Positions 1 to 64,000 of a stretch of DNA of 64,000 bases are shown piece by piece. The DNA comes from Chthoniobacterales bacterium. Its GTDB lineage: Bacteria > Verrucomicrobiota > Verrucomicrobiia > Chthoniobacterales > JAATET01. The stretch lies in assembly GCA_036569045.1 (NCBI GenBank), contig DATCRI010000039.1, positions 1 to 64,000 on the forward strand. The letters run 5' to 3'. The notes under the pieces are model-generated. The model saw nothing but the letters and a program-made list of their open reading frames with translations. It was not told where the DNA came from and made no database searches. Both the position numbers and the translations under genes were made by a program. How positions within the stretch are numbered: the stretch's first letter is position 1; the number at the start of each line of letters is the position of its first letter.

Positions 1-439
1 CCTCGAGATCGTGCGTATAGCCGGGATCGGGCATCTCGACCGTCTTCGCGCCGAAGAGCTGCGCCATGAGCGAGTAGACGGCAAAGGCATGCTTCGCGGT
101 GACGACTTCGTCGCCGGGCTTCAAGAAAGCGTGGCCGAGAAACTCGATAATCTCGTTCGAGCCGTTGCCGAGCACCACGTTTGCGCGCTCGAGGCCGAGC
201 TTTTCGGCGATAGCGTTGCGGAGCGCCCAGCCGCCTCCGTCGGGATAGAAATGCGCGCGCTCGAGGGCGGCGCCCATGGCGGCAATGGCCTTGGGCGAGG
301 GCCCAAGCGGGTTTTCGTTCGACGCGAGCTTGATGATGTCGGCGGGAGCCAGGCCCATTTCGCGGGCGAGTTCCTCCACGGGCTTGCCCGGTTCGTAGGC
401 GACAAGATCGAGAACGTGCTGATGAGCGATCGGTGGCAT
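1..439 (-). CDS. hisC: Histidinol-phosphate aminotransferase, N-terminal part (cut by window edge)
   Basis: This is the first 146 codons of a fold-type I PLP aminotransferase. The ATG lies at 437-439 on the minus strand and the reading frame runs off the window at base 1. The N-terminal signature LASNENPLGPSP, followed by a 'FYPDGGG' segment and 'LGNGSNEIIEF', is typical of HisC, which converts imidazole-acetol phosphate to histidinol phosphate. The PLP-binding lysine would lie outside the window. The close relatives tyrosine/phenylalanine aminotransferase and cobalamin CobD/CobC share this opening, so the exact substrate is inferred. It is divergent from the phosphoesterase gene, with a 75-bp intergenic space holding both promoters. 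Confidence 0.85.
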   Translation of the reverse strand, partial: MPPIAHQHVLDLVAYEPGKPVEELAREMGLAPADIIKLASNENPLGPSPKAIAAMGAALERAHFYPDGGGWALRNAIAEKLGLERANVVLGNGSNEIIEFLGHAFLKPGDEVVTAKHAFAVYSLMAQLFGAKTVEMPDPGYTHDLE

Positions 440-514
440 TCCCCAATTATCCGCAGAAATCGGGGGATTTTCACAGATTGTTTCCGCGCGGCGTTTCCGG
501 CGTAGTTTGCGGGC

Positions 515-958
515 ATGAAGATCGCCGTCATTGCCGACACCCATGGCCGATTTCCCGAATCGGTTGCCGAGGCCATCGGTTCCGCCGATGAGATCTGGCA
601 TCTCGGCGATTTCTGCAACCTGGCGACGCTGGCCGCGGTGCAGCGCATCGGGCGACCGTTTTACGCGGTGCTCGGCAACAATGATTTCGGCCTCGATCTG
701 CCGGAGTCGCTGCGGCTCGAGCGCGGCGGCTTCTCGTTCCTGCTGATTCACATTCCACCGTCGCCGTCGCGGATCGGAGGCGTCGATTTTCTCATTCACG
801 GCCACACGCATGTCCCGAGGGACGAAAGAATCGGGACGACCCGCGTGCTGAATCCCGGGACGATCGGCAAGCCAAACAAGGGCGCGCCGCCGGCCTACGC
901 GTGGCTCGAGATCGATGAGGCGTCCGGGCGCGTGGACTGGCGCATCGTGCGGATATGA
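515..958 (+). CDS. YfcE/MJ0936-type metallophosphoesterase
   Basis: This 147-residue protein is a compact calcineurin-like phosphodiesterase. All metal-binding motifs are visible: D8-x-H10, G31-D32, the GNND block at 54-57, H79, and the GHTH block at 96-99. Length and motif spacing fit the YfcE/MJ0936 family, soluble enzymes that hydrolyse phosphodiester test substrates and whose natural substrate is usually unknown. It starts with ATG 75 bp from the divergent hisC gene and ends 7 bp from the convergent ion-channel gene. The family call is strong; a specific substrate cannot be given. Confidence 0.85.
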   Translation: MKIAVIADTHGRFPESVAEAIGSADEIWHLGDFCNLATLAAVQRIGRPFYAVLGNNDFGLDLPESLRLERGGFSFLLIHIPPSPSRIGGVDFLIHGHTHVPRDERIGTTRVLNPGTIGKPNKGAPPAYAWLEIDEASGRVDWRIVRI

Positions 959-965
959 AGCGGCG

Positions 966-2045
966 TTACCGGGCCGGCGGCCCGGCCCAGCGATCGACGG
1001 TTTGCTGCCAGTCCGGCCGCTCGACCTGCCCGATCAGCGCGATATTGATCGCGCGCAGTTGCGCGGCGGGGAAGTTCGGCCGGGTCGCGAAAGCGTAGGC
1101 GAGGTGCGTGGTCGGCAGCGGCTGGACGAGCATTTTGCCGGCGTAGTCGTGATTGACGAGGTAACGCAGCGTGAGTTCGCTGTCGGCGAAGGCCGTGATT
1201 TGTTTCGCGTCGAGCGCCTGCAGGCCGGCTTCGACGGTGGGGTATCGGTAATTCGGCACGCCGATGCTCGTGAGAACGTTGCGAGCGAGGGAGCCATCGA
1301 GCACGCCGGTGCGATAGTGGACGAGATCGGATGCCTGGGTAATGCGGCCATCGAGGCGGGCCACCGCGAGGCTCGAGGCCACCGCGCCGGTGAAGACGCT
1401 CACCATCACGACGCCGATGAACATCCAGAAAAACACGACGGCGCGTCCCAGCGCGGACCGCGGGGTCTTGTCGCCATAGCCGACGGTCGTGATCGTCACC
1501 GCGGCGAACCACAGCGCGGCTCCGAATCCCCGCGCGGCGTCGCCGCCGAAATGCGAGTCGTCGACGCGGCGCTCCACGAGCCAGAGCGTCACGCTGAAGA
1601 TGAGCAGCGACGCGAGCAGCACGAGCAGCAGCGTGCCCACACCGTGCGCCATCACGTCCTCGGCAAATTCGATCCAGCGCGGCTCGCGGTCCTTCTTCAG
1701 GAACGCGACCGCGGCCGGGCTCGAGAGGTAGGGCTGGCTGAACTCCAGGCGTCGGGCTCGATCCGCCGAGACGCTCATCTCGCCCACGATCACGTCCAGT
1801 CGGCCCGCCGCGGCGTCGTCCACGATCCGATCGAGCGGCGTCTCGACATATTCAAAAGGCAGGCCCAGCTCGGCGCTGATCCGCTCCCACACTTCCACGG
1901 CCAGTCCCTCCCATTGGCCGTCGGCGGTCTTCGCGGCGAACGGCGGCCGGTCGAAAATGCCGACCCGCAATTTCGCGGGGGTCTGCGCCGACAAAATCGG
2001 CGCGGCCAAAAGCAACCATCCGACCACCGCATAAAGGAACCGCAT
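966..2045 (-). CDS. GluR0-like ligand-gated K+ channel (periplasmic binding domain + pore)
   Basis: The 359-residue protein begins with a signal peptide (about 1-20). A periplasmic solute-binding half-domain (about 24-130) follows, with a first membrane helix at about 134-157. A re-entrant pore loop carries TVGYGD at 187-192, the potassium-channel selectivity filter. A second full membrane helix spans about 201-228, and a second binding half-domain runs to the C-terminus. This split S1-M1-P-M2-S2 order is that of prokaryotic ionotropic glutamate receptors such as GluR0. These open a K+-selective pore when an amino acid binds outside the inner membrane. The ligand is not predictable here; the binding lobes also resemble amino-acid ABC receptors. 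It stands alone and converges with the phosphoesterase gene. Confidence 0.88.
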   Translation of the reverse strand: MRFLYAVVGWLLLAAPILSAQTPAKLRVGIFDRPPFAAKTADGQWEGLAVEVWERISAELGLPFEYVETPLDRIVDDAAAGRLDVIVGEMSVSADRARRLEFSQPYLSSPAAVAFLKKDREPRWIEFAEDVMAHGVGTLLLVLLASLLIFSVTLWLVERRVDDSHFGGDAARGFGAALWFAAVTITTVGYGDKTPRSALGRAVVFFWMFIGVVMVSVFTGAVASSLAVARLDGRITQASDLVHYRTGVLDGSLARNVLTSIGVPNYRYPTVEAGLQALDAKQITAFADSELTLRYLVNHDYAGKMLVQPLPTTHLAYAFATRPNFPAAQLRAINIALIGQVERPDWQQTVDRWAGPPAR

Positions 2046-2126
2046 GGCGTGAGGATTTGCACTTTTCCCCGGGGCTTGTCACTTCTCAGTGCTGCCGCAA
2101 GCTCGTCGCGCGGCGATTCGATACCC

Positions 2127-4472
2127 GTGGAACTTACCGAAAAATTGCTCATCTCGATGGCCGGATGGCCTGTGTTCAAGCAGGCGCAGGCGATTCATGC
2201 CGCCGGCCGGGTCGTCGAGGCGACCTACGAGCCGCCGTTGCTGAAGGGCCGATTGGTCGAGGGCGACAGGCAATTCCTCTGCGGGCTGCAGCTCCGCAAT
2301 TCCATCGATGTGGAGAACCTCTGCCCGTGTCGCGACTCGCGACAGCGCGGCATCATCTGCGCGCATTCCGTCGCCGTCGGCCTGCAGGTGCTCAAGCCCC
2401 GGACAGCCCGCGAGGAAATCCAGAGTTCAAAATCCAAAGCTCCCAATTCCCCGGCGGCCACCGCCGAGACGCCCGTGGTCTCGCTCTCGCTGGAGGGCTC
2501 CCTGCGCCACCTCGAGGCAGATATTAAGTTTTCCTACGCCACGCCTGGCGTGGCGAATCCCGCGGCCGAGGCGGCGATCCTCACCGAGCTGGTCGAGGCG
2601 GGATTCCGCGATTTCAAGGGCCGCGCCGCGCTGCAGGGCGAAGAAAACGTCGTCAAGTTCTTCGCGGCGACGCTGCCCCGGTGGCGCGCGAAGTGGAAGG
2701 TGGACGAGGGCGAGCGGTTCACGCACGTCACCCGTGACCTCGTGCGAATCGAGCCGCAGTTCGCGATTCGCGAGGCCGGCGACGGCTGGCTCGACGTGCA
2801 GATTCATCACACTGCGGGCAAGGATGCCCTGCTCTCGCACGCGGATCTCGCGCGGTTGCTGCAGAGCGGCCAGCCGCACCTGAAGCTCAGGAGCGGGAAG
2901 ATCGCCGTGGCCGATCCCGCCCTAGCGGCCGATCTCGAGGAGGTGCTCCGCGATTGCAATCCCCGGCAGGAACGCGGCGCCTACCGGATCAATCCGCAGT
3001 TTCGCGCCTATCTCGAGTCGAGCATCACGCAATGGCGAGGCGCCGAAGCCGATGGCCGGCCTGCCCTTGCCGCGAAGGATCTCGGCCCGCTCCGCGAAAA
3101 GCTGCGTCCGTATCAGATCGAGGGTGCGCTCTGGTTGCTCGAGCGGGCGCGAGCGGGGCGTGGCGGATTGATCGCCGACGAGATGGGCCTCGGCAAGACC
3201 GTGCAGGCGCTGGCGATGCTCGAGGCGCTCGGCGCGGGGCCTGCTCTGGTCGTATGTCCGTCCTCGCTCGTGTGGAACTGGAAGCGGGAAGCCGCGCACT
3301 TTCTCCCCGGCATCCCCGTGCTGACGATCGACGGGCCCGACCGCGAGAAGCGCTTTGCCGCGATTCCCGATCATCGCCTCGTCATCACGAGCTATGCGCT
3401 GCTGCGGCGCGATATCGAACGTTACCGCGGCCTCGTGTTCTCCGCCGCGCTGCTCGACGAGGCCCAGCACATCAAGAATCCCGACAGCCAGAATGCGAAG
3501 GCCGCGGGCGCCATCCGCGCCGGGTGCCGATTCATCCTCACTGGGACGCCGGTCGAGAATTCCGTGCGCGATCTGTGGTCGCTCTTCGAGTTCCTGCTGC
3601 CGGGCTATCTCGGCGAGCGCGGCGATTTCCGCGACCGTTACGAGACGCCGCTGTTGAATGGCGCCGGCGGCGAGATCTGGTCGAGACTCTCGCGCCGCAT
3701 CGCGCCGTATCTCCTGCGGCGGCGCAAGCAGGACGTCCTCACCGACCTGCCCGACAAGATCGAGCAGGTGCTCGAGGTCGAGCTGACCGATGCCCAGCGC
3801 GCGACCTACGCGAAGCTCCAGGAGGCCGCGCGTTCGCAGGTGGATCAGCTTCGCGACCGTGGTCAGGCCGGGGCGGCTCGCATGCGGGTGCTCACGGCGT
3901 TGCTGCGGCTGCGGCAGGCATGCTGCGACCTGCGATTGCTGGGGGCGAGCGGCGAGGATGTGGTCGTCTCGGCGAAGATCGGCGCGTTGCGCGAGTTGCT
4001 GGGCGAGGCGATCGACGGCGGGCATCGCGTGCTCGTCTTCAGCCAGTTCACGAGCATGCTCGATCTCATCGAGCGGGCGCTCGAGGCCGATGGCATCAGC
4101 TTTTGCCGGCTGGATGGCTCCACGAAGGACCGCCAGGCCGTCGTGGAAAAATTCCAAGGCGATGCGACGATTCCGGTCTTCCTCATCAGTCTCAAGGCCG
4201 GCGGCGTGGGCCTCAATCTCACCGCCGCCGACACGGTGATTCATTTCGATCCGTGGTGGAATCCCGCTGTCGAGGCGCAGGCGACCGATCGCGCCCACCG
4301 CATCGGCCAGAAGAGCGTTGTCACGGCGATCAAGCTGATCGCCCGTGGCACGATCGAGGAGCGCGTGCTGGCGCTCCAGAATCGCAAGCGGGAACTGCTC
4401 AGCGGCACCGTGGACGCCGAGGCGGCGCTCGCCCAGCTCGATGCGGACGATCTTGCGGAATTGGTGGGCTAG
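2127..4472 (+). CDS. SNF2-family helicase with N-terminal SWIM zinc finger
   Basis: A 781-residue protein if read from the GTG at 2127; an ATG at 2157 is the alternative. The open frame extends much further upstream, but that part is antisense to the channel gene and is not protein-like. A SWIM zinc-binding motif (C66-x-C68, C78-x-H80) precedes a poorly conserved middle region. The SNF2 ATPase follows: Walker A DEMGLGKT at 351-358, Walker B DEAQ at 444-447, then GTPVENS, and the C-terminal helicase lobe with VFSQFTSMLDLIE and AHRIGQ. Bacterial members of this Rad54/HepA-like group translocate on duplex DNA; their cellular task is not settled. It is followed 23 bp later by the FKBP gene. Confidence 0.93.
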   Translation: MELTEKLLISMAGWPVFKQAQAIHAAGRVVEATYEPPLLKGRLVEGDRQFLCGLQLRNSIDVENLCPCRDSRQRGIICAHSVAVGLQVLKPRTAREEIQSSKSKAPNSPAATAETPVVSLSLEGSLRHLEADIKFSYATPGVANPAAEAAILTELVEAGFRDFKGRAALQGEENVVKFFAATLPRWRAKWKVDEGERFTHVTRDLVRIEPQFAIREAGDGWLDVQIHHTAGKDALLSHADLARLLQSGQPHLKLRSGKIAVADPALAADLEEVLRDCNPRQERGAYRINPQFRAYLESSITQWRGAEADGRPALAAKDLGPLREKLRPYQIEGALWLLERARAGRGGLIADEMGLGKTVQALAMLEALGAGPALVVCPSSLVWNWKREAAHFLPGIPVLTIDGPDREKRFAAIPDHRLVITSYALLRRDIERYRGLVFSAALLDEAQHIKNPDSQNAKAAGAIRAGCRFILTGTPVENSVRDLWSLFEFLLPGYLGERGDFRDRYETPLLNGAGGEIWSRLSRRIAPYLLRRRKQDVLTDLPDKIEQVLEVELTDAQRATYAKLQEAARSQVDQLRDRGQAGAARMRVLTALLRLRQACCDLRLLGASGEDVVVSAKIGALRELLGEAIDGGHRVLVFSQFTSMLDLIERALEADGISFCRLDGSTKDRQAVVEKFQGDATIPVFLISLKAGGVGLNLTAADTVIHFDPWWNPAVEAQATDRAHRIGQKSVVTAIKLIARGTIEERVLALQNRKRELLSGTVDAEAALAQLDADDLAELVG

Positions 4473-4495
4473 TGTTTGTTAGCGCTCCCAATCGA

Positions 4496-4942
4496 ATGAA
4501 AATTCTCCCTGTCCTCCTCGCGGCAATTGCCGTAACCACAAGCGCCATGGCTCAAACCGCACTCGAAAAAGGCGAAGCGTTCCTCGCCGAAAACGCCGGA
4601 AAGGAGGGCGTCAAAACCACGTCCTCCGGTCTCCAATACCAGGTCCTCACCGAAGGCTCGGGCAAGACCCCGAAGCCGACTGACACGGTGGTCGTGCATT
4701 ATCGCGGCACGACGATCGACGGAAAGGAATTCGACAGCTCCTACAGCCGCGGCACGCCGGCGGAGTTCCCGCTCAATCGCGTGATCCCGGGCTGGACCGA
4801 AGGTGTCGGCCTGATGAAAGAGGGCGCGAAATACCGGTTCTTCATCCCGTCGAAGCTCGCCTACGGCTCTCGCGGCGCCGGCTCGGCGATCGGGCCCGAC
4901 GAGACGCTGATCTTCGACGTCGAGTTGATCAAAGTGCGCTGA
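4496..4942 (+). CDS. Exported FKBP-type peptidyl-prolyl cis-trans isomerase
   Basis: A 148-residue protein starting at the ATG at 4496. Residues 1-20 form a typical signal peptide ending in AMAQ. A short linker leads into one complete FKBP domain (about 45-148) with the family markers VVVHYRG, FDSSYSRG, VIPGWTEG, LAYGSRG and a final FDVELIKV strand. It probably assists folding of periplasmic proteins by isomerising prolyl bonds. The arrangement resembles Mip/FkpA/FklB-type enzymes but lacks a long N-terminal dimerisation region. It lies 23 bp after the SNF2 gene and could be co-transcribed with it. Confidence 0.92.
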   Translation: MKILPVLLAAIAVTTSAMAQTALEKGEAFLAENAGKEGVKTTSSGLQYQVLTEGSGKTPKPTDTVVVHYRGTTIDGKEFDSSYSRGTPAEFPLNRVIPGWTEGVGLMKEGAKYRFFIPSKLAYGSRGAGSAIGPDETLIFDVELIKVR

Positions 4943-5008
4943 TTCTGCGCCCTTCCGGCCGGCGGCTTTTTATTCGCAAAGCGCCGACCGGAATGCCACA
5001 TTGCTGCC

Positions 5009-7033
5009 GTGACGACCCCCGCTGCCAGCGGCACGGCTTCCCCCCGGAAGGACCGCTCCGTCCGATTGCTCATCATCGAGTCCGAAGGCGCAAAACACCG
5101 CCTTCGCGACCTCGTCGACCGACTCGTCGATGGGGGGTTGCGCGTCGTCCACGAGTTTCCGACCATCGTGGCCGCTTCCGCCGCGCTCGACCGCGAAGCC
5201 GCCGATCTCGTGATTGCGGATGTCGGCGACGAAGGCCTGCGGGGCATCGATCAACTCGCCGGCCAGCCCGCGCTCGGCGGTTACGTGCCGTTCATCGTTG
5301 TCGATCACGATTCACGCCCCGAGGTCGCCAAACGTGCGCTGCAGATCGGCGCCCAGGATTACCTCGTCAAGGCCAAGCTCACCCCCGAGCGGCTGGGCCG
5401 GTCGATTCGCTGGTCGCTCGAGCGAGCCCGCCTCGACCGCGAGGCGAAGAAGGAAAGCGACCTGCTGCGCGCTCTGCTCGACTACGTGCCGGATCGCATT
5501 TCCTTCAAGGATCGCCACGGCCGCTACCTCTGCGTGAGCAAGTCGGTCGCCGATGTCTTCAAGGTTGCGAGTCCGGCGGAGATGGTCGGCAAGACGGACT
5601 TCGGATTCTATTCGCCCGAGGAGGCGGAGGCCGCCTTCGCCGATGAGCAGCGCGTGATCGAGACCGGGCAGCCGATCGTGGGCAAGGTGACCGAGCGGAC
5701 ATTGCCGGACGGGCACACGGAATGGTCGAGCACGACGAAGCTGCCGCTGCGCGATCGCAATGGACGGGTGATCGGCACGTGCGGAATCACGCGCGACGTG
5801 ACCGACCTGAAGAAGCTCGAGCAGGAGCTCGATGCCGAGCGCACGATGCTTCGCGGGGTGATCGACAACCTTCCGGACCCGATTTACGTGAAGGACACGG
5901 AGGGCCGCTACGTCCTCGATAACGAGGCGCACGCGCGGTTCCTCGGCGTCGAGAGCGAGCGCGACGTGATCGGCAAGACCGTGTTCGATTTCTTCGAGCG
6001 AGCCTTCGCCGAGCAGGCGCATTCCGTCGACATGATGGTGCTGCGCGACGCAGAACCGTGGGTGAATCACGAAGAACAGACGTCCTCCACCGGCGAGGCG
6101 ACGTGGCTCGTCACGTCGAAGGTGCCGTTGCGCGATGAAGACGGAAAGATCGTCGGACTGGTCTGCATCAATCGCGACATCACCGACCGCAAGCGGGCGG
6201 AGATCGAGCTCGTGTCCGCCAACGAGAGCCTGCACGTCGCCGTGGCCGATCTCAAAAAGGCGCACCAGGAGCTGCATTCCGTGCAGCTCCAGCTCATCGA
6301 GGCGGAGAAGCTGAAATCGATTGGCCGTCTTGCCGCCGGCGTCGCGCACGAGGTGAAAAACCCGCTCGCCATTATCTCGATGGGCATCGAATTCCTCGCG
6401 GGAAAGTATCTCGAGGACGAGACCACCGGCGCCGTGCTCAAGGAGCTTTCCGACGCCGTCCAGCGCGCGGATAACGTCATCAAGGGACTGCTCGATTTTT
6501 CCGCGCCCCGCCAGCTGGCGCTCGAAACGAACGACATCAATGCGATCATTCGCTCTGCCCTCAACCTCGTGCGCGGTGAGATTCATAGCGACACGCACCA
6601 CGTTGATCTCACGCTAGGCGAGCTGCCCCGGGTCCAGGTGGATCGCGGAAAAGTGAGCCAGGTGTTCGTGAATCTCTTCACAAACGCCCTTCAGGCCATG
6701 CCCGACGGCGGGACGTTGAGCGTGCGCACGCGCACCGAGCAGGTTACCGGCGTCGGCGCCAACGTCGGCAGTGACAGCAGCGAGGTTTTCCATGCCGGCG
6801 ATCGCGTCGTCATCGTCGAGGTGGCCGATACCGGCCCTGGCATCCCGCCGGAGGTTCTTCCGCGCATCTTCGAGCCGTTCTTCACGACCAAGCCGACGGG
6901 AAAAGGAACCGGCCTCGGCATGAGCGTCGTGCGATCCATCATGAATCTCCAGCGAGGCACCGTCACCGTGGCCAACCGGCCCACCGGCGGCGCCCTGGTG
7001 ACGCTCACCTTCAAAGTGCAAGATCCCTCATGA
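5009..7033 (+). CDS. Sensor histidine kinase with receiver-like and two PAS domains
   Basis: The 674-residue protein starts with GTG at 5009. No membrane segment is seen, so it should be cytoplasmic. The N-terminus is receiver-like (about 15-135, with a conserved YLVK lysine motif). Two PAS/PAC units follow, each opening with a variant of 'D.I..KD..GRY' and closing with GxxxGI/CxxRDxTD. A short coiled linker leads to the HisKA box with phospho-acceptor His near 447 (AGVAHEVKNP). The HATPase has NLFTNALQAM, DTGPGIPP and GTGLGMSV. The last codons overlap the start of the CheY-like gene (ATGA), so the two form a two-component unit. The PAS domains suggest small-molecule or redox sensing; the signal is unknown. 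Confidence 0.92.
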   Translation: MTTPAASGTASPRKDRSVRLLIIESEGAKHRLRDLVDRLVDGGLRVVHEFPTIVAASAALDREAADLVIADVGDEGLRGIDQLAGQPALGGYVPFIVVDHDSRPEVAKRALQIGAQDYLVKAKLTPERLGRSIRWSLERARLDREAKKESDLLRALLDYVPDRISFKDRHGRYLCVSKSVADVFKVASPAEMVGKTDFGFYSPEEAEAAFADEQRVIETGQPIVGKVTERTLPDGHTEWSSTTKLPLRDRNGRVIGTCGITRDVTDLKKLEQELDAERTMLRGVIDNLPDPIYVKDTEGRYVLDNEAHARFLGVESERDVIGKTVFDFFERAFAEQAHSVDMMVLRDAEPWVNHEEQTSSTGEATWLVTSKVPLRDEDGKIVGLVCINRDITDRKRAEIELVSANESLHVAVADLKKAHQELHSVQLQLIEAEKLKSIGRLAAGVAHEVKNPLAIISMGIEFLAGKYLEDETTGAVLKELSDAVQRADNVIKGLLDFSAPRQLALETNDINAIIRSALNLVRGEIHSDTHHVDLTLGELPRVQVDRGKVSQVFVNLFTNALQAMPDGGTLSVRTRTEQVTGVGANVGSDSSEVFHAGDRVVIVEVADTGPGIPPEVLPRIFEPFFTTKPTGKGTGLGMSVVRSIMNLQRGTVTVANRPTGGALVTLTFKVQDPS

Positions 7034-7401
7034 AACCCAAACGCATCCTCATCGTGGACGACGAGTCCGGATTCACGCATCTCCTGCGGCTCACCCTCGA
7101 AGGCTCCGGCAAATTCCTCGTCGAAGAAGTCAATGACGGCCGCAAGGCGCTCGAAACGGCGCGCTACTTCAAGCCCGACATCGTCTTCCTCGACGTGGTC
7201 ATGCCCGAGATCGATGGGGGCGACGTCGCGAAACTGCTTCGCGCCGACCCTGAGTTCGCCACGGTGCCGATCGTGTTTCTCACCGCGATCGTTTCGCCGA
7301 AGGAAGCCCAGCATCAGACGGACATCGGCGGCTTCCCCTTCCTTGCGAAACCGGTGAGCGTCGACTCGATCGTGAAGGCCGTCGACGCGCATTGCCCATA
7401 G
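7030..7401 (+). CDS. CheY-like single-domain response regulator
   Basis: A 123-residue stand-alone receiver domain. The acidic pocket (D10, D11), the phospho-acceptor D55 in [12 protein letters not shown], the threonine in VFLTAIV and the lysine in LAKPV are all present. There is no output domain, so it probably works by protein interaction or as a phosphorelay intermediate. The ATG overlaps the stop of the upstream PAS histidine kinase by four bases, which makes that kinase its likely partner. A 97-bp gap then separates it from zwf. Confidence 0.93.
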   Translation: MKPKRILIVDDESGFTHLLRLTLEGSGKFLVEEVNDGRKALETARYFKPDIVFLDVVMPEIDGGDVAKLLRADPEFATVPIVFLTAIVSPKEAQHQTDIGGFPFLAKPVSVDSIVKAVDAHCP

Positions 7402-7498
7402 TTCCGTCCGGCGAAACCACGCCGGCGGGGTCGCAATCGCCGGGGGAGCGGATTCTTTGCTGACGGCGCGCGGAGCTTGCGCTAGTGCTGGTCTCGCC

Positions 7499-9034
7499 AT
7501 GTCTGCCAATCAACCTCTCACGGGCCATGATCGGCCTGGCGACCCCTGCACCATTGTCATTTTCGGCGCCTCGGGCGACCTCACGAAGCGGAAGCTGCTT
7601 CCCGCGCTTTACAATCTCAAGGCGCTCAAGCTGCTTCCCGAAAACTTCGCCGTCATCGGCGTCGCGGTGAGCGAAAGTAACGATGAACTCTACCGCGCCA
7701 AGATCACCGAGGACATCAAGAAATACGCCACCAGCCCGGTCGACGACGCGTGCTGGGAGGACTTCACGAAGCGCTCGTATTACATCTCCGGCGACTTCAA
7801 CAATTTCGACACGTTCAAGCACCTCGCGGCCAAGATCGCCGATGTCCAGAAGACGCATAACCTCCCCGGCAACGTCCTTTTCTATCTCGCGATCTCGCCC
7901 ACGTTCTTCGCGAAGGTCGTCGACCAGCTCGGCAACGCGGGCCTCACGACGGAGACGGAGGACGCATGGCGCCGGGTGATCATCGAGAAGCCATTCGGTC
8001 GCGACCTCGCCAGCGCGCGCGAGCTGAACAACGAGATTTCGAAATCCCTGCGCGAGCGCCAGATCTACCGCATCGACCATTACCTCGGTAAGGAGACCGT
8101 GCAGAACATCATGGTCTTCCGCTTCGGGAACTCCGTGTTCGAGCCGATCTGGAATCGCCGCTACATCGAGTATGTGCAGATCACCGTCGCCGAGGAACTC
8201 GGTGTCGAGCTGCGCGGCGGATACTACGACCAGTCCGGCGTGCTGCGCGACATGGTGCAGAATCACATTCTCTCCGTTCTCTCGCTCATCGCGATGGAAC
8301 CGCCCACGTCGATCATGGGCGACAGCGTTCGCAACGAGAAGGTGAAGGTGCTCGAGGCCATCCGGCCGATGGAGCCCGAGGAAGTCATCGAGAACACCGT
8401 GCGCGGTCAGTATGGTCCCGGCCTCATCGACGGCAAGAACGTGGCCGGTTACCGCACCGAGCCGGACGTGAATCCCAAGTCGAACACCGAGACGTTCGTG
8501 GCCATGATGCTCAAGGTCGAGAACTGGCGCTGGGCCGAGGTGCCGTTTTACATCCGCTCCGGCAAACGGCTCGCCACCCGCACGACCGAGGTCGTCATCG
8601 GCTTCCGCCGCGCGCCGCTGCTGCTTTTCGGCAAGGAAGTGGAAAGCGAGATTCCCCCGAACCGCCTCGTTCTGCACGTGCAGCCGGAGGAAGGCATCAC
8701 GCTCGACATTCACGCGAAACGCCCCGGGCCAAAGATTCAGATTTCCAACATCCCGCTGAATTTCAACTACAACGAATTCGGCGAGACCAGCGCGGCCACC
8801 GGCTACGAGACGCTGCTCTACGATTGCATGGTCGGGGAAACCGCGCTCTTCCATCGCTACGATTCCGTCGATGCCTCCTGGCGCATCGTGAATCCCATTC
8901 TCGACGTCTGGCAGGCGCTGCCCGCGCGCGATTTTCCGAACTACGCGTCCGGAACGTGGGGCCCGAAGGCTTCCGACGACCTCATCGCCCGCGACGGGCA
9001 CCGCTGGCACCACTATCCGCTCACGACGAAATAA
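7499..9034 (+). CDS. zwf: Glucose-6-phosphate 1-dehydrogenase
   Basis: A 511-residue enzyme from the ATG at 7499; an earlier in-frame start at 7457 adds an unconserved tail. The N-terminal Rossmann motif FGASGDLTKRKL binds NADP+. The substrate motif RIDHYLGKE starts at residue 191, and the base-region histidine motif MVQNHILS is also present. The length matches the family. It oxidises glucose 6-phosphate to 6-phosphogluconolactone, making NADPH for biosynthesis and peroxide defence. The stop is three bases before glk, so glucose phosphorylation and oxidation are encoded as a pair. No gnd or pgl is seen nearby. Confidence 0.97.
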   Translation: MSANQPLTGHDRPGDPCTIVIFGASGDLTKRKLLPALYNLKALKLLPENFAVIGVAVSESNDELYRAKITEDIKKYATSPVDDACWEDFTKRSYYISGDFNNFDTFKHLAAKIADVQKTHNLPGNVLFYLAISPTFFAKVVDQLGNAGLTTETEDAWRRVIIEKPFGRDLASARELNNEISKSLRERQIYRIDHYLGKETVQNIMVFRFGNSVFEPIWNRRYIEYVQITVAEELGVELRGGYYDQSGVLRDMVQNHILSVLSLIAMEPPTSIMGDSVRNEKVKVLEAIRPMEPEEVIENTVRGQYGPGLIDGKNVAGYRTEPDVNPKSNTETFVAMMLKVENWRWAEVPFYIRSGKRLATRTTEVVIGFRRAPLLLFGKEVESEIPPNRLVLHVQPEEGITLDIHAKRPGPKIQISNIPLNFNYNEFGETSAATGYETLLYDCMVGETALFHRYDSVDASWRIVNPILDVWQALPARDFPNYASGTWGPKASDDLIARDGHRWHHYPLTTK

Positions 9035-9037
9035 TCG

Positions 9038-10048
9038 ATGGCTGCGAAACCGAAAATGCTTCTCGCCGGCGATGTCGGCGGCACGAAGACCAACCTTGCC
9101 ATCTTCGCCTTCGACGAAAAGACCGGTCATCTCGGGCTTCTGCGCAGCAAGCGCTATGTGAGCGCGGACTACGACAGTCTCAACGCGATCGCGCAGCGGT
9201 TCCTCGGCAAGGGCGAGGAAAAGGTCTCCGCCGCCTGCTTTGGCGTGCCTGGCCCGGTGCGTAACAACCGCGCGCAGCCGACGAACCTCAAATGGGAGGT
9301 CGATGCCGGCACCCTGCGCGCCGATCTCGGCATCACCACGGTTCATCTGCTCAACGATCTCGCGGCGAACGCCTACGGCATCTCCGAGCTCGCGGAGAGC
9401 GACTTTCACACCGTCCAGACCGGGCTGAAGAATCCCGTCGGGAACCGTTGCGTCATTTCGCCCGGCACCGGCCTCGGGGAGGCGGGACTGTTCTGGGACG
9501 GGAAGAAATATCGGGTCTGGGCCTGCGAGGGCGGCCATGCGGATTTCGCGCCGCGCTCCGAGACGGAGGTCGAGCTGCTCGCCTATTTGCAGACGCGCTT
9601 CGGCCACGTGAGCAACGAGCGCATCATCTCCGGCCACGGCCTCACGAACGTTTACGCGTTCCTGCGCGACACCGGAAAATATCCGCAGCTCGCGTCCGTG
9701 GCGGAGGAGATGAAGACCACCGACGTCGCCAAGGTCATCACGAAGAACGCCGAGGCGGGCACCTGCCCGATGTGCATGCAGACGGTGGAAATTTTCGTCC
9801 ACTGCCTTGCGATGGAGGCTGCCAATTTCGCGCTCCGCGCCATGGCGACCGGCGGCGTTTACATTGGTGGCGGCGTGCCGGTGAAGCTCCTTTGGAAGAT
9901 TGCCCTGCCCGCGTTCAACGAGGCGTTCAATGCCAAGGGGCGCCTCGAGCCGCTCATGGAGAGCATGCCGGTGAAGGTCATCCTCAACGACGAGGCCGCC
10001 CTCCTTGGCGCCGCTCGTTACGCGCTCGATTCCCTCGACGAGGCGTAG
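9038..10048 (+). CDS. glk: Glucokinase
   Basis: A 336-residue protein of the Glk family (the E. coli type, not ROK). It opens with the phosphate-binding motif LLAGDVGGTKTN and contains GVPGPV, LLNDLAANAYG (with the catalytic Asp), the glycine-rich SPGTGLGEAGL, EGGHADFAP and a C-terminal GGVYIGGG adenosine motif. It phosphorylates glucose with ATP to glucose 6-phosphate, the substrate of the G6PDH encoded three bases upstream, so a zwf-glk operon is very likely. The stop is three bases from the convergent ExoD-family gene. Confidence 0.95.
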   Translation: MAAKPKMLLAGDVGGTKTNLAIFAFDEKTGHLGLLRSKRYVSADYDSLNAIAQRFLGKGEEKVSAACFGVPGPVRNNRAQPTNLKWEVDAGTLRADLGITTVHLLNDLAANAYGISELAESDFHTVQTGLKNPVGNRCVISPGTGLGEAGLFWDGKKYRVWACEGGHADFAPRSETEVELLAYLQTRFGHVSNERIISGHGLTNVYAFLRDTGKYPQLASVAEEMKTTDVAKVITKNAEAGTCPMCMQTVEIFVHCLAMEAANFALRAMATGGVYIGGGVPVKLLWKIALPAFNEAFNAKGRLEPLMESMPVKVILNDEAALLGAARYALDSLDEA

Positions 10049-10051
10049 GCC

Positions 10052-10702
10052 TCAGCCGATCTGCTGCCACCAGGCATTGACCTGCTGCATCGCTGCGCCG
10101 CCGCCGAAGCCGAGGAGCGCAAAGTAGCCGATCGCGACGACGAAAAAGACCCCGCCCGCGATCGAGAAGCGGCCGTCCGCCTCGAGCATGGCGCACGCGA
10201 GCAGTGCAATGGCCACAGCGGGGAAGAAATTCGTGAAGGGAATGGGCAGCGGGAGGAGCAGCAGCAGCCCGCACACGCAGATGACGACGCCATGCAGCCG
10301 GCGAAGCGCAGGCGTTTGCACGAGCATGCTGAATTTCGGCCGGAGGAACTTTTCGATCCACAGGACGGGCCGCTCCACCGCGCGAAACATGTTCGGCAAC
10401 CACTTCGCCGGCAGCTGCACGCGGAGCATGCGATCCGGCAGCCAGGGGGACAGCCCGCAGGCGATGCGCAGGCCGATGAAGGCGATCACGATGCCGAAGG
10501 GCGTCGAGAGTCCCGGCAGCGGCACGGGCGTGCAGAAGGGCAGGGCGACGAGCAGGAGGAGGAACGAATAGGCGCGCTGCTGCATGAGCGCGATGATCTC
10601 GCCGAGCGTGACTTCGCGATGGGCGAAGGCCTCCAGCACACGGTCGATATCGGTGGAAAGCCGCCCGCGCAGAGGCGGAGCGGAGGGGTCGGGATTCGGC
10701 AC
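10052..10702 (-). CDS. ExoD-family membrane protein
   Basis: An integral membrane protein of about 216 residues that matches the ExoD family by pattern. A short cytoplasmic N-terminus with TLGEIIALMQQRAYSFLLLL comes first. The PFCTPVPLPGLSTPFG loop follows, then four or more hydrophobic helices and a glycine/alanine-rich C-terminus. ExoD was named for a Rhizobium exopolysaccharide and alkali-sensitivity phenotype; its biochemical role is unknown. The GTG at 10702 was chosen because residues encoded further upstream (open to 10768) are cysteine-rich and would overlap the divergent TerC start. The start remains uncertain. Confidence 0.8.
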   Translation of the reverse strand: MPNPDPSAPPLRGRLSTDIDRVLEAFAHREVTLGEIIALMQQRAYSFLLLLVALPFCTPVPLPGLSTPFGIVIAFIGLRIACGLSPWLPDRMLRVQLPAKWLPNMFRAVERPVLWIEKFLRPKFSMLVQTPALRRLHGVVICVCGLLLLLPLPIPFTNFFPAVAIALLACAMLEADGRFSIAGGVFFVVAIGYFALLGFGGGAAMQQVNAWWQQIG

Positions 10703-10766
10703 GGGGCAAAAATAATCGCACGACTTCGCTTGCCAACAATCGCTATCTCTCTCCATCTTCCGCGCC

Positions 10767-11537
10767 ATGGAAATGCTCTACGAACTTCTCACCCCGGGCA
10801 TGATGGCCACGCTTGCTCTGCTGGTGGGGTTGGAGCTCGTCCTGGGCATCGACAACATCCTGGTGATCTCGCTGGTCGTCGCCCGCTTGCCCGAGAAGGA
10901 GCGTCGGCGCGCCCGGATCATCGGTCTCGCGATTGCGCTCCTCATGCGCCTGATCTTCGTGGCCTTCGCCTTCGCGCTCGTCCATCTCACGGACCCCGTG
11001 GTGAGGCTGGGTAAAGTCGTGGACGGCCACGCGGCCTTCGAACTCTCCATTCGCGACATCGTGCTGCTGCTCGGCGGTCTCTTCCTGCTCTACAAGGCCG
11101 TGAAGGAGATCCATCACGTCGTCGAATTGAAGGATGAAGGCCCGCACATCTCGGCGAAGAATGCCGTGAGCAGCGCCATCTTCCAGATCGTCCTGCTCGA
11201 CATTGTCTTCTCGGTGGACTCCGTGATCACGGCCGTCGGCCTCACGAACAACCAGCTCGTCATTTCGGTGGCGGTGATCGTTTCCTTCGTCGGCCTGCTG
11301 TTCTATGCCGGCCCGATCGGGGAATTCATCCTGCGCAATCCCGCGCTCAAGATTCTCGCGCTGTCCTTCCTCGTGACGATCGGCGCGACGCTGTGCGTCG
11401 AGGGTCTCGGCCACCATGTGGACAAGGGCTACATCTACCTGCCGATGGGCTTTGCGCTTGCGGTGCAGCTCCTCCAGATGCGGTTCCACCGCAACGAGAG
11501 CCGCCTGAAGAAGGTGGACATTCCGGCGAAGGACTAG
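10767..11537 (+). CDS. TerC-family integral membrane protein
   Basis: A 256-residue protein with about seven hydrophobic helices. The two TerC signatures are present, each with membrane-embedded acidic residues: LELVLGIDNILVIS near the N-terminus and the related LLDIVFSVDSVITAVG in the middle. This internal pseudo-repeat is characteristic. TerC relatives (Alx, MeeF/MeeY) have been linked to manganese export and to metallation of exported enzymes; tellurite resistance is the historical name. The reading frame ends inside the last codons of the convergent GT9 gene (4-bp overlap). Confidence 0.92.
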   Translation: MEMLYELLTPGMMATLALLVGLELVLGIDNILVISLVVARLPEKERRRARIIGLAIALLMRLIFVAFAFALVHLTDPVVRLGKVVDGHAAFELSIRDIVLLLGGLFLLYKAVKEIHHVVELKDEGPHISAKNAVSSAIFQIVLLDIVFSVDSVITAVGLTNNQLVISVAVIVSFVGLLFYAGPIGEFILRNPALKILALSFLVTIGATLCVEGLGHHVDKGYIYLPMGFALAVQLLQMRFHRNESRLKKVDIPAKD

Positions 11538-12508
11538 CTGCGCAGCAGGGTTGCCGCGGTGGCCGCCACCGCGGCCGGGTCGAAGCCATATTCGGGATTC
11601 GTCTCGTCGGCATCGTCGACGGCTGCCGCGAGCAGCGCGACGGATTTCCCGGTGGGGAAGTGCCAGTTGTGCGGGTTCGTCCGGAAGAACAGCGTGAGGT
11701 TCTTCCCGCCGAATGCCGCGGAGAGATGCGAGGCTGCGCCGTCCACGCCAATGACCATCCGCGCCCGCGAGGTCAGCCAGAGAAACTCCTCGAGCCTGGT
11801 CTGCCCGCCGAGGTAGAGCGCGCGGTCGCCCAGAGGCTTCGCGATTTTCTCCGAATGCTCGCGCTGCCAGTCCTGTCCGCCGCTGGTCACGACGATCCGC
11901 GGCACGCCCGCGGCGAGCAACGCCTCCGCGACCTCCACCCAGGCGCTCGATTTCCAGCGCTTGCTTTTCCAGCCGGCGGTCGAGTTGAGCAGCACGTAGT
12001 CCGTCTCGCGAAAATCGGCCGGGCGCCAGGCGTCGGCCGGGCTTTTGAGCACCGGCGGACGCCAGGATTCGCCGGAGTCGGCGACGGTGTAGTCCCAGTT
12101 GTAGCGGGCGAGGTAGGCATCCGCGATGCCGGGCGCGCGGATCTCGAAGAACGCGCGGCGGTTCCATTTCGTGACCTCGAGCGGCGACCGGAGCAGGAGG
12201 TCCTTGCGGGGCGACCATGCCAGCATCGCGTGCACGGCGGACTTATCGAGATCGTCGTAGCAGAAGATGGCGTCGAAGGTTCGCAGCCAGGCGCGACCGG
12301 TCATCTTCACGCCTTCCATCAGCGAAATCAGCGGTGCGTGGCCGCTGCGGGTGAGCAGCTCGACCGGGCGGCCGGCGGCGAGCGAGAGCTTGCGCAGGGC
12401 GGGCTCGAGCAGCGTCATGTCGCCGAGTTGCTTGTGGCAAATGACGAGGACGCGGGCGTTCGGGCGAAGGATGTGAGACGACGCGGACAAGACGGAGAAC
12501 AATTCCAA
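11534..12508 (-). CDS. Glycosyltransferase family 9 (heptosyltransferase-like)
   Basis: A 324-residue protein with the GT-B layout of lipopolysaccharide heptosyltransferases. The N-terminal VLVICHKQLGDMTLLEPAL matches the usual 'RxxxLGDvlltxP' entry motif. A central 'YVLLNSTAGWKSKRW' strand-turn resembles the H-P-G-a-x-x-xKrW region. The C-terminal 'MVIGVDGAASHLSAAFG' is the donor-binding 'vixxDtgxxHlAaA' motif, here with Gly-Ala in place of Ser/Thr-Gly. It probably adds a sugar to a lipopolysaccharide core or similar glycan at the inner membrane. No other LPS genes are adjacent. It overlaps the TerC gene end by four bases. Confidence 0.88.
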   Translation of the reverse strand: MELFSVLSASSHILRPNARVLVICHKQLGDMTLLEPALRKLSLAAGRPVELLTRSGHAPLISLMEGVKMTGRAWLRTFDAIFCYDDLDKSAVHAMLAWSPRKDLLLRSPLEVTKWNRRAFFEIRAPGIADAYLARYNWDYTVADSGESWRPPVLKSPADAWRPADFRETDYVLLNSTAGWKSKRWKSSAWVEVAEALLAAGVPRIVVTSGGQDWQREHSEKIAKPLGDRALYLGGQTRLEEFLWLTSRARMVIGVDGAASHLSAAFGGKNLTLFFRTNPHNWHFPTGKSVALLAAAVDDADETNPEYGFDPAAVAATAATLLRS

Positions 12509-12545
12509 CTGGGCGCGCGCGACGGAAGCTAAACTTCTCCCGGCG

Positions 12546-13190
12546 TCAGCCGTTGGCCACGTCGGTGATGAGCGGGCGATATTGCTGCTCGGCGGGGTCG
12601 TAGGCGAAGAGCTCGGCCGTGGCGATCTTGAAGAACCATGCGTGGAGCTGGAGGCTGCGCTCCGCGAGGCGACGCTGCACGCACGGGTAGGTCTGGAGGT
12701 TTTCCAGGCCGTGGAGCGCGTTTTCCTCGGCGGCGGCGTTCACCTGCGCGTCGGGGTTCGTGAGGTGCTGGTAGCGGTTCAGGACGATCTCGCGCACCGG
12801 CGCGGCGACGGAGAGCCAGCTCTCGAGGTGCGGCATGGTGGAGAGGTCCGGCGAGGTCACGAGCGCCTTCATGGCGCCGCATTGCGAGTGGCCGCAGACG
12901 ACGACGTCCTGCACGCCGAGCACGTCGACGGCAAATTCGATGGCGGCGGCGGTGGAATTCGTCGAGCCCGTGGTGGAAGCGGGCGGCACGATGTTGCCGA
13001 CGTTCTTCACGACGAAGAGGTCGCCCGGCTTGCTGTGCGTGATGAGCTCGGCGAGCACGCGCGAATCGGAACACGTGATGAAAAGCGTATGCGGATTCTG
13101 CCCGTCCCGCGCGAGGCGTTGGAAGAGTGCTTCGTAATGGCCGAATTCCTCGGACCGGAACTTGTGGATGCCTGCGATGAGTTCCTGCAC
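12546..13190 (-). CDS. Beta-class carbonic anhydrase (copy 1)
   Basis: A 214-residue protein from the GTG at 13190. The frame is open further upstream, but that part is proline/arginine-rich and overlaps the opposite-strand gene. The zinc ligands C40, H101 and C104 and the catalytic pair D42-R44 are present in FITCSDSR and VVVCGHSQCGAMKAL. It interconverts CO2 and bicarbonate. The length and the 'TYPCVQRRLAERSLQLHAWFF' type C-terminus fit the common bacterial beta-CA. A second, different beta-CA lies at 48192-48890. It follows the GT9 gene on the same strand with a 37-bp gap between them. Confidence 0.93.
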   Translation of the reverse strand: MQELIAGIHKFRSEEFGHYEALFQRLARDGQNPHTLFITCSDSRVLAELITHSKPGDLFVVKNVGNIVPPASTTGSTNSTAAAIEFAVDVLGVQDVVVCGHSQCGAMKALVTSPDLSTMPHLESWLSVAAPVREIVLNRYQHLTNPDAQVNAAAEENALHGLENLQTYPCVQRRLAERSLQLHAWFFKIATAELFAYDPAEQQYRPLITDVANG

Positions 13191-13308
13191 GTCGCTCAGG
13201 AAAGAAAATTCCGGCGATTTGAACAAGCCCGGGATTCGCCGGTTCCGTCGTTGGTGCCCGATCGGGAAGGGATGGCGGGCGGCGGGGCGATGTGGCATGA
13301 CTGGGCGG

Positions 13309-13629
13309 ATGAATCCTCCGGCGTCCGCTTCGGCCTCCCCCGTCCGCGGGAAAATGCCGATCTCGTTCGGTCTGGCCCTGGTCGGGCTGCTGGTCGCGGT
13401 CCTCGCGGGCGTGGGGCTGGTTTGTCCGCTGCCCGGGATTTCCGGCTGGGACCTCCTCACCTACGCGGTGTTCGCCATGCTGATTGCCGCCGGCGGCCTC
13501 GTGGCGACCGTGCTGGCTGCGGGATTCTGCGCGATCCGGCATCCGGCGTGGCGGCGGCGCGCCCTCGGGATTCTCGGCTCGGCGATCGCCGGAGGCGGCC
13601 TGCTCGCGTTCGTCTGGGTGAATGCCTGA
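13309..13629 (+). CDS. Small three-helix membrane protein, unknown
   Basis: A 106-residue protein, not recognised. After a serine/alanine/proline-rich N-terminus of about 17 residues there are three hydrophobic stretches (about 18-40, 50-72 and 82-104), joined by a short basic loop (HPAWRRR). The ATG at 13309 was preferred, but ATGs at 13297 and 13354 are possible. It lies between the divergent carbonic anhydrase and the thiC riboswitch. Nothing in the sequence gives a function. Strong coding bias in the helices supports it as a real gene. Confidence 0.55.
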   Translation: MNPPASASASPVRGKMPISFGLALVGLLVAVLAGVGLVCPLPGISGWDLLTYAVFAMLIAAGGLVATVLAAGFCAIRHPAWRRRALGILGSAIAGGGLLAFVWVNA

Positions 13630-13685
13630 GGCCGGGCGCAGTCCGCAATTGACGCCCCGCCTCGCGAGTCGTTTATTCAACTCCA

Positions 13686-15786
<2,101 letters not shown>

Positions 15787-15801
15787 AGCGAAAACCAGCC
15801 C

Positions 15802-16359
15802 ATGCCCGCCAGACCGCCCACGATCTACCTCATCGCGGGCTGCAACGGCGCGGGCAAGACGACATTTGCGCGGGAGTTCCTGCCCAAGGAAGTGAACGTT
15901 CTGCGCTTCTTGAACGCGGACGAGATCGCACGTGGCCTGTCACCGTTCGATCCTTCCGCCGAGGCCGTGAAAGCCGGTCGCCTGTTGCTTTCGGAGATTC
16001 GGGAGTGCCTTGCCCGCCGGGAAACCTTCGGTCTGGAATCCACACTCAGCGGCCGAAGCTATCTGCGTCTGTTCGACACCGCGCGACAAGCGGGCTACCG
16101 ACTCTATCTTCATTACCTGTGGCTGCCGACCGCCGCGATGGCCGTTGCCCGCGTCCGCGAGCGCGTGCGAAAGGGCGGTCATCATGTGCCTGCAGCGGAT
16201 GTCCGCCGCCGCTTCCAACGCAGCCGCGGGAACCTTCCGGCCTACGCGGCGATCTCCGACAAATGGGCCGTGTGGGACAATCAAACAAGCCCGCCAGCTC
16301 TTCTTGCGGAATCCGGAACTTGTTCCCTCGCCGATCTCCGGCGTATGGTGCCCCTATGA
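15802..16359 (+). CDS. Zeta-toxin-like P-loop kinase (COG4185 type)
   Basis: A 185-residue protein starting 15 bp after thiC. It carries a Walker [10 protein letters not shown] (13-21), a downstream [15 protein letters not shown] segment that resembles the substrate region of zeta kinases, and the family phrase [11 protein letters not shown]. An arginine-rich lid ([13 protein letters not shown]) follows. The classical zeta toxin phosphorylates UDP-N-acetylglucosamine. This shorter COG4185-type group is related, but its substrate and toxicity are not established. No epsilon-type antitoxin precedes it. A 59-codon gene overlaps its stop (ATGA), suggesting a two-gene cassette inserted between two copies of the thiC 3' end. 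Confidence 0.82.
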
Positions 16360-16535
16360 AAAGCGCGCACTCCAAAGCGGCCATGGACGATTTTCTCGCC
16401 CCCGCCCGGCGTGCCTTTCGGAGCGTCGCCAGGCAATTGCGTGCCGAGAGCGCTCCCGCCGCGACCGTCCGAAAGGTCAAAGTCTCGCGCGTGCGCAGCG
16501 CGAGCGAAAAGCTCGCCCGTTCTTCTGCTCGATGA
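16356..16535 (+). CDS. Small basic protein overlapping the zeta-like gene
   Basis: A 59-residue open frame whose ATG overlaps the stop of the zeta-like gene by four bases. The product is alanine/arginine/lysine-rich with no recognised motif. Translational coupling, small size and position make it a candidate antitoxin or accessory peptide. Its stop codon falls in a CTCGATGA block that matches the thiC sequence at 15649-15655. The coding end therefore seems to have been set by the junction with the second thiC tail. It could instead be a chance frame; only the overlap and its size support it. Confidence 0.45.
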
Positions 16536-16747
16536 GCCGAGGCCAATGGGATTGGCCGAGTCAGACAACGCGGGGCGTTGCCCGAAGGGCGCTGCCGCGG
16601 GGACGCGGAAGCATCAAAATCACGGAAGACGTGCGCAAGTATGCCACCGAGCAGGGCCTCTCCGAAGAAGAGGCGTTCAAGGCTGGCATGGCTGAAAAAG
16701 CCGTCGAGTTCGCGGAAAGCGGCGCCGAACCCTACGCCAAGGCATAA
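16524..16747 (+). pseudogene. thiC: Second copy of thiC 3' end (remnant)
   Basis: Bases 16618-16747 translate to a 43-residue tail that matches the ThiC C-terminus at 35 of 43 positions by eye and ends [10 protein letters not shown]-stop. The preceding block at 16524-16535 matches thiC 15644-15655 (TTYTGCTCGATGA). The two blocks are separated here by about 82 bp that are absent from the intact gene. There is no start codon or iron-sulfur motif, so this is a non-functional remnant. It marks the far border of the zeta-like cassette. Either it is the original chromosomal thiC end, displaced when another thiC end arrived, or it came with the cassette. Confidence 0.8.
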
Positions 16748-16776
16748 ATTTTGAAGAGAATGCGAGCCAGAGCTTA

Positions 16777-17952
16777 ATGTTGCTTCAATTTCCAGCGCCG
16801 AAGTCTTGGGAGGAATTCGAATTTATATGCCTTCAACTTTGGCGAGATGTTTGGGGTGATCCAAATGCGCAGCGTGTGGGTCGAAATGGGCAGGATCAGG
16901 ATGGTGTTGATATCTTTGGATCGCCAATTCGGGGAAAGGGCATATATGGCGTCCAATGTAAGCTGAAAGATGCGCTGGTTGCGGCTGCCATCTCTGAACA
17001 AGACTTGACGCAATGCGTAGACGCCGCTCGCGACTTTAAGCCTGCACTCAAGCACTTTACAGTCGCAACGACAGGACCGAGGGACGAGAAAATACAGGAG
17101 ACCGCCAGAAAACAAAGTGCCGACCCAAACGCCCCGTTTCAGTTGTCTGTGTGGTCTTGGCATGACATTAGCGAAGAGCTTAGCTACCGTGATAAAGTCG
17201 CCTCGGGACTCTACAGAAATCCATCATTGCAAAGTCCCCCTGAAGAAAATTTAGGACAGATTAGTCGCCTTGACCCCAGCGATAAACTGTTCGCAATTAT
17301 TTCGCGCCCGGCATTTCGTTCGCAGCTACCAGCGAAACTACTTCAAGAGGCAGGAAAGCTATTATTTGAGATTGTTGACAATACATTTTCCCACGGCGCA
17401 GCGAGCCGTGTAAGTATTTCAATCGAAAATGGGTGCATTAGCTTACGTGACGATGGCTTCGCCTTCGATCCTACAGCGAATGTTAAAACCGAAATAAAAT
17501 CATTCAAAGACGGAGTAGGTCTTTGGGCTATAGGCCGATTTTTGAAGAAGTATGAAAATCGGGCAGAGTTAAAATGGCGTGAAGTGGTTGACTCAAGCGC
17601 GCTTCGACGGGGGCACCCAGGCAACGAGATAACCCTTCAATTTTCAGCGGACACTATTCAATCGGCAAAAAATGATGCTCCCGATTTGGAAGTGGGTTTC
17701 ATGCTTGGGGGCATGGAAATCTCGCGAATCGCTTCAGAGATAAACATTTCCTCAAACGCAGAGACTTTCCATCTACAATTCACTGAGGGGGGCGCCCTAA
17801 GTCCTGAGGTGATGCTTGTAGAGGCAATTCGCAAACGGCTACCACCTTCAACAACTCTCATAGTCTCAGCGAGAGCTGATGACGATATCTTACACGTTAT
17901 TCAGTCGATCGGTGATCCGCGGGTTGTAGTTGGCCCTATATTGCCGGGTTAA
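16777..17952 (+). CDS. PD-(D/E)XK nuclease domain fused to GHKL ATPase (putative defence protein)
   Basis: A 391-residue protein in visibly AT-richer DNA. The N-terminus (about 8-130) looks like an Mrr-type restriction nuclease. WEEFEFICLQLW is followed by NGQDQDGVDIFG (D42, D45) and YGVQCK, the Q60-x-K62 catalytic strand. The central part (about 185-290) is a Bergerat/GHKL ATPase: N-box LLFEIVDNTFSHG (E198, N202), G1-like RDDGFAFDP (D225/D226, with the second glycine replaced by Ala) and G2 GVGLWAIGRFL. The last 90 residues are unassigned. It should cut or sense nucleic acid under ATP control, which is inference. It converges on the PIN-like gene with a 17-bp overlap. It is not any named system I recognise. 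Confidence 0.75.
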   Translation: MLLQFPAPKSWEEFEFICLQLWRDVWGDPNAQRVGRNGQDQDGVDIFGSPIRGKGIYGVQCKLKDALVAAAISEQDLTQCVDAARDFKPALKHFTVATTGPRDEKIQETARKQSADPNAPFQLSVWSWHDISEELSYRDKVASGLYRNPSLQSPPEENLGQISRLDPSDKLFAIISRPAFRSQLPAKLLQEAGKLLFEIVDNTFSHGAASRVSISIENGCISLRDDGFAFDPTANVKTEIKSFKDGVGLWAIGRFLKKYENRAELKWREVVDSSALRRGHPGNEITLQFSADTIQSAKNDAPDLEVGFMLGGMEISRIASEINISSNAETFHLQFTEGGALSPEVMLVEAIRKRLPPSTTLIVSARADDDILHVIQSIGDPRVVVGPILPG

Positions 17953-19111
17953 TTTTCTCCAACTCTTGCAAAAGCTTTCGGTAAGTTCCCCCGCGAATTA
18001 GCCGTTGCGATAAAGCATCAATAATCGAGTTGTTTGCCGTCCCTTGGCGAATGTATTCGCGCATACGTTTGTCCACCTCGATTCCATCCAAATAAATTCC
18101 CCAACAAGATAGCTGCTTATCAGTGAGATTACTTCCTCGTGCCCTAGAATCCTGCCGAACGTGTTCGTCCAAGAAACGCCAGATTTTCCACGATGGCATA
18201 GACCATTGCGAAGCCGCGGCTAGCACCAGATCGCGTGGGATTTTCATTGAATCGGCAACTATTCCCATTTGACCCACAAAAACCCCCTCGTAGGCGGCAT
18301 CTCCAATAGTGGGTTTTTTAGGTAATCGCGATTTATCAATGCCGTAAATTTGTAAGATATGTTGTAGCGGATCTTCGGCTTCCCAAAGCGATGGAGTAGC
18401 TGTCTCAAAGGTTTCGCGCATAAGTTCGGCTGCTACGCCCATCGGATCGTTTAGTCTTTTATCGCCTCTAGTGGAAAGCTTCCCTCCTAGGGTTGATGCC
18501 AAACGAGAAAAATATGCACGAGCTTCTTCCGGAGTTCTCAGCTTCCCACCGTCATAAAGCGGCTTTGAAAAATCAACCGTGGGGAAGTGCGTAATAGAGG
18601 CGATCCTCGCCGAACGTTGCATATTTTCTTCGGAAAAATTGCGGCGATAGAAGTGCCAAAAGTCATAGTTTCTTTTGAAAAATTCTGTTCCCGTCTCCAC
18701 TCCGTTGCAGACATTAGGCCTGATAGCCGCAATGGCATTTGCCAAATCAAAATTGGCATTTTCTAAAAGGAAATCTATTTCGGCAGAGCGTAATTCTATG
18801 ATGCTACCGACTGGTGACTCCGAATATTTCGTTTTCTGGAAACAAACGAGTGGGAGATTTCGAAGAAAATTCCACCGCTTCTCGAAAACATCATCGTTCT
18901 GATGGTGACTGAGTTCGGCGAGATGATGCCACGTTAGAAACGGGACGATCGAACCCGTTTTAAAAAGCTCGAAAATCGATTTGGCGTCTTCATCAGTTTC
19001 ATAGTCACGTGCTAGATTTCCCAGTGTGGATGAATCGAGTGACACAAATGATGTTCGAAGGCTGGCTATCACGGTAGTTGAGAGCTTGTTGTAACCTTTG
19101 GGATTCGTCAC
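17936..19111 (-). CDS. PIN-like domain protein, putative RNase/toxin
   Basis: A 391-residue protein from the GTG at 19111, in the same AT-rich island. The N-terminus has a PIN-like pattern: strand FVSLDSSTLGNLARD (D26), then 'IVPFLTWHHLAELSHHQNDD' with E66, then a strand ending LPLVCF. A C-terminal acidic pair (D342, D347 in YLDGIEVDKR) could complete the metal site. The middle 200 residues are not recognised. PIN proteins are Mg2+-dependent RNases, often toxins. Its length is well beyond the 130 residues of VapC, closer to large PIN-like proteins found in defence islands. Functional linkage to the convergent nuclease-ATPase gene is inferred from co-location only. Confidence 0.55.
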   Translation of the reverse strand: MTNPKGYNKLSTTVIASLRTSFVSLDSSTLGNLARDYETDEDAKSIFELFKTGSIVPFLTWHHLAELSHHQNDDVFEKRWNFLRNLPLVCFQKTKYSESPVGSIIELRSAEIDFLLENANFDLANAIAAIRPNVCNGVETGTEFFKRNYDFWHFYRRNFSEENMQRSARIASITHFPTVDFSKPLYDGGKLRTPEEARAYFSRLASTLGGKLSTRGDKRLNDPMGVAAELMRETFETATPSLWEAEDPLQHILQIYGIDKSRLPKKPTIGDAAYEGVFVGQMGIVADSMKIPRDLVLAAASQWSMPSWKIWRFLDEHVRQDSRARGSNLTDKQLSCWGIYLDGIEVDKRMREYIRQGTANNSIIDALSQRLIRGGTYRKLLQELEKINPAI

Positions 19112-19298
19112 ACGTTTGGGCTGGCCGCGCAGAACGTTCTCCTACTTGTGAGAATAACAAAACTCTTCTCAAACGCCGTCTCTTTCAGATTTAGAGTTCT
19201 CTAGGTTTCGGATCGGTTCAGGCCTCAGATTGAAAGAACGTGCGTTGCTCGCGCTAGCCTGATTACGTGCAGGCGGCGCGTTAATCCTTTGGGTTCGG
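19112..19298. other. AT-rich to GC-rich junction, right edge of accessory island
   Basis: This 187-bp intergenic stretch lies between the PIN-like gene start and the end of the next gene. Base composition changes here back to the GC-rich host style. A short inverted repeat, TGAGAA (19147-19152) and TTCTCA (19165-19170), may belong to the promoter of the PIN-like gene. No tRNA, attachment site or transposase end was seen. Confidence 0.4.
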
Positions 19299-19790
19299 CT
19301 ACTCTGCCGCGGCACCGATGAAAATTTGCACGACCTTGCCGGCCGCGAGGTGGAACATCACGCCGCCGTAAACGGAGCCGGCGACGAAGAGTTTCCCGGG
19401 CTCGCCTTCTTCCTTGTTCTGCACGTCGTGATACGCCTTCGCGACCTTCGCCTCGGGGCTCCCGATCTGGATTCCACGCGACGTAGCCAGCTGGCACGGG
19501 GACCCGGCGGTGATGCTGAGGATGGTCTTCGCGCCGCCTTTTTTCTCCGAGTTCATCGCGAGCGTGAGCCCCTGCTTCGGGAAATGCCATTCCTGCACCC
19601 ACTCGCCGATGGCTTCCCACTCGACGTCCTTGCCTTTGCTGGCCGGCTTGCCGAGGGCTTTGGCGACGTCGGCGGCACTTTGGCCGAGCTTGAGGTTGCC
19701 GAGTGAGTCGCCCTCGAACGGTTTCTCCGCCCGCAGCGAGCCGACGGCCATGCAGAAGGTGGCGAGAAGAAGTGGAACGACGGATTTCAT
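19299..19790 (-). CDS. Small secreted protein, family unknown (paralog A)
   Basis: A 163-residue protein from the ATG at 19790. A signal peptide (about 1-20, ending SLRAEKP) is followed by a soluble domain of about 140 residues rich in Gly, Lys and Val. It has the phrases LGKPASKGKDVEWEAIGEW and FHLAAGKVVQIFIGAAAE. No family is recognised. The opening 'LGNLKLGQSAADVAKALGKP' resembles SmpA/BamE-like repeats, where a short motif precedes a GxP turn, but this is weak. A closely similar paralog lies at 23423-23923 on the same strand. It is probably periplasmic. Confidence 0.75.
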   Translation of the reverse strand: MKSVVPLLLATFCMAVGSLRAEKPFEGDSLGNLKLGQSAADVAKALGKPASKGKDVEWEAIGEWVQEWHFPKQGLTLAMNSEKKGGAKTILSITAGSPCQLATSRGIQIGSPEAKVAKAYHDVQNKEEGEPGKLFVAGSVYGGVMFHLAAGKVVQIFIGAAAE

Positions 19791-19829
19791 GGGGAACGAT
19801 GACAGGGATGGGGGTCGGTTCATGCAATT

Positions 19830-20426
19830 TTAGGACTTTTGCGCGAGCTGGGCTTCGAGTTCGGCGATGCGGGCCCGGAGCGGGGCGACGGCGCGTTCGA
19901 CTTCGGCGGCGGTGTAGCGCGGGGTGATGTATTTCGGGCAGTTCCAGTCGTAGCCCACGACATCGATGAGCATCAGCCGCTCCGTGATCGGGCGGGCGGC
20001 GGGTTCGGCGAGCTTTTCGACGAGGTCGGGGTGTTCGCCCGCGTCGAGCACGCGGGCGTGGCCGAGGATTTTCAACCGCGTGCGGTGCGGGTAGTCCATG
20101 AGGAAGAGACTGACGCGGTCGTTGACGGAGAGGTTGCCGGTGGAGAGGAGCTGGCGGTTGCCCTGGTAATCGGCGAAGCCGAGCTGCGAGGGCGAGAGCA
20201 CGCGCAGGAAGCCGGGCGCGCCGCCGCGGTGCTGCACGTAGGGCCAGCCGGTCTCGCTGACGGTGGCGAGGTAGAACGAGTCGCGGCTTTGGATGAAATC
20301 GATCTCGTCGTCGGTGAGCGCGTCGGGCGGGCCTCCCTCCGGAAGCCGGACCGACCGGCCAAACTGACGGGCCTGCGCGGCCTGCACCGCGGGCGTGAAC
20401 GTGAGCTCGAGGAACTTTTGGGCCAT
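19830..20426 (-). CDS. Pyridoxamine 5'-phosphate oxidase-like FMN protein
   Basis: A 198-residue protein from the ATG at 20426; the frame is open to 20573 but the extension is not protein-like. The core 'ALTDDEIDFIQSRDSFYLAT' and TGWPYVQHRGG, GFLRVLSPSQLGFADYQGN and 'RTRLKILGHARV' match the split-barrel PNPOx-like family that binds FMN, heme or F420. These proteins are usually flavin reductases or stress proteins rather than true PdxH. The C-terminus ends in a short predicted coiled coil (VERAVAPLRARIAELEAQLA). It is 39 bp from the small secreted protein gene and divergent from the NmrA-like gene. Confidence 0.85.
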   Translation of the reverse strand: MAQKFLELTFTPAVQAAQARQFGRSVRLPEGGPPDALTDDEIDFIQSRDSFYLATVSETGWPYVQHRGGAPGFLRVLSPSQLGFADYQGNRQLLSTGNLSVNDRVSLFLMDYPHRTRLKILGHARVLDAGEHPDLVEKLAEPAARPITERLMLIDVVGYDWNCPKYITPRYTAAEVERAVAPLRARIAELEAQLAQKS

Positions 20427-20556
20427 GGCGGTCGCGGTTCTGAACCGAAGGTTCGCCAGCCGGCGGGCAATGTCACCTCGAAAGCGCTCCGGGCATCGGG
20501 ACGATAATTTCCCGGGCTGTGTCACGAAACGAACCGGCCATCCGTCCTCCCTGTTG

Positions 20557-21342
20557 ATGAATGCAAATCTCACTTCGGAAAAGGAAATCGGAAAAGTCGT
20601 CGTGATCGGGGGCAGCGGCCTGATCGGCGGGAAGCTCGTGGGCCTGCTGCGGCAGCGAGGGCGCGAGGTGCTGGCAGCGTCGCCCTCCTCGGGTGTGAAC
20701 GCGGTGACGGGCGAGGGCCTGGCCGGCGCACTCGCGGGCGCGAGCGTGGTGGTGGACGTGTCGAATGCGCCGTCGTGGGAGGACGCGGCCGTGCTCGCGT
20801 TCTTCGAGGCCTCGACCCGGAACCTGCTCGCGGCGGCGAAGGCGGCGGGCGTGCGGCATTACGTGGCGCTCTCGGTGGTGGGCACGGACCGGCTGCAGGC
20901 GAGCGGCTATTTCCGCGCGAAGCTGGCGCAGGAGCGGTTGATCGAGGCGGGGGAAATTCCCTTCACGATCGTGCGGGCGACGCAGTTCTTCGAATTCGCG
21001 GCGGGCATCGTGCAGGCGAGCACGCAGGACGGCGTGGTGCATCTCTCCGCGGCGTTGATGCAGCCGATCGCGGCGGACGACGTGGCGGCCGCGCTGGCGG
21101 AGATCGCGACGGAACCGCCCGCGAACGGCATCGTCGAAATCGCGGGTCCGAAGCCGATGCGGATGGATGCGTTCGTGGGCGAATTCCTGCGGGCGAGCGG
21201 CGATCCGCGCACGGTGAGCGTGGACGCGGAGGGGTATTTCGGCACGCCGGTGGATGACCGCAGCCTCACGCCCGGCGATGGGGCGAGGCTGGGCGCGACG
21301 CATTTCGGGGATTGGCTCTCGCGCGGGGCCGGGCGAAAGTAG
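20557..21342 (+). CDS. NmrA-like NAD(P)-binding protein
   Basis: A 261-residue Rossmann protein from the ATG at 20557. The cofactor motif is VVVIGGSGLIGGKLVGLL. Further atypical-SDR features are VVVDVSNAPSWED, 'RHYVALSVVGTDRL' and 'YFRAKLAQERLIEAGEIPFT'. It belongs to the atypical short-chain dehydrogenase group (NmrA/NAD(P)H-azoreductase-like), which often act as redox sensors or reductases; the substrate is unknown. It is eight bases upstream of the SigJ-like sigma factor gene and is likely co-transcribed with it, an arrangement also seen elsewhere for this sigma type. Confidence 0.88.
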   Translation: MNANLTSEKEIGKVVVIGGSGLIGGKLVGLLRQRGREVLAASPSSGVNAVTGEGLAGALAGASVVVDVSNAPSWEDAAVLAFFEASTRNLLAAAKAAGVRHYVALSVVGTDRLQASGYFRAKLAQERLIEAGEIPFTIVRATQFFEFAAGIVQASTQDGVVHLSAALMQPIAADDVAAALAEIATEPPANGIVEIAGPKPMRMDAFVGEFLRASGDPRTVSVDAEGYFGTPVDDRSLTPGDGARLGATHFGDWLSRGAGRK

Positions 21343-21350
21343 CCGATGTC

Positions 21351-22220
21351 GTGATCGAGGCCTTCCACGAGCATCGCCAGCTCCTCTTCGGCATCGCCTA
21401 TCGCATGCTCGGGCAGGTGTCGGAGGCGGAGGACGCGGTGCAGGAGGTGTGGCTGCGCTGGCAGCGGCAGGACGCCGCGCGCATCGAGTCGCCGAGGGCG
21501 TGGCTCGTCGCCGCGACGACGCGCCTGTGCATCGACCAGCTGCGGCTGGCGCGGCGGCAGCGAGAGGAATACTACGGCGTGTGGCTGCCGGAGCCGCTCA
21601 TGGAGACCGCGGCCGCGCCGGATGCCGTGGAGCTGGCGGACTCGCTCTCGATGGCGTTCATGCGGATGCTGGAGGCGCTCGGGCCGGTGGAACGGGCGGC
21701 GTTCCTGCTGCGGGAGGTGTTCGACTACGATTATGCGGCCGTCGCAGAAATCGTGGGCCGGTCGGAGGCCAACTGCCGGCAGATCGTGCGCCGCGCGAAG
21801 GCGCATCTCGACGCGCCGCTGGGGGAACCCGTGGCGGCACCGGACAACCGGGCGCGCGAGATCGTGGAAAAATTCCTCGCCGCCACGACCACGGGCGAGA
21901 TCGACGCGTTGCTCGAGATGCTCATGGACGAGGCCGCGGTCTACAACGACGGCGGCGGCAAGGTGCGTGCGGCGGGGCTGCCCATCCGCACGGCGGATCG
22001 CGTGAGCCGGTTCCTCGTCGGCATCCAGCGAAACCTCCCGGCGGACTTGCGTCATCGCTTTGCCCGCATCAATGGCCGGCCGGGCGCGCTCCTGCTTTCG
22101 CAGGGTCGCATCCTCGCCGCGCTGGCCTTCGAGCTGTCGGGCGAGCGCGTCCAGGCCATCTACGGAATCTGGAATCCCGACAAGCTGCGGCATCTCGCCG
22201 CGGATGAGGCCGGGGCATGA
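21351..22220 (+). CDS. SigJ-type ECF sigma factor with C-terminal SnoaL-like domain
   Basis: A 289-residue protein from the GTG at 21351, just after the NmrA-like gene. Region 2 is visible as FGIAYRMLGQVSEAEDAVQE with LRWQRQD, and region 4 as LGPVERAAFLLREVFDYDY and EIVGRSEANCRQIVRRAK. Beyond about residue 165 comes a SnoaL/NTF2-like domain (VEKFLAATTTGEIDALLEML) ending IYGIWNPDKLRHL. This layout is that of ECF41/SigJ factors, in which the C-terminal domain itself controls sigma activity and no membrane anti-sigma is needed. The target is often the adjacent oxidoreductase operon. Confidence 0.92.
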   Translation: MIEAFHEHRQLLFGIAYRMLGQVSEAEDAVQEVWLRWQRQDAARIESPRAWLVAATTRLCIDQLRLARRQREEYYGVWLPEPLMETAAAPDAVELADSLSMAFMRMLEALGPVERAAFLLREVFDYDYAAVAEIVGRSEANCRQIVRRAKAHLDAPLGEPVAAPDNRAREIVEKFLAATTTGEIDALLEMLMDEAAVYNDGGGKVRAAGLPIRTADRVSRFLVGIQRNLPADLRHRFARINGRPGALLLSQGRILAALAFELSGERVQAIYGIWNPDKLRHLAADEAGA

Positions 22221-22294
22221 CGTGCCCTTGCAACCGCGAAGCGTTCCGAAGGGATTGCTGGAGCGCGGCGCAGGAAATTTGCATAGGTGGAGAT

Positions 22295-22921
22295 GTGAGA
22301 AATGCGTCGCGCGGGCGGAGACTTCATCGGAGGGCGGTGGCGTGGATGATCGCGCTGGCCCTGCTTGTGGTTGCCGGGGCTGCGCAGGCGCAGACGGGAC
22401 TGACGCTGCGCGGGGATGCGGTGCAGGGGGCGGCGGGCAATGATGTGACGCTGACCTTCCGGGCGGATGGCTTTTGGCAAATCACCGAGGGCATGGGGAC
22501 GATCCAGTGGGACCCGCAGGTCATGGACTACGTGCATGCGGGCGACTTCGGGATTCCGGAGATCGACGAGGGGACGTTCAGCCTCATCCCGAGCGGGAAG
22601 CTCATTTTCGACTGGAGCAGCAACAACATCCTTGGCAACACGCTCGCAGACGGCTCAGTGCTCTTCTCACTCACCTTCAACGTGCGGGGCGAAGCGGGCG
22701 ACACGACGTCGGTCGCCTTCACGGACGGCTGGACGCCGCTGCATTTCGAGTCGGCGGAGAACATCGATCTGCCGTTTTCCTCGGTGCCGGGAAGCGTGAC
22801 GGTCGTGCCCGAGCCGGGCGCCACGGCGGCCGTGCTGGCGCTGGGCGTCCTGATTTGCGCGGTAATCCGGCTCAGGGCTGGTCGGGAATCTCCGGCTCGA
22901 CGAGATGGGCGAGGAGCGTGA
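22295..22921 (+). CDS. PEP-CTERM protein with cohesin-like domain
   Basis: A 208-residue exported protein. The GTG at 22295 has a good AGGTGGAG site just upstream and gives a proper signal peptide: basic n-region, then the hydrophobic MIALALLVVAGAAQAQ. The mature part (about 35-170) reads like a cohesin-type beta-sandwich: GAAGNDVTLTFRADGFW, IQWDPQVMDYVHAGDFG and 'GSVLFSLTFNVRGEAGDTTS'. The C-terminus has VVPEPGATAAVLALG plus a basic tail, the PEP-CTERM sorting signal processed by exosortase in EPS-producing diderms. The last 50 bp overlap the convergent AHSA1 gene. Confidence 0.85.
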   Translation: MRNASRGRRLHRRAVAWMIALALLVVAGAAQAQTGLTLRGDAVQGAAGNDVTLTFRADGFWQITEGMGTIQWDPQVMDYVHAGDFGIPEIDEGTFSLIPSGKLIFDWSSNNILGNTLADGSVLFSLTFNVRGEAGDTTSVAFTDGWTPLHFESAENIDLPFSSVPGSVTVVPEPGATAAVLALGVLICAVIRLRAGRESPARRDGRGA

Positions 22922-23333
22922 GCGATTCCTGCCAGCCGAGGGTGCACATTTCGCCGGGGATCATGGCGGGAATGCCTTCCTGCATGATGGTGAGTTCCGT
23001 GCCGCAGGGGACCGGGCGCAGCTCGATCGTGACGGTCATCTCGCCGGGGAGATTTGCGTCGTCGAACTTGTCGGTGTGGCGGATGCGTTCGTTCGGGACG
23101 AGCTCGAGGTAGGTGCCGCCGAAGGAGTGGCTGCTACCGGTCGAAAAATTCGTGAACGACATTTTGTAGCTGCCGCCGACGGTGGCGTTCATCTCGTGGA
23201 CTCTGCCGGTGAAGCCATGCGGCGGGAGCCACTTGACCATGGCGTCGGGGTCGAGGAAGGCGCGGTAGATGCGCTCGGGCGTGGACTTGAGCACACGATG
23301 GAAGCGGACGGCGTGGGTGGTGGGAGCGGTCAT
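22872..23333 (-). CDS. AHSA1/SRPBCC-family protein
   Basis: A 153-residue protein from the ATG at 23333. It has the START-like SRPBCC pattern: HRVLKSTPERIYRAFLDPDA, KWLPPHGFTGRVHEM, VGGSYKMSF, a central 'ELVPNERIRHTDKFDD' strand and C-terminal GWQESLTLLAHLVE. The family binds small hydrophobic ligands; AHSA1-like members are mostly uncharacterised and often found near SigJ-type or ArsR regulators. Its 3' end overlaps the convergent PEP-CTERM gene by 50 bp, which is long for this window, so antisense interaction of the two transcripts is possible. Confidence 0.9.
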   Translation of the reverse strand: MTAPTTHAVRFHRVLKSTPERIYRAFLDPDAMVKWLPPHGFTGRVHEMNATVGGSYKMSFTNFSTGSSHSFGGTYLELVPNERIRHTDKFDDANLPGEMTVTIELRPVPCGTELTIMQEGIPAMIPGEMCTLGWQESLTLLAHLVEPEIPDQP

Positions 23334-23422
23334 GATCGATAAAGGGTGTTCTCTCTTACGACGAGTGGGATGCCGTCCGGAGGACATTGACCGGGAAATC
23401 GCGATTCTCCGAAGTGGCGATC

Positions 23423-23923
23423 TTACTCCGCCGCGGCGCCGATGAAGATCTGCACAACCTTGCCGGCCTCGAGGTGGAACAGCGCCCCGCCGTAGACGGA
23501 GCCGGCGACGAGGAGTTTCCCGGCCTCGCCCTCCTCCTTGTTGAGCACGTTGCGGTAGGCCTTCGCGACCGCGACCTCGGGGCTGCCGATCATGATGCCG
23601 CGGGAGGTGGCCAGTTTGCATGGCGACTCGGCGGTGATGCTGAGGACGGTCTTCGCGCCACCCTTTTTGGCGGAGTTCATCGCGAGAGTGATTCCCTGCT
23701 TGGGGAAATGCCATTCCTGCACCCATTCGCCGATGGCTTCCCACTCGACGTCCTTGCCCTTGCTCTGCGGCTTGCCGAGGGCGGCGACGGCGGCGGCCGC
23801 GCCCTGGCCGAGCCGGAGGCTGCCAAGCGTCTCGTTCTCGAATGTTGTCTCCGCGCGCAGCGAGGAGACGCCCAGGCCAAGGGTGACGAGCAAGCCGAGA
23901 GTGACGCGAAGGACCCGGATCAT
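23423..23923 (-). CDS. Small secreted protein, family unknown (paralog B)
   Basis: A 166-residue protein from the ATG at 23923. A signal peptide (about 1-25, ending SSLRAETT) precedes a domain nearly identical over long stretches to the protein at 19299-19790. GKDVEWEAIGEWVQEWHFPK, LATSRGI, AGSVYGG and GKVVQIFIGAAAE are shared. The signal peptides differ, as do a few surface positions such as Gln-Ser against Ala-Ser after LGKP. Strong conservation of the mature domain suggests recent duplication or gene conversion and a periplasmic role. No known family is recognised. Confidence 0.75.
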   Translation of the reverse strand: MIRVLRVTLGLLVTLGLGVSSLRAETTFENETLGSLRLGQGAAAAVAALGKPQSKGKDVEWEAIGEWVQEWHFPKQGITLAMNSAKKGGAKTVLSITAESPCKLATSRGIMIGSPEVAVAKAYRNVLNKEEGEAGKLLVAGSVYGGALFHLEAGKVVQIFIGAAAE

Positions 23924-24083
23924 GAGGTGATCCTGCCACCTTCGCGCGGCGCCGTCATGGAAATCGTGACGGCCGGCGGCCCGGAATCGGCCGGCTGAAA
24001 GGGGCGAATGGGAGAACGTTCGAGACCTTGCGTCTTGCCGCCGGGTCGAGAGAGGGCCATTTTCGCCGCAGAGTCCGTCCCTT

Positions 24084-24779
24084 ATGCCCGACGACAGCAC
24101 TTCCCTCTTCCGGTCGGCGTGGTCGATTTACGACACGATCATCGAGCGCAATTATCTGTCGCATCACGAGATTCAGGAATGCGTGCGGTCCGTCCTGAGC
24201 GCGCACCGGGCAAAGGGCGACTACGCCATGCTGGACCTCGGCTGCGGCAATGCCCGGTTCCTGGCGCCCGTGCTCGAGGATTTCCCGCCGGCGCGCTACG
24301 AGGGCGTCGACCTTTCGCGGACGGCGCTGGATGAGGCCGCCGTGCGGCTGTGTGGCATCCCCGGCGCTGTTCTGCACGAGCGCGACATGCTCGTCCGCGT
24401 GACGGAACTGGCTGGTGAGTCCTTCGACGTGATCTATTCCAGCTTCGCGGTGCATCACCTCGCGATCGCCGACAAGCGACGCCTCTTTGCGGCCTGCGCG
24501 GCGCTGCTGGCGCCGGAGGGCGAGTTTCTGCTGGTCGACGTGGTGCGTGAGGAGGGCCAGACCCGCGAGCAGTATCTCGACGCGTATCTTCACTGGATGC
24601 GCACCGCGTGGACGGCGGTTCCCCGCGACCAGATCGAGGAGGCCTGCCGCCATGTCGCCGGCCACGACTTCCCGGAGACGCTCTCCTCCCTCGAGAGCAT
24701 GGCGGCGGACGCGGGACTGGGGAGCCTGCGCGTGCTCGGCCGATTCGGGCCCCATCACGTGCTGGCCTTTCGCCGATAG
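24084..24779 (+). CDS. Class I SAM-dependent methyltransferase
   Basis: A 231-residue protein. Motif I is MLDLGCGNARFLAPVL, followed by the acidic YEGVDLSRTAL (motif II), DVIYSSFAVHHL (motif IV region) and 'LLAPEGEFLLVDVVREEGQ'. These are hallmarks of the Methyltransf_12/25 family. The substrate cannot be predicted; the C-terminal part (HVLAFRR ending) has no extra domain. It stands alone, 69 bp before the DEAD-box helicase gene on the same strand. Confidence 0.9.
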   Translation: MPDDSTSLFRSAWSIYDTIIERNYLSHHEIQECVRSVLSAHRAKGDYAMLDLGCGNARFLAPVLEDFPPARYEGVDLSRTALDEAAVRLCGIPGAVLHERDMLVRVTELAGESFDVIYSSFAVHHLAIADKRRLFAACAALLAPEGEFLLVDVVREEGQTREQYLDAYLHWMRTAWTAVPRDQIEEACRHVAGHDFPETLSSLESMAADAGLGSLRVLGRFGPHHVLAFRR

Positions 24780-24848
24780 GTTTCGCAGGGGGGCGCGGCG
24801 ACAAGATGCTCGTCGATCCGACCGGCGGCGTGCAGTGTGCGGGAAGTG

Positions 24849-25973
24849 ATGTCTGCTTTTTCCAAACTCGGCGTTCCGGAGGATCTTGTGCAGGGGCTCG
24901 AGGCGCTCGGGATTTCCGCCCCCACGTCCATTCAGGCCAGCGCGATCCCGTTTCTCATCAAGGATGGCGGGGACCTCGTTGCTCAGGCGCAGACGGGCAC
25001 CGGAAAGACGGCGGCGTTTGGCCTGCCGCTGCTGACGAAGATCGATCCGGCCAACCCGAAGATCCAGGCGCTGGTGCTCTCGCCGACGCGGGAGCTGGCC
25101 AAGCAGATCGGGAAGGCGCTGTTTCAATACACCAGGTTTTCGAAGGCGAAGATCTTCGTCGAGGTGGCCGGGGGCGGCGACAAGATCGGCGAGCAGGTGG
25201 CGAGGCTGAAGCGGCCGACGCACATCGTCGTGGCGACGCCGGGGCGGCTTTTCGATTTGCTGAAACTCGGCGCCATCCGGCTCGACGCCGTGCGGCATCT
25301 CGTGCTCGACGAGGCGGACGAGATGCTGAGCATGGGGTTCCGCAAGGAGGTCGTGGAGATCATCGGGCTGACGGAGAAGTCGCGTCGGAGCACGTGGCTG
25401 TTCTCGGCGACGTTTCCCGAGAAGATCCAGCGGCTCATCAAGGATTGCATGGCGGGCGAGCCGCGGGTGATCCAGGTCGAGAAGAAGCAGGTGGTGAACC
25501 GCAATATCGCGCACCGCTACGTGATCTGCCCGCGCGAGGACAAGGACGACTGGGTCGCGAATTACCTGCTCGGGCAGGACGAGGAGCGCGGGATGATTTT
25601 CTGCCGGACGCGGGCCGGCGCGATCAAGCTCGGGGAGGAATTGACGAAGCGCGGCGTGGCGGTGGGCGTGCTGCAGGGCGACCTCAGCCAGAAGGACCGC
25701 GACAAGGTCATGCGGGCCTTCAAGAAGGAGCGCACACACTTCCTCATTGCGACGGACGTGGCCGCGCGCGGCATCGACGTCGAGGGACTGTCGTTCGTGA
25801 TCCACCGTCAACTGCCCGAGAAGCGGCAGTATTACACCCACCGCGCCGGCCGCACCGCTCGCGCGGGCAAATCGGGCGTTTCGATCTGTCTGATCGAGCC
25901 CGAGGAACGCAAGGATATCGCGGAACTCGAGCGCGAACTGGGCCTCACCTTCGAGGCGCTGGACTGGGAGTAG
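24849..25973 (+). CDS. DEAD-box RNA helicase
   Basis: A 374-residue core helicase from the ATG at 24849, which has GGGAAG just upstream; a GTG at 24837 is possible. The motifs run in order: Q-motif region (LGISAPTSIQASAIPFLI), AQTGTGKTAAFGLP, SPTRELAKQ, ATPGRL, DEADEM, FSATFP, then lobe 2 with ATDVAARGIDV and THRAGRTARAGKSG. It ends soon after motif VI, so it lacks the long basic or RNA-binding tail of DeaD or RhlE. It likely remodels RNA or ribosome-assembly intermediates. Confidence 0.95.
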   Translation: MSAFSKLGVPEDLVQGLEALGISAPTSIQASAIPFLIKDGGDLVAQAQTGTGKTAAFGLPLLTKIDPANPKIQALVLSPTRELAKQIGKALFQYTRFSKAKIFVEVAGGGDKIGEQVARLKRPTHIVVATPGRLFDLLKLGAIRLDAVRHLVLDEADEMLSMGFRKEVVEIIGLTEKSRRSTWLFSATFPEKIQRLIKDCMAGEPRVIQVEKKQVVNRNIAHRYVICPREDKDDWVANYLLGQDEERGMIFCRTRAGAIKLGEELTKRGVAVGVLQGDLSQKDRDKVMRAFKKERTHFLIATDVAARGIDVEGLSFVIHRQLPEKRQYYTHRAGRTARAGKSGVSICLIEPEERKDIAELERELGLTFEALDWE

Positions 25974-26029
25974 CTGCGGGGGCAAGAAGGCCGCCAGGAA
26001 GCGGCCGATGAGTCATCTTCCCGACGGTC

Positions 26030-26054
26030 GGGATATCCCGCGGAGGGATATCCC
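26030..26054. terminator. Twin-palindrome hairpin between convergent genes
   Basis: GGGATATCCC occurs twice (26030-26039 and 26045-26054), separated by GCGGA. Each decamer is itself palindromic, so the pair can form one 10-bp stem with a 5-base loop or two small hairpins. It sits between the ends of the DEAD-box and SWIB genes and could act as a bidirectional terminator, although no T-tract follows it. Confidence 0.45.
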
Positions 26055-26069
26055 GGGCCGGGTGGGGAG

Positions 26070-26396
26070 TTACTCGACGTTCGATCCGACCACGGCAGCC
26101 ATCTGCATCATGTCGATCGTCTCGCCTTCCTTGAGATTCGTGAGATCGGTGACCTTGCCCGACTTGCTCGTCGACTTCGTGTTCTTGAACACGGGCAGGA
26201 GCTTCGCATCGGCGACGATGAACTTGCCGGCGTTCTCGGGTTTGCCGTTTGCGGTCTTCGTCTGGAGCTTGTTCTCCTTGATGTAGTCCCAGATCTTTTT
26301 GGTGATCTCGGTGCGCGGAAGTTCGGTGGCGCCGAGGAAGGCGGCCAATTCACTTTTGAGTTTAACGGAGCGGTTCAGTCCTTTTGCGTCTTCCAT
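26070..26396 (-). CDS. SWIB/MDM2-domain protein
   Basis: A 108-residue protein from the ATG at 26396. Almost the whole length is one SWIB/MDM2 fold: 'LKSELAAFLGATELPRTEIT', KKIWDYIKENKLQ and 'FIVADAKLLPVF'. A short tail follows. SWIB domains are chiefly known from eukaryotic SWI/SNF remodellers and from chlamydial and related bacterial proteins, where they have been linked to DNA binding or topoisomerase tails. The bacterial function is unproven. In this window it supports a PVC-group origin. It converges with the DEAD-box helicase gene. Confidence 0.92.
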   Translation of the reverse strand: MEDAKGLNRSVKLKSELAAFLGATELPRTEITKKIWDYIKENKLQTKTANGKPENAGKFIVADAKLLPVFKNTKSTSKSGKVTDLTNLKEGETIDMMQMAAVVGSNVE

Positions 26397-26549
26397 AGAA
26401 TTTTTGGGTTTGGGTGAATGGACTACTCGATTCACTTTTGGCGGATGCGTCCAGACTTGAATCGCAGGGAGTCCGCGCGGATGCCTCGGAGTCGCGGCGC
26501 GAGGTTTCGGGCCGGAGCGAGCTTCGGAGGTCGGATCCGGTGGCCGAAT

Positions 26550-28076
26550 TCAGGCCGACGACGCGGTGTGGCGCGCCTGGCGCTTCGGCAGCGGAGCGGA
26601 TGTCTGCCGCGGGGCGGAGCGGTTGCGCTCGCCCTCCGCGCGCAGCCAGGCTGGGAGTTCGGTGCGGCCCGCCGCGGCGTAATCCTCGCGGAGAAGGGCG
26701 TCGGCGCGTTCGAGGGATTCGCCGCGAACTTCGTGGAGGTAGCGGCGGAGAAGCTCGGCCAGCGTGTGGAGCGGAATGGCGTGCGTGCGACGGAGCGTGG
26801 CGTGGATCCAGTCGCTGAAGGCGAGGAATTCGTGGAAGGGCGACGCCGCGGTTTCCCAGAGCGCGACGACGGTGCGGGGAAAATTGCCGCTGTTGCCCAC
26901 GAGATCCCAGAAGCGGGCGAAGCGCCGCATGCGTTGCATGGTTTCGAAATCGACCAGCCGCGTGCGGAGGATCTCGTAGGGCGGATGGTCGGCGTAGACC
27001 ATGCCCCATTCGGCGTCGTGACGGATGATCGGCGTTCCGCGCAGGCGCTTCAGCATGCCGACCTGGATTTCCTGTGGCCCGATGCGGACGAGCCGGTCGA
27101 AGCCCGCGCCGAAGCTCTCGAGCGTCTCCCCGGGCAGGCCAAAGATGAGATCGGCGTGCACGTGGACGCCGGTTTTCTCGCGGAGAAAGGTGAGGTTATC
27201 GGCGAGGCGTTCGTAGTTCTGCCGCCGGCTGATGAGCGCGGCGACCTCCGGATTGAACGTCTGGATGCCGACCTCGAACTGCAGCGCGCCGGGTGGGAAT
27301 TGCACGATGAGATCGCGCAGCGCCTCGGGCAGGCGGTCTGGCACCATCTCGAAGTGGACGAACAACCCGGGCTCGAGCCGATCGAGGAAAAACTGGAGGA
27401 TCGCGCCGCTGATCTTGAGGTTCAGGTTGAACGTGCGGTCGACGAATTTGAACTGCCGCACCCCGCGTTTCAGCATGCCGGCGAGGGATTCCAGGAAGGG
27501 CTCCAGCGCAAACTGGCGAACCGGCGCGTCGAGGGAGGAGAGGCAGAACTCGCAGGTGAACGGGCAGCCGCGCGAGGCCTCGACGTAGAGGATGCGGTGC
27601 GCGATGTCGTCTTCGGTGTATTCGTCGTAGGGCAGCGCGACGTCCTCGAGCGGCGGCAGGGGTGCGTGGATGAGCCTGCTCGCGGGGGGCGTGCCGGCCA
27701 GCCATTGCCGACAGAGATCGGCGAAGGCGAGATCGGCCTCGCCGGTGATCACGTAGTCGGCCAGCGCGACGATCGGCTGCCCCTCGGATTCGTGGCTGAC
27801 CTCCGGACCGCCGAGCACGATGCAGACCTCCGGGGCGATCCGCTTGAGCAACGAGACGACCTCCAGCGATTCGCGGACGTTCCAGATGTAAATGCCGATC
27901 CCGATGATGCGCGGCCGGCGAGCGAGCAGCCGCTCCACGATCTCGATCGGGCGCTGCTGGATGTCGAACTCGACGATCTCGCACTGGTCCCGCAGCTCCC
28001 GAAGGTTCGCGCGCAGATATCGCAGGCCGAAAGCGGCGTGGATATAGCGGGCGTTCAGAGTGGTCAGCAGGATCAT
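26550..28076 (-). CDS. B12-binding-domain radical SAM protein
   Basis: A 508-residue protein. The N-terminal part (about 1-150) is a cobalamin-binding-like Rossmann domain ([27 protein letters not shown]). The radical SAM cluster motif CPFTCEFC follows at about 180, in [16 protein letters not shown], then [11 protein letters not shown] and [12 protein letters not shown]. The C-terminal DUF4080-like region ends in a charged, proline-rich tail. The family resembles the methylthiotransferase/BchE-type class, with substrates rarely known. It lies 18 bp after the next gene upstream (28095-28565) on the same strand. Confidence 0.9.
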
Positions 28077-28094
28077 CGCGGCGACGGCGAAAGA

Positions 28095-28565
28095 TTAGTC
28101 GGTAATCGACTTCTCGAACAGTTCGCCCTGCCGGGGCGGCGCGGGGGCGACGGGATCGGGCGGAAGGCGTTTCTCGATGGCGCCGGTCGGCGTGAAGACG
28201 CCGAGCAGGGCAAAGCGGTCGTGGCGGATGGCGGCAGTCATGGCTGGCGAGGCGGCGGCGGTGACCATCTTCGCGAGGCGGTAGTTCTTGCCGGGCTCGG
28301 GCGCGGTGATCACGAAGAACGCGCGGGCGTCGGGTGAGGCATCCGCCCAGAGGAGTTCGCCGCTGTCGTTCGTGCCGATCGCGGCGACGGGAACGGTGCA
28401 GGCAAGCTGGTTACCGGAGCCGGGGCGCAGCCACCAATCGAGGCGCTCCTCCTTGGCGGAGCCAGCCCACTTCTCCGTGATGACGGAGCCGTCGGGCAGG
28501 GTCAGCGGAAGATGCTGCCCCGCCCGCCAGAGTTCCCCAGCCGTCGTGCGAAATGCGTTTGGCAT
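28095..28565 (-). CDS. Hypothetical protein, 156 residues
   Basis: Not recognised. The predicted protein is soluble, without signal peptide or membrane helix. It is rich in Ala, Pro and Gly and has several Trp residues in the first third (ELWRAGQHLPL, ERLDWWLRPGSGN). The C-terminus is proline-rich and ends GELFEKSITD. It sits 18 bp before the B12-radical SAM gene and 28 bp after katG on the same strand, so it may be translated with either. Codon bias fits its neighbours. Confidence 0.6.
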   Translation of the reverse strand: MPNAFRTTAGELWRAGQHLPLTLPDGSVITEKWAGSAKEERLDWWLRPGSGNQLACTVPVAAIGTNDSGELLWADASPDARAFFVITAPEPGKNYRLAKMVTAAASPAMTAAIRHDRFALLGVFTPTGAIEKRLPPDPVAPAPPRQGELFEKSITD

Positions 28566-28593
28566 TTCGACACTGTGAAGAATCCGTCCGGCC

Positions 28594-30972
<2,379 letters not shown>

Positions 30973-31051
30973 TTACTCGCCATAGGCGAGGCCTATGGGA
31001 AAGCCGCAGACAATTCCTCGCCGTCTCATGATCGGGTCCGATGGCGGCGAC

Positions 31052-34567
<3,516 letters not shown>

Positions 34568-34723
34568 GCGGGATGTTTTTCGTTCGGGCGGGGCTTCCTT
34601 TGTGCAGGAAAAAGAGGAGCGTGCCAAGAACCCACCGCCGCCGGGGCGAACTTCCGGCCGTTCCCACACCGTGTGGCGCGTTCCCGCTTTTCATTGGCGG
34701 CGGCGGAGCGTTGATTGGCTGGC

Positions 34724-35665
34724 GTGGAAGCGTTCGATGCGGGAGGAGTCACCGGAATCGTCTGGCGGCGGGTGCGGCCGGGTGAAGAGGAGCACGCGGA
34801 GGGAATCATGCGCGAATTCATGGCCCTCGCCCGGCAGACGGAGGGCTTCCTCGGCTCGGAGATTTTTCCGCCGATCCCCGGCCTGCAGGATGCCTACGTG
34901 GTGCTTTATCGCTTCCGCAGCGGCGCAAATCTGCGGACGTGGCTGAATCTCGAACGGCGCGAGCAACTCTTCGAGGAGATGGGCGGGCTGCTCTTGGAGC
35001 CGGCAAAAGAATTTTTTTTCGTGCACGGGCGGCAGCGGGCCGGCACGGCGTCGTCGGTTTTCGCGTATCGCATCCGGCCGGAGAAGGCCGCGCAGTTCCA
35101 GCGCTGGCGTTCGCGGATCATGGAGGAAGTGCGGACGTGGGAAGGCTTCATTGGCACGGAATCCTTCGACGCGCCGGGCGGGGCGGAGCCGGAATTCATC
35201 GTGGTGGTGCGGTTCGACAGCCGGCCGCATCTCGATGCATGGCTGCGCTCGCCGGAGCATCGCGCCTACATGAGGGAGGTCGGACGCTACGTGGAGCGCT
35301 TCAGCCTGCGGCGCGTGGGCAGCGGGTTCGAGGGCTGGTTCGACCATTCGCCGAATACCGCTCCGCCCGTCCGCTGGCGGCAGGCGCTGCTCATTCTGTC
35401 GGCGCTGTTTCCGGTCATCATGATCATGCGGCACCTGCTCGCGCCGCTCTTTGCGCGGATGCCGATGCCTTCGGCTTTTCTGATCCTTCTCGCGCTCGAT
35501 CTCCTCGTGCTCACCTACGTGGTGATGCCGCATTACTCGCCGCGGATGGATTTCTGGCTGCGGCCGCGGGCGGATACGACGGCGCGCGAGCAGCTCGTCG
35601 GATGGATCGTGATCCTCGGCCTCCTCGCCGGGACGCTCGTCACTGCGCTCGCGGCCGAATCCTGA
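34724..35665 (+). CDS. Two ABM domains plus C-terminal membrane segment
   Basis: About 313 residues from the GTG at 34724 (start uncertain). Two antibiotic-biosynthesis-monooxygenase-like ferredoxin folds sit in tandem. The first (VTGIVWRRVRPGEEEHAEGI, GFLGSEIFPP) is about 10-100; the second (VFAYRIRPEKAAQFQRW, GFIGTESFDAPGG) is about 105-200. Three hydrophobic helices follow in the last 110 residues, near LLILSALFPVIMIM and 'FLILLALDLLVLTYVV'. This matches the COG3224 type, whose role is unknown. Single ABM domains act on small aromatic substrates without cofactor, but no catalytic residue is evident here. Confidence 0.75.
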   Translation: MEAFDAGGVTGIVWRRVRPGEEEHAEGIMREFMALARQTEGFLGSEIFPPIPGLQDAYVVLYRFRSGANLRTWLNLERREQLFEEMGGLLLEPAKEFFFVHGRQRAGTASSVFAYRIRPEKAAQFQRWRSRIMEEVRTWEGFIGTESFDAPGGAEPEFIVVVRFDSRPHLDAWLRSPEHRAYMREVGRYVERFSLRRVGSGFEGWFDHSPNTAPPVRWRQALLILSALFPVIMIMRHLLAPLFARMPMPSAFLILLALDLLVLTYVVMPHYSPRMDFWLRPRADTTAREQLVGWIVILGLLAGTLVTALAAES

Positions 35666-35690
35666 GCGGCCGCGAGTTCCGAAGAAAAGA

Positions 35691-35723
35691 GCCCCGCGGT
35701 CGGCGGATATGCCGGCGCGGGGC
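35691..35723 (-). terminator. Hairpin terminator for osmC (convergent pair)
   Basis: GCCCCGCG (35691-35698) pairs with CGCGGGGC (35716-35723), with an inner CGGC/GCCG extension. On the minus strand the stem is followed by a pyrimidine-rich TCTTTTCTTC run, so it fits a Rho-independent terminator after the OsmC gene. It can also form in the plus-strand transcript of the ABM gene. Confidence 0.6.
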
Positions 35724-35742
35724 CCCAGGGAATGCGGCGGAA

Positions 35743-36312
35743 CTATTCCGTGACGACGTCGATCTTGATCCGGACGGGATTCGCGATGGTGTCGAGCACC
35801 GGCGAGTTTCCAAGCAGTTCCTTGACCTGGGCCGCCGTGGCATCCCCCTTCACGCGGAACTTCACGCGGATTTCCTGGAAGCCCTTGCGGACGTTCGGGT
35901 CGATGCCAAGGAAGCCCTTGAGGTCGATATCGCCCTCGAGCTCCGAGTCAATGCTCTCGATCGAGAGGCCCAGATTCGCCGCGTAATAGGCGAGCGAGGT
36001 GGTCATGCAGCCCGAGAGGGCGGAGAGCAGGACCTCGACCGGGTTCAGGCCCGTATCCTTGCCCAGCAGCACCGGCGGTTCGTCCATCTGGACGTGCAGG
36101 AGATCCTTGTGGGTGTGCTCGACGTTCGTCCCGTGGAAGTCGCGGACGGTGGCAAGGTTGCGGGCGCCGTCTTCCCATTTGTTGGTGGCGCGGAACTCGA
36201 ACTCGGCGAGGGTCGGGTCGCCCTTGACGGCGGCGATGGTCTCGCGAAGCGCGGTGACGTTGACTCCGTTGCGGATGATTTCCGCGGCAGGTGAGGTTGT
36301 GAGGGTTTGCAT
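35743..36312 (-). CDS. OsmC-family protein (189 residues)
   Basis: The ATG is at 36312. The protein has an OsmC-like beta-alpha-beta fold: RNLATVRDFHG, HVQMDEPPVLLGKDTGLNPV, the cysteine helix LLSALSGCMTTSLAYY and a C-terminal 'LLGNSPVLDTIANPVRI'. The first cysteine of the OsmC/Ohr pair is present. A second conserved Cys in the C-terminal helix is not seen (the position reads NSPV), so normal hydroperoxide peroxidase chemistry is doubtful. The AraC regulator gene lies 89 bp upstream on the same strand and may control it. Confidence 0.88.
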   Translation of the reverse strand: MQTLTTSPAAEIIRNGVNVTALRETIAAVKGDPTLAEFEFRATNKWEDGARNLATVRDFHGTNVEHTHKDLLHVQMDEPPVLLGKDTGLNPVEVLLSALSGCMTTSLAYYAANLGLSIESIDSELEGDIDLKGFLGIDPNVRKGFQEIRVKFRVKGDATAAQVKELLGNSPVLDTIANPVRIKIDVVTE

Positions 36313-36401
36313 GGGATTTCTTTCGGTTGATGAGTCCGAAAGTCTGCCGCAGAGAGCGTTCTCGTGCTTTGCTGCGCGGGCCAATCGTTTGGCTGAAAAG
36401 T

Positions 36402-37274
36402 TCAGCCTGTGGCCGGGGCGTCCTGTCGATAGCCGATCGGCGGCTTTCCGAAGCGCTCCTTGAACACGCGGCTGAAGTGCGAGACGTCCTCGAAGCCGCT
36501 CTCGAACGCGATTTCCGTGACGCTGAGCGTCGTGCCGCCCAACCGCGCTGCGGCGTGGTCGAGCCGGCGCTGCACCAGCCATTTGCCGGGCGATGTGCCG
36601 AACAGCGTCTGGAACTCGCGCTTGAACGACGAGAGGCTGCGGTGGCAGAGCTTCGCGTATTCCTCGAGCGAGAGATTGAAGCGAAAGTTGGCCTCCATGA
36701 TTTCCGCGACCGAGGGAGCGTCGCTCTCGGCCAACCGGCGGAAATACGCGGCCAGCCCGGGGTTGGCGTCGCTCGTCAGCACGCTGATGACGAGTTCCTT
36801 GAGCTTGAGGCGCACGAGCGGCTCGGGCGGCTTCACGGTGCCGGCAAGATAGGTGCGCATCGATTGGAACAGCGCGGCCAGCGCGACGTCGTTCTCCACG
36901 CGCAGGGCAGCCTCGATGGGCGCGGGATTTCCAGGTTGCGGGCCGGGTGTTCCGGTGACTTCCCGCACGGCGGCGCGCAACAGGCCATCGGGAATGAAGA
37001 GCATGAGAAGGCAGACCTCGGATTCGAAATGCTGCTCCCAAATGCTCGCGCCCTTCTTGAAAAACAGTGTGTCGCCGGGCCCGGCCCGCCAGACGTGATG
37101 CGCGGTGTGCCAGGTCTTTCGGCCGGTGACGACGTGCACGAGGTAGTCGGTCTCCGTCCATGCCGGGATCAGCTTCTCCGGGGCGCCGCAGGTGTATTCG
37201 GCAAACAAAATGTCCCCGATCTCGAGCCGGCCGTAGCTCGGATTTGTGCGAACGGATTGGAAGAGATTCAACAT
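36402..37274 (-). CDS. AraC-family transcriptional regulator
   Basis: A 290-residue protein from the ATG at 37274. The N-terminal cupin-like domain (YLVHVVTGRKTWHTA, AGPGDTLFFKKGA) probably binds an effector. The C-terminal pair of helix-turn-helix units is clear: NLSLEEYAKLCHRSLSSFKR with FQTLFGTSPGKWLVQRRLDH, then LSVTEIAFESGFEDVSHFSR and FKERFGKPPIGYR. It is followed 89 bp later by the OsmC gene in the same orientation, a common arrangement in which the regulator acts on its neighbour. The effector is unknown. Confidence 0.93.
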   Translation of the reverse strand: MLNLFQSVRTNPSYGRLEIGDILFAEYTCGAPEKLIPAWTETDYLVHVVTGRKTWHTAHHVWRAGPGDTLFFKKGASIWEQHFESEVCLLMLFIPDGLLRAAVREVTGTPGPQPGNPAPIEAALRVENDVALAALFQSMRTYLAGTVKPPEPLVRLKLKELVISVLTSDANPGLAAYFRRLAESDAPSVAEIMEANFRFNLSLEEYAKLCHRSLSSFKREFQTLFGTSPGKWLVQRRLDHAAARLGGTTLSVTEIAFESGFEDVSHFSRVFKERFGKPPIGYRQDAPATG

Positions 37275-37393
37275 CGCGCGAGGACGTCGTGGGGAATCAG
37301 GTAAACCCAGCGGGTCGGTCAGAGGAATCTCCGATTTTGCGGATCGCGGAGGAATCGAAATTGCTTCCATCCGATGCCTCTCAACTTTCCTTC

Positions 37394-38557
37394 GTGAAAC
37401 CCCTGTCCATCTTCCTTGCGCTTTCGGCGCTCTCCCTTCATGCCGCTGAACCCGAGCTGCACGTGTATTTCGGCAACCTGCACTCGCACACGGGATACAG
37501 TGACGGCGTCGGCACTCCCGAGGAGGCGTTTCTCTTTGCGAGAGACGTGGCGAAACTCGATTTCCTCGCGGTGACCGAGCATAACCACCTCCTCGGCGGC
37601 GACAAGGCCACGCCGGCGCAACGCATCGCGCTCTATGTGGGCCCGGCCGCGAGCGCGCTCGTGCCGACCGCGCGGCGGCTCACCGAGGATGGCCGCTTCG
37701 TGGCAATCTCCGGGCAGGAATTTTCCACGATGTCGAAGGGCAACCACGTGAACGTCTTCGACGTGCCGGCGGTGATCGACGTGCCATCCGGAGATTTCGC
37801 CGGGCTGCTGAAGTGGATGGCGGTGCACCCGGATTCGACGGGGCACCTGGCGGTGCTCCAGCTCAACCATCCCGCGCTCGGCCGGCCGGGCAAGGACGCC
37901 CTCGGCCCCAGGGAATTCGGGCGCGACGATTTCGGGGGAGATGCGGGCTGGGAGGATGCGATGGGCCGCGCGGCTTCACTCGTCGAGATTCTCAATGGCG
38001 AACCGCCGGAGAAAATGCCCAGCACGCGAGCCCCGCAGATCATGGAGCACTTCTACCTGCTCTTCCTCCAACTGGGCTTTCACGTCGCTCCCACGGGCGA
38101 TCAGGACAACCATCACGGAAAGTGGGGCAGTGCGACGGAGGCGCGCACCGGCATCATTGCTCCCGCCCTGACGAAGAACGCGTTGCTCGAGGCGCTGCGC
38201 GCTCGCCACGTCTACGCAACCGAGGATCGCAACCTGCGAGTGATTGCCCGGGTGAGTGGGAAGTTGTGCGGCGACGTCTTGACCGCGACCGAACCGGAAA
38301 CAAAGATCGAGCTGCAGATCGAGGACGCCGACGAGCCGGACGCCAGTTATCAGGTCGAAGTGTTCCAGGGCGAAATCGGCGGGCCGCTCGCGGCGGTCGT
38401 TCGCACGGCGTCGTTTCACGGGAATTGCACCGAAGAAATCAGCGACGTGCGGCTCGACCACGACGGCCAGTTTCTCTTTCTGCGGATCACGCAAAGCGGG
38501 GCCGAGCCCGATCGCGTGTGGACGGCGCCCGTCTGGCTGCAGCTGCCGAAGACGTGA
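37394..38557 (+). CDS. Secreted PHP-domain phosphoesterase
   Basis: A 387-residue protein from the GTG at 37394. The signal peptide (about 1-18, LSIFLALSALSLHAAEP) is followed by the PHP metal-binding pattern: YFGNLHSHTGYSDGVGTPEE, AVTEHNHLL, ISGQEFST, HPALGRPG and a late 'HVAPTGDQDNHHGKWG'. A small beta-rich C-terminal region (about 285-387) follows. The family is the periplasmic PHP/DUF3604-like group of putative phosphodiesterases; the substrate is unknown. It is divergent from the AraC regulator. Confidence 0.85.
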   Translation: MKPLSIFLALSALSLHAAEPELHVYFGNLHSHTGYSDGVGTPEEAFLFARDVAKLDFLAVTEHNHLLGGDKATPAQRIALYVGPAASALVPTARRLTEDGRFVAISGQEFSTMSKGNHVNVFDVPAVIDVPSGDFAGLLKWMAVHPDSTGHLAVLQLNHPALGRPGKDALGPREFGRDDFGGDAGWEDAMGRAASLVEILNGEPPEKMPSTRAPQIMEHFYLLFLQLGFHVAPTGDQDNHHGKWGSATEARTGIIAPALTKNALLEALRARHVYATEDRNLRVIARVSGKLCGDVLTATEPETKIELQIEDADEPDASYQVEVFQGEIGGPLAAVVRTASFHGNCTEEISDVRLDHDGQFLFLRITQSGAEPDRVWTAPVWLQLPKT

Positions 38558-38581
38558 GGCTCGCGAAGGCCGGGAGGTCCG

Positions 38582-39091
38582 TTAGTTTTCCAGACGCGAG
38601 TCGGCTCCGGAATCCACGGATTCGAGCTCGAGGAGCGCGGCCTTGATGGCGAGGCCGCCGGCGAACCCCGTGAGCCCGCCGTTTGTGCCGATGACGCGGT
38701 GGCAGGGGACGATGATCGAGATCGGATTTCTTCCGTTCGCGGCGCCGACGGCGCGCACGGCCCTGGGGCGGCCGATCTGCCGCGCGATCTCGGCGTAGCT
38801 GCGCGTTTCGCCGAAGGGAATCGCCGCCAGGGCGGCCCAGACGTCCTTCTGGAAGTCGGTGCCAGCCGGATCGAGCGGGATGGAAAATGTCTGGCGCTCC
38901 CCGGCGAAGTATTCGCTCAGTTGTTTTGCGGTCTCCACGAGGATGGGCTGGTTCGCGGTCTCCACAAGCGGTTCGAGGCGCACGCGCAGCGGATCATCGT
39001 TCTCCCACAGGATTGCGGCGAGTCCGCGGCCCGTGGCCACCAGCTTGAGGCAGCCGACGGGAGTTTGCGTGATTTGGAAGAAATGCGGCAT
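38582..39091 (-). CDS. ogt: O6-alkylguanine-DNA alkyltransferase
   Basis: A 169-residue protein from the ATG at 39091. The methyl-acceptor motif IIVPCHRVIG is intact, preceded by 'VRAVGAANGRNPISI' and followed by GLTGFAGGLAIK. The helix RSYAEIARQIGRP is the usual DNA-recognition region. It repairs O6-methylguanine and O4-methylthymine by irreversible self-alkylation. An in-frame ATG at 39136 was rejected because it falls inside the inverted repeat. It is divergent from ada-alkA, and the two probably respond together to alkylation damage. Confidence 0.95.
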   Translation of the reverse strand: MPHFFQITQTPVGCLKLVATGRGLAAILWENDDPLRVRLEPLVETANQPILVETAKQLSEYFAGERQTFSIPLDPAGTDFQKDVWAALAAIPFGETRSYAEIARQIGRPRAVRAVGAANGRNPISIIVPCHRVIGTNGGLTGFAGGLAIKAALLELESVDSGADSRLEN

Positions 39092-39127
39092 CGGACTCGC
39101 GGCATCATCGCGCAATTTGCGGCGACT

Positions 39128-39183
39128 GCCGGCCATTTTCGGACGCGGAAATGAAAAAAAATTCCCGTGTCCGAAAATGGCCG
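39128..39183. promoter_or_regulatory. 16-bp inverted repeat between ogt and ada-alkA
   Basis: The perfect arms CCGGCCATTTTCGGAC (39128-39143) and GTCCGAAAATGGCCGG (39168-39183) are separated by 24 bp containing an A8 tract. The dyad sits in the shared 127-bp space between the divergent repair genes. It could be an operator for the Ada protein or another dimeric regulator; as RNA it would also form a strong hairpin in either leader. The operator role is inferred from position only. Confidence 0.6.
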
Positions 39184-39218
39184 GTCAGGAATGCACGATT
39201 GGTCCATGGTGACGGAGG

Positions 39219-40679
39219 ATGATGGACGACGATGCCGCCTACATTGCGCTCAAGGCGCACGATCCGCGTTTCGACGGGGTGTTTTTTGTCGGAGTGACGT
39301 CCACGGGCATCTATTGCCGCCCGATCTGTCCGGCGAAGACACCGCAGCGCCGGAATTGTCGCTTCTTCGCGAGCGCGGAAACCGCGGAGAAGGCCGGCTT
39401 CCGCCCGTGCCTGCGCTGTCGGCCGGAACTGGCTCCGGGCCTCGCCCCCGTCGACAATGCGCGCCGCATCGCCCATCTGCTGACGCGGCGGATCGAGGAG
39501 GGACTCGCCGAGGACGACGGAATCGGGCTGGAAGATGTCGCGGCGCAGCTGGGTGTGAGTTCCCGGCAGTTGCGACGGATCGTGCAGCGCGAGCTGGGCG
39601 TGTCGCCGGTGGAGCTGATGCAGACGCGACGGCTATTGCTCGCGAAGCAGCTTCTCACCGAGACCGGGCTTCCCGTCACGGAGATCGCCTTTGCGAGCGG
39701 GTTCGCCAGTCTGCGGCGGTTCAATGCCGCCTTCCTCGCGCGGTATCGCATGCCGCCGGTCCGTCTGCGTCGCGAGAGCCGCGATCCCGGCGCATCGGTG
39801 ATTCCGGGCGGCGCCACGGCGCTGCACCTCGCCTATCGTCCGCCCTACGACTGGGACGCGATGCGGGAATTTCTGGCCGCGCGCGTGATTCGCGACGTGG
39901 AAGCCGTCACCGAGGCAGGCTATGCGCGCACCGTGCGAATCGGGTCGCACACGGGATGGATCCGCGTCACTCACGCCGCGAAAAGGTCCGCGCTGCGGGT
40001 GGAGTTCACGCCGTCGCTGGCCCCGGTTCTTCCGGCATTGCTTGGTCGCCTGCGCAACCTCTTCGACCTCGCCGCGAGGCCGGACCTCATCGCGGCGCTT
40101 CTCGGGAAGGATGCCCTCCTGCGCGAGAGCGTGCGGCGGAATCCGGGCCTGCGCGTGCCGGGCGCCTTCGACGGATTCGAGATGGCGGTGCGGGCGATCC
40201 TCGGCCAGCAGATCTCGGTGAAGGCCGCGACGACGATTGCCGGTCGCTTCGCCGGGGCGTTCGGAGAGCCGATCGCGACGCCCTTTCCGGAGCTCTCGCG
40301 GCTCACCCCGCGGGCGGCGCGGCTGGCCGGGGCAAGCGTCGATGATGTCGCGAAATGCGGCGTGGTGAGCGCCCGCGCGCGGTGCATTCTGGAGCTCGCG
40401 CGGGCGTTCGAGTCCGGCGCGGTGAATCTCGATGCCGGCGTCGATCCGGAGGCGGCGGCGACTGCGCTGGAAGCGGTGCCGGGCATTGGCCCGTGGACGG
40501 CGCATTATCTCACGATGAGGGCCTCGCGCTGGCCCGACGCGTTTCCGAAGGAGGACGTCGCGGTGCGGAAAGCCCTCGGCGGCGTGACGGCGAGGCGGGC
40601 GGAGGAATTGTCGCGGCCATGGCGGCCGTGGCGGAGCTATGCGGTGATGCATTTGTGGCGGATGGCGGCAAACGCGTGA
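39219..40679 (+). CDS. Ada regulatory domain fused to AlkA 3-methyladenine glycosylase
   Basis: A 486-residue fusion. Residues 1-75 are the zinc-binding Ada methyl-phosphotriester domain, with C33, C37, C64 and C67; C33 in IYCRPIC is the likely methyl acceptor. Residues about 85-190 are an AraC-type DNA-binding domain (VAAQLGVSSRQLRRIVQREL, EIAFASGFASLRRFNAAF). From about 205 an AlkA N-terminal domain and a HhH-GPD glycosylase follow (ILGQQISVKAATTIAGRF, GIGPWTAHYLTMRA, then the Asp near DVAVRKAL). One protein can thus sense DNA methylation, switch on transcription and excise 3-methyladenine. The O6 activity is supplied by divergent ogt. Confidence 0.95.
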   Translation: MMDDDAAYIALKAHDPRFDGVFFVGVTSTGIYCRPICPAKTPQRRNCRFFASAETAEKAGFRPCLRCRPELAPGLAPVDNARRIAHLLTRRIEEGLAEDDGIGLEDVAAQLGVSSRQLRRIVQRELGVSPVELMQTRRLLLAKQLLTETGLPVTEIAFASGFASLRRFNAAFLARYRMPPVRLRRESRDPGASVIPGGATALHLAYRPPYDWDAMREFLAARVIRDVEAVTEAGYARTVRIGSHTGWIRVTHAAKRSALRVEFTPSLAPVLPALLGRLRNLFDLAARPDLIAALLGKDALLRESVRRNPGLRVPGAFDGFEMAVRAILGQQISVKAATTIAGRFAGAFGEPIATPFPELSRLTPRAARLAGASVDDVAKCGVVSARARCILELARAFESGAVNLDAGVDPEAAATALEAVPGIGPWTAHYLTMRASRWPDAFPKEDVAVRKALGGVTARRAEELSRPWRPWRSYAVMHLWRMAANA

Positions 40680-40728
40680 ACGCGGGCGGCGCTTTGCCAG
40701 TGACTTCGGCGAGATGGGCGGCTAGTTC

Positions 40729-41379
40729 GTGGGCGTGGACTTCACGCTTTTCGTCACCACCTTTGCGACGCTCTTCGCGATCTGCAATCCGCTCGGAAAC
40801 GCGGCCATCTTCCTGTCGATCACGACGGGCGAGAAGTCCGAGGAACGGCAGAAGCAGGCCTTCATGGGATCCGTCTACATGCTGGCGATCCTGCTCGCGT
40901 TTTTCTTCTTCGGAACGGCGATCATGAATTTCTTTGGGCTCAGTCTGCCCGGTATCCGCATCGCGGGCGGGCTCGTGATCATGAAGATCGGCTTCAATCT
41001 GCTGACGCCGCAACCGGACCACAATCACAGCGAGGAGGAGCACAAAGAGGCCGTCAAAAAGCCGGACATCTCGTTTTCTCCGCTGGCGATGCCGCTGCTG
41101 TCGGGCCCGGGATCGATCGCCGCGGTGATCGGCCTCACGGCGTTGCATCGAACCTTCACGCCGTGGGACTACGGGCAAATGCTCGGCGCGATCGTTGCCG
41201 TCGTCGTCCTGTGCTGGGTGATCCTCGCAAACTCCGAGCGGCTCCTCGCGGTGCTCGGCGTGAATGGAGCGAATGCGCTGACGAAGATCATGGGCTTCAT
41301 CCTGCTTTGCATCGGCGTGCAGTTGAATATCGCCGGCATCACGGAACTCGTGCAGGGCTTCCAGCACCCGGCGGCGTAG
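40729..41379 (+). CDS. MarC-family integral membrane protein
   Basis: A 216-residue protein with six predicted helices and the MarC/UPF0056 layout. 'ATLFAICNPLGNAAIFLS' comes near the N-terminus, then 'GIRIAGGLVIMKIGFNLL', a charged histidine-rich cytoplasmic loop (HNHSEEEHKE), 'FSPLAMPLLSGPGSIAAVI' and the C-terminal 'IMGFILLCIGVQLNIAGI'. MarC was once tied to multiple antibiotic resistance, but its transport function is unclear. Starts at 40729 or 40735 (both GTG) are possible. It follows ada-alkA by 49 bp. Confidence 0.92.
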   Translation: MGVDFTLFVTTFATLFAICNPLGNAAIFLSITTGEKSEERQKQAFMGSVYMLAILLAFFFFGTAIMNFFGLSLPGIRIAGGLVIMKIGFNLLTPQPDHNHSEEEHKEAVKKPDISFSPLAMPLLSGPGSIAAVIGLTALHRTFTPWDYGQMLGAIVAVVVLCWVILANSERLLAVLGVNGANALTKIMGFILLCIGVQLNIAGITELVQGFQHPAA

Positions 41380-41441
41380 AGATTTTTGAAAATCGCCGAA
41401 TCCAGCCGTCCGGCCAATCCGCGTCGCGCGATTCCCGACGT

Positions 41442-41567
41442 ATGAAAAAACTATTCCTTCTCGCGCTGGGTATCGTTGCAACGGCTGCCGTCGTCACGGG
41501 TTGCGCTTCGCATGAAACGTCGGCCTCGATGTCGACGGGCGTTTCGACCCAGACCTACAGCAAGTAG
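41442..41567 (+). CDS. Small lipoprotein, 41 residues
   Basis: A 41-residue open frame from the ATG at 41442. It consists of a lipoprotein signal peptide (basic MKK start, hydrophobic core, lipobox VVTGC) and a mature peptide of about 21 residues rich in Ser and Thr (CASHETSASMSTGVSTQTYS). After lipidation it would be anchored in the inner or outer membrane. The function is unknown; it looks like the small lipoproteins common in diderm genomes. It is separate from marC (63 bp) and convergent with the MFS gene. Confidence 0.6.
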   Translation: MKKLFLLALGIVATAAVVTGCASHETSASMSTGVSTQTYSK

Positions 41568-41599
41568 GCAGTCCTCCTCTACGCGAAGGCGTCCGAAAA

Positions 41600-42925
41600 T
41601 CAGGCGACCGGCTCGGGGCCGGCCGGCATGGGTTTCTTGCGGCGCGCTTCGGTAAGGAAGAATGCGGCGGCGACCCCGATGGCGGAGATGAGCGGCAGGA
41701 GCAGAATCGCCTTCCGATACGACGCCTCGGGATAGCCGGCCGCGGGATGTCCGACTCCGGGGGTGACGAGGTCGAGAATGTAGCCAAATGCCCACTCGCC
41801 CATGCCTCCGAGGAGCATGATCATCATGTTCGTCGCGGCAATGGCTGTGCCGGCTACGGCAGGCGGATTGTGCTCGATCGCCGTGACGAAGCAGACGACC
41901 TGCGAGGTGGAGGCGAGGCCGAGCAGAAGCATCAGCGCGTAGGCGGCGGTCACGGAAATGTGCGGGGTGAGCACGACGGCCAGCGTCACCAGCAGCGTGG
42001 CCACGCCCGCGCCGAGCAGGAGATTGCGCCGCTGGCCCGAGCGGTCGGAATACCAGCCGGCGATGGGGCCGCCGATCAGCCAGCCCACGTAGAGCATCGA
42101 GACCGCGCCGGCACCGGCGACCTTGTCCCCGCCGGTGATGGACATGAGGTATTCCACCCCCCAGAGCGCGCCGAGGATGGAGAGCGGCATGTAGAGCGCG
42201 GTGCCCGCGATGCCGGCGAGCCAGCTTTGCGGATTCCCTGCGACGGCCTTCAAAGAGGCGAACAGACCCGGGCCGCGGGGGAGTTCGGCTTTCTCGGCGC
42301 GAGCCTGGCGGTGGCGGGATTCGCGCGGAACCACGAAGAAAATGATCGCGGTGACGCCGAGGCCGACAAAGCCGGCGACCAACAGGGCGCGGTGCCAGCC
42401 GAGCGTTTCGACGACGCGCGCGATGCCGGAATTGCCCATGATCGCGCCGGCCATGCCGAGCGAGGTCGTGAGGCCCGAGAGACGCGCGAGCATCGAGCGC
42501 GGGAACCATTCCGCCGCAAGATACATCGTGCCGACGAAGGCAAAGGCTGACCCGAGGCCCTGGCAGAACCGCGCGGCGCCCAGCCAGAATGGCGAGTGAC
42601 CGAGGATCTCCAGAAAGCAGCCGCCGGTGCAGACGAGAGCGGCGGGCACGAGGACGTTCCGCGCGCCGAAGCGGTCGAGCAGGCTGCCCGCGAGGAGCTG
42701 GCACGGGGCGTAGATCGTGTAGTAGACGCCGATCATGGCGCCGAGACCCGCGGCCGAAAGGCTGAAGGCCCTCTGCAGCTCGGGCTCCATCGTCGAGGGA
42801 GCGACGCGCACAAAAAATTCGTAGAGGTAGAAGAGCGCGGCCGCGATCCAGATGAACCAGCCGCGGAGGGTGACTTCGGTGACGACTTTTTCGCCCGGCC
42901 GAGCCGGACCGTCTGCGATGATCAT
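41600..42925 (-). CDS. MFS transporter
   Basis: A 441-residue major facilitator protein with twelve predicted helices. The A-motif between helices 2 and 3 reads GSLLDRFGARN, and its second-half counterpart is GWYSDRSGQRRN. The N-terminal segment 'LYEFFVRVAPSTMEPELQRA' resembles transporters of the sugar-acid/anion type. The substrate is not predictable. The upstream gene on the same strand, 22 bp away, encodes an OprB-like porin, which suggests that the pair imports a small carbohydrate or organic anion across both membranes. Confidence 0.88.
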   Translation of the reverse strand: MIIADGPARPGEKVVTEVTLRGWFIWIAAALFYLYEFFVRVAPSTMEPELQRAFSLSAAGLGAMIGVYYTIYAPCQLLAGSLLDRFGARNVLVPAALVCTGGCFLEILGHSPFWLGAARFCQGLGSAFAFVGTMYLAAEWFPRSMLARLSGLTTSLGMAGAIMGNSGIARVVETLGWHRALLVAGFVGLGVTAIIFFVVPRESRHRQARAEKAELPRGPGLFASLKAVAGNPQSWLAGIAGTALYMPLSILGALWGVEYLMSITGGDKVAGAGAVSMLYVGWLIGGPIAGWYSDRSGQRRNLLLGAGVATLLVTLAVVLTPHISVTAAYALMLLLGLASTSQVVCFVTAIEHNPPAVAGTAIAATNMMIMLLGGMGEWAFGYILDLVTPGVGHPAAGYPEASYRKAILLLPLISAIGVAAAFFLTEARRKKPMPAGPEPVA

Positions 42926-42947
42926 GGATGGTTTTCGAGAGGTGCGG

Positions 42948-44288
42948 TTAGAACAGGGCCGAGACTTGGAAGCCGACCACGAGCGCGTTGGGGATGCTGC
43001 GAGTGCCGCCCGGCTGGATCACCCACTGGACGTCGGGTTGGAATTGCAGGTTCTGGGTGAGTTGCACGATGTAGCTGGCCTCGAAAACGGTCTCGAGGGT
43101 GGAGAAGCCGGCGCCGGCCGCGGCCTGCTGCCGGGCATAGTCGCGGCTGAATCCCCCGAGGTAGGCATTCAGCAGCGCGGTGTCCCGGTCGCGGCCGGGG
43201 ATCAATCCCTGCCATGCGATCCCGCCGTAGGCCATGAGCGGCAGGAGGGCGAACTCCTCCTGCGGTGAGAAGGTGAGGCCGCTCCAGACGGTGAGATTGT
43301 GATCGGGATTTGCCGTGCTGCGCCAGACCATCTGCTGTCCCTGGGTGTAGAAGCCGAACGCATTGTGCGCGACGCCACCGGTGAAGGTCGGGAACGTGTA
43401 GTTCGCGTAGTAGCCGCCGAAGGAATAGTGCCCCGGAAGGCTGGGATCTGCCGCAGCCACGGTCTTCTTGTCGGGGGGCGTCGGACTCGTCGTGTCGGGG
43501 GCGGCGAAGGTCGGCAGCCATCCGGCTTCGAGCATGAGGAGCTCGCCGTCACCACGCTCGATCGCGAAATTCACGCCATGATTGGCCGGCACGCCGGTTT
43601 GCGGGCTGGCCTGGAAAATGCCGGCCTGAAGATAGGTCGCCGCGGTGGGCATTCCCTTCACGAAGGCGCCCCACGACGCGGAGCCGGTGGCGTGGAAGGG
43701 CGCGTTCGTGAAGAGCGAGGTCGGGTTGCCATTGACCGCGCCGCCGACGGGCAGTCCCATGATCGGGAGCGTGGCGAAGAATTCCCCCGCGGACATGCGG
43801 CCGATGCGGAGGTCGATCCGCCCGTCCGAAAACTGCTGCCGCAGATAGAGGCTGTAGAGCGCGAAGGTGTCCGACACGACGGCCTGCGACAGCGTGAAGA
43901 CATTCCCGACTTTCTCCGAGAGATTGAAGCCGGCGAAATCCGTCGCGGAGGCGAAGACCGAGCCGCCCTGCCAGCCGAGATGGTCGAAGTGATACTCGCC
44001 GCCGAAGACGAGAAGCTGCGCCCAGGAGCTGCCCCGCTCCCGGCCGCCGACGGGATTTGTGAGCCAGGTGCCCCAGTAGTTCGCGAAGGGATCGAAGCTG
44101 TGGTGCTCGAGCGCGGTGAAGCCGGCGTCGATCTGCCTTTCGACCGTGGTGCCGATCTCGCGAATCGGCATTCGCGTGCGGTTCACCGGCTGGTCGGTGA
44201 CATGGGGCGGAAGTTTCGCCGCATCGGCGGTGCCGATGGCCGCGCACCCGAGAGCGAGGAGCGAGATGCGGGAAATGCGGAAGTCCAT
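42948..44288 (-). CDS. OprB-family carbohydrate porin
   Basis: A 446-residue outer-membrane protein from the ATG at 44288. A signal peptide (about 1-23, LLALGCAAIGTADAAK) is followed by repeated amphipathic strands. Family phrases include 'NYWGTWLTNPVGGRERGSSW', LRIGRMSAGEFFATL, 'EASYIVQLTQNLQFQPDVQW' and the final IPNALVVGFQVSALF, which ends in Phe as beta-barrel proteins do. OprB-type porins pass sugars. Its stop is 22 bp before the MFS gene, consistent with a two-gene uptake operon. Confidence 0.9.
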   Translation of the reverse strand: MDFRISRISLLALGCAAIGTADAAKLPPHVTDQPVNRTRMPIREIGTTVERQIDAGFTALEHHSFDPFANYWGTWLTNPVGGRERGSSWAQLLVFGGEYHFDHLGWQGGSVFASATDFAGFNLSEKVGNVFTLSQAVVSDTFALYSLYLRQQFSDGRIDLRIGRMSAGEFFATLPIMGLPVGGAVNGNPTSLFTNAPFHATGSASWGAFVKGMPTAATYLQAGIFQASPQTGVPANHGVNFAIERGDGELLMLEAGWLPTFAAPDTTSPTPPDKKTVAAADPSLPGHYSFGGYYANYTFPTFTGGVAHNAFGFYTQGQQMVWRSTANPDHNLTVWSGLTFSPQEEFALLPLMAYGGIAWQGLIPGRDRDTALLNAYLGGFSRDYARQQAAAGAGFSTLETVFEASYIVQLTQNLQFQPDVQWVIQPGGTRSIPNALVVGFQVSALF

Positions 44289-44363
44289 GCGGAACAAAAA
44301 AGGCGGCACGAGGAAGCGCAGCCTGTTTTGTGCCAGAAGGGCGGCTCGTCCGGAAGTCGCGCG

Positions 44364-44816
44364 TCAGGGCGTTGCGAAATGAATGCCGTGCTCCTCGGCG
44401 ATCGCGATGATGCGCCCCATGTCCGGCCCCGCCGCGCTGGCGAATTCGGCCGCGCATTTCGCGAAGAAGTCCTCGAAGCCCGCCGGCGAGGTCGTGACGA
44501 TCATCTCGAGCGGCTCGGCGGTGTTGTTCCTGAAGGTGTGGATGCTCATCCGGGGACAGAAGACGCGGCTGCCCGGACCGATGTCTCGCCATGCACCGTC
44601 GGCGAAGAAACTGGCGGTGCCCGAGAGCACGTAGAACCACTCGTCCTCGTTGGTGTGCCAGTGCGGGGGCGGCCCTCCGCCTGGCGGCGTGACGGAGCGG
44701 GCCTGGGCGAACCTGCCGCCGGTCTCGTTGCCGGAGAGGTAAACATGCACTTCGTCGCCGAAGGCGCGCAAAATGCGTTCTGCGGCTGGCGGATGGATGG
44801 CAACAGGGGTCGACAT
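44364..44816 (-). CDS. Cupin-domain protein
   Basis: A 150-residue single-domain cupin from the ATG at 44816. Motif 1 (PPPHWHTNEDEWFYVLSG) supplies two His and a Glu for a metal; motif 2 is 'GPGSRVFCPRMSIHTFRN'. The C-terminal helix 'GFEDFFAKCAAEFASAAG' follows. Such proteins can be dioxygenases, isomerases or sensors. No further evidence for a substrate exists. It precedes the porin gene on the same strand by 75 bp, so a metabolic link is possible but unproven. Confidence 0.88.
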   Translation of the reverse strand: MSTPVAIHPPAAERILRAFGDEVHVYLSGNETGGRFAQARSVTPPGGGPPPHWHTNEDEWFYVLSGTASFFADGAWRDIGPGSRVFCPRMSIHTFRNNTAEPLEMIVTTSPAGFEDFFAKCAAEFASAAGPDMGRIIAIAEEHGIHFATP

Positions 44817-44981
44817 GGTCCTTTTCCTCCCTCGAACCTTCGCCGCGGGCAAGTGAGAAAACGACGGGTTTTGGTGTCCGCGCAGGGATCTTCCGAAGGG
44901 CGGGTGAGGCATTTCTTGCGGGGATCGGGACATTTCGGCCCGCGAGCTGCTACACTCTCCACCGGAACAAGATAGAGACGT

Positions 44982-46073
44982 ATGCCAAAAATCCGACTTT
45001 CCGGGACCGTGCTCGGTGCCGATGACCCCAGCCGCGCCACCCGCGCCCGCCTTCTTTACCTCCTCTTCGCCAAGGGATGGGACATCTATAATTCCAATGG
45101 CGACCAGCGCATCAGCCTCTCGAATATCGAGAGAAAAATCATCGAGTCGGATGCCTTCGTGTTCACGCCCGGCGCGACGCTCGAGGATATGTTCAAGGCG
45201 ATTTCGATCTTCGTGGGCTTCCAGACTCTCGACCAGAATCTCACCGGCAAGCCGACCGTCATTCTCAACGAGGACGCGTCGTGGAACCCCTTCTTCGAGG
45301 TGCTCACCCACCTTCACATGATGGGAACCGTCCGGCAGAACTACGAAGACTTCCTCCTCACGGTGGAATCGGCCGAAGCCGTGCTCGACACGCTCGAGCG
45401 CGCCAAGACGCGCGGCCTGCCCGCCTCCGGCCACCATGCCGTCGAGGAAAGCGCCGACACGATTCTCGATACGCCGGTGCCCGATGACTACGTCGGCAAC
45501 GCCTGCGTGTTCTGCTCCGCGTCGCTGGAAGATCCCATCTACCTTTCGGAGGGCGAGGCGATCGGCCGCATCCTGGCCGAGAACAGGATCGGCTGCATTT
45601 CCGGCGCCGGGCGATCCGGCATCATGGGCGCGGTCGTGCGGGGTTCCGTCGAAGCCGGCGGCTGGGCCGGCGGTTCGAACGTGCCGCACATCATCCAGCT
45701 CGAAGGTTTGCCCGACGGGCTCTCCAGCTTCTGGCTGCGGCCGGACATCTACACCCGCATGGAGGTGATGATCGAGAATTCCGACGCTTTCATCATTTTC
45801 CCCGGGGGCGCCGGCACCGTGCAGGAACTTCTCGCGCTGATGATCTTCAAGCACCGCCAGAGCCCGATGATGGAGGGCAAGCCGGTGGTGATCTACAACC
45901 GCCGCAATGCCTCCGGCCTCGGCTTCTGGGATCCGCTCATCACGCTGCTTCGCGGCATGAGCATTCCCGGCGACTTCGTCGTCGTCGAGGAGCTGGAGGA
46001 GATTCTTCCTGCGATCCAGCCCGGGATGAAGAAACGTCGCGCGATGGAATCCGCACCCCTCGCCGGGGTGTAA
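44982..46073 (+). CDS. LOG-family protein with degenerate N-terminal duplicate
   Basis: A 363-residue protein. The C-terminal half (about 165-350) is a LOG/lysine-decarboxylase-like domain with GCISGAGRSGIMGAV and FPGGAGTVQELLALMI, the PGGxGTxxE signature of cytokinin-riboside phosphoribohydrolases. The N-terminal half (about 1-145) has the same order of strands, but the signature reads FTPGATLEDMFKAISIF and lacks PGGxGT. It looks like a duplicated domain that has lost catalytic residues. LOG proteins hydrolyse nucleoside monophosphates. The degenerate half may aid dimerisation. Confidence 0.85.
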   Translation: MPKIRLSGTVLGADDPSRATRARLLYLLFAKGWDIYNSNGDQRISLSNIERKIIESDAFVFTPGATLEDMFKAISIFVGFQTLDQNLTGKPTVILNEDASWNPFFEVLTHLHMMGTVRQNYEDFLLTVESAEAVLDTLERAKTRGLPASGHHAVEESADTILDTPVPDDYVGNACVFCSASLEDPIYLSEGEAIGRILAENRIGCISGAGRSGIMGAVVRGSVEAGGWAGGSNVPHIIQLEGLPDGLSSFWLRPDIYTRMEVMIENSDAFIIFPGGAGTVQELLALMIFKHRQSPMMEGKPVVIYNRRNASGLGFWDPLITLLRGMSIPGDFVVVEELEEILPAIQPGMKKRRAMESAPLAGV

Positions 46074-46121
46074 GCCGTCGCAGCGAGCGCCGGCCCGGGA
46101 GCGGAACTCGACGCGGCGGAT

Positions 46122-47318
46122 TCAATCAGCGGATTCCGAGCCGGGGCGGAGACGATCCGGCCGGCCGGCCTGCCAGCAGACGAGGCTCGCGACCGCTCCC
46201 GCGGCCATCGCGACGGCGAATTTGAAGGCGCTGCCGTAGAGCAGCGGCGCGATGAGGCCCGAGCCGAGCGTAAAGAGCATCATGAAAATGAACGTCTGGA
46301 ACGACGCGGCGAGTCCGCGCATTTTCGGAAACATTTCGAGCGCCATCACGGTCATTGCGGGTGTTGCGGCGGCCGCGCCGAAGGAATACCCGATCATCGG
46401 CACGATGGCCCACGGGATCCGCGCTTCGGTCGTCGCGCAGAGGATGAGATTCGCGGCTGCGGAGATGAACATGATCGCGAATGAGCTGAGGATGATCCCT
46501 TCCGCCCGCACGGTGTGGCTGAGGCGACCGGCGACGATCGAGCCGAGGGTCATGCCGCCGATCAGCGGAATGAAAAGCCACGCGAACTCGGTGACGGACA
46601 GGTGCAGGATGTCCATGACGAAGGCCGGCGCCCCGGCCACGTAGATGAGGACGCCGAAGAACGCCAGGGCGTTGCTCGTCGAGCGGAGCATGAACCGCAA
46701 ATCTCCGCCGACCTGCGCGTAACCCTGCAAGATGGCGCGGAGCTGAAACGGGGCGCGTTTTTCCCGCGGCAGGCTTTCCCGAAGGAAGACCGCGCAGGCC
46801 GCGAGCAGGAGGAACGAGAACGCCGCGATGAAGAGGAAGATGGAGCGCCATCCGAACGCCGCCTGCAGCCAGCCGCCGGCGATGGGTGCGATGGCGGGGG
46901 CGAGGCCGAAGACGGCCGAGATGTAGGCCATCGCGCGATTGGCCTCGTTACCCGTGCAGAGATCGCCGACGACGGCGCGACCGATCACGGCGCCGGCGCC
47001 GGCGGAAAGTCCCTGCAGCAGGCGAAAGAGCAGGAGCGATTCGAGCGAGTTCGCGCAGGCCGCGCCGACGGAGCTGAGGAGATACAGGACGAGGGACGCG
47101 AGGACGACGGGCCGCCGGCCAAAGGAATCCGACAGCGTGCCGTAGAAGAGCGTCATCACCGCAAAGGCAAATACATAGACGGTGAGCGACTGCTGTGCGG
47201 CGACCGCCGAGACGGAGAACTGCCCCGCGATCGCCGGAAGCGCCGGCAGGTAGGCGTCGATGGACAATGCGCCGAGCATCGACAGAGCGGCGAGGATCGC
47301 GATGAGCAGACGGGTCAT
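46122..47318 (-). CDS. Bcr/CflA-family drug-efflux MFS transporter
   Basis: A 398-residue MFS transporter from the ATG at 47318, with twelve helices. 'LSMLGALSIDAYLPALPAIA' opens the protein, and the A-motif GTLSDSFGRRPVVLAS and RLLQGLSAGAGAVIGRAVV follow, all typical of the Bcr/CflA subfamily that exports bicyclomycin, chloramphenicol and similar drugs. The actual substrate is unknown. It converges with the LOG gene (48-bp gap) and is divergent from the small OsmC gene. Confidence 0.92.
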   Translation of the reverse strand: MTRLLIAILAALSMLGALSIDAYLPALPAIAGQFSVSAVAAQQSLTVYVFAFAVMTLFYGTLSDSFGRRPVVLASLVLYLLSSVGAACANSLESLLLFRLLQGLSAGAGAVIGRAVVGDLCTGNEANRAMAYISAVFGLAPAIAPIAGGWLQAAFGWRSIFLFIAAFSFLLLAACAVFLRESLPREKRAPFQLRAILQGYAQVGGDLRFMLRSTSNALAFFGVLIYVAGAPAFVMDILHLSVTEFAWLFIPLIGGMTLGSIVAGRLSHTVRAEGIILSSFAIMFISAAANLILCATTEARIPWAIVPMIGYSFGAAAATPAMTVMALEMFPKMRGLAASFQTFIFMMLFTLGSGLIAPLLYGSAFKFAVAMAAGAVASLVCWQAGRPDRLRPGSESAD

Positions 47319-47416
47319 TGGCAGGCGGAATGTAGCGTGGCTCCGGCGCAACGCTCGCAAAATTCCCGCCCGCGGGTCGTTGATTTTGCGAGAGAACGTG
47401 ACGAAGTTTGCGGCCT

Positions 47417-47836
47417 ATGAAACGCACCGCATCTGCCGTTTGGTTGGGGAATCTTCAGGAAGGCCAGGGCGCTCTCACGACGCAGAGCGGGGTCTTCAGC
47501 GATCAGCCGTATTCGTTCCGTTCGCGCTTCGGCGACGGCACGGAGACGAACCCCGAGGAACTCATCGCCGCGGCGCACGCGGGTTGTTTCACGATGGCGC
47601 TCACGCTTTTCCTCGGAAACGCCGGCTTCACCGCCGAGCGGCTCGAGACGAAGGCCACTCTCACGCTCGATGCCGAGAAGCTCGTGATCACCACGATCCA
47701 TCTCGACCTCTCCGGAAAGATTCCCGGCATCGACGCCGCGAAGTTCGAGGAGATCGCTGGCCAGGCGAAGGCGAACTGCCCGGTCTCGAAGGTGCTGAAC
47801 GCCGAGATCACCCTCGGCGTGACGCTCGAGACGTAA
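47417..47836 (+). CDS. osmC: OsmC peroxiredoxin
   Basis: A 139-residue protein from the ATG at 47417, of normal OsmC length. The two redox cysteines are in AAAHAGCFTMALTLFL and QAKANCPVSKVLN. The N-terminal strand region TASAVWLGNLQEGQG and the 'YSFRSRFGDGTETNPEELI' stretch are typical. It reduces organic hydroperoxides, usually at the expense of dihydrolipoamide. It differs from the larger OsmC-like protein at 35743-36312, which lacks the second cysteine. It is convergent with the STAS gene. Confidence 0.94.
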   Translation: MKRTASAVWLGNLQEGQGALTTQSGVFSDQPYSFRSRFGDGTETNPEELIAAAHAGCFTMALTLFLGNAGFTAERLETKATLTLDAEKLVITTIHLDLSGKIPGIDAAKFEEIAGQAKANCPVSKVLNAEITLGVTLET

Positions 47837-47865
47837 TCATCCCGGGCTGGCGGCGAGGCGAGCGT

Positions 47866-48195
47866 TCAGCTGGCGAGGGCCTGCTGCGCGGCGGCCCGGT
47901 CGGGATAGATCGGCGCGAGGACATGGAGGCCGGAGATTTCGAAGATCTCCCGGATCGTGCCTGACATGCCGCAAAATGCGATTCGGAGGCCGGTGGCTTT
48001 GCGGGTGACGCCGAGGATGGCCCGCAGGCCCGCCGAGCTCATGTATTCGACGCCGGAGAAATCGAGGGTGAGGGATTTCGTGGCGGCGGGGATGCCGGCG
48101 AGCATTTCCTTCTCGAAGGTTGCGGAAGAATTGGCGTCCAGTCGGCCAGCGAGGCTCGCGACGAGGTCGCTGTCTCCGGAAAATCGAATGATCAT
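47866..48195 (-). CDS. STAS-domain protein (anti-sigma antagonist-like)
   Basis: A 109-residue protein consisting of a single STAS domain: LAGRLDANSSATFEKEM, 'LTLDFSGVEYMSSAGLRAIL' with the serine pair S53-S54, and LRIAFCGMSGTIREIFEISG. Such proteins are controlled by serine phosphorylation and bind anti-sigma kinases or transporters. No anti-sigma kinase or phosphatase gene is nearby. Its ATG overlaps the stop of the beta-carbonic anhydrase by four bases, which is a strong translational link. A STAS partner for bicarbonate handling is plausible by analogy with STAS-containing anion transporters, but this is inference. Confidence 0.9.
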   Translation of the reverse strand: MIIRFSGDSDLVASLAGRLDANSSATFEKEMLAGIPAATKSLTLDFSGVEYMSSAGLRAILGVTRKATGLRIAFCGMSGTIREIFEISGLHVLAPIYPDRAAAQQALAS

Positions 48196-48890
48196 TGGCG
48201 GGAAGGAGCGATGCCCCGGGTGCCCACGATCGTGGTTCGCACCGTGGCGTCGAGGGTTTCCAGGAGGGGCGACGCGGCAAGAGTGGACGAGTTGCGTTCC
48301 CCGTTGAGATTCATGAGGATGAGGCGGCCACGGCCGCGGCCGTAAAGGTTCACGAAATCGTAAATACAGCCGGCGACGACCAGGTTGCCGGCGGCGATCT
48401 CGGGGGCATAGCGGGCGGCGGCCATCTCGGCCTGGAAGTCGACATTGGCTTCCGCCGAGGCGAGCCAGTCGGCCTCGGTGTCCCCGGAGGTGCCGACCCC
48501 CTTCAGCGGAAGGTGCAGGCCGTTAAGTTCGCGAACGATTTCCCAGGATTCGTTACGATAATCGGTCCTCGCGGCCGCGATGGCGCCGCAGCGGGTATGG
48601 CCGACGATGAGAAGCAGCGGTGTCTTGAGATGGCGCACTCCGTAGTCGACCGAGCCCGCACCGGACTGGAGCTGGTTGCCGATGTTCTGCACGACGAATG
48701 TCCGGTCGATCGGGTCGAAGTTGAACACGAGCTGGTGCATCCGCGAGTCGCAGCAGGTGAGCATCGTCACCGAAGGGTGCTGCGACTTTTCGTAGGTCTC
48801 GAAATGCTCGGGATTGCGGGCTGAAACGAAGAGGTCGTTTCCCAGAAAAACCTCGTGCAGCGCAGAGAGGGGAGTAGGAGCGGCGGTCAT
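48192..48890 (-). CDS. Beta-class carbonic anhydrase (copy 2)
   Basis: A 232-residue protein. Zinc ligands are C47, H98 and C101, and the D48-R50 dyad is in TMLTCCDSRMHQLVF with IVGHTRCGAIAAARTD. The extra N-terminal helix and the 'LNGLHLPLKGVGTSGDTEAD' insertion set it apart from the copy at 12546-13190, so it belongs to a different subgroup. The last codons overlap the STAS gene start (ATGA). The two are likely co-expressed, and the Na/Pi transporter gene follows on the same strand upstream of both. Confidence 0.92.
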   Translation of the reverse strand: MTAAPTPLSALHEVFLGNDLFVSARNPEHFETYEKSQHPSVTMLTCCDSRMHQLVFNFDPIDRTFVVQNIGNQLQSGAGSVDYGVRHLKTPLLLIVGHTRCGAIAAARTDYRNESWEIVRELNGLHLPLKGVGTSGDTEADWLASAEANVDFQAEMAAARYAPEIAAGNLVVAGCIYDFVNLYGRGRGRLILMNLNGERNSSTLAASPLLETLDATVRTTIVGTRGIAPSRQ

Positions 48891-48911
48891 GCGGATTGCG
48901 GAAGGCGCGCA

Positions 48912-50501
48912 CTATGTCGATGGGATGGGGCGATGTAAAGTGCCGCACAGGTGGTGAAGCGTCCACATGGTCCTCTCGTGATAACCGATCAGGGCGACCG
49001 CCACGGCGCGCTCGTCGTAATCGAGGGGGGTGTCTTCGCCGAGATATTTCTTCCGGAGATCCTGGATGGCGGTGCCGGGGGCCGCGGTCAGCCGTCCGAG
49101 CATTTCGAGGTCATCCTTTTCCCCATTGGATGCGCTGATCGCGAGCTGGAGCGCCAGGTCGAGGGACTCGACGAGATTGTGGACAAGCGGGGATACCGAC
49201 GAGCTGGGTTGGAGGCGGGCCAGCTCCCGGGAAACGCCGTTCACGGCCTCCTCGATGGCGAGGATGAGGTCCAGCCGGCGCTGGGCCTGGAGCAGGGCCA
49301 CCGAGATCTGGTGGCTGCGCACCCGCCGATCGGCGAGGGCTGCCAGGAAGACCTGGACTTCGTGGATGACGGAGAGGGAGGCGGTATGGAGCGTGCCGAC
49401 CGGAGGCGGGAGCGGGGCGGAGGCCTCGGCGCGGAAGCCGGCCAGGTAGAGCGGCATTCTCGCGAGAAGATCACGCAATTCCTGCTCCGCGAGCGACAGA
49501 CCGGTGGGAACGTCCTGGACAGCCCCGTCATAGATGTAACGGGGTCGGGACAGGTCCTCCTCGACCGTGGGAGGTGCCAGCCGCTTGAGAATCCCGGGCA
49601 TCCAGGGGGCGAGAGCATAGGCAAACCCGACGCACAATCCCTGCTGGACGAGAAAAACCATCGCCAGGACAAGGTCCTCACTGGCGCCGGCGGGGCTGAT
49701 CTCGTGCCCGGAGAATTTCGCAGTGTAGTAGAAGCCCAGCATGACGATGCCCGCGAGGAGGTTGATGATGCTTTCGAACAGGGCGATCTGGCGCATCTCG
49801 CCCCGGAAGTGGGCGGTGAGATAATAGGCGCTGATGCCCGTGCCGAGCGCCGTTCCGATGAGCATGAGGAGCGCCTGGTTCTGGGAAAAGATGCCCGACG
49901 TGCACAGAGTCATGCCGATCAGGGCGACGGCGGAGGTCGACTGAATGGGAACCCGCAGGGCCGCGCCGAGCGCAAAGGCGACGAGGCCGGAGGTGGGCAT
50001 CTGCGCGATGAAGGCCGCGAAGGTCGGATCCCGACTTAGGTCGCTGAGGCCGACCTTGAGCAGGCGCAGCCCGAAGAGGAGAAGCCCCAGGGAATACAGG
50101 GGCGGCATGATCCATTTGATTCTTCCGCCCAGGCCGAAATTCACGCAGATCCCCGCCAGCCCGATCAGCGTCATGGCGAGGATGTGAACGGGCAGCGTGT
50201 TCAGAAACACCAGCGTGACGAGGCCGAGATTCGACCAGGCGACAATGGGAAGCGCCTGTCGCAGCGTGGCGAGGCCGCGAGAGATCAGGCCGGCGAGGAT
50301 CACCGCGGTGCCGATCGAGGTCTGCGTCACCGTCCCCATGAGGAATCCGCTCCACGCGGAAAGGACCGGCGAGGCGGTGGCGCGCCGGAGAAACGTGCGA
50401 AAGTTTCGACCGGGAAGCTGCTGAAGATTCGATCGAATGCCGCCGACTCCGGTAAAATAGAGGCCCAGGCCGGCGAGCAAGGTGGTGATGATCTCCAACA
50501 T
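48912..50501 (-). CDS. Na/Pi cotransporter-family protein with PhoU-like tail
   Basis: A 529-residue protein. About eight to nine helices carry the two inverted Na/Pi repeats: 'GTVTQTSIGTAVILAGLISR' in the first and 'PIQSTSAVALIGMTLCTSGI' in the second, both versions of the family QSSSA motif. After about residue 315 a cytoplasmic helical region (LAEQELRDLLARMPLYLAGF, 'SVIHEVQVFLAALADRRVRS') resembles a PhoU-like bundle. The protein is expected to move phosphate or another anion with Na+. It is 21 bp upstream of the carbonic anhydrase-STAS pair, so the three may form one unit. Confidence 0.88.
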   Translation of the reverse strand: MLEIITTLLAGLGLYFTGVGGIRSNLQQLPGRNFRTFLRRATASPVLSAWSGFLMGTVTQTSIGTAVILAGLISRGLATLRQALPIVAWSNLGLVTLVFLNTLPVHILAMTLIGLAGICVNFGLGGRIKWIMPPLYSLGLLLFGLRLLKVGLSDLSRDPTFAAFIAQMPTSGLVAFALGAALRVPIQSTSAVALIGMTLCTSGIFSQNQALLMLIGTALGTGISAYYLTAHFRGEMRQIALFESIINLLAGIVMLGFYYTAKFSGHEISPAGASEDLVLAMVFLVQQGLCVGFAYALAPWMPGILKRLAPPTVEEDLSRPRYIYDGAVQDVPTGLSLAEQELRDLLARMPLYLAGFRAEASAPLPPPVGTLHTASLSVIHEVQVFLAALADRRVRSHQISVALLQAQRRLDLILAIEEAVNGVSRELARLQPSSSVSPLVHNLVESLDLALQLAISASNGEKDDLEMLGRLTAAPGTAIQDLRKKYLGEDTPLDYDERAVAVALIGYHERTMWTLHHLCGTLHRPIPST

Positions 50502-50649
50502 CGAGGCGATGCCTATATTTGGAGAATCGTCCTAAAGCAACTTCGGGTAATCTCGCTGAGCGCACTGCGGCCGGCAGAATCCGCCGATTTCTTCGAAACG
50601 GGAGAGCCGATGACGAAGCGGGGCTCCCTTCCGTTGGCGCGAAATGGCG

Positions 50650-50680
50650 AAGGCCGCCTTCCTTGCGGAACGGCGGCCTT
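50650..50680 (-). terminator. Hairpin downstream of TPR gene
   Basis: AAGGCCGCC (50650-50658) and GGCGGCCTT (50672-50680) form a perfect 9-bp stem with a 13-base loop. It lies 24 bp past the stop of the TPR gene (minus strand). No strong T-run follows, so it may rely on Rho or act as a 3'-end stabiliser. The remaining 203-bp gap up to the Na/Pi gene shows nothing else. Confidence 0.5.
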
Positions 50681-50704
50681 CGAAAAGCGTGGCAATCGGG
50701 CGGT

Positions 50705-52105
50705 TTAGCCGCCGTAGGAGCCTTCCACGCGCTCGGCGACGTCCTTGTAGCCGTAGTCGACTTCGTAGATCTGCTTCATCGCGCCGATGGATTTCTCCTT
50801 GTCGCCCATCTTCTCGTAAACGAGGCCGAGGTTGTAGACGATGTCCTTCTTGACGTTGTCCATCGCGATGAGCTCGCCGGCGGCGTCCTCGAGAGTCTTC
50901 GAGGCGAGGTCGAGCATGTTGCGCTCGACGAAGCACCTGCCGAGAAGGTTCATCGCGCGCAGGCGAACGTTCGGATTCTGGCGGGCCTTCTGCAGCTCGG
51001 GAATCGCATCCTTGTATTCGCCGGCATTGACGAGAATCTCGCCGAGTTCGAAGCGCATCGCGAGGTCCGTGGGATTCTGGTCCACGCGCATTCTGGCATC
51101 CTGCAGGAGGAGGCCGGCGCGGTCGCGTTTGATCGTCTCGAGCTGGTCACGATACTGCGCGGTCTCGGCCGCCTCGGGATCGGCGCTGGCGAGGTAGGCT
51201 TCGTATTGTTCGATGCTCGCGTCGTATTGCTTGATGCGAAGGTCGGAGGCCTTGCGGACGAGCGAGCCGTCGGTGTTGTTCGTGAGGCTGGCGGCGTAGC
51301 TGAACCACTGGACAGCGTTGTCCAGGTCTTCCTTCTGCTCGTAAAGTTCCGCAATCTTGCGGGCGGTATCGACGCTCTGCGGATTCTCCTCGTATTTCTG
51401 GCCGAGCTCGGCGAGCTGCTGCTCGATCATTTCGGCACTGCGGACGACGCGGCTCTGCTGCTCGAGCGAGACGGCCTGGTCCTTGTCGCGGATGAGGTCG
51501 CGGTAGGTGGCGTCCTTCTGCTCCCAGCCGCCCTTTTTCATGGAGGCGTGGGCGGAGGCATCCTTGCCGGCCTTGATGGCGATGAGGTCGGAGGGGTTGA
51601 TCTCGGTGATCTTGCCGTAGACGTCGACGGCCTTTTCCGCCTGATCTGTGGAGACGTAATGCTTCGCGAGTTCGTGAAGCATCTTCACGTCGCGGGGCGC
51701 GCCCTGCACGATGGTCTCGAGGGCGAACGTGGCGGTCTCGGTCAGATTCGCGGCCATCGCGGCGTCGCGGAGAAGCAGATTGAAGGGCTGGCTCTGCGGT
51801 TCGGTCTCGAGGAGCTTCTCGATCTCGACAATGGCGCCCTGGGGGTCCTTTTTCACCTGGCCCGCGATCTTCATCGTCGAAAATCCGCCGCCGCCGGAGA
51901 GCATGCTCTTCCTGGCGCCGGCGTTCTTGGCGATCTCGGCCTTGCGCAGGATCTGGCGGCCCTGAAGAAACTCGGGCTCCGCCTTCAACACCGTTTGCAA
52001 CAGCTGGATCACATAGCCGTAGTTTTTGATTTGCATCGCGCCGAGGGCCTTCAGCCAGGTGGAGCGGTGCGGTTCGGGGAGGTCTTTTTCGGTCTTAACA
52101 GCCAT
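50705..52105 (-). CDS. Tetratricopeptide-repeat protein
   Basis: A 466-residue soluble protein with no signal peptide. Several TPR-like helical pairs are visible, such as 'YGYVIQLLQTVLKAEPEFLQ', 'ELAKHYVSTDQAEKAVDVYG', KIAELYEQKEDLDNAVQWF, 'AMRFELGEILVNAGEYKDAI' and 'VYNLGLVYEKMGDKEKSIGAM'. A central charged segment (KDATYRDLIRDKDQAVSL) is predicted to be coiled coil. It probably scaffolds other proteins. The coding of a well-conserved N-terminus (DLPEPHRSTWLKALGAMQ) suggests a lineage-specific core protein. The partner is unknown. Confidence 0.85.
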   Translation of the reverse strand: MAVKTEKDLPEPHRSTWLKALGAMQIKNYGYVIQLLQTVLKAEPEFLQGRQILRKAEIAKNAGARKSMLSGGGGFSTMKIAGQVKKDPQGAIVEIEKLLETEPQSQPFNLLLRDAAMAANLTETATFALETIVQGAPRDVKMLHELAKHYVSTDQAEKAVDVYGKITEINPSDLIAIKAGKDASAHASMKKGGWEQKDATYRDLIRDKDQAVSLEQQSRVVRSAEMIEQQLAELGQKYEENPQSVDTARKIAELYEQKEDLDNAVQWFSYAASLTNNTDGSLVRKASDLRIKQYDASIEQYEAYLASADPEAAETAQYRDQLETIKRDRAGLLLQDARMRVDQNPTDLAMRFELGEILVNAGEYKDAIPELQKARQNPNVRLRAMNLLGRCFVERNMLDLASKTLEDAAGELIAMDNVKKDIVYNLGLVYEKMGDKEKSIGAMKQIYEVDYGYKDVAERVEGSYGG

Positions 52106-52195
52106 AGGAGGACGGAACTTTCAATGTGGGGGAGACAGGGGGACTTGGAAAGTCGTTTTCGTTAAGGTCGGCTAATTAAGGAAAGTGTCGCCGGA

Positions 52196-53128
52196 TCACG
52201 CCGAAAGGGCGGCGTGAATCGCAAATCCGGCGCTGAGGGTGCCCAGCGGCGCAATGATCTGGATGCCGTCCTTTTTCTCGAAGGGCTTCGGCGGCTGGCT
52301 GTCGGGCAGTCCCCAGCATGGCTCGATGCAGACGAAGGGGCCGTCGCTCCAGAGCGTGCAATACGGCGCCTCGGCCATGTCGACGGTGACCGAGTGCCCG
52401 GAGGCGTTGTCGCGCAGCGTGAACCGGCGATCCGGCACCTGCGAGAGCTCGAGCAGATACGAGCCTGGCAATGCGGCCTTGTCGAAGGGCATGGGACCGC
52501 CCGCGTGCGGCACCTCGACGACCTCGCCATCGAGGAAATTTCCCGGCGCCATGTGGCGACGATAGGTCCCCGCCGGCAGGAGCACGTCGGCGGATTCGAG
52601 GCACGACACCGCAAAGCCCGGATGCACGCCGAAGCTCACATGCGCGTCCTGCGTGGTCTCCTCGTTCGTGAAGGTGAACTCCACGCGCACACCGTCGGGC
52701 AGCAGGCGATAGGCGAGCGCGAGCGACACCCGCAGCGGATACGCGCCCTCGGGAATGCGCTCGACCGGCACCAGATACGTGAGCGCGCGGACGTTGGGGT
52801 CGAACGTCGGCGGATCGAAGTCAAACCCGCGCAGGAAGCCGTGGTTTCCGCCGCGAATTTCCACGCCGCGGTAGAGCGAACGCTCGCCCACGAGCCGATG
52901 CAGAAAATAGCCCATCAGCGTCGCGTGGTTCGCCCAGCCCGAGGGCGGCGGTGCGGTTTCGTTATCGCGATACAGCACACCCTGCCAGTTTCCGTCGGCC
53001 GTCTTGCGGGCGAGGCTCACGAGTTCCCCGCCATGGCGGCGAATGCGGATGCGCGTGCCCGCGGATTCATCCTCCAGCACGTCGTAGGTGCCATGTTCGT
53101 CCGTCTCGACTCGGTAGATGCAGCTCAT
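52196..53128 (-). CDS. Aldose 1-epimerase-family protein
   Basis: A 310-residue protein from the ATG at 53128. The galactose mutarotase-like fold is suggested by IRRHGGELVSLARK, 'NHATLMGYFLHRLVGERSLY', GGNHGFLRGFDF, 'RVEFTFTNEETTQDAHVSFGVHPGF' (with the catalytic-type His) and 'VDMAEAPYCTLWSDGPFVCIEP' (with the Glu). It may epimerise hexoses or glucose 6-phosphate (YeaD-like). Its substrate is not fixed by the sequence. It is divergent from the DUF5069 gene with a 114-bp gap. Confidence 0.86.
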   Translation of the reverse strand: MSCIYRVETDEHGTYDVLEDESAGTRIRIRRHGGELVSLARKTADGNWQGVLYRDNETAPPPSGWANHATLMGYFLHRLVGERSLYRGVEIRGGNHGFLRGFDFDPPTFDPNVRALTYLVPVERIPEGAYPLRVSLALAYRLLPDGVRVEFTFTNEETTQDAHVSFGVHPGFAVSCLESADVLLPAGTYRRHMAPGNFLDGEVVEVPHAGGPMPFDKAALPGSYLLELSQVPDRRFTLRDNASGHSVTVDMAEAPYCTLWSDGPFVCIEPCWGLPDSQPPKPFEKKDGIQIIAPLGTLSAGFAIHAALSA

Positions 53129-53242
53129 GGGATGCGACGAGGTAGCAGAATCGATCGCCCGCGGGCCAGCCGTTTCGAGCCGGGGCGTTGCCCGGGAATT
53201 GCCGGCTTTCGCGACAATTCGTTCACCGCTACGGTGCGCATC

Positions 53243-53767
53243 ATGGAATTCTACGCGTGGACCCGGGGCCTGCACCGCCTCTACGACAAGGCCGTCGCCG
53301 CCTACCGCTCCGGCGACCGGCGCGCGGACGGCTATTTTTCCGCCGCGGAGACGGAATTCCTGGCTTCAGTCGGGCTGCGGCCGATGCATCTCTACGATTT
53401 CGCCGAGGATTTCTGCGGTGGCGGCGAGCCCGACTGGGACACCGCGCTCCTCATCATGGCCGCCCGGCGCGATTACTTCCTCCATGTCCAGAACGGCGTG
53501 CCGAATCCCGCCGAAATCACCGCCGACGACCTGCCGGGGCGCAAGGCCGAGCTCGGCGGCATCCCGTGGCTCCCGCGCATCATCACAAAGGCCCGCGGCT
53601 TTCTCGAGGGCGTCCATTGCCCCGACATCATGTATTGCTGCGGCGGCGACCGGCATTTCCTGAAGGCCCACGACATTCATCCCGCCGACTTCCTCCGCGT
53701 CGTCTGGGCCGCGCAGGGCGACGACGAAAAAATCCTCCACTACGTGAGGACGGTGCGTTCGCCATGA
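53243..53767 (+). CDS. DUF5069-like protein
   Basis: A 174-residue protein from the ATG at 53243. The recognised pattern includes ETEFLASVGLRPMHLYDFAEDF, shortened here to its core LYDFAEDF, then AARRDYFLHVQNG, 'LPGRKAELGGIPWLPRIITK', ARGFLEGVHCPDIMYCCGGD and 'DFLRVVWAAQGDDEKILHYV'. It has three Cys (one CC pair) and several His in the second half, possibly a metal site. Function is unknown. DUF5069 is best known from planctomycetes and verrucomicrobia. The stop overlaps the start of the next gene (ATGA). Confidence 0.7.
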   Translation: MEFYAWTRGLHRLYDKAVAAYRSGDRRADGYFSAAETEFLASVGLRPMHLYDFAEDFCGGGEPDWDTALLIMAARRDYFLHVQNGVPNPAEITADDLPGRKAELGGIPWLPRIITKARGFLEGVHCPDIMYCCGGDRHFLKAHDIHPADFLRVVWAAQGDDEKILHYVRTVRSP

Positions 53768-54894
53768 TCGCCTATCGCCAGATCGTCGCAGCCGATCTCG
53801 CGTTCCTGCCGGGAATCTTACCGCTCGGTGATCGGAAAATCCCCGTCGAGGCTCCTCTTGAGCGCCTGAAAACGGACGTCTCTGGCTGGATCGCGCACGA
53901 AGGCGATGCCCGGGTCGGCTATGCGCTGGCAAGCCGAAGTGAGGGTGAACTTCTCGCCCTCGAGGTGACCTCCGGCGGTCGAGAAGGCGTGGGCTCCGAG
54001 TTGCTGCGGCAGGCGGAGGCGTGGCTCTACTCGCACGGTTGGAAGGAAATCCGGTTCGCGTTTCCGGCGGCGCAAATGCGAGGTTTTTTCCTTGGTCAAG
54101 GTTGGGAAGACGCCAGCGAACCGGCGGGCGGCGTTCGGCTACGGAAGGCCAATCCCGACGAGGCCTTCTGCCTCGAGGAACACGTAATCACCGATGCGGC
54201 GACCGGCATCTCGCGCCTCGTGCGCTTGCAGCGTGGCCCGGGTGATCAGCCGCACCGGCTCGGCCTTTTTCTCGATGGCGAGCACTACTGGCGAGATCTG
54301 AAGGTCGTGCCGCTCCTCAATGCCCTGGTGGAAGCGGGCGAAATTCCCCGCATGACCTTCGCCTTCGTCGGCCATGTGAGTGCCGCGGCGCGGCACGAGG
54401 ACTACACGGGCAACGAACGTTACTCCCGCTTCCTCGAGGACGCGGTGGTTGGGTGGTTGCGTGAGGAGATGCCCGCCCTGCAACCGAACGGTCACCTGAT
54501 TGCCGGGCTCAGTCTCAGCGGGCTCATGGCCACGTATCAGACGGTGGCCTTTCCGTTGCGCTTCGGACTCTGCCTCTCGCAATCAGGCTCGCATTGGTGG
54601 AGGCCGGAGGAGTTCGCGGATCTGGTGCGGCAAAAGACGCCGCTCCACGCGAAGTTCTGGCTGAGCGTCGGCGATCACGAGACCCAGACCGGCGTCGCAC
54701 ATCCGCCGACCGGACTGTTTCAGGAGATCAGCCAGATCGACGGCGTGGAACGAGCCGGGCGCGTGCTGGAGGAAGCTGGCGCCACGGTGCGACACCACTG
54801 CTTTCCCGGCGAACATTCCGCGAAATGCTGGCGCGAGGAGTTGCCCGACGCGTTACGCTGGTTGCTCGGCGAATCACCGCCGGTTCAGGACTGA
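53764..54894 (+). CDS. GNAT acetyltransferase fused to esterase-family hydrolase
   Basis: A 376-residue fusion starting in an ATGA overlap with the DUF5069 gene. Residues about 1-125 look like a GNAT domain ([53 protein letters not shown]). Residues about 135-370 are an enterochelin/Fes-like alpha/beta hydrolase: [12 protein letters not shown], the nucleophile motif GLSLSGLMA, an acidic '[13 protein letters not shown]' and the histidine in [16 protein letters not shown]. The fusion could acylate one compound and hydrolyse an ester of a related one. The RF-like hydrolase gene follows after 4 bp. Confidence 0.8.
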
Positions 54895-54898
54895 CGCC

Positions 54899-55291
54899 AT
54901 GAAATCCCGCGATCCCGCCCTCCAGGCCCGCATGGACCGCCTCCGACTGTGCGAGGCCGACCTGCGCATCCTCTGCACCCGCGCCAGCGGCCCCGGCGGC
55001 CAGCACGTCAACAAGGTCAGCACCGCCGTGGAGATCACCCATGTGCCCAGCGGCACTGTGGTCACGTGCAGCGATTCCCGTTCCCAGCACACGAATCGCG
55101 CTCTCGCCCTGCTCCGCCTCGTCGAGAAAATGGAGGCCGCCCGCGCCGCCGCCGCGCAGGAACGCAAGGCTGCTGCCGCGAAGGTCCGGCGCCAGAAGGC
55201 CAAGCGCTCCCGCGCCACGAAGGCGAAAATGGTGGAAGGCAAGCGCCGCCGCGGCGAGACGAAGAAACTGCGCGGGAGGGTTGTCACTTAG
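54899..55291 (+). CDS. Release-factor-like peptidyl-tRNA hydrolase
   Basis: A 130-residue protein with the GGQ motif of class I release factors in [17 protein letters not shown], followed by '[18 protein letters not shown]' and a long lysine/arginine-rich C-terminal tail ([18 protein letters not shown]). It lacks codon-recognition domains. This matches the ArfB (YaeJ) or the 'peptide chain release factor-like' (PrfH-type) group, which frees stalled ribosomes by hydrolysing peptidyl-tRNA. The tail would enter the mRNA channel. It follows the GNAT-esterase gene by 4 bp. Confidence 0.87.
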
Positions 55292-55362
55292 GGCGCACGG
55301 AGAACCCTCACGCGAGGGTTTCCCGATGCCGGGATTCCTGCTTTGCTTGAGCGACTGATCCC

Positions 55363-56244
55363 ATGGACGTCCTCTCTCTCGAGCTTCCCGGCATTCCGAA
55401 GTTGCGCAGCGGCAAGGTGCGCGAGGTTTTCGACCTCGGCGACTCGCTGCTGCTCGTCGCGACCGATCGTATCTCGGCCTTCGATTGCATCCTGCCCAAC
55501 GCCATTCCGCGGAAGGGCGAGGTGCTCACGCGCACGGCAAATTTCTGGTTCGAGAAACTCGACTTCATTCCGAATCACCTCGTCGAACATCCCTTCGGCT
55601 GGCTGCCGGAGAAATTGAAGCCATTCGCCGAGCCGCTCGCGGGGCGGTCCATGATCGTGCAGAAGGCGATTCCGCTGCCCGTCGAGTGCGTCGTTCGTGG
55701 CTATCTTGCCGGCTCCGGCTGGAAGGATTACGAAGCGAGCGGCGGCATCTGCGGGCACGAGCTTCCGCCCGGCCTGCGCCAGGCCGAGCGCCTGCCGGAG
55801 CCGATTTTCACGCCTTCGACGAAGGCCCAGACCGGGCACGACGAGAATATCTCGTGGAAGGATTGTCGCCGCATTCTCGGTGACGAGGTTGCCCAGCGCG
55901 TGAAGGAATGGAGCCTCGAACTCTACGAACACGGCCGCGCCTTCGCCGCCCAGCGAGGAATCATCATCGCCGACACGAAGTTCGAGTTCGGCATGATCGG
56001 CGACGACCTCGTGCTCATCGACGAGTGCCTCACGCCCGACTCCTCGCGCTTCTGGCCGGCGGATCAATACGAGATCGGGATGAGCCCGCCGAGCTTCGAC
56101 AAGCAGTTCGTCCGCGACTACCTCGACTCGCTCACCTGGAATAAGAAACCGCCGGCGCCCGAGCTGCCGGCCGACGTCGTGGCGAAGACCTCAGAGAAAT
56201 ACATCGAGGCCTACACGCAGCTCACCGGGCTGAAATTCAGGTAG
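55363..56244 (+). CDS. purC: SAICAR synthase
   Basis: A 293-residue enzyme, longer than the E. coli type (about 237) and like the longer bacterial/eukaryotic group. KLRSGKVREVFDLGDSLLLV opens the domain, then ATDRISAFDCILPN, 'RSMIVQKAIPLPVECVVRGY', 'GIIIADTKFEFGMIGDDLVL' and 'LTPDSSRFWPADQYEIGMSP' bind ATP, CAIR and metal. It joins aspartate to CAIR in purine synthesis. No other pur genes are adjacent. It is followed by a short inverted repeat and xerD. Confidence 0.96.
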   Translation: MDVLSLELPGIPKLRSGKVREVFDLGDSLLLVATDRISAFDCILPNAIPRKGEVLTRTANFWFEKLDFIPNHLVEHPFGWLPEKLKPFAEPLAGRSMIVQKAIPLPVECVVRGYLAGSGWKDYEASGGICGHELPPGLRQAERLPEPIFTPSTKAQTGHDENISWKDCRRILGDEVAQRVKEWSLELYEHGRAFAAQRGIIIADTKFEFGMIGDDLVLIDECLTPDSSRFWPADQYEIGMSPPSFDKQFVRDYLDSLTWNKKPPAPELPADVVAKTSEKYIEAYTQLTGLKFR

Positions 56245-56257
56245 GCATCGGGTATCA

Positions 56258-56302
56258 GGTATTGGTTGGAAGGCAGCCATCGGAAAACCAATGCCCAATA
56301 CC
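56258..56302. repeat. Short inverted repeat before xerD
   Basis: GGTATTGG (56258-56265) and CCAATACC (56295-56302) are perfect inverses, with a second inner pair TTGG/CCAA at 56266-56269 and 56288-56291. Neighbouring ATTGG/CCAAT elements give the segment a simple-repeat look. An ATG at 56291 lies within the right arm, so it is probably not the xerD start. Confidence 0.5.
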
Positions 56303-56311
56303 GAGAGCCCA

Positions 56312-57196
56312 ATGACCACGGCGATCGACAGCTTCCTGCTCTTTCTCGCGACCGAGCGCGGCCTCTCGGACAACTACCAGCTCTCCACCCGCCAGTCGCT
56401 CGAGGCCTTTGCCGCGTGGGCCCGCGCCCAGTCGCTCGACCTGGCCGCCATCGAGGCCGGAAATCTCAGCGACTACCTCGCGCACCGGAAACGCGCCGGT
56501 CTCGCCGCCGCGTCGATCAAGGCCGAGGCCGTCGCCCTGCGCATTTTCTTCCGGTTCCTCGTCGCGCGGAATCACCTCCGGCGCGACCCTGCGGAGTTCA
56601 TCTCGATCCCGCGCATCGAGCGCTACCTGCCCGACACGCTCAACGTCCCCGACGTCGAACGGCTGCTGGCGGCCGTCGGCGAGACCGATCCGCTGGCGCT
56701 GCGCAACCGCGCCATCTTCGAGCTGCTCTACGCGTCGGGCCTGCGTATTTCCGAGCTCTGCAACGTGCGTCTCGAGAGCCTCGACCTCGAGGAGGGCTGG
56801 ATCCGCGTGACCGGCAAGGGCAACAAGACGCGCATCGTGCCCGTCGGCAGCAAGGCCCGCGACGCCATCGCGCGTTACCTTTCCACCGAGCGCCCCAGAC
56901 TCGTCGGCCCGAAGACCGGCGCCGAAATCTTTCTCTCGAACAACGGGAAGAAGCTCACCCGCGCCCGGGTCTGGCAGCTCATCAAGCAATACGCCGAACT
57001 CGCCGGGCTCTCGGGCAACATCTACCCGCACCTGCTCCGGCACAGCTTCGCGACGCATCTGCTTTCCAATGGCGCCGATCTGCGCGTCATCCAGGAGCTG
57101 CTCGGCCACGCCGACATTTCCACGACGGAAATCTACACGCACGTGGACCAGCGCCGATTGAAGGCGGTCCACAAGAAATTCCACCCGCGCGCCTGA
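56312..57196 (+). CDS. xerD: Site-specific tyrosine recombinase XerD
   Basis: A 294-residue recombinase from the ATG at 56312. An ATG at 56291 adds seven residues but lies in a repeat. The N-terminal SAM-like domain (LATERGLSDNYQLSTRQSLE) and the catalytic set R145, K169, H240, R243, H266 and nucleophile Y275 are all present in SGLRISELC, GKGNKTRIVP, HLLRHSFATHLL, LGHADISTTEIYTHV. With XerC it resolves chromosome dimers at dif. Length and even conservation mark it as a housekeeping recombinase, not a phage integrase. Confidence 0.92.
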   Translation: MTTAIDSFLLFLATERGLSDNYQLSTRQSLEAFAAWARAQSLDLAAIEAGNLSDYLAHRKRAGLAAASIKAEAVALRIFFRFLVARNHLRRDPAEFISIPRIERYLPDTLNVPDVERLLAAVGETDPLALRNRAIFELLYASGLRISELCNVRLESLDLEEGWIRVTGKGNKTRIVPVGSKARDAIARYLSTERPRLVGPKTGAEIFLSNNGKKLTRARVWQLIKQYAELAGLSGNIYPHLLRHSFATHLLSNGADLRVIQELLGHADISTTEIYTHVDQRRLKAVHKKFHPRA

Positions 57197-57205
57197 GGAT
57201 TTTTT

Positions 57206-57315
57206 GACAGAATTAACGGAATTTAAGGAATTATTCTTCTGATCAAAGAAACTGCGGCGACTCTCGAAGAGCGATTCTCTTTCCTTAAAATTCCCTGAAT
57301 TCCGTTAATTCTGTC
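57206..57315. repeat. 110-bp inverted-repeat element (MITE-like or terminator)
   Basis: Perfect 18-bp arms, GACAGAATTAACGGAATT (57206-57223) and its reverse complement at 57298-57315, enclose AT-rich sequence. Inner TTTAAGGAA/TTCCTTAAA segments extend the symmetry. The right arm contains the stop codon of the DUF1802 gene, giving its last residues GQN. The compact AT-rich shape differs from the host DNA. It may be a non-autonomous repeat or a bidirectional terminator between the convergent genes. Confidence 0.65.
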
Positions 57316-57850
57316 CAAGGAGTCCTTCCAGCATCGCCCTCCGTCGGGCGTGCTCCTCGTCGCTGATCACGGAAACCAGCGCGCTGCCGTCGAAGGCCGG
57401 CAGGTCCACCCATGAGCGGCAGCCGCCGTATTTCTTCTCCATCCGCAGGCGCTGCGGTGGCTCGAGGCGAAAGACGCGCACGAAGGCGACGTGCAGGCCG
57501 GGCGCTTCGTCGTAGCGGAAGCGTTCCTCGATGATCTCGTCGCGCCAGACGTGCAGGTCGCGCAGGCGATTCACGACATCGAGGTCGGTGACGAGGCGGG
57601 TCCACTCCACGGTCGCCGCGTAGGCGATCTCGATCTCTTCGGCGAGCGCGGTGGGCACGGGCGTGTCCGCCGGCAGGGTCGTGCGCTCGAGTTGTTCGTG
57701 GAACCACGTGGGGAAGAGGAGGAACTCCTCGTGTTTGAAGGCGAAGCCGGCGCGGCCTTCCGCGATGCCGCCCTTGCGCAGGATCACACTTTGTCGTCCG
57801 CTGCCGAGCGCTTCGCAAATGAGCGCCCACTCTTTGAATGCCACTGTCAT
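57305..57850 (-). CDS. DUF1802 protein
   Basis: A 181-residue protein from the ATG at 57850 (an ATG at 57862 is possible). The DUF1802 pattern is clear: FKEWALICEALGSGRQSVIL, RKGGIAEGRAGFAFKHEEFL, LFPTWFHEQ and 'RDLHVWRDEIIEERFRYDEA', with C-terminal 'FRLEPPQRLRMEKKYGGCRS'. Function is unknown. The stop codon falls inside the inverted-repeat element at 57206-57315. It is divergent from the PHP-domain gene. Confidence 0.88.
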   Translation of the reverse strand: MTVAFKEWALICEALGSGRQSVILRKGGIAEGRAGFAFKHEEFLLFPTWFHEQLERTTLPADTPVPTALAEEIEIAYAATVEWTRLVTDLDVVNRLRDLHVWRDEIIEERFRYDEAPGLHVAFVRVFRLEPPQRLRMEKKYGGCRSWVDLPAFDGSALVSVISDEEHARRRAMLEGLLGQN

Positions 57851-57909
57851 GTCGCAGGCCAAAATTTAATTGGAGCAATCGCCCGCGCAAAGCGAAGAAT
57901 GTGGGCATC

Positions 57910-58608
57910 ATGCTTCACCGGTTCGACCTGCACGTGCATTCGTTCTTTTCGGCGGATGCCGCCAGCGCGCCCGAGGCGCTCATCGCCGCAGCCCGGCGCA
58001 AGGGCCTGTCCGGCATTGCGATCACCGATCACAACTCCTGCGAGTCGGCGATCTATTGCCGCCAGCACGGCCTCGCGAATGCCGAGGGCACGCCCGTGGA
58101 TGGCTTCCTCGTCGTGCCCGGCGTCGAGGTCTCCACCGCGGACGGCCACATGCTCTGCATCGGCACCATGCTGCCCGACATGCTTGGCCGGCCTGCCGTG
58201 GAGGTGGAGGCGGCGATTCACGAGCGCGGAGGCATCGCGATTCCCGCCCATCCCTACGACAAATGGCGCGCCGGCATTCGGGAGGGCATTCTCGACAAAC
58301 TGAAGACGCCGGTGATCGAGGGCTTCAACGCGGCGGTGACGTCGCGCAATTTCAACGCGCAGGCGAAGGCCTACGCCGCGCGCACCGGCCGCGTGACGAC
58401 CGCCGGCAGCGACGCGCACCATGCGAGCGCGGTCGGCACGGCCAGCACGGGCTTCGAGCTCGAGGAGTTGTCCGTGGCGGCGCTGCTGCGGGCGCTCCCC
58501 GGCGGGGGCGAGTTGAACGAGACCTACCTCACGCGGATGGAGGGCATCAAAAAACACTTCGGGAACTGGTTCCGAGTCTTCAATCCCGACCCGCGGAAGC
58601 CGCGGTAG
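57910..58608 (+). CDS. Cytoplasmic PHP-domain phosphoesterase
   Basis: A 232-residue protein from the ATG at 57910. It has the metal ligands of the PHP fold: RFDLHVHSFFSADA, IAITDHNSCES, 'LVVPGVEVSTADGHMLCIG', IPAHPYDKWR and TTAGSDAHHAS. There is no signal peptide, unlike the secreted PHP protein at 37394-38557. Relatives hydrolyse 3',5'-nucleotides (YciV/RnaseAM type) or act as DNA-polymerase-linked phosphatases. The substrate is unresolved. It ends three bases from the convergent alr gene. Confidence 0.9.
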   Translation: MLHRFDLHVHSFFSADAASAPEALIAAARRKGLSGIAITDHNSCESAIYCRQHGLANAEGTPVDGFLVVPGVEVSTADGHMLCIGTMLPDMLGRPAVEVEAAIHERGGIAIPAHPYDKWRAGIREGILDKLKTPVIEGFNAAVTSRNFNAQAKAYAARTGRVTTAGSDAHHASAVGTASTGFELEELSVAALLRALPGGGELNETYLTRMEGIKKHFGNWFRVFNPDPRKPR

Positions 58609-58611
58609 GCC

Positions 58612-59694
58612 TTACACCACGAAGCGCTTCGTGCGGCCGCCGATGCCGGTGAAGATGTGCCAGGCGATCGTGCCGCCCCATTCCGCGAGTTCGGCAGCGA
58701 AGATCTCCGCGTCGCCCTGCGCGCCGAGGAGCACGACTTCGTCGCCGAGCGCGACGGAGGGAACGTCGGTCACGTCGATGAGGAGCTGGTCCATCGTCAC
58801 GCGACCGAGCAGGGCGCAGCGTCGCCCGCCGATCAGCACGCATGCGCCGCGATTCGAGGCCTGGCGCGGGTAGCCGTCGGCATATCCGGCCGCGATCGTC
58901 GCGATGCGCATCGAACGGGGCGTTACGAACGTCCGGCCGTAGCTGATGCCGCGACCGGCGGGCACTTCACGGACCAGCAGCACGCGGGTCTTCCACGCGA
59001 GGGCGGGCCGCAGCTCGGGCTGGAAAGCCGGGATCGGCGCGCTACCGTAGAGCATGAGGCCCGGCCGCACGAGGTCGAAGGCGAATTGCGGGTAGCCACA
59101 GATGCCGGCGCTGTTGAGCGCATGGAACCTGGCGTGAGGGGCAAGTGCGCGGGCTTCGGTCGCGAATTCCGCGAAGCCGGCGAGCTGGTCCCCGGTGAAC
59201 GCCTCGTCCTCGTCGGGCACGGGCAGATGCGTCGCCACGCTGTGCAGGACGATATTGGGAAGCTTCGTGATGGCGGCAATCTCGGCGAGAGCCCCGCCGT
59301 GCCAGGCGCCGATGCGGCCCATGCCGGTATCGACCTTCAGCGAAACCCGGCCGCCCGCAAAGGTGCGGGCTTCCTCCACGCTCGAGACGGTCGCGATGCA
59401 ACCGAGCCTGACGGCGTCGCGGCGCTCTCCCGGCAGGCAGGGGCTGAGCAGCAGGACATCGCGCTCCGGCGCGAGGGTGCGCACGACGGCGGCCTCGGAG
59501 ACATTGGCGACGGCAAAGAGCTCGACGATGTCCCGCAGCGCGTCGACGGCGACATCGACGCCGTGGCCGTAGGCATTGGCCTTCACCACGGCGATGAGCT
59601 CCCGGCCGGAATGGCGGCGGGCGAACTCCGCATTGTGCCGGATGGCCGCCGGGTCAATCTCTGCCCACACCCGGGCTTCGCCGGAAGTGCTCAC
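58612..59694 (-). CDS. alr: Alanine racemase
   Basis: A 360-residue PLP enzyme from the GTG at 59694, which has AGGAG a few bases upstream. The PLP lysine motif is VVKANAYGHG, and LKVDTGMGRIGAW and 'HALNSAGICGYPQFAFDLVR' surround the active site. PGLMLYGSAP and SYGRTFVTPR (with the catalytic Tyr) follow, then IAAGYADGYPR. It supplies D-alanine for peptidoglycan. The open frame upstream of this start was rejected as non-coding. Confidence 0.95.
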   Translation of the reverse strand: MSTSGEARVWAEIDPAAIRHNAEFARRHSGRELIAVVKANAYGHGVDVAVDALRDIVELFAVANVSEAAVVRTLAPERDVLLLSPCLPGERRDAVRLGCIATVSSVEEARTFAGGRVSLKVDTGMGRIGAWHGGALAEIAAITKLPNIVLHSVATHLPVPDEDEAFTGDQLAGFAEFATEARALAPHARFHALNSAGICGYPQFAFDLVRPGLMLYGSAPIPAFQPELRPALAWKTRVLLVREVPAGRGISYGRTFVTPRSMRIATIAAGYADGYPRQASNRGACVLIGGRRCALLGRVTMDQLLIDVTDVPSVALGDEVVLLGAQGDAEIFAAELAEWGGTIAWHIFTGIGGRTKRFVV

Positions 59695-59771
59695 TTGCTC
59701 CTGCCGGTCTTGCCGCCGGCGCTCGAAAAATCCATCGCCATGCAGATAGCCCGGAAACGCGTCCTCCGCAA

Positions 59772-60383
59772 TTATTCGCCGGAGGTAAGAGCTCGGAGCT
59801 CGGCCTCGCGGGGCGAGCAGACCGCGTAGAACCAGTCCTGCTCGCCCTTGTGGAGATCGATGTAGCCGAGCATCTGCAGGGTGCCGAGCAGGCGGTGAAG
59901 CGTCGAGAAATCCGGCTCGATGACCGTGAGCCTGGAGATTGGGGCGTTGCCCGCCCGATGAATGGCGACGAGCAGCTCCCACGCGCGATCGATCTCGTGG
60001 GGCGAGAGCCGCCGCACGGGCGTGAAATTTCCCCAGATGGCAAAGGTGACTCGCACCGGCAGGAGCAGGAAATCCGGGATGAGGTGCCAGCCAATGATGG
60101 CGCGGTCGGAAGGCGGAGCGAAGCGGCGACGAACCGCGTCGACCACGCCCCAGAGCAGCAGGCCGATCGCGAGGGCCAGGGCCGTGCCGGGAATCCACCG
60201 CGGAGTTGCGGGGCCGAAGTCGCCCTTCGCGGCCGTCACGAGGCCGAGAAGGATCAGCACGAAAAAGAAATACGCGAGATTCCAGGCAAGGATCGCGCCG
60301 ACGAGAGAGACGAGGCCGGCGCCGATGGCGTGTCGGTTGTGCGCACGGATTTCCGAACGAAACGCCGGGGGCGCTGCGTTCAT
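59772..60383 (-). CDS. Membrane protein with winged-helix-like C-terminus
   Basis: A 203-residue protein whose ATG overlaps the larE stop by four bases. Two or three hydrophobic helices (about 17-50 and 68-88) are followed by a soluble C-terminal part of about 90 residues. The latter (RAWELLVAIHRAGNAPISRL, 'STLHRLLGTLQMLGYIDLHK') reads like a winged helix-turn-helix. Function is not recognised. Such membrane-tethered wHTH proteins could regulate transcription from the membrane, but no DNA-binding evidence exists. Coupling to larE suggests co-expression. Confidence 0.65.
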   Translation of the reverse strand: MNAAPPAFRSEIRAHNRHAIGAGLVSLVGAILAWNLAYFFFVLILLGLVTAAKGDFGPATPRWIPGTALALAIGLLLWGVVDAVRRRFAPPSDRAIIGWHLIPDFLLLPVRVTFAIWGNFTPVRRLSPHEIDRAWELLVAIHRAGNAPISRLTVIEPDFSTLHRLLGTLQMLGYIDLHKGEQDWFYAVCSPREAELRALTSGE

Positions 60384-61162
60384 CCCGTCGGGGAGCGGTA
60401 GCCGTCGGGATCGATCTCCACCTCGGCGAAGCCCGTAGCCAGCAGGCCGGACACGACATCCGAGGCCGCGAGACGGGACATCTCGGCGGGAGCGATCTGC
60501 ACCCGCGCACCGGGCCTCTCGCCATCGACGTATCGCACCCGAAACACGCGGAACCCGAGCGAGCGCACGAAGGCCTCGCCGCGTTCGACGAGGGCAAGCG
60601 CCTCGCGGGTGACCGGGGTGCCATGGGGAATGCGCGAGCTCAGGCAGGGCTGGGCGGGCGCGTCGGCCGTGGGCAGGCCGAGCTCGCGGGAGAGCGCGCG
60701 CACATCGGCCTTCGTGAGGCCGGCCTGCTTGAGTGGCGCAATGACGGAAAATTCCCTGGCGGCCTGCGAGCCGGGACGGAGATGCGCGGGATCGTCGGCA
60801 TTCTCCCCGTAGGCGATCGCGGCGAACCGACGGTCGCGCGCGAGGGCGTCCATCCGCTGGAAAAGCTCCGCCTTGCAGAAATAGCAACGGTTCATCGGAT
60901 TCTCCGCGTAGCGCGGGTCCTCCAGCTCCTCGGTCTGCACGACCTCGACGGGTGCGCCGAGGTCCCGGGCGAGGGCGAGGGCATCCGCGAGGGCCTGACG
61001 GGGCAGGCTGGGACTGTCGGCGATCACGCCGAGCATGCGGTCGCCAAGCGTGCGATGGGCGATGGCGAGCAGGCAGGCGCTGTCCACGCCGCCGGAATAG
61101 GCGACAGCAATCGGCGCGTGAGAGCGCAGAATCGATTCAAGGATGGCAACTTTCTCGCGCAT
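60380..61162 (-). CDS. larE: LarE-type ATP-dependent sulfur transferase
   Basis: A 260-residue protein from the ATG at 61162. The PP-loop AVAYSGGVDSACLLAI binds ATP. Cysteines lie in NRCYFCKAELF and AQPCLSSRIPHGTPV; in the Lactobacillus enzyme an equivalent cysteine near the latter motif gives up its sulfur. LarE builds the nickel-pincer cofactor of lactate racemase together with LarB and LarC, neither of which is seen here. Some related proteins instead use an iron-sulfur cluster. The ATGA overlap with the membrane wHTH gene indicates an operon. Confidence 0.88.
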   Translation of the reverse strand: MREKVAILESILRSHAPIAVAYSGGVDSACLLAIAHRTLGDRMLGVIADSPSLPRQALADALALARDLGAPVEVVQTEELEDPRYAENPMNRCYFCKAELFQRMDALARDRRFAAIAYGENADDPAHLRPGSQAAREFSVIAPLKQAGLTKADVRALSRELGLPTADAPAQPCLSSRIPHGTPVTREALALVERGEAFVRSLGFRVFRVRYVDGERPGARVQIAPAEMSRLAASDVVSGLLATGFAEVEIDPDGYRSPTG

Positions 61163-61283
61163 GACGTTCCCAAGCGATACACCAAGGCGGCTGGTCGCGC
61201 CATGTCTGCCGACGGATATTCGCGCCAAGGCTGCTGCGCCGGTGATCCGGCCTATGCGGGTTTTGTCGGCGGGATCGACGCTG

Positions 61284-62096
61284 TCAGAGGGCAGTGCGTT
61301 CGAACAGCACGTCGAGCGGCATCTGGATGCCGATGAAGAACTCGCCAAATTCCGCATATTGCGCGCTCACTTCGTCGAAGCGCATCTCGTAGACGATCGC
61401 CTTGATGTCGCTCGTCGTGTGCGCGAAGAGCGTGACGCCCCACTCGCCGTCGTCGAGGCCGGTCGAGCCGGTGATGAGCTGCCGCACGCGGCCGGCGTAG
61501 GTGCGACCGACCCGTGCGTGCCCGGCCATGAGCTTCTTGCGCTCCTCGAACTCCAGCGCATACCAGTTCTGCCGGCCGCCATTCCGGCGTTTTGACATCG
61601 GGTAAAAACAGAAGACCGGCCAATCCGCGAGATTAGGCTCGAGCCGGTCCTTTCCGTATTTCGCCATGCGCTCGCGGAAGCTTGCGATGCGTTCGTCGAA
61701 AGCCGGCGTGCCGGGGACGATGTCCTCCTCGGCGGCGAGGCTGGCGGCAAATTCCTCCTCGCTCGTCGTGTATTCGCTGCGCTCCGTCATGGAGAGCCAC
61801 GAGAATTCCGGCACGAGCACGCCGGGCCCGAGCGAGAGCGCGAGCTGCTTGCTGATGCGGTCCACTGCGTGCAGATCCGGGCAGACGAGCATGAAGCCGA
61901 GGTCGGCCTTCGGGGTGACGATGCTGAGCGTGAGCAGCTGCGTATCCGCCTCGGCGCGAATGTCTTTCACGAGATCGGCGAGCTGCGTCTTGGCCTCCAG
62001 ACGCTCCTGCGGGGAGTAGAGATCCCACTGGGAATGCTCGATGCGAAGGAAGAGGTGGAGGACGTGGCGCCCTTCGGTGGGTAAAATGGAATCCAT
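61284..62096 (-). CDS. hemQ: Coproheme decarboxylase HemQ (chlorite dismutase family)
   Basis: A 270-residue protein from the ATG at 62096. The C-terminal half holds the HemQ signature: CFYPMSKRRNGG, NWYALEFEERKKLMAGHARV (heme-ligand region), GRTYAGRVRQLITGSTGL and DDGEWGVTLFAHT. This pattern is that of the Gram-positive-type HemQ, which decarboxylates coproheme to heme with peroxide. The distal Arg of true chlorite dismutases is not evident. Other coproporphyrin-pathway genes are not in view. It is divergent from the ferredoxin gene. Confidence 0.9.
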   Translation of the reverse strand: MDSILPTEGRHVLHLFLRIEHSQWDLYSPQERLEAKTQLADLVKDIRAEADTQLLTLSIVTPKADLGFMLVCPDLHAVDRISKQLALSLGPGVLVPEFSWLSMTERSEYTTSEEEFAASLAAEEDIVPGTPAFDERIASFRERMAKYGKDRLEPNLADWPVFCFYPMSKRRNGGRQNWYALEFEERKKLMAGHARVGRTYAGRVRQLITGSTGLDDGEWGVTLFAHTTSDIKAIVYEMRFDEVSAQYAEFGEFFIGIQMPLDVLFERTAL

Positions 62097-62183
62097 GGAC
62101 GGGGAGAAATTCCCGCTTCGCCGCGGAAAAAACAATTGCAATCCCCGTTCAGATTTCTACTTTCGCCTCTCAAGGGGAAACCA

Positions 62184-62414
62184 ATGGCAGACGTAGCAAA
62201 TAAATATCCGGAAAACGTAGCTGGGAAATTCTACTGCGACGATCAGTGCATCGATTGCGATCTGTGCCGTGAGACGGCGCCGGCGAATTTCACGCGCAAC
62301 GACGACGGCGGCCATTCTTACGTCTACAAGCAGCCCGAGACTCCCGAAGAGGAGGCTCTCTGCATCGAGGCGATGGAAGGCTGCCCGGTCGAAGCGATCG
62401 GCAACGACGCTTAA
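62184..62414 (+). CDS. 4Fe-4S ferredoxin
   Basis: A 76-residue ferredoxin from the ATG at 62184 with an AAGGGG ribosome site. One cluster is bound by the CIDCDLC motif and a later CPVEA cysteine in 'EAMEGCPVEAIGNDA', the usual single-cluster pattern of Thermotoga/Bacillus-like 4Fe-4S ferredoxins. It can donate electrons to a nearby reaction, but no dedicated partner is identified; the divergent hemQ gene is the closest redox gene. Confidence 0.92.
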   Translation: MADVANKYPENVAGKFYCDDQCIDCDLCRETAPANFTRNDDGGHSYVYKQPETPEEEALCIEAMEGCPVEAIGNDA

Positions 62415-62438
62415 TCGCGTCGCCGCGGAGGCGATTTC

Positions 62439-62789
62439 ATGATCTCGAAATCGCTTCGCCGCCGCGTCGTCGAAGAATGGCGCGGCCTTCCCGAAAAGCC
62501 CGAGGGGCGTCCTCTGGTTGTCGTTTCCGACGCCATCGACGCCCTCATCAGGAAACTCGGTCTTACCGAGCGCATCAACGAAGGCGATATTCTCGCCGCG
62601 TGGCGCGAGGTCGTCGGTGATTTTGTCGCCCAGCACTCCCGGCCGTCGCGGCTGGTGAACGGCGTGCTCCATGTCGAGGTGCAGCAATCGAGCGTGCGTT
62701 ACGAACTCGACCGCACCTGGCGCCCCGAGATTCTTCGCAAGCTTCAGGCGCGCTTCGGCAGGAACGCCGTGAGGGAAATCCGTCTGTAA
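62439..62789 (+). CDS. DciA-like (DUF721) protein
   Basis: A 116-residue protein of the DUF721/DciA type. The conserved tail is SDAIDALIRKLGLTERINEG, 'ILAAWREVVGDFVAQHSRPS', then 'RLVNGVLHVEVQQSSVRYEL'. DciA-like proteins load or regulate the replicative helicase in bacteria lacking DnaC. Whether this protein does so cannot be told from the window. It follows the ferredoxin gene by 24 bp and precedes the HAD gene. Confidence 0.88.
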   Translation: MISKSLRRRVVEEWRGLPEKPEGRPLVVVSDAIDALIRKLGLTERINEGDILAAWREVVGDFVAQHSRPSRLVNGVLHVEVQQSSVRYELDRTWRPEILRKLQARFGRNAVREIRL

Positions 62790-62832
62790 TTTATCCGTGC
62801 CCTTCGCGGGCTCCGTGCTTCAATCTCTGCCC

Positions 62833-63495
62833 GTGCTCCGCAACCTCCTTCTCGACTGGTCCGGCACGCTGGCGGACGACCTCGGCCCCGTTCTCAAGGC
62901 GACGAATGCGATTTTTCGGCAATATGGCCGAAAGGGTTTGAGTCGCGAAGAGTTCCGCACGCATTTCCGGCTGCCCTTCTCCGAGTTCTACGCGGAGTTT
63001 CTTCCCGAGGCTACGCTCGAGGGTCTGGAGCCGCTCTACGAAAAGTTCTTCGCGGGCCTCCACGACGAGGTCGAACTGCTGCCCGGCGCCCGGGAGTTTC
63101 TCGAATTCTGCCACCGCTCGCAGCGGCGGATTTTCCTGCTCAGCACGATCAAGGCGAACCATTTCGAGGCGCAGGCGGGTCGGCTGAGAGTGCGGGACGC
63201 CTTCGAGTTTCCCTACGTGGAGATCATGGACAAGCGGGAGAAGATTCGTGAAATTCTCGCGACGCACCGCCTGGATCCGCAGGAGACGGCCTTCGTCGGG
63301 GACATGGTGCACGACATCGAGACGGCCCGGCACGGAGGCGTGATGTCGATCGCAGTGCTCACCGGCTTCGATTCCCTGGAGAAGCTGGCGCCGGCCCGGC
63401 CCGACGTGATCGTGACCGGCTTGCCGGCATTGCAAAAGCTGCTCGGCGGCATGACGGTGATTGGCGGCCCCCTGCTTGCGACGTCGCCCGCGTGA
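62833..63495 (+). CDS. HAD-family phosphatase with variant DxS motif
   Basis: A 220-residue protein from the GTG at 62833; GTG 62797 would add 12 residues. Motif I reads LLLDWSGTLADDLG: the nucleophile Asp is present, but the usual second Asp (acid/base) is Ser, as in phosphonatase-like relatives. Motif II lies in FLLSTIKANH, motif III Lys probably near 'MDKREKIREIL', and motif IV is AFVGDMVHDIETARHGG. A cap domain is inserted after motif I. The substrate is unknown. The stop overlaps the folB start. Confidence 0.85.
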   Translation: MLRNLLLDWSGTLADDLGPVLKATNAIFRQYGRKGLSREEFRTHFRLPFSEFYAEFLPEATLEGLEPLYEKFFAGLHDEVELLPGAREFLEFCHRSQRRIFLLSTIKANHFEAQAGRLRVRDAFEFPYVEIMDKREKIREILATHRLDPQETAFVGDMVHDIETARHGGVMSIAVLTGFDSLEKLAPARPDVIVTGLPALQKLLGGMTVIGGPLLATSPA

Positions 63496-63851
63496 ACATG
63501 TCCGGCGACTGGATCGAAATTCGCGGCCTCGAGGTCGACACTCACATCGGAGTGCCGGAGACGGAGCGCGCCACCCCGCAGCGGCTGCTCGTGGACGTGC
63601 GTCTGAAGCCTCCGCGCCGCTTTTCGGAAATGCCCGATTCCATCGCGGCCACGGTCGACTATTTTGCGCTCGCGCAGCGCATCGTCTCGCTTGCCGCGGA
63701 GCATTCCCGGCGTCTCATCGAGACGCTCGCCGACGACATTGCCGACATGGTGATGCGGGAAACGGCGGTGCAGTGCGTGGAGGTGAGCGTGCGTAAATTC
63801 ATCCTGCCGAACGCCGAATTCGTGGCCGTGCATTGCACCCGCGAAAAGTGA
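63492..63851 (+). CDS. folB: Dihydroneopterin aldolase
   Basis: A 119-residue protein. The family markers are IEIRGLEVDTHIGVPETE, 'LLVDVRLKPPRRF', ATVDYFALAQRIVSLAAEHS (with the Glu/Tyr region) and RRLIETLADDIADMVM, then 'VEVSVRKFILPNA' with the catalytic Lys. It cleaves dihydroneopterin in folate synthesis and forms octamers. It begins at GTG 63492 (overlapping the HAD stop) or ATG 63498. It is followed 51 bp later by tRNA-Gly. Confidence 0.92.
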   Translation: MNMSGDWIEIRGLEVDTHIGVPETERATPQRLLVDVRLKPPRRFSEMPDSIAATVDYFALAQRIVSLAAEHSRRLIETLADDIADMVMRETAVQCVEVSVRKFILPNAEFVAVHCTREK

Positions 63852-63902
63852 AAGAAACCATTGACGCGAAAAGCGATTCTGATAGCTTCCGAAGTCCGCG
63901 CT

Positions 63903-63977
<75 letters not shown>

Positions 63978-64000
63978 CTTCCTCGTTTGGAGGGAGTTGA

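Follow-up and report, generated by a model that had tools for sequence, protein, structure and literature searches.

Among the ancestors discussed for neuronal receptors are the glutamate-gated GluR0 channels of bacteria, and a gene of this architecture raises the question of which ligand its product responds to. Such a gene lies near the start of the window (the whole stretch of DNA that was analyzed, 64,000 nucleotides of contig DATCRI010000039.1 from a Chthoniobacterales bacterium, phylum Verrucomicrobiota). Positions 966-2045 on the minus strand form one complete open reading frame that fits exactly from ATG to stop (Table 1). In the encoded 359-aa protein, Pfam recognizes SBP_bac_3 (1.9e-20, best stretch residues 26-321) and, inside this span, Ion_trans_2 (7.3e-16, residues 142-226) and Lig_chan (1.5e-15, residues 141-243). 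The selectivity filter is of the K+ type, and the pore is predicted to be selective for K+. The gene is confirmed to encode a well-formed channel of GluR0 architecture with a K+ filter, which is a known kind of protein, here with a variant ligand site.

Table 1. Positions in the window of the channel gene, its parts and its divergent neighbor
Feature	Position	Strand	Basis
Whole gene: GluR0-type (S1-TM1-P-TM2-S2) putative ligand-gated K+ channel, 359 aa	966..2045	-	ORF, Pfam, model
Hydrophobic N-terminus (aa 1-20), probable signal peptide	1986..2045	-	sequence; model helix 2-13
S1 half, periplasmic ligand-binding domain (LBD), aa 25-118	1692..1973	-	Pfam SBP_bac_3, model
Arg33	1947..1949	-	clade row comparison
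Glu89, seven residues ahead of Arg96; Pro in GluR0	1779..1781	-	alignment, clade row comparison
Arg96, canonical alpha-carboxylate-binding Arg, retained	1758..1760	-	alignment with GluR0 S1 segment
TM1, aa 136-158	1572..1640	-	AlphaFold2 model
Pore helix and selectivity filter, aa 170-192	1470..1538	-	sequence, model
Filter TVGYGD (within TTVGYGD), T187-V188-G189-Y190-G191-D192	1470..1487	-	sequence
TM2, aa 198-232	1350..1454	-	AlphaFold2 model
S2 half, ligand-binding domain, aa 238-356	978..1334	-	model, profile matches
Ser289, where GluR0 has its amino-group-binding Asp	1179..1181	-	alignment
Divergent neighbor, SNF2-type helicase gene, outside the channel, marks conserved synteny	2127..4472	+	neighborhood comparison, Pfam

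The AlphaFold2 model of this protein was built on a 56-row alignment and reaches a mean pLDDT of 90.7 and a pTM of 0.76. Three helices (136-158, 170-184 and 198-232) lie between two alpha/beta lobes, while the hydrophobic N-terminus is modeled as a low-confidence helix (residues 2-13, pLDDT 56-64). The gate-like stretch SVFTGAVASSLAV of TM2 is paired in the alignment with SSYTASLTSILTI of the plant GLR Glutamate receptor 3.4 (7lzh). The top structural match of the model is the glutamate-bound ligand core of GluR0 (1ii5, Z 27.2, rmsd 2.1, 218 residues, 22% identity), tied within 1 Z with the Nostoc GluR0 2pyy (Z 27.0) and with glutamine-binding proteins in a re-comparison confined to the top 1000 chains of Foldseek. 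In the ranking of Foldseek itself, AMPA-receptor chains come first (E 3e-20, TM-score about 0.5). The family profile matches 2pyy at 2e-47, 1ii5 at 2.8e-37 and, across S1, pore and S2, GluA2 at 1e-37. For the single sequence, Glutamate receptor 3.4 is the top PDB match (6e-16). The first-pass annotation had described a binding protein split by two membrane helices and a TVGYGD loop, which is borne out by Pfam and by the model; the predicted structure contains the pore loop, and its LBD matches glutamate-bound GluR0.

A comparison with known systems shows where the protein departs from its relatives. With GluR0 of Synechocystis sp. PCC 6803 (slr1257; 1ii5, 1iit and 1iiw) it has the S1-TM1-P-TM2-S2 order, the K+ filter, the S1 Arg and the LBD fold in common, but the S2 Asp is replaced by Ser289 and a Pro by Glu at column 89. 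The LBD fold is also that of the ligand core of Nostoc punctiforme GluR0 (2pyy). However, 2pyy is glutamate-bound and contains the canonical 'ITAER' and 'VVFDAP' motifs, which the window protein lacks. The topology and K+-type filter of the Group 1 prokaryotic iGluRs described in PMC2950845 are present as well, whereas their Asp is missing. Animal AMPA and NMDA receptors and Glutamate receptor 3.4 likewise combine an inverted pore with a binding domain that is split by it; in contrast to these, the window protein has no amino-terminal domain and no M4, and a K+ filter replaces their pore loop. The architecture and the link to ionotropic receptors that were proposed in the first-pass annotation hold. 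The name 'glutamate receptor', however, cannot be assumed, because the canonical amino-group Asp is missing, and the gene should for now be labeled a channel of GluR0 architecture instead. The same caution applies to naming other genes of this lineage.

Several observations argue that 966-2045 is a real gene and not a chance reading frame. Orthologues at 58-65% identity are found in all three congeneric genomes searched and further ones (46-50% identity) in three more members of the order. The frame is open in all four congeners, with a dN/dS of 0.23-0.35 among them (NG86). In addition, 6 of 12 related loci (L050-L061) retain the divergent arrangement with the SNF2 helicase gene. The divergent GluR0/SNF2-helicase pair (515-4472 in the window; loci L050-L055) recurs in three genera of the order. 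L068 and L073 have an SNF2 gene upstream of the channel gene on the same strand. A long open frame (915-4472, plus strand) runs antisense to the channel gene and continues into the SNF2 gene; its part upstream of the SNF2 gene is probably a shadow frame of GC-rich DNA.

Among the neighbor genes examined, those of the window and those around four relatives, none points to the ligand. The window neighbors with Pfam matches are a metallophosphoesterase, the SNF2 helicase, an FKBP and a PAS histidine kinase. Beyond those follow a response regulator and a G6PD-like gene, both named by sequence alone. Around the four relatives, the 10 proteins searched include a pyridine-nucleotide oxidoreductase, a glycosyltransferase, an MFS transporter, Tex, an adenylate kinase-like protein, a ketoacyl synthase and a TPP enzyme, and 3 of the 10 have no Pfam match. 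The FKBP between SNF2 and PAS kinase is present in the window and in genome G003 and absent from the examined stretches of G001 and G002.

This kind of protein has been on record since GluR0. In prokaryotes, 22 proteins of iGluR topology were collected by Ger et al. (2010, PMC2950845), of which the 12 with a K+ filter constitute Group 1. Croset et al. (2010, PMC2924276) report 23 prokaryotic iGluRs from a screen of 971 prokaryotic genomes and call the number of species very small. No description of Verrucomicrobiota GluR0s was found in the literature searched, a limited search mainly of titles and abstract openings. In a genome scan with the alignment as query, at least 592 stretches were matched, at least 450 of which encode some relative. 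The best 80 of these relatives were kept, and all 80 match from S1 through S2. Judged by record titles, they belong to Verrucomicrobiota, Pseudomonadota, Bacteroidota, Planctomycetota, Desulfobacterota, Gemmatimonadota and others. At E<=1e-30, 24 of 387 genomes sampled across the phylum contain a match, as do 40 of 213 in the order, the latter count including genomes with a non-K+ relative as sole match (e.g. L022 and L023). The Lig_chan domain was not found in any of 14 well-known control genomes. The earlier description of the architecture as rare is overstated and was set aside, given that the 80 best loci span many phyla; it is accurate insofar as the distribution is patchy (24 of 387 genomes, none of the 14 controls).

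The canonical ligand site of these proteins is defined by two residues: an Arg in S1, which binds the alpha-carboxylate, and an Asp in S2, which binds the alpha-amino group. Both are reported as totally conserved in Groups 1 and 2 (PMC2950845). When the published S1 and S2 segments of GluR0 are placed in the alignment, the Arg falls on column 96 and the Asp on column 289 of the window protein. The carboxylate Arg is present (R96) and Ser93 is also kept, but the amino-group Asp is absent and Ser289 is found instead. In the three congeners, column 289 is Asn, Gly and Gly. A register shift, with D288 in the role of the Asp, was considered and is disfavored: the alignment is gapless from A285 to Y295, and three of the seven proteins that lack the Asp have Thr at column 288.

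The history of the two residues was followed in a maximum-likelihood tree of 96 rows, from which the columns around both hallmark residues had been removed. The rows comprise all best-80 scan loci and 16 of the 37 aligned proteins from the genome and order of the window; 16 of 18 non-K+ relatives were set aside, as were L020, which is partial, and duplicates of named loci. A GYG or GFG filter is present in 93 of the 96 rows, and all seven tree rows of the window's subclade have TVGYGD. The tree contains an 18-row Chthoniobacterales/Spartobacteria clade (support 100/98, the bootstrap being not fully settled). Outside this clade both residues are found in 75 of 76 rows (74 of 75 without L045, which has no GYG filter), the single exception being L074 (Asn). 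Inside it, a single row of the 18 has both; 11 have lost the Arg and kept the Asp, and 6, including the window protein, have lost the Asp and kept the Arg. In an enlarged set of 29 distinct clade proteins (37 rows minus 8 duplicates), 19 lack the Arg, 7 lack the Asp, 3 have both and none lacks both; for the 11 distinct proteins that were added after the tree, clade membership was assigned by similarity and not by a new tree. These replacements suggest that the ligand pocket of the window protein, without one of the two residues that typically grip an amino acid, may take a different chemical as its ligand.

Further changes are found around the pocket. Column 33 is Arg or Lys in 25 of the 29 clade proteins (1/76 rows outside), and column 89 is Glu in 19 of them (0/76 outside, where Ala or Pro occurs in 74/76). 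Column 107 is Leu or Ile in all 29, as opposed to Tyr or Phe in 70/76 and Leu in 1/76 rows outside. Column 288 is Gly, Ala, Asp, Thr or Glu in the clade and Tyr, His or Asn outside. Each of the seven Asp-less proteins carries Ser, Asn or Gly at column 289, followed by Glu at column 290. A helix begins at residue 290 in the AlphaFold2 model, and Ser, Asn and Gly can cap the start of a helix.

The concentration of such changes was assessed on eight pocket columns that correspond to contacts in related amino-acid-binding proteins and were picked with the alignment already in view. Across the seven Asp-less proteins, residues that are rare outside occur at 4/8 pocket columns, compared with 9/97 pore columns (Fisher p 0.008) and 41/222 other LBD columns (Fisher p 0.049). 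As columns 96 and 289 had defined the seven proteins, the test was repeated without them, leaving 3/6 pocket columns (p 0.02 against the pore, p 0.09 against the LBD); with column 289 alone removed, p is 0.13 against the rest of the LBD. From these values the excess over the pore holds for the residues compared. A bias toward the pocket over the remaining LBD is only suggested, the whole LBD being divergent in the Asp-less proteins. Three control subclades have such residues at 0, 0 and 1 of the 8 pocket columns.

Losses of the hallmark residues are also encountered elsewhere. A phylum-wide draw yielded 21 further aligned loci. The GYG filter is present in 20 of them, and among these 20, 8 lack the Arg, the Asp or both. 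L159 carries Tyr at the Arg column and Arg at the Asp column. In L162, L165, L168 and L172 Leu stands for the Arg and Glu for the Asp, whereby the acid is retained. These five K+-filter proteins come from f16, another family of the same class, and represent a separate remodeled pocket. The other three, also with a K+ filter, are L170 (Leu at the Arg column, Asp kept), L175 (Arg kept, His at the Asp column) and L176 (His and Ala at the Arg and Asp columns, respectively). Among the non-K+ relatives in the order, one or both residues are lacking in 5 of 18: L038, L039 and L043 are without both, L040 is without the Arg and L042 without the Asp. The pores of these five are of the 'KSxYKGF' or 'SHSVYKGF' kind in place of the GYG filter. 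That the loss would be unique to the Chthoniobacterales K+-channel clade was rejected on both counts (8/20 and 5/18). The remodeling of the pocket is broader than one clade, as follows from the phylum draw and the non-K+ losses, and part of it may reflect drift or relaxed constraint rather than a new ligand.

How the channel might work can be derived from its best-studied relative. For GluR0, an inverted topology was concluded from PhoA fusions (Zhang et al. 2026, PMC13099474). The same report describes that GluR0 rescues K+-uptake-deficient E. coli, that this uptake requires the soluble domains and their dimerization residues, and that GluR0 takes part in volume control during KCl stress. By analogy, these findings would carry over to the window protein. 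It would form a tetramer in the inner membrane, with the ligand clam-shell in the periplasm and an inverted K+ pore lined by the TVGYGD filter. A small periplasmic solute would bind between S1 and S2 and close the lobes, as in GluR0 and the iGluRs. Following the proposal made for GluR0, this closure would pull on TM1 and TM2 and thereby open the pore. The agonist site appears to have been re-tuned in this lineage, with R96 kept, the ammonium Asp turned into Ser, Asn or Gly and the K+ filter unchanged; R33, E89, L107 and D/T288 are new residues close to the pocket motifs. Since the carboxylate Arg is in place but the Asp that binds the ammonium is missing, the favored reading is a ligand-gated K+ channel whose agonist would be some carboxylate outside the standard free L-amino acids, such as an organic acid or a substituted amino acid. 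We give this reading a probability of roughly 0.48. The odds of a new ligand were lowered, and those of lost ligand control raised, by the repeated pocket test and by the losses in non-K+ relatives.

The protein could instead be an ordinary amino-acid-gated K+ channel of the GluR0 type, with R96 holding the alpha-carboxylate and E89, D32 or E290 holding the ammonium; this is the main rival reading and a serious one, if less likely. E89 is assumed to lie on lobe 1 and D32 in the first loop. Such a site would agree with the retained R96 and Ser93 and with a model fold that is nearest to glutamate-bound GluR0, and the acids are indeed common: E89 is found in 5/7 and Glu290 in 7/7 of the Asp-less proteins, and column 32 is acidic in 27/29 clade rows. 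However, column 89 is Gly or Ala in 2/7 Asp-less proteins, and E89 also occurs in 14 of the 19 Arg-less proteins that keep the Asp. Outside the clade, Glu290 is found in 21/76 and an acid at column 32 in 31/76 rows. As all three acids occur where the Asp is kept, none of them is tied to its loss.

The drift of the hallmark residues in several lineages, with both gone in L159, L176, L038, L039 and L043, speaks for a more drastic change, in which ligand control has been lost and a leak or osmotic K+ channel would retain the LBD as a structural part. The better conservation of pore helix and filter than of S1 and S2 and the volume regulation by GluR0 under KCl stress (PMC13099474) point in the same direction. 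We nevertheless consider this improbable: the substitutions within the clade are restricted (Ser, Asn or Gly at 289), 0/29 proteins have lost both residues, dN/dS among the four congeners is about 0.3, and K+ uptake by GluR0 is reported to require the soluble domains and their dimerization residues (PMC13099474). It is hardly credible that there is no channel at all, i.e. a membrane-anchored binding protein or a decaying gene. In its favor, numerous relatives bear an annotation as ABC-transporter binding proteins (PMC2950845, Table 1), yet TVGYGD is invariant in the seven subclade rows of the tree, the frames of the four congeners are open with dN/dS under 0.35, and no ABC permease is found among the adjacent genes examined.

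Beyond the single protein, the re-tuned carboxylate site may be one outcome of a wider process. The GluR0-type K+ channels of the Chthoniobacterales, and perhaps of other Verrucomicrobiota, might have radiated to non-amino-acid ligands by two opposite routes, although we judge this unlikely. On the first route the Arg would be kept and the Asp dropped, leading to anionic ligands without a free ammonium. On the second the Asp would be kept and the Arg dropped, often with Glu89 added, leading to cationic or amine ligands. If true, the radiation would be a bacterial parallel to the insect IRs, with K+ channels that convert non-amino-acid signals into membrane potential. Insect IRs are described as iGluR relatives with LBDs that lack one or more glutamate-contact residues (PMC2924276). 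They are eukaryotic, and the likeness to the window protein is an evolutionary parallel with no close kinship claimed. The clade offers a natural series for studying how a binding protein coupled to a pore changes its ligand specificity, in which the filter stays intact and two residues are altered by different routes. Neighboring canonical homologues offer built-in controls.

The window's genome itself holds additional members. Within its 3.4 Mb, three proteins pass the Lig_chan cut-off: the window gene, L002 and L003. The latter two (L002:1471-2544, plus strand, contig C11, and L003:1276-2544, minus strand, contig C87) are iGluR-like proteins without a GYG filter, whose pores read 'LLVGGADNKGP' and 'VLGKSSYKGF', respectively. 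Both of these non-K+ paralogues keep the canonical Arg and Asp. In L045:545-1657 (minus strand) both canonical residues are present as well, but an odd pore loop, QIGGAAAGGKVP, occupies the GYG position. Finally, two tandem relatives are found at G099:C5:4682-6856, one of them with an internal TAA stop.
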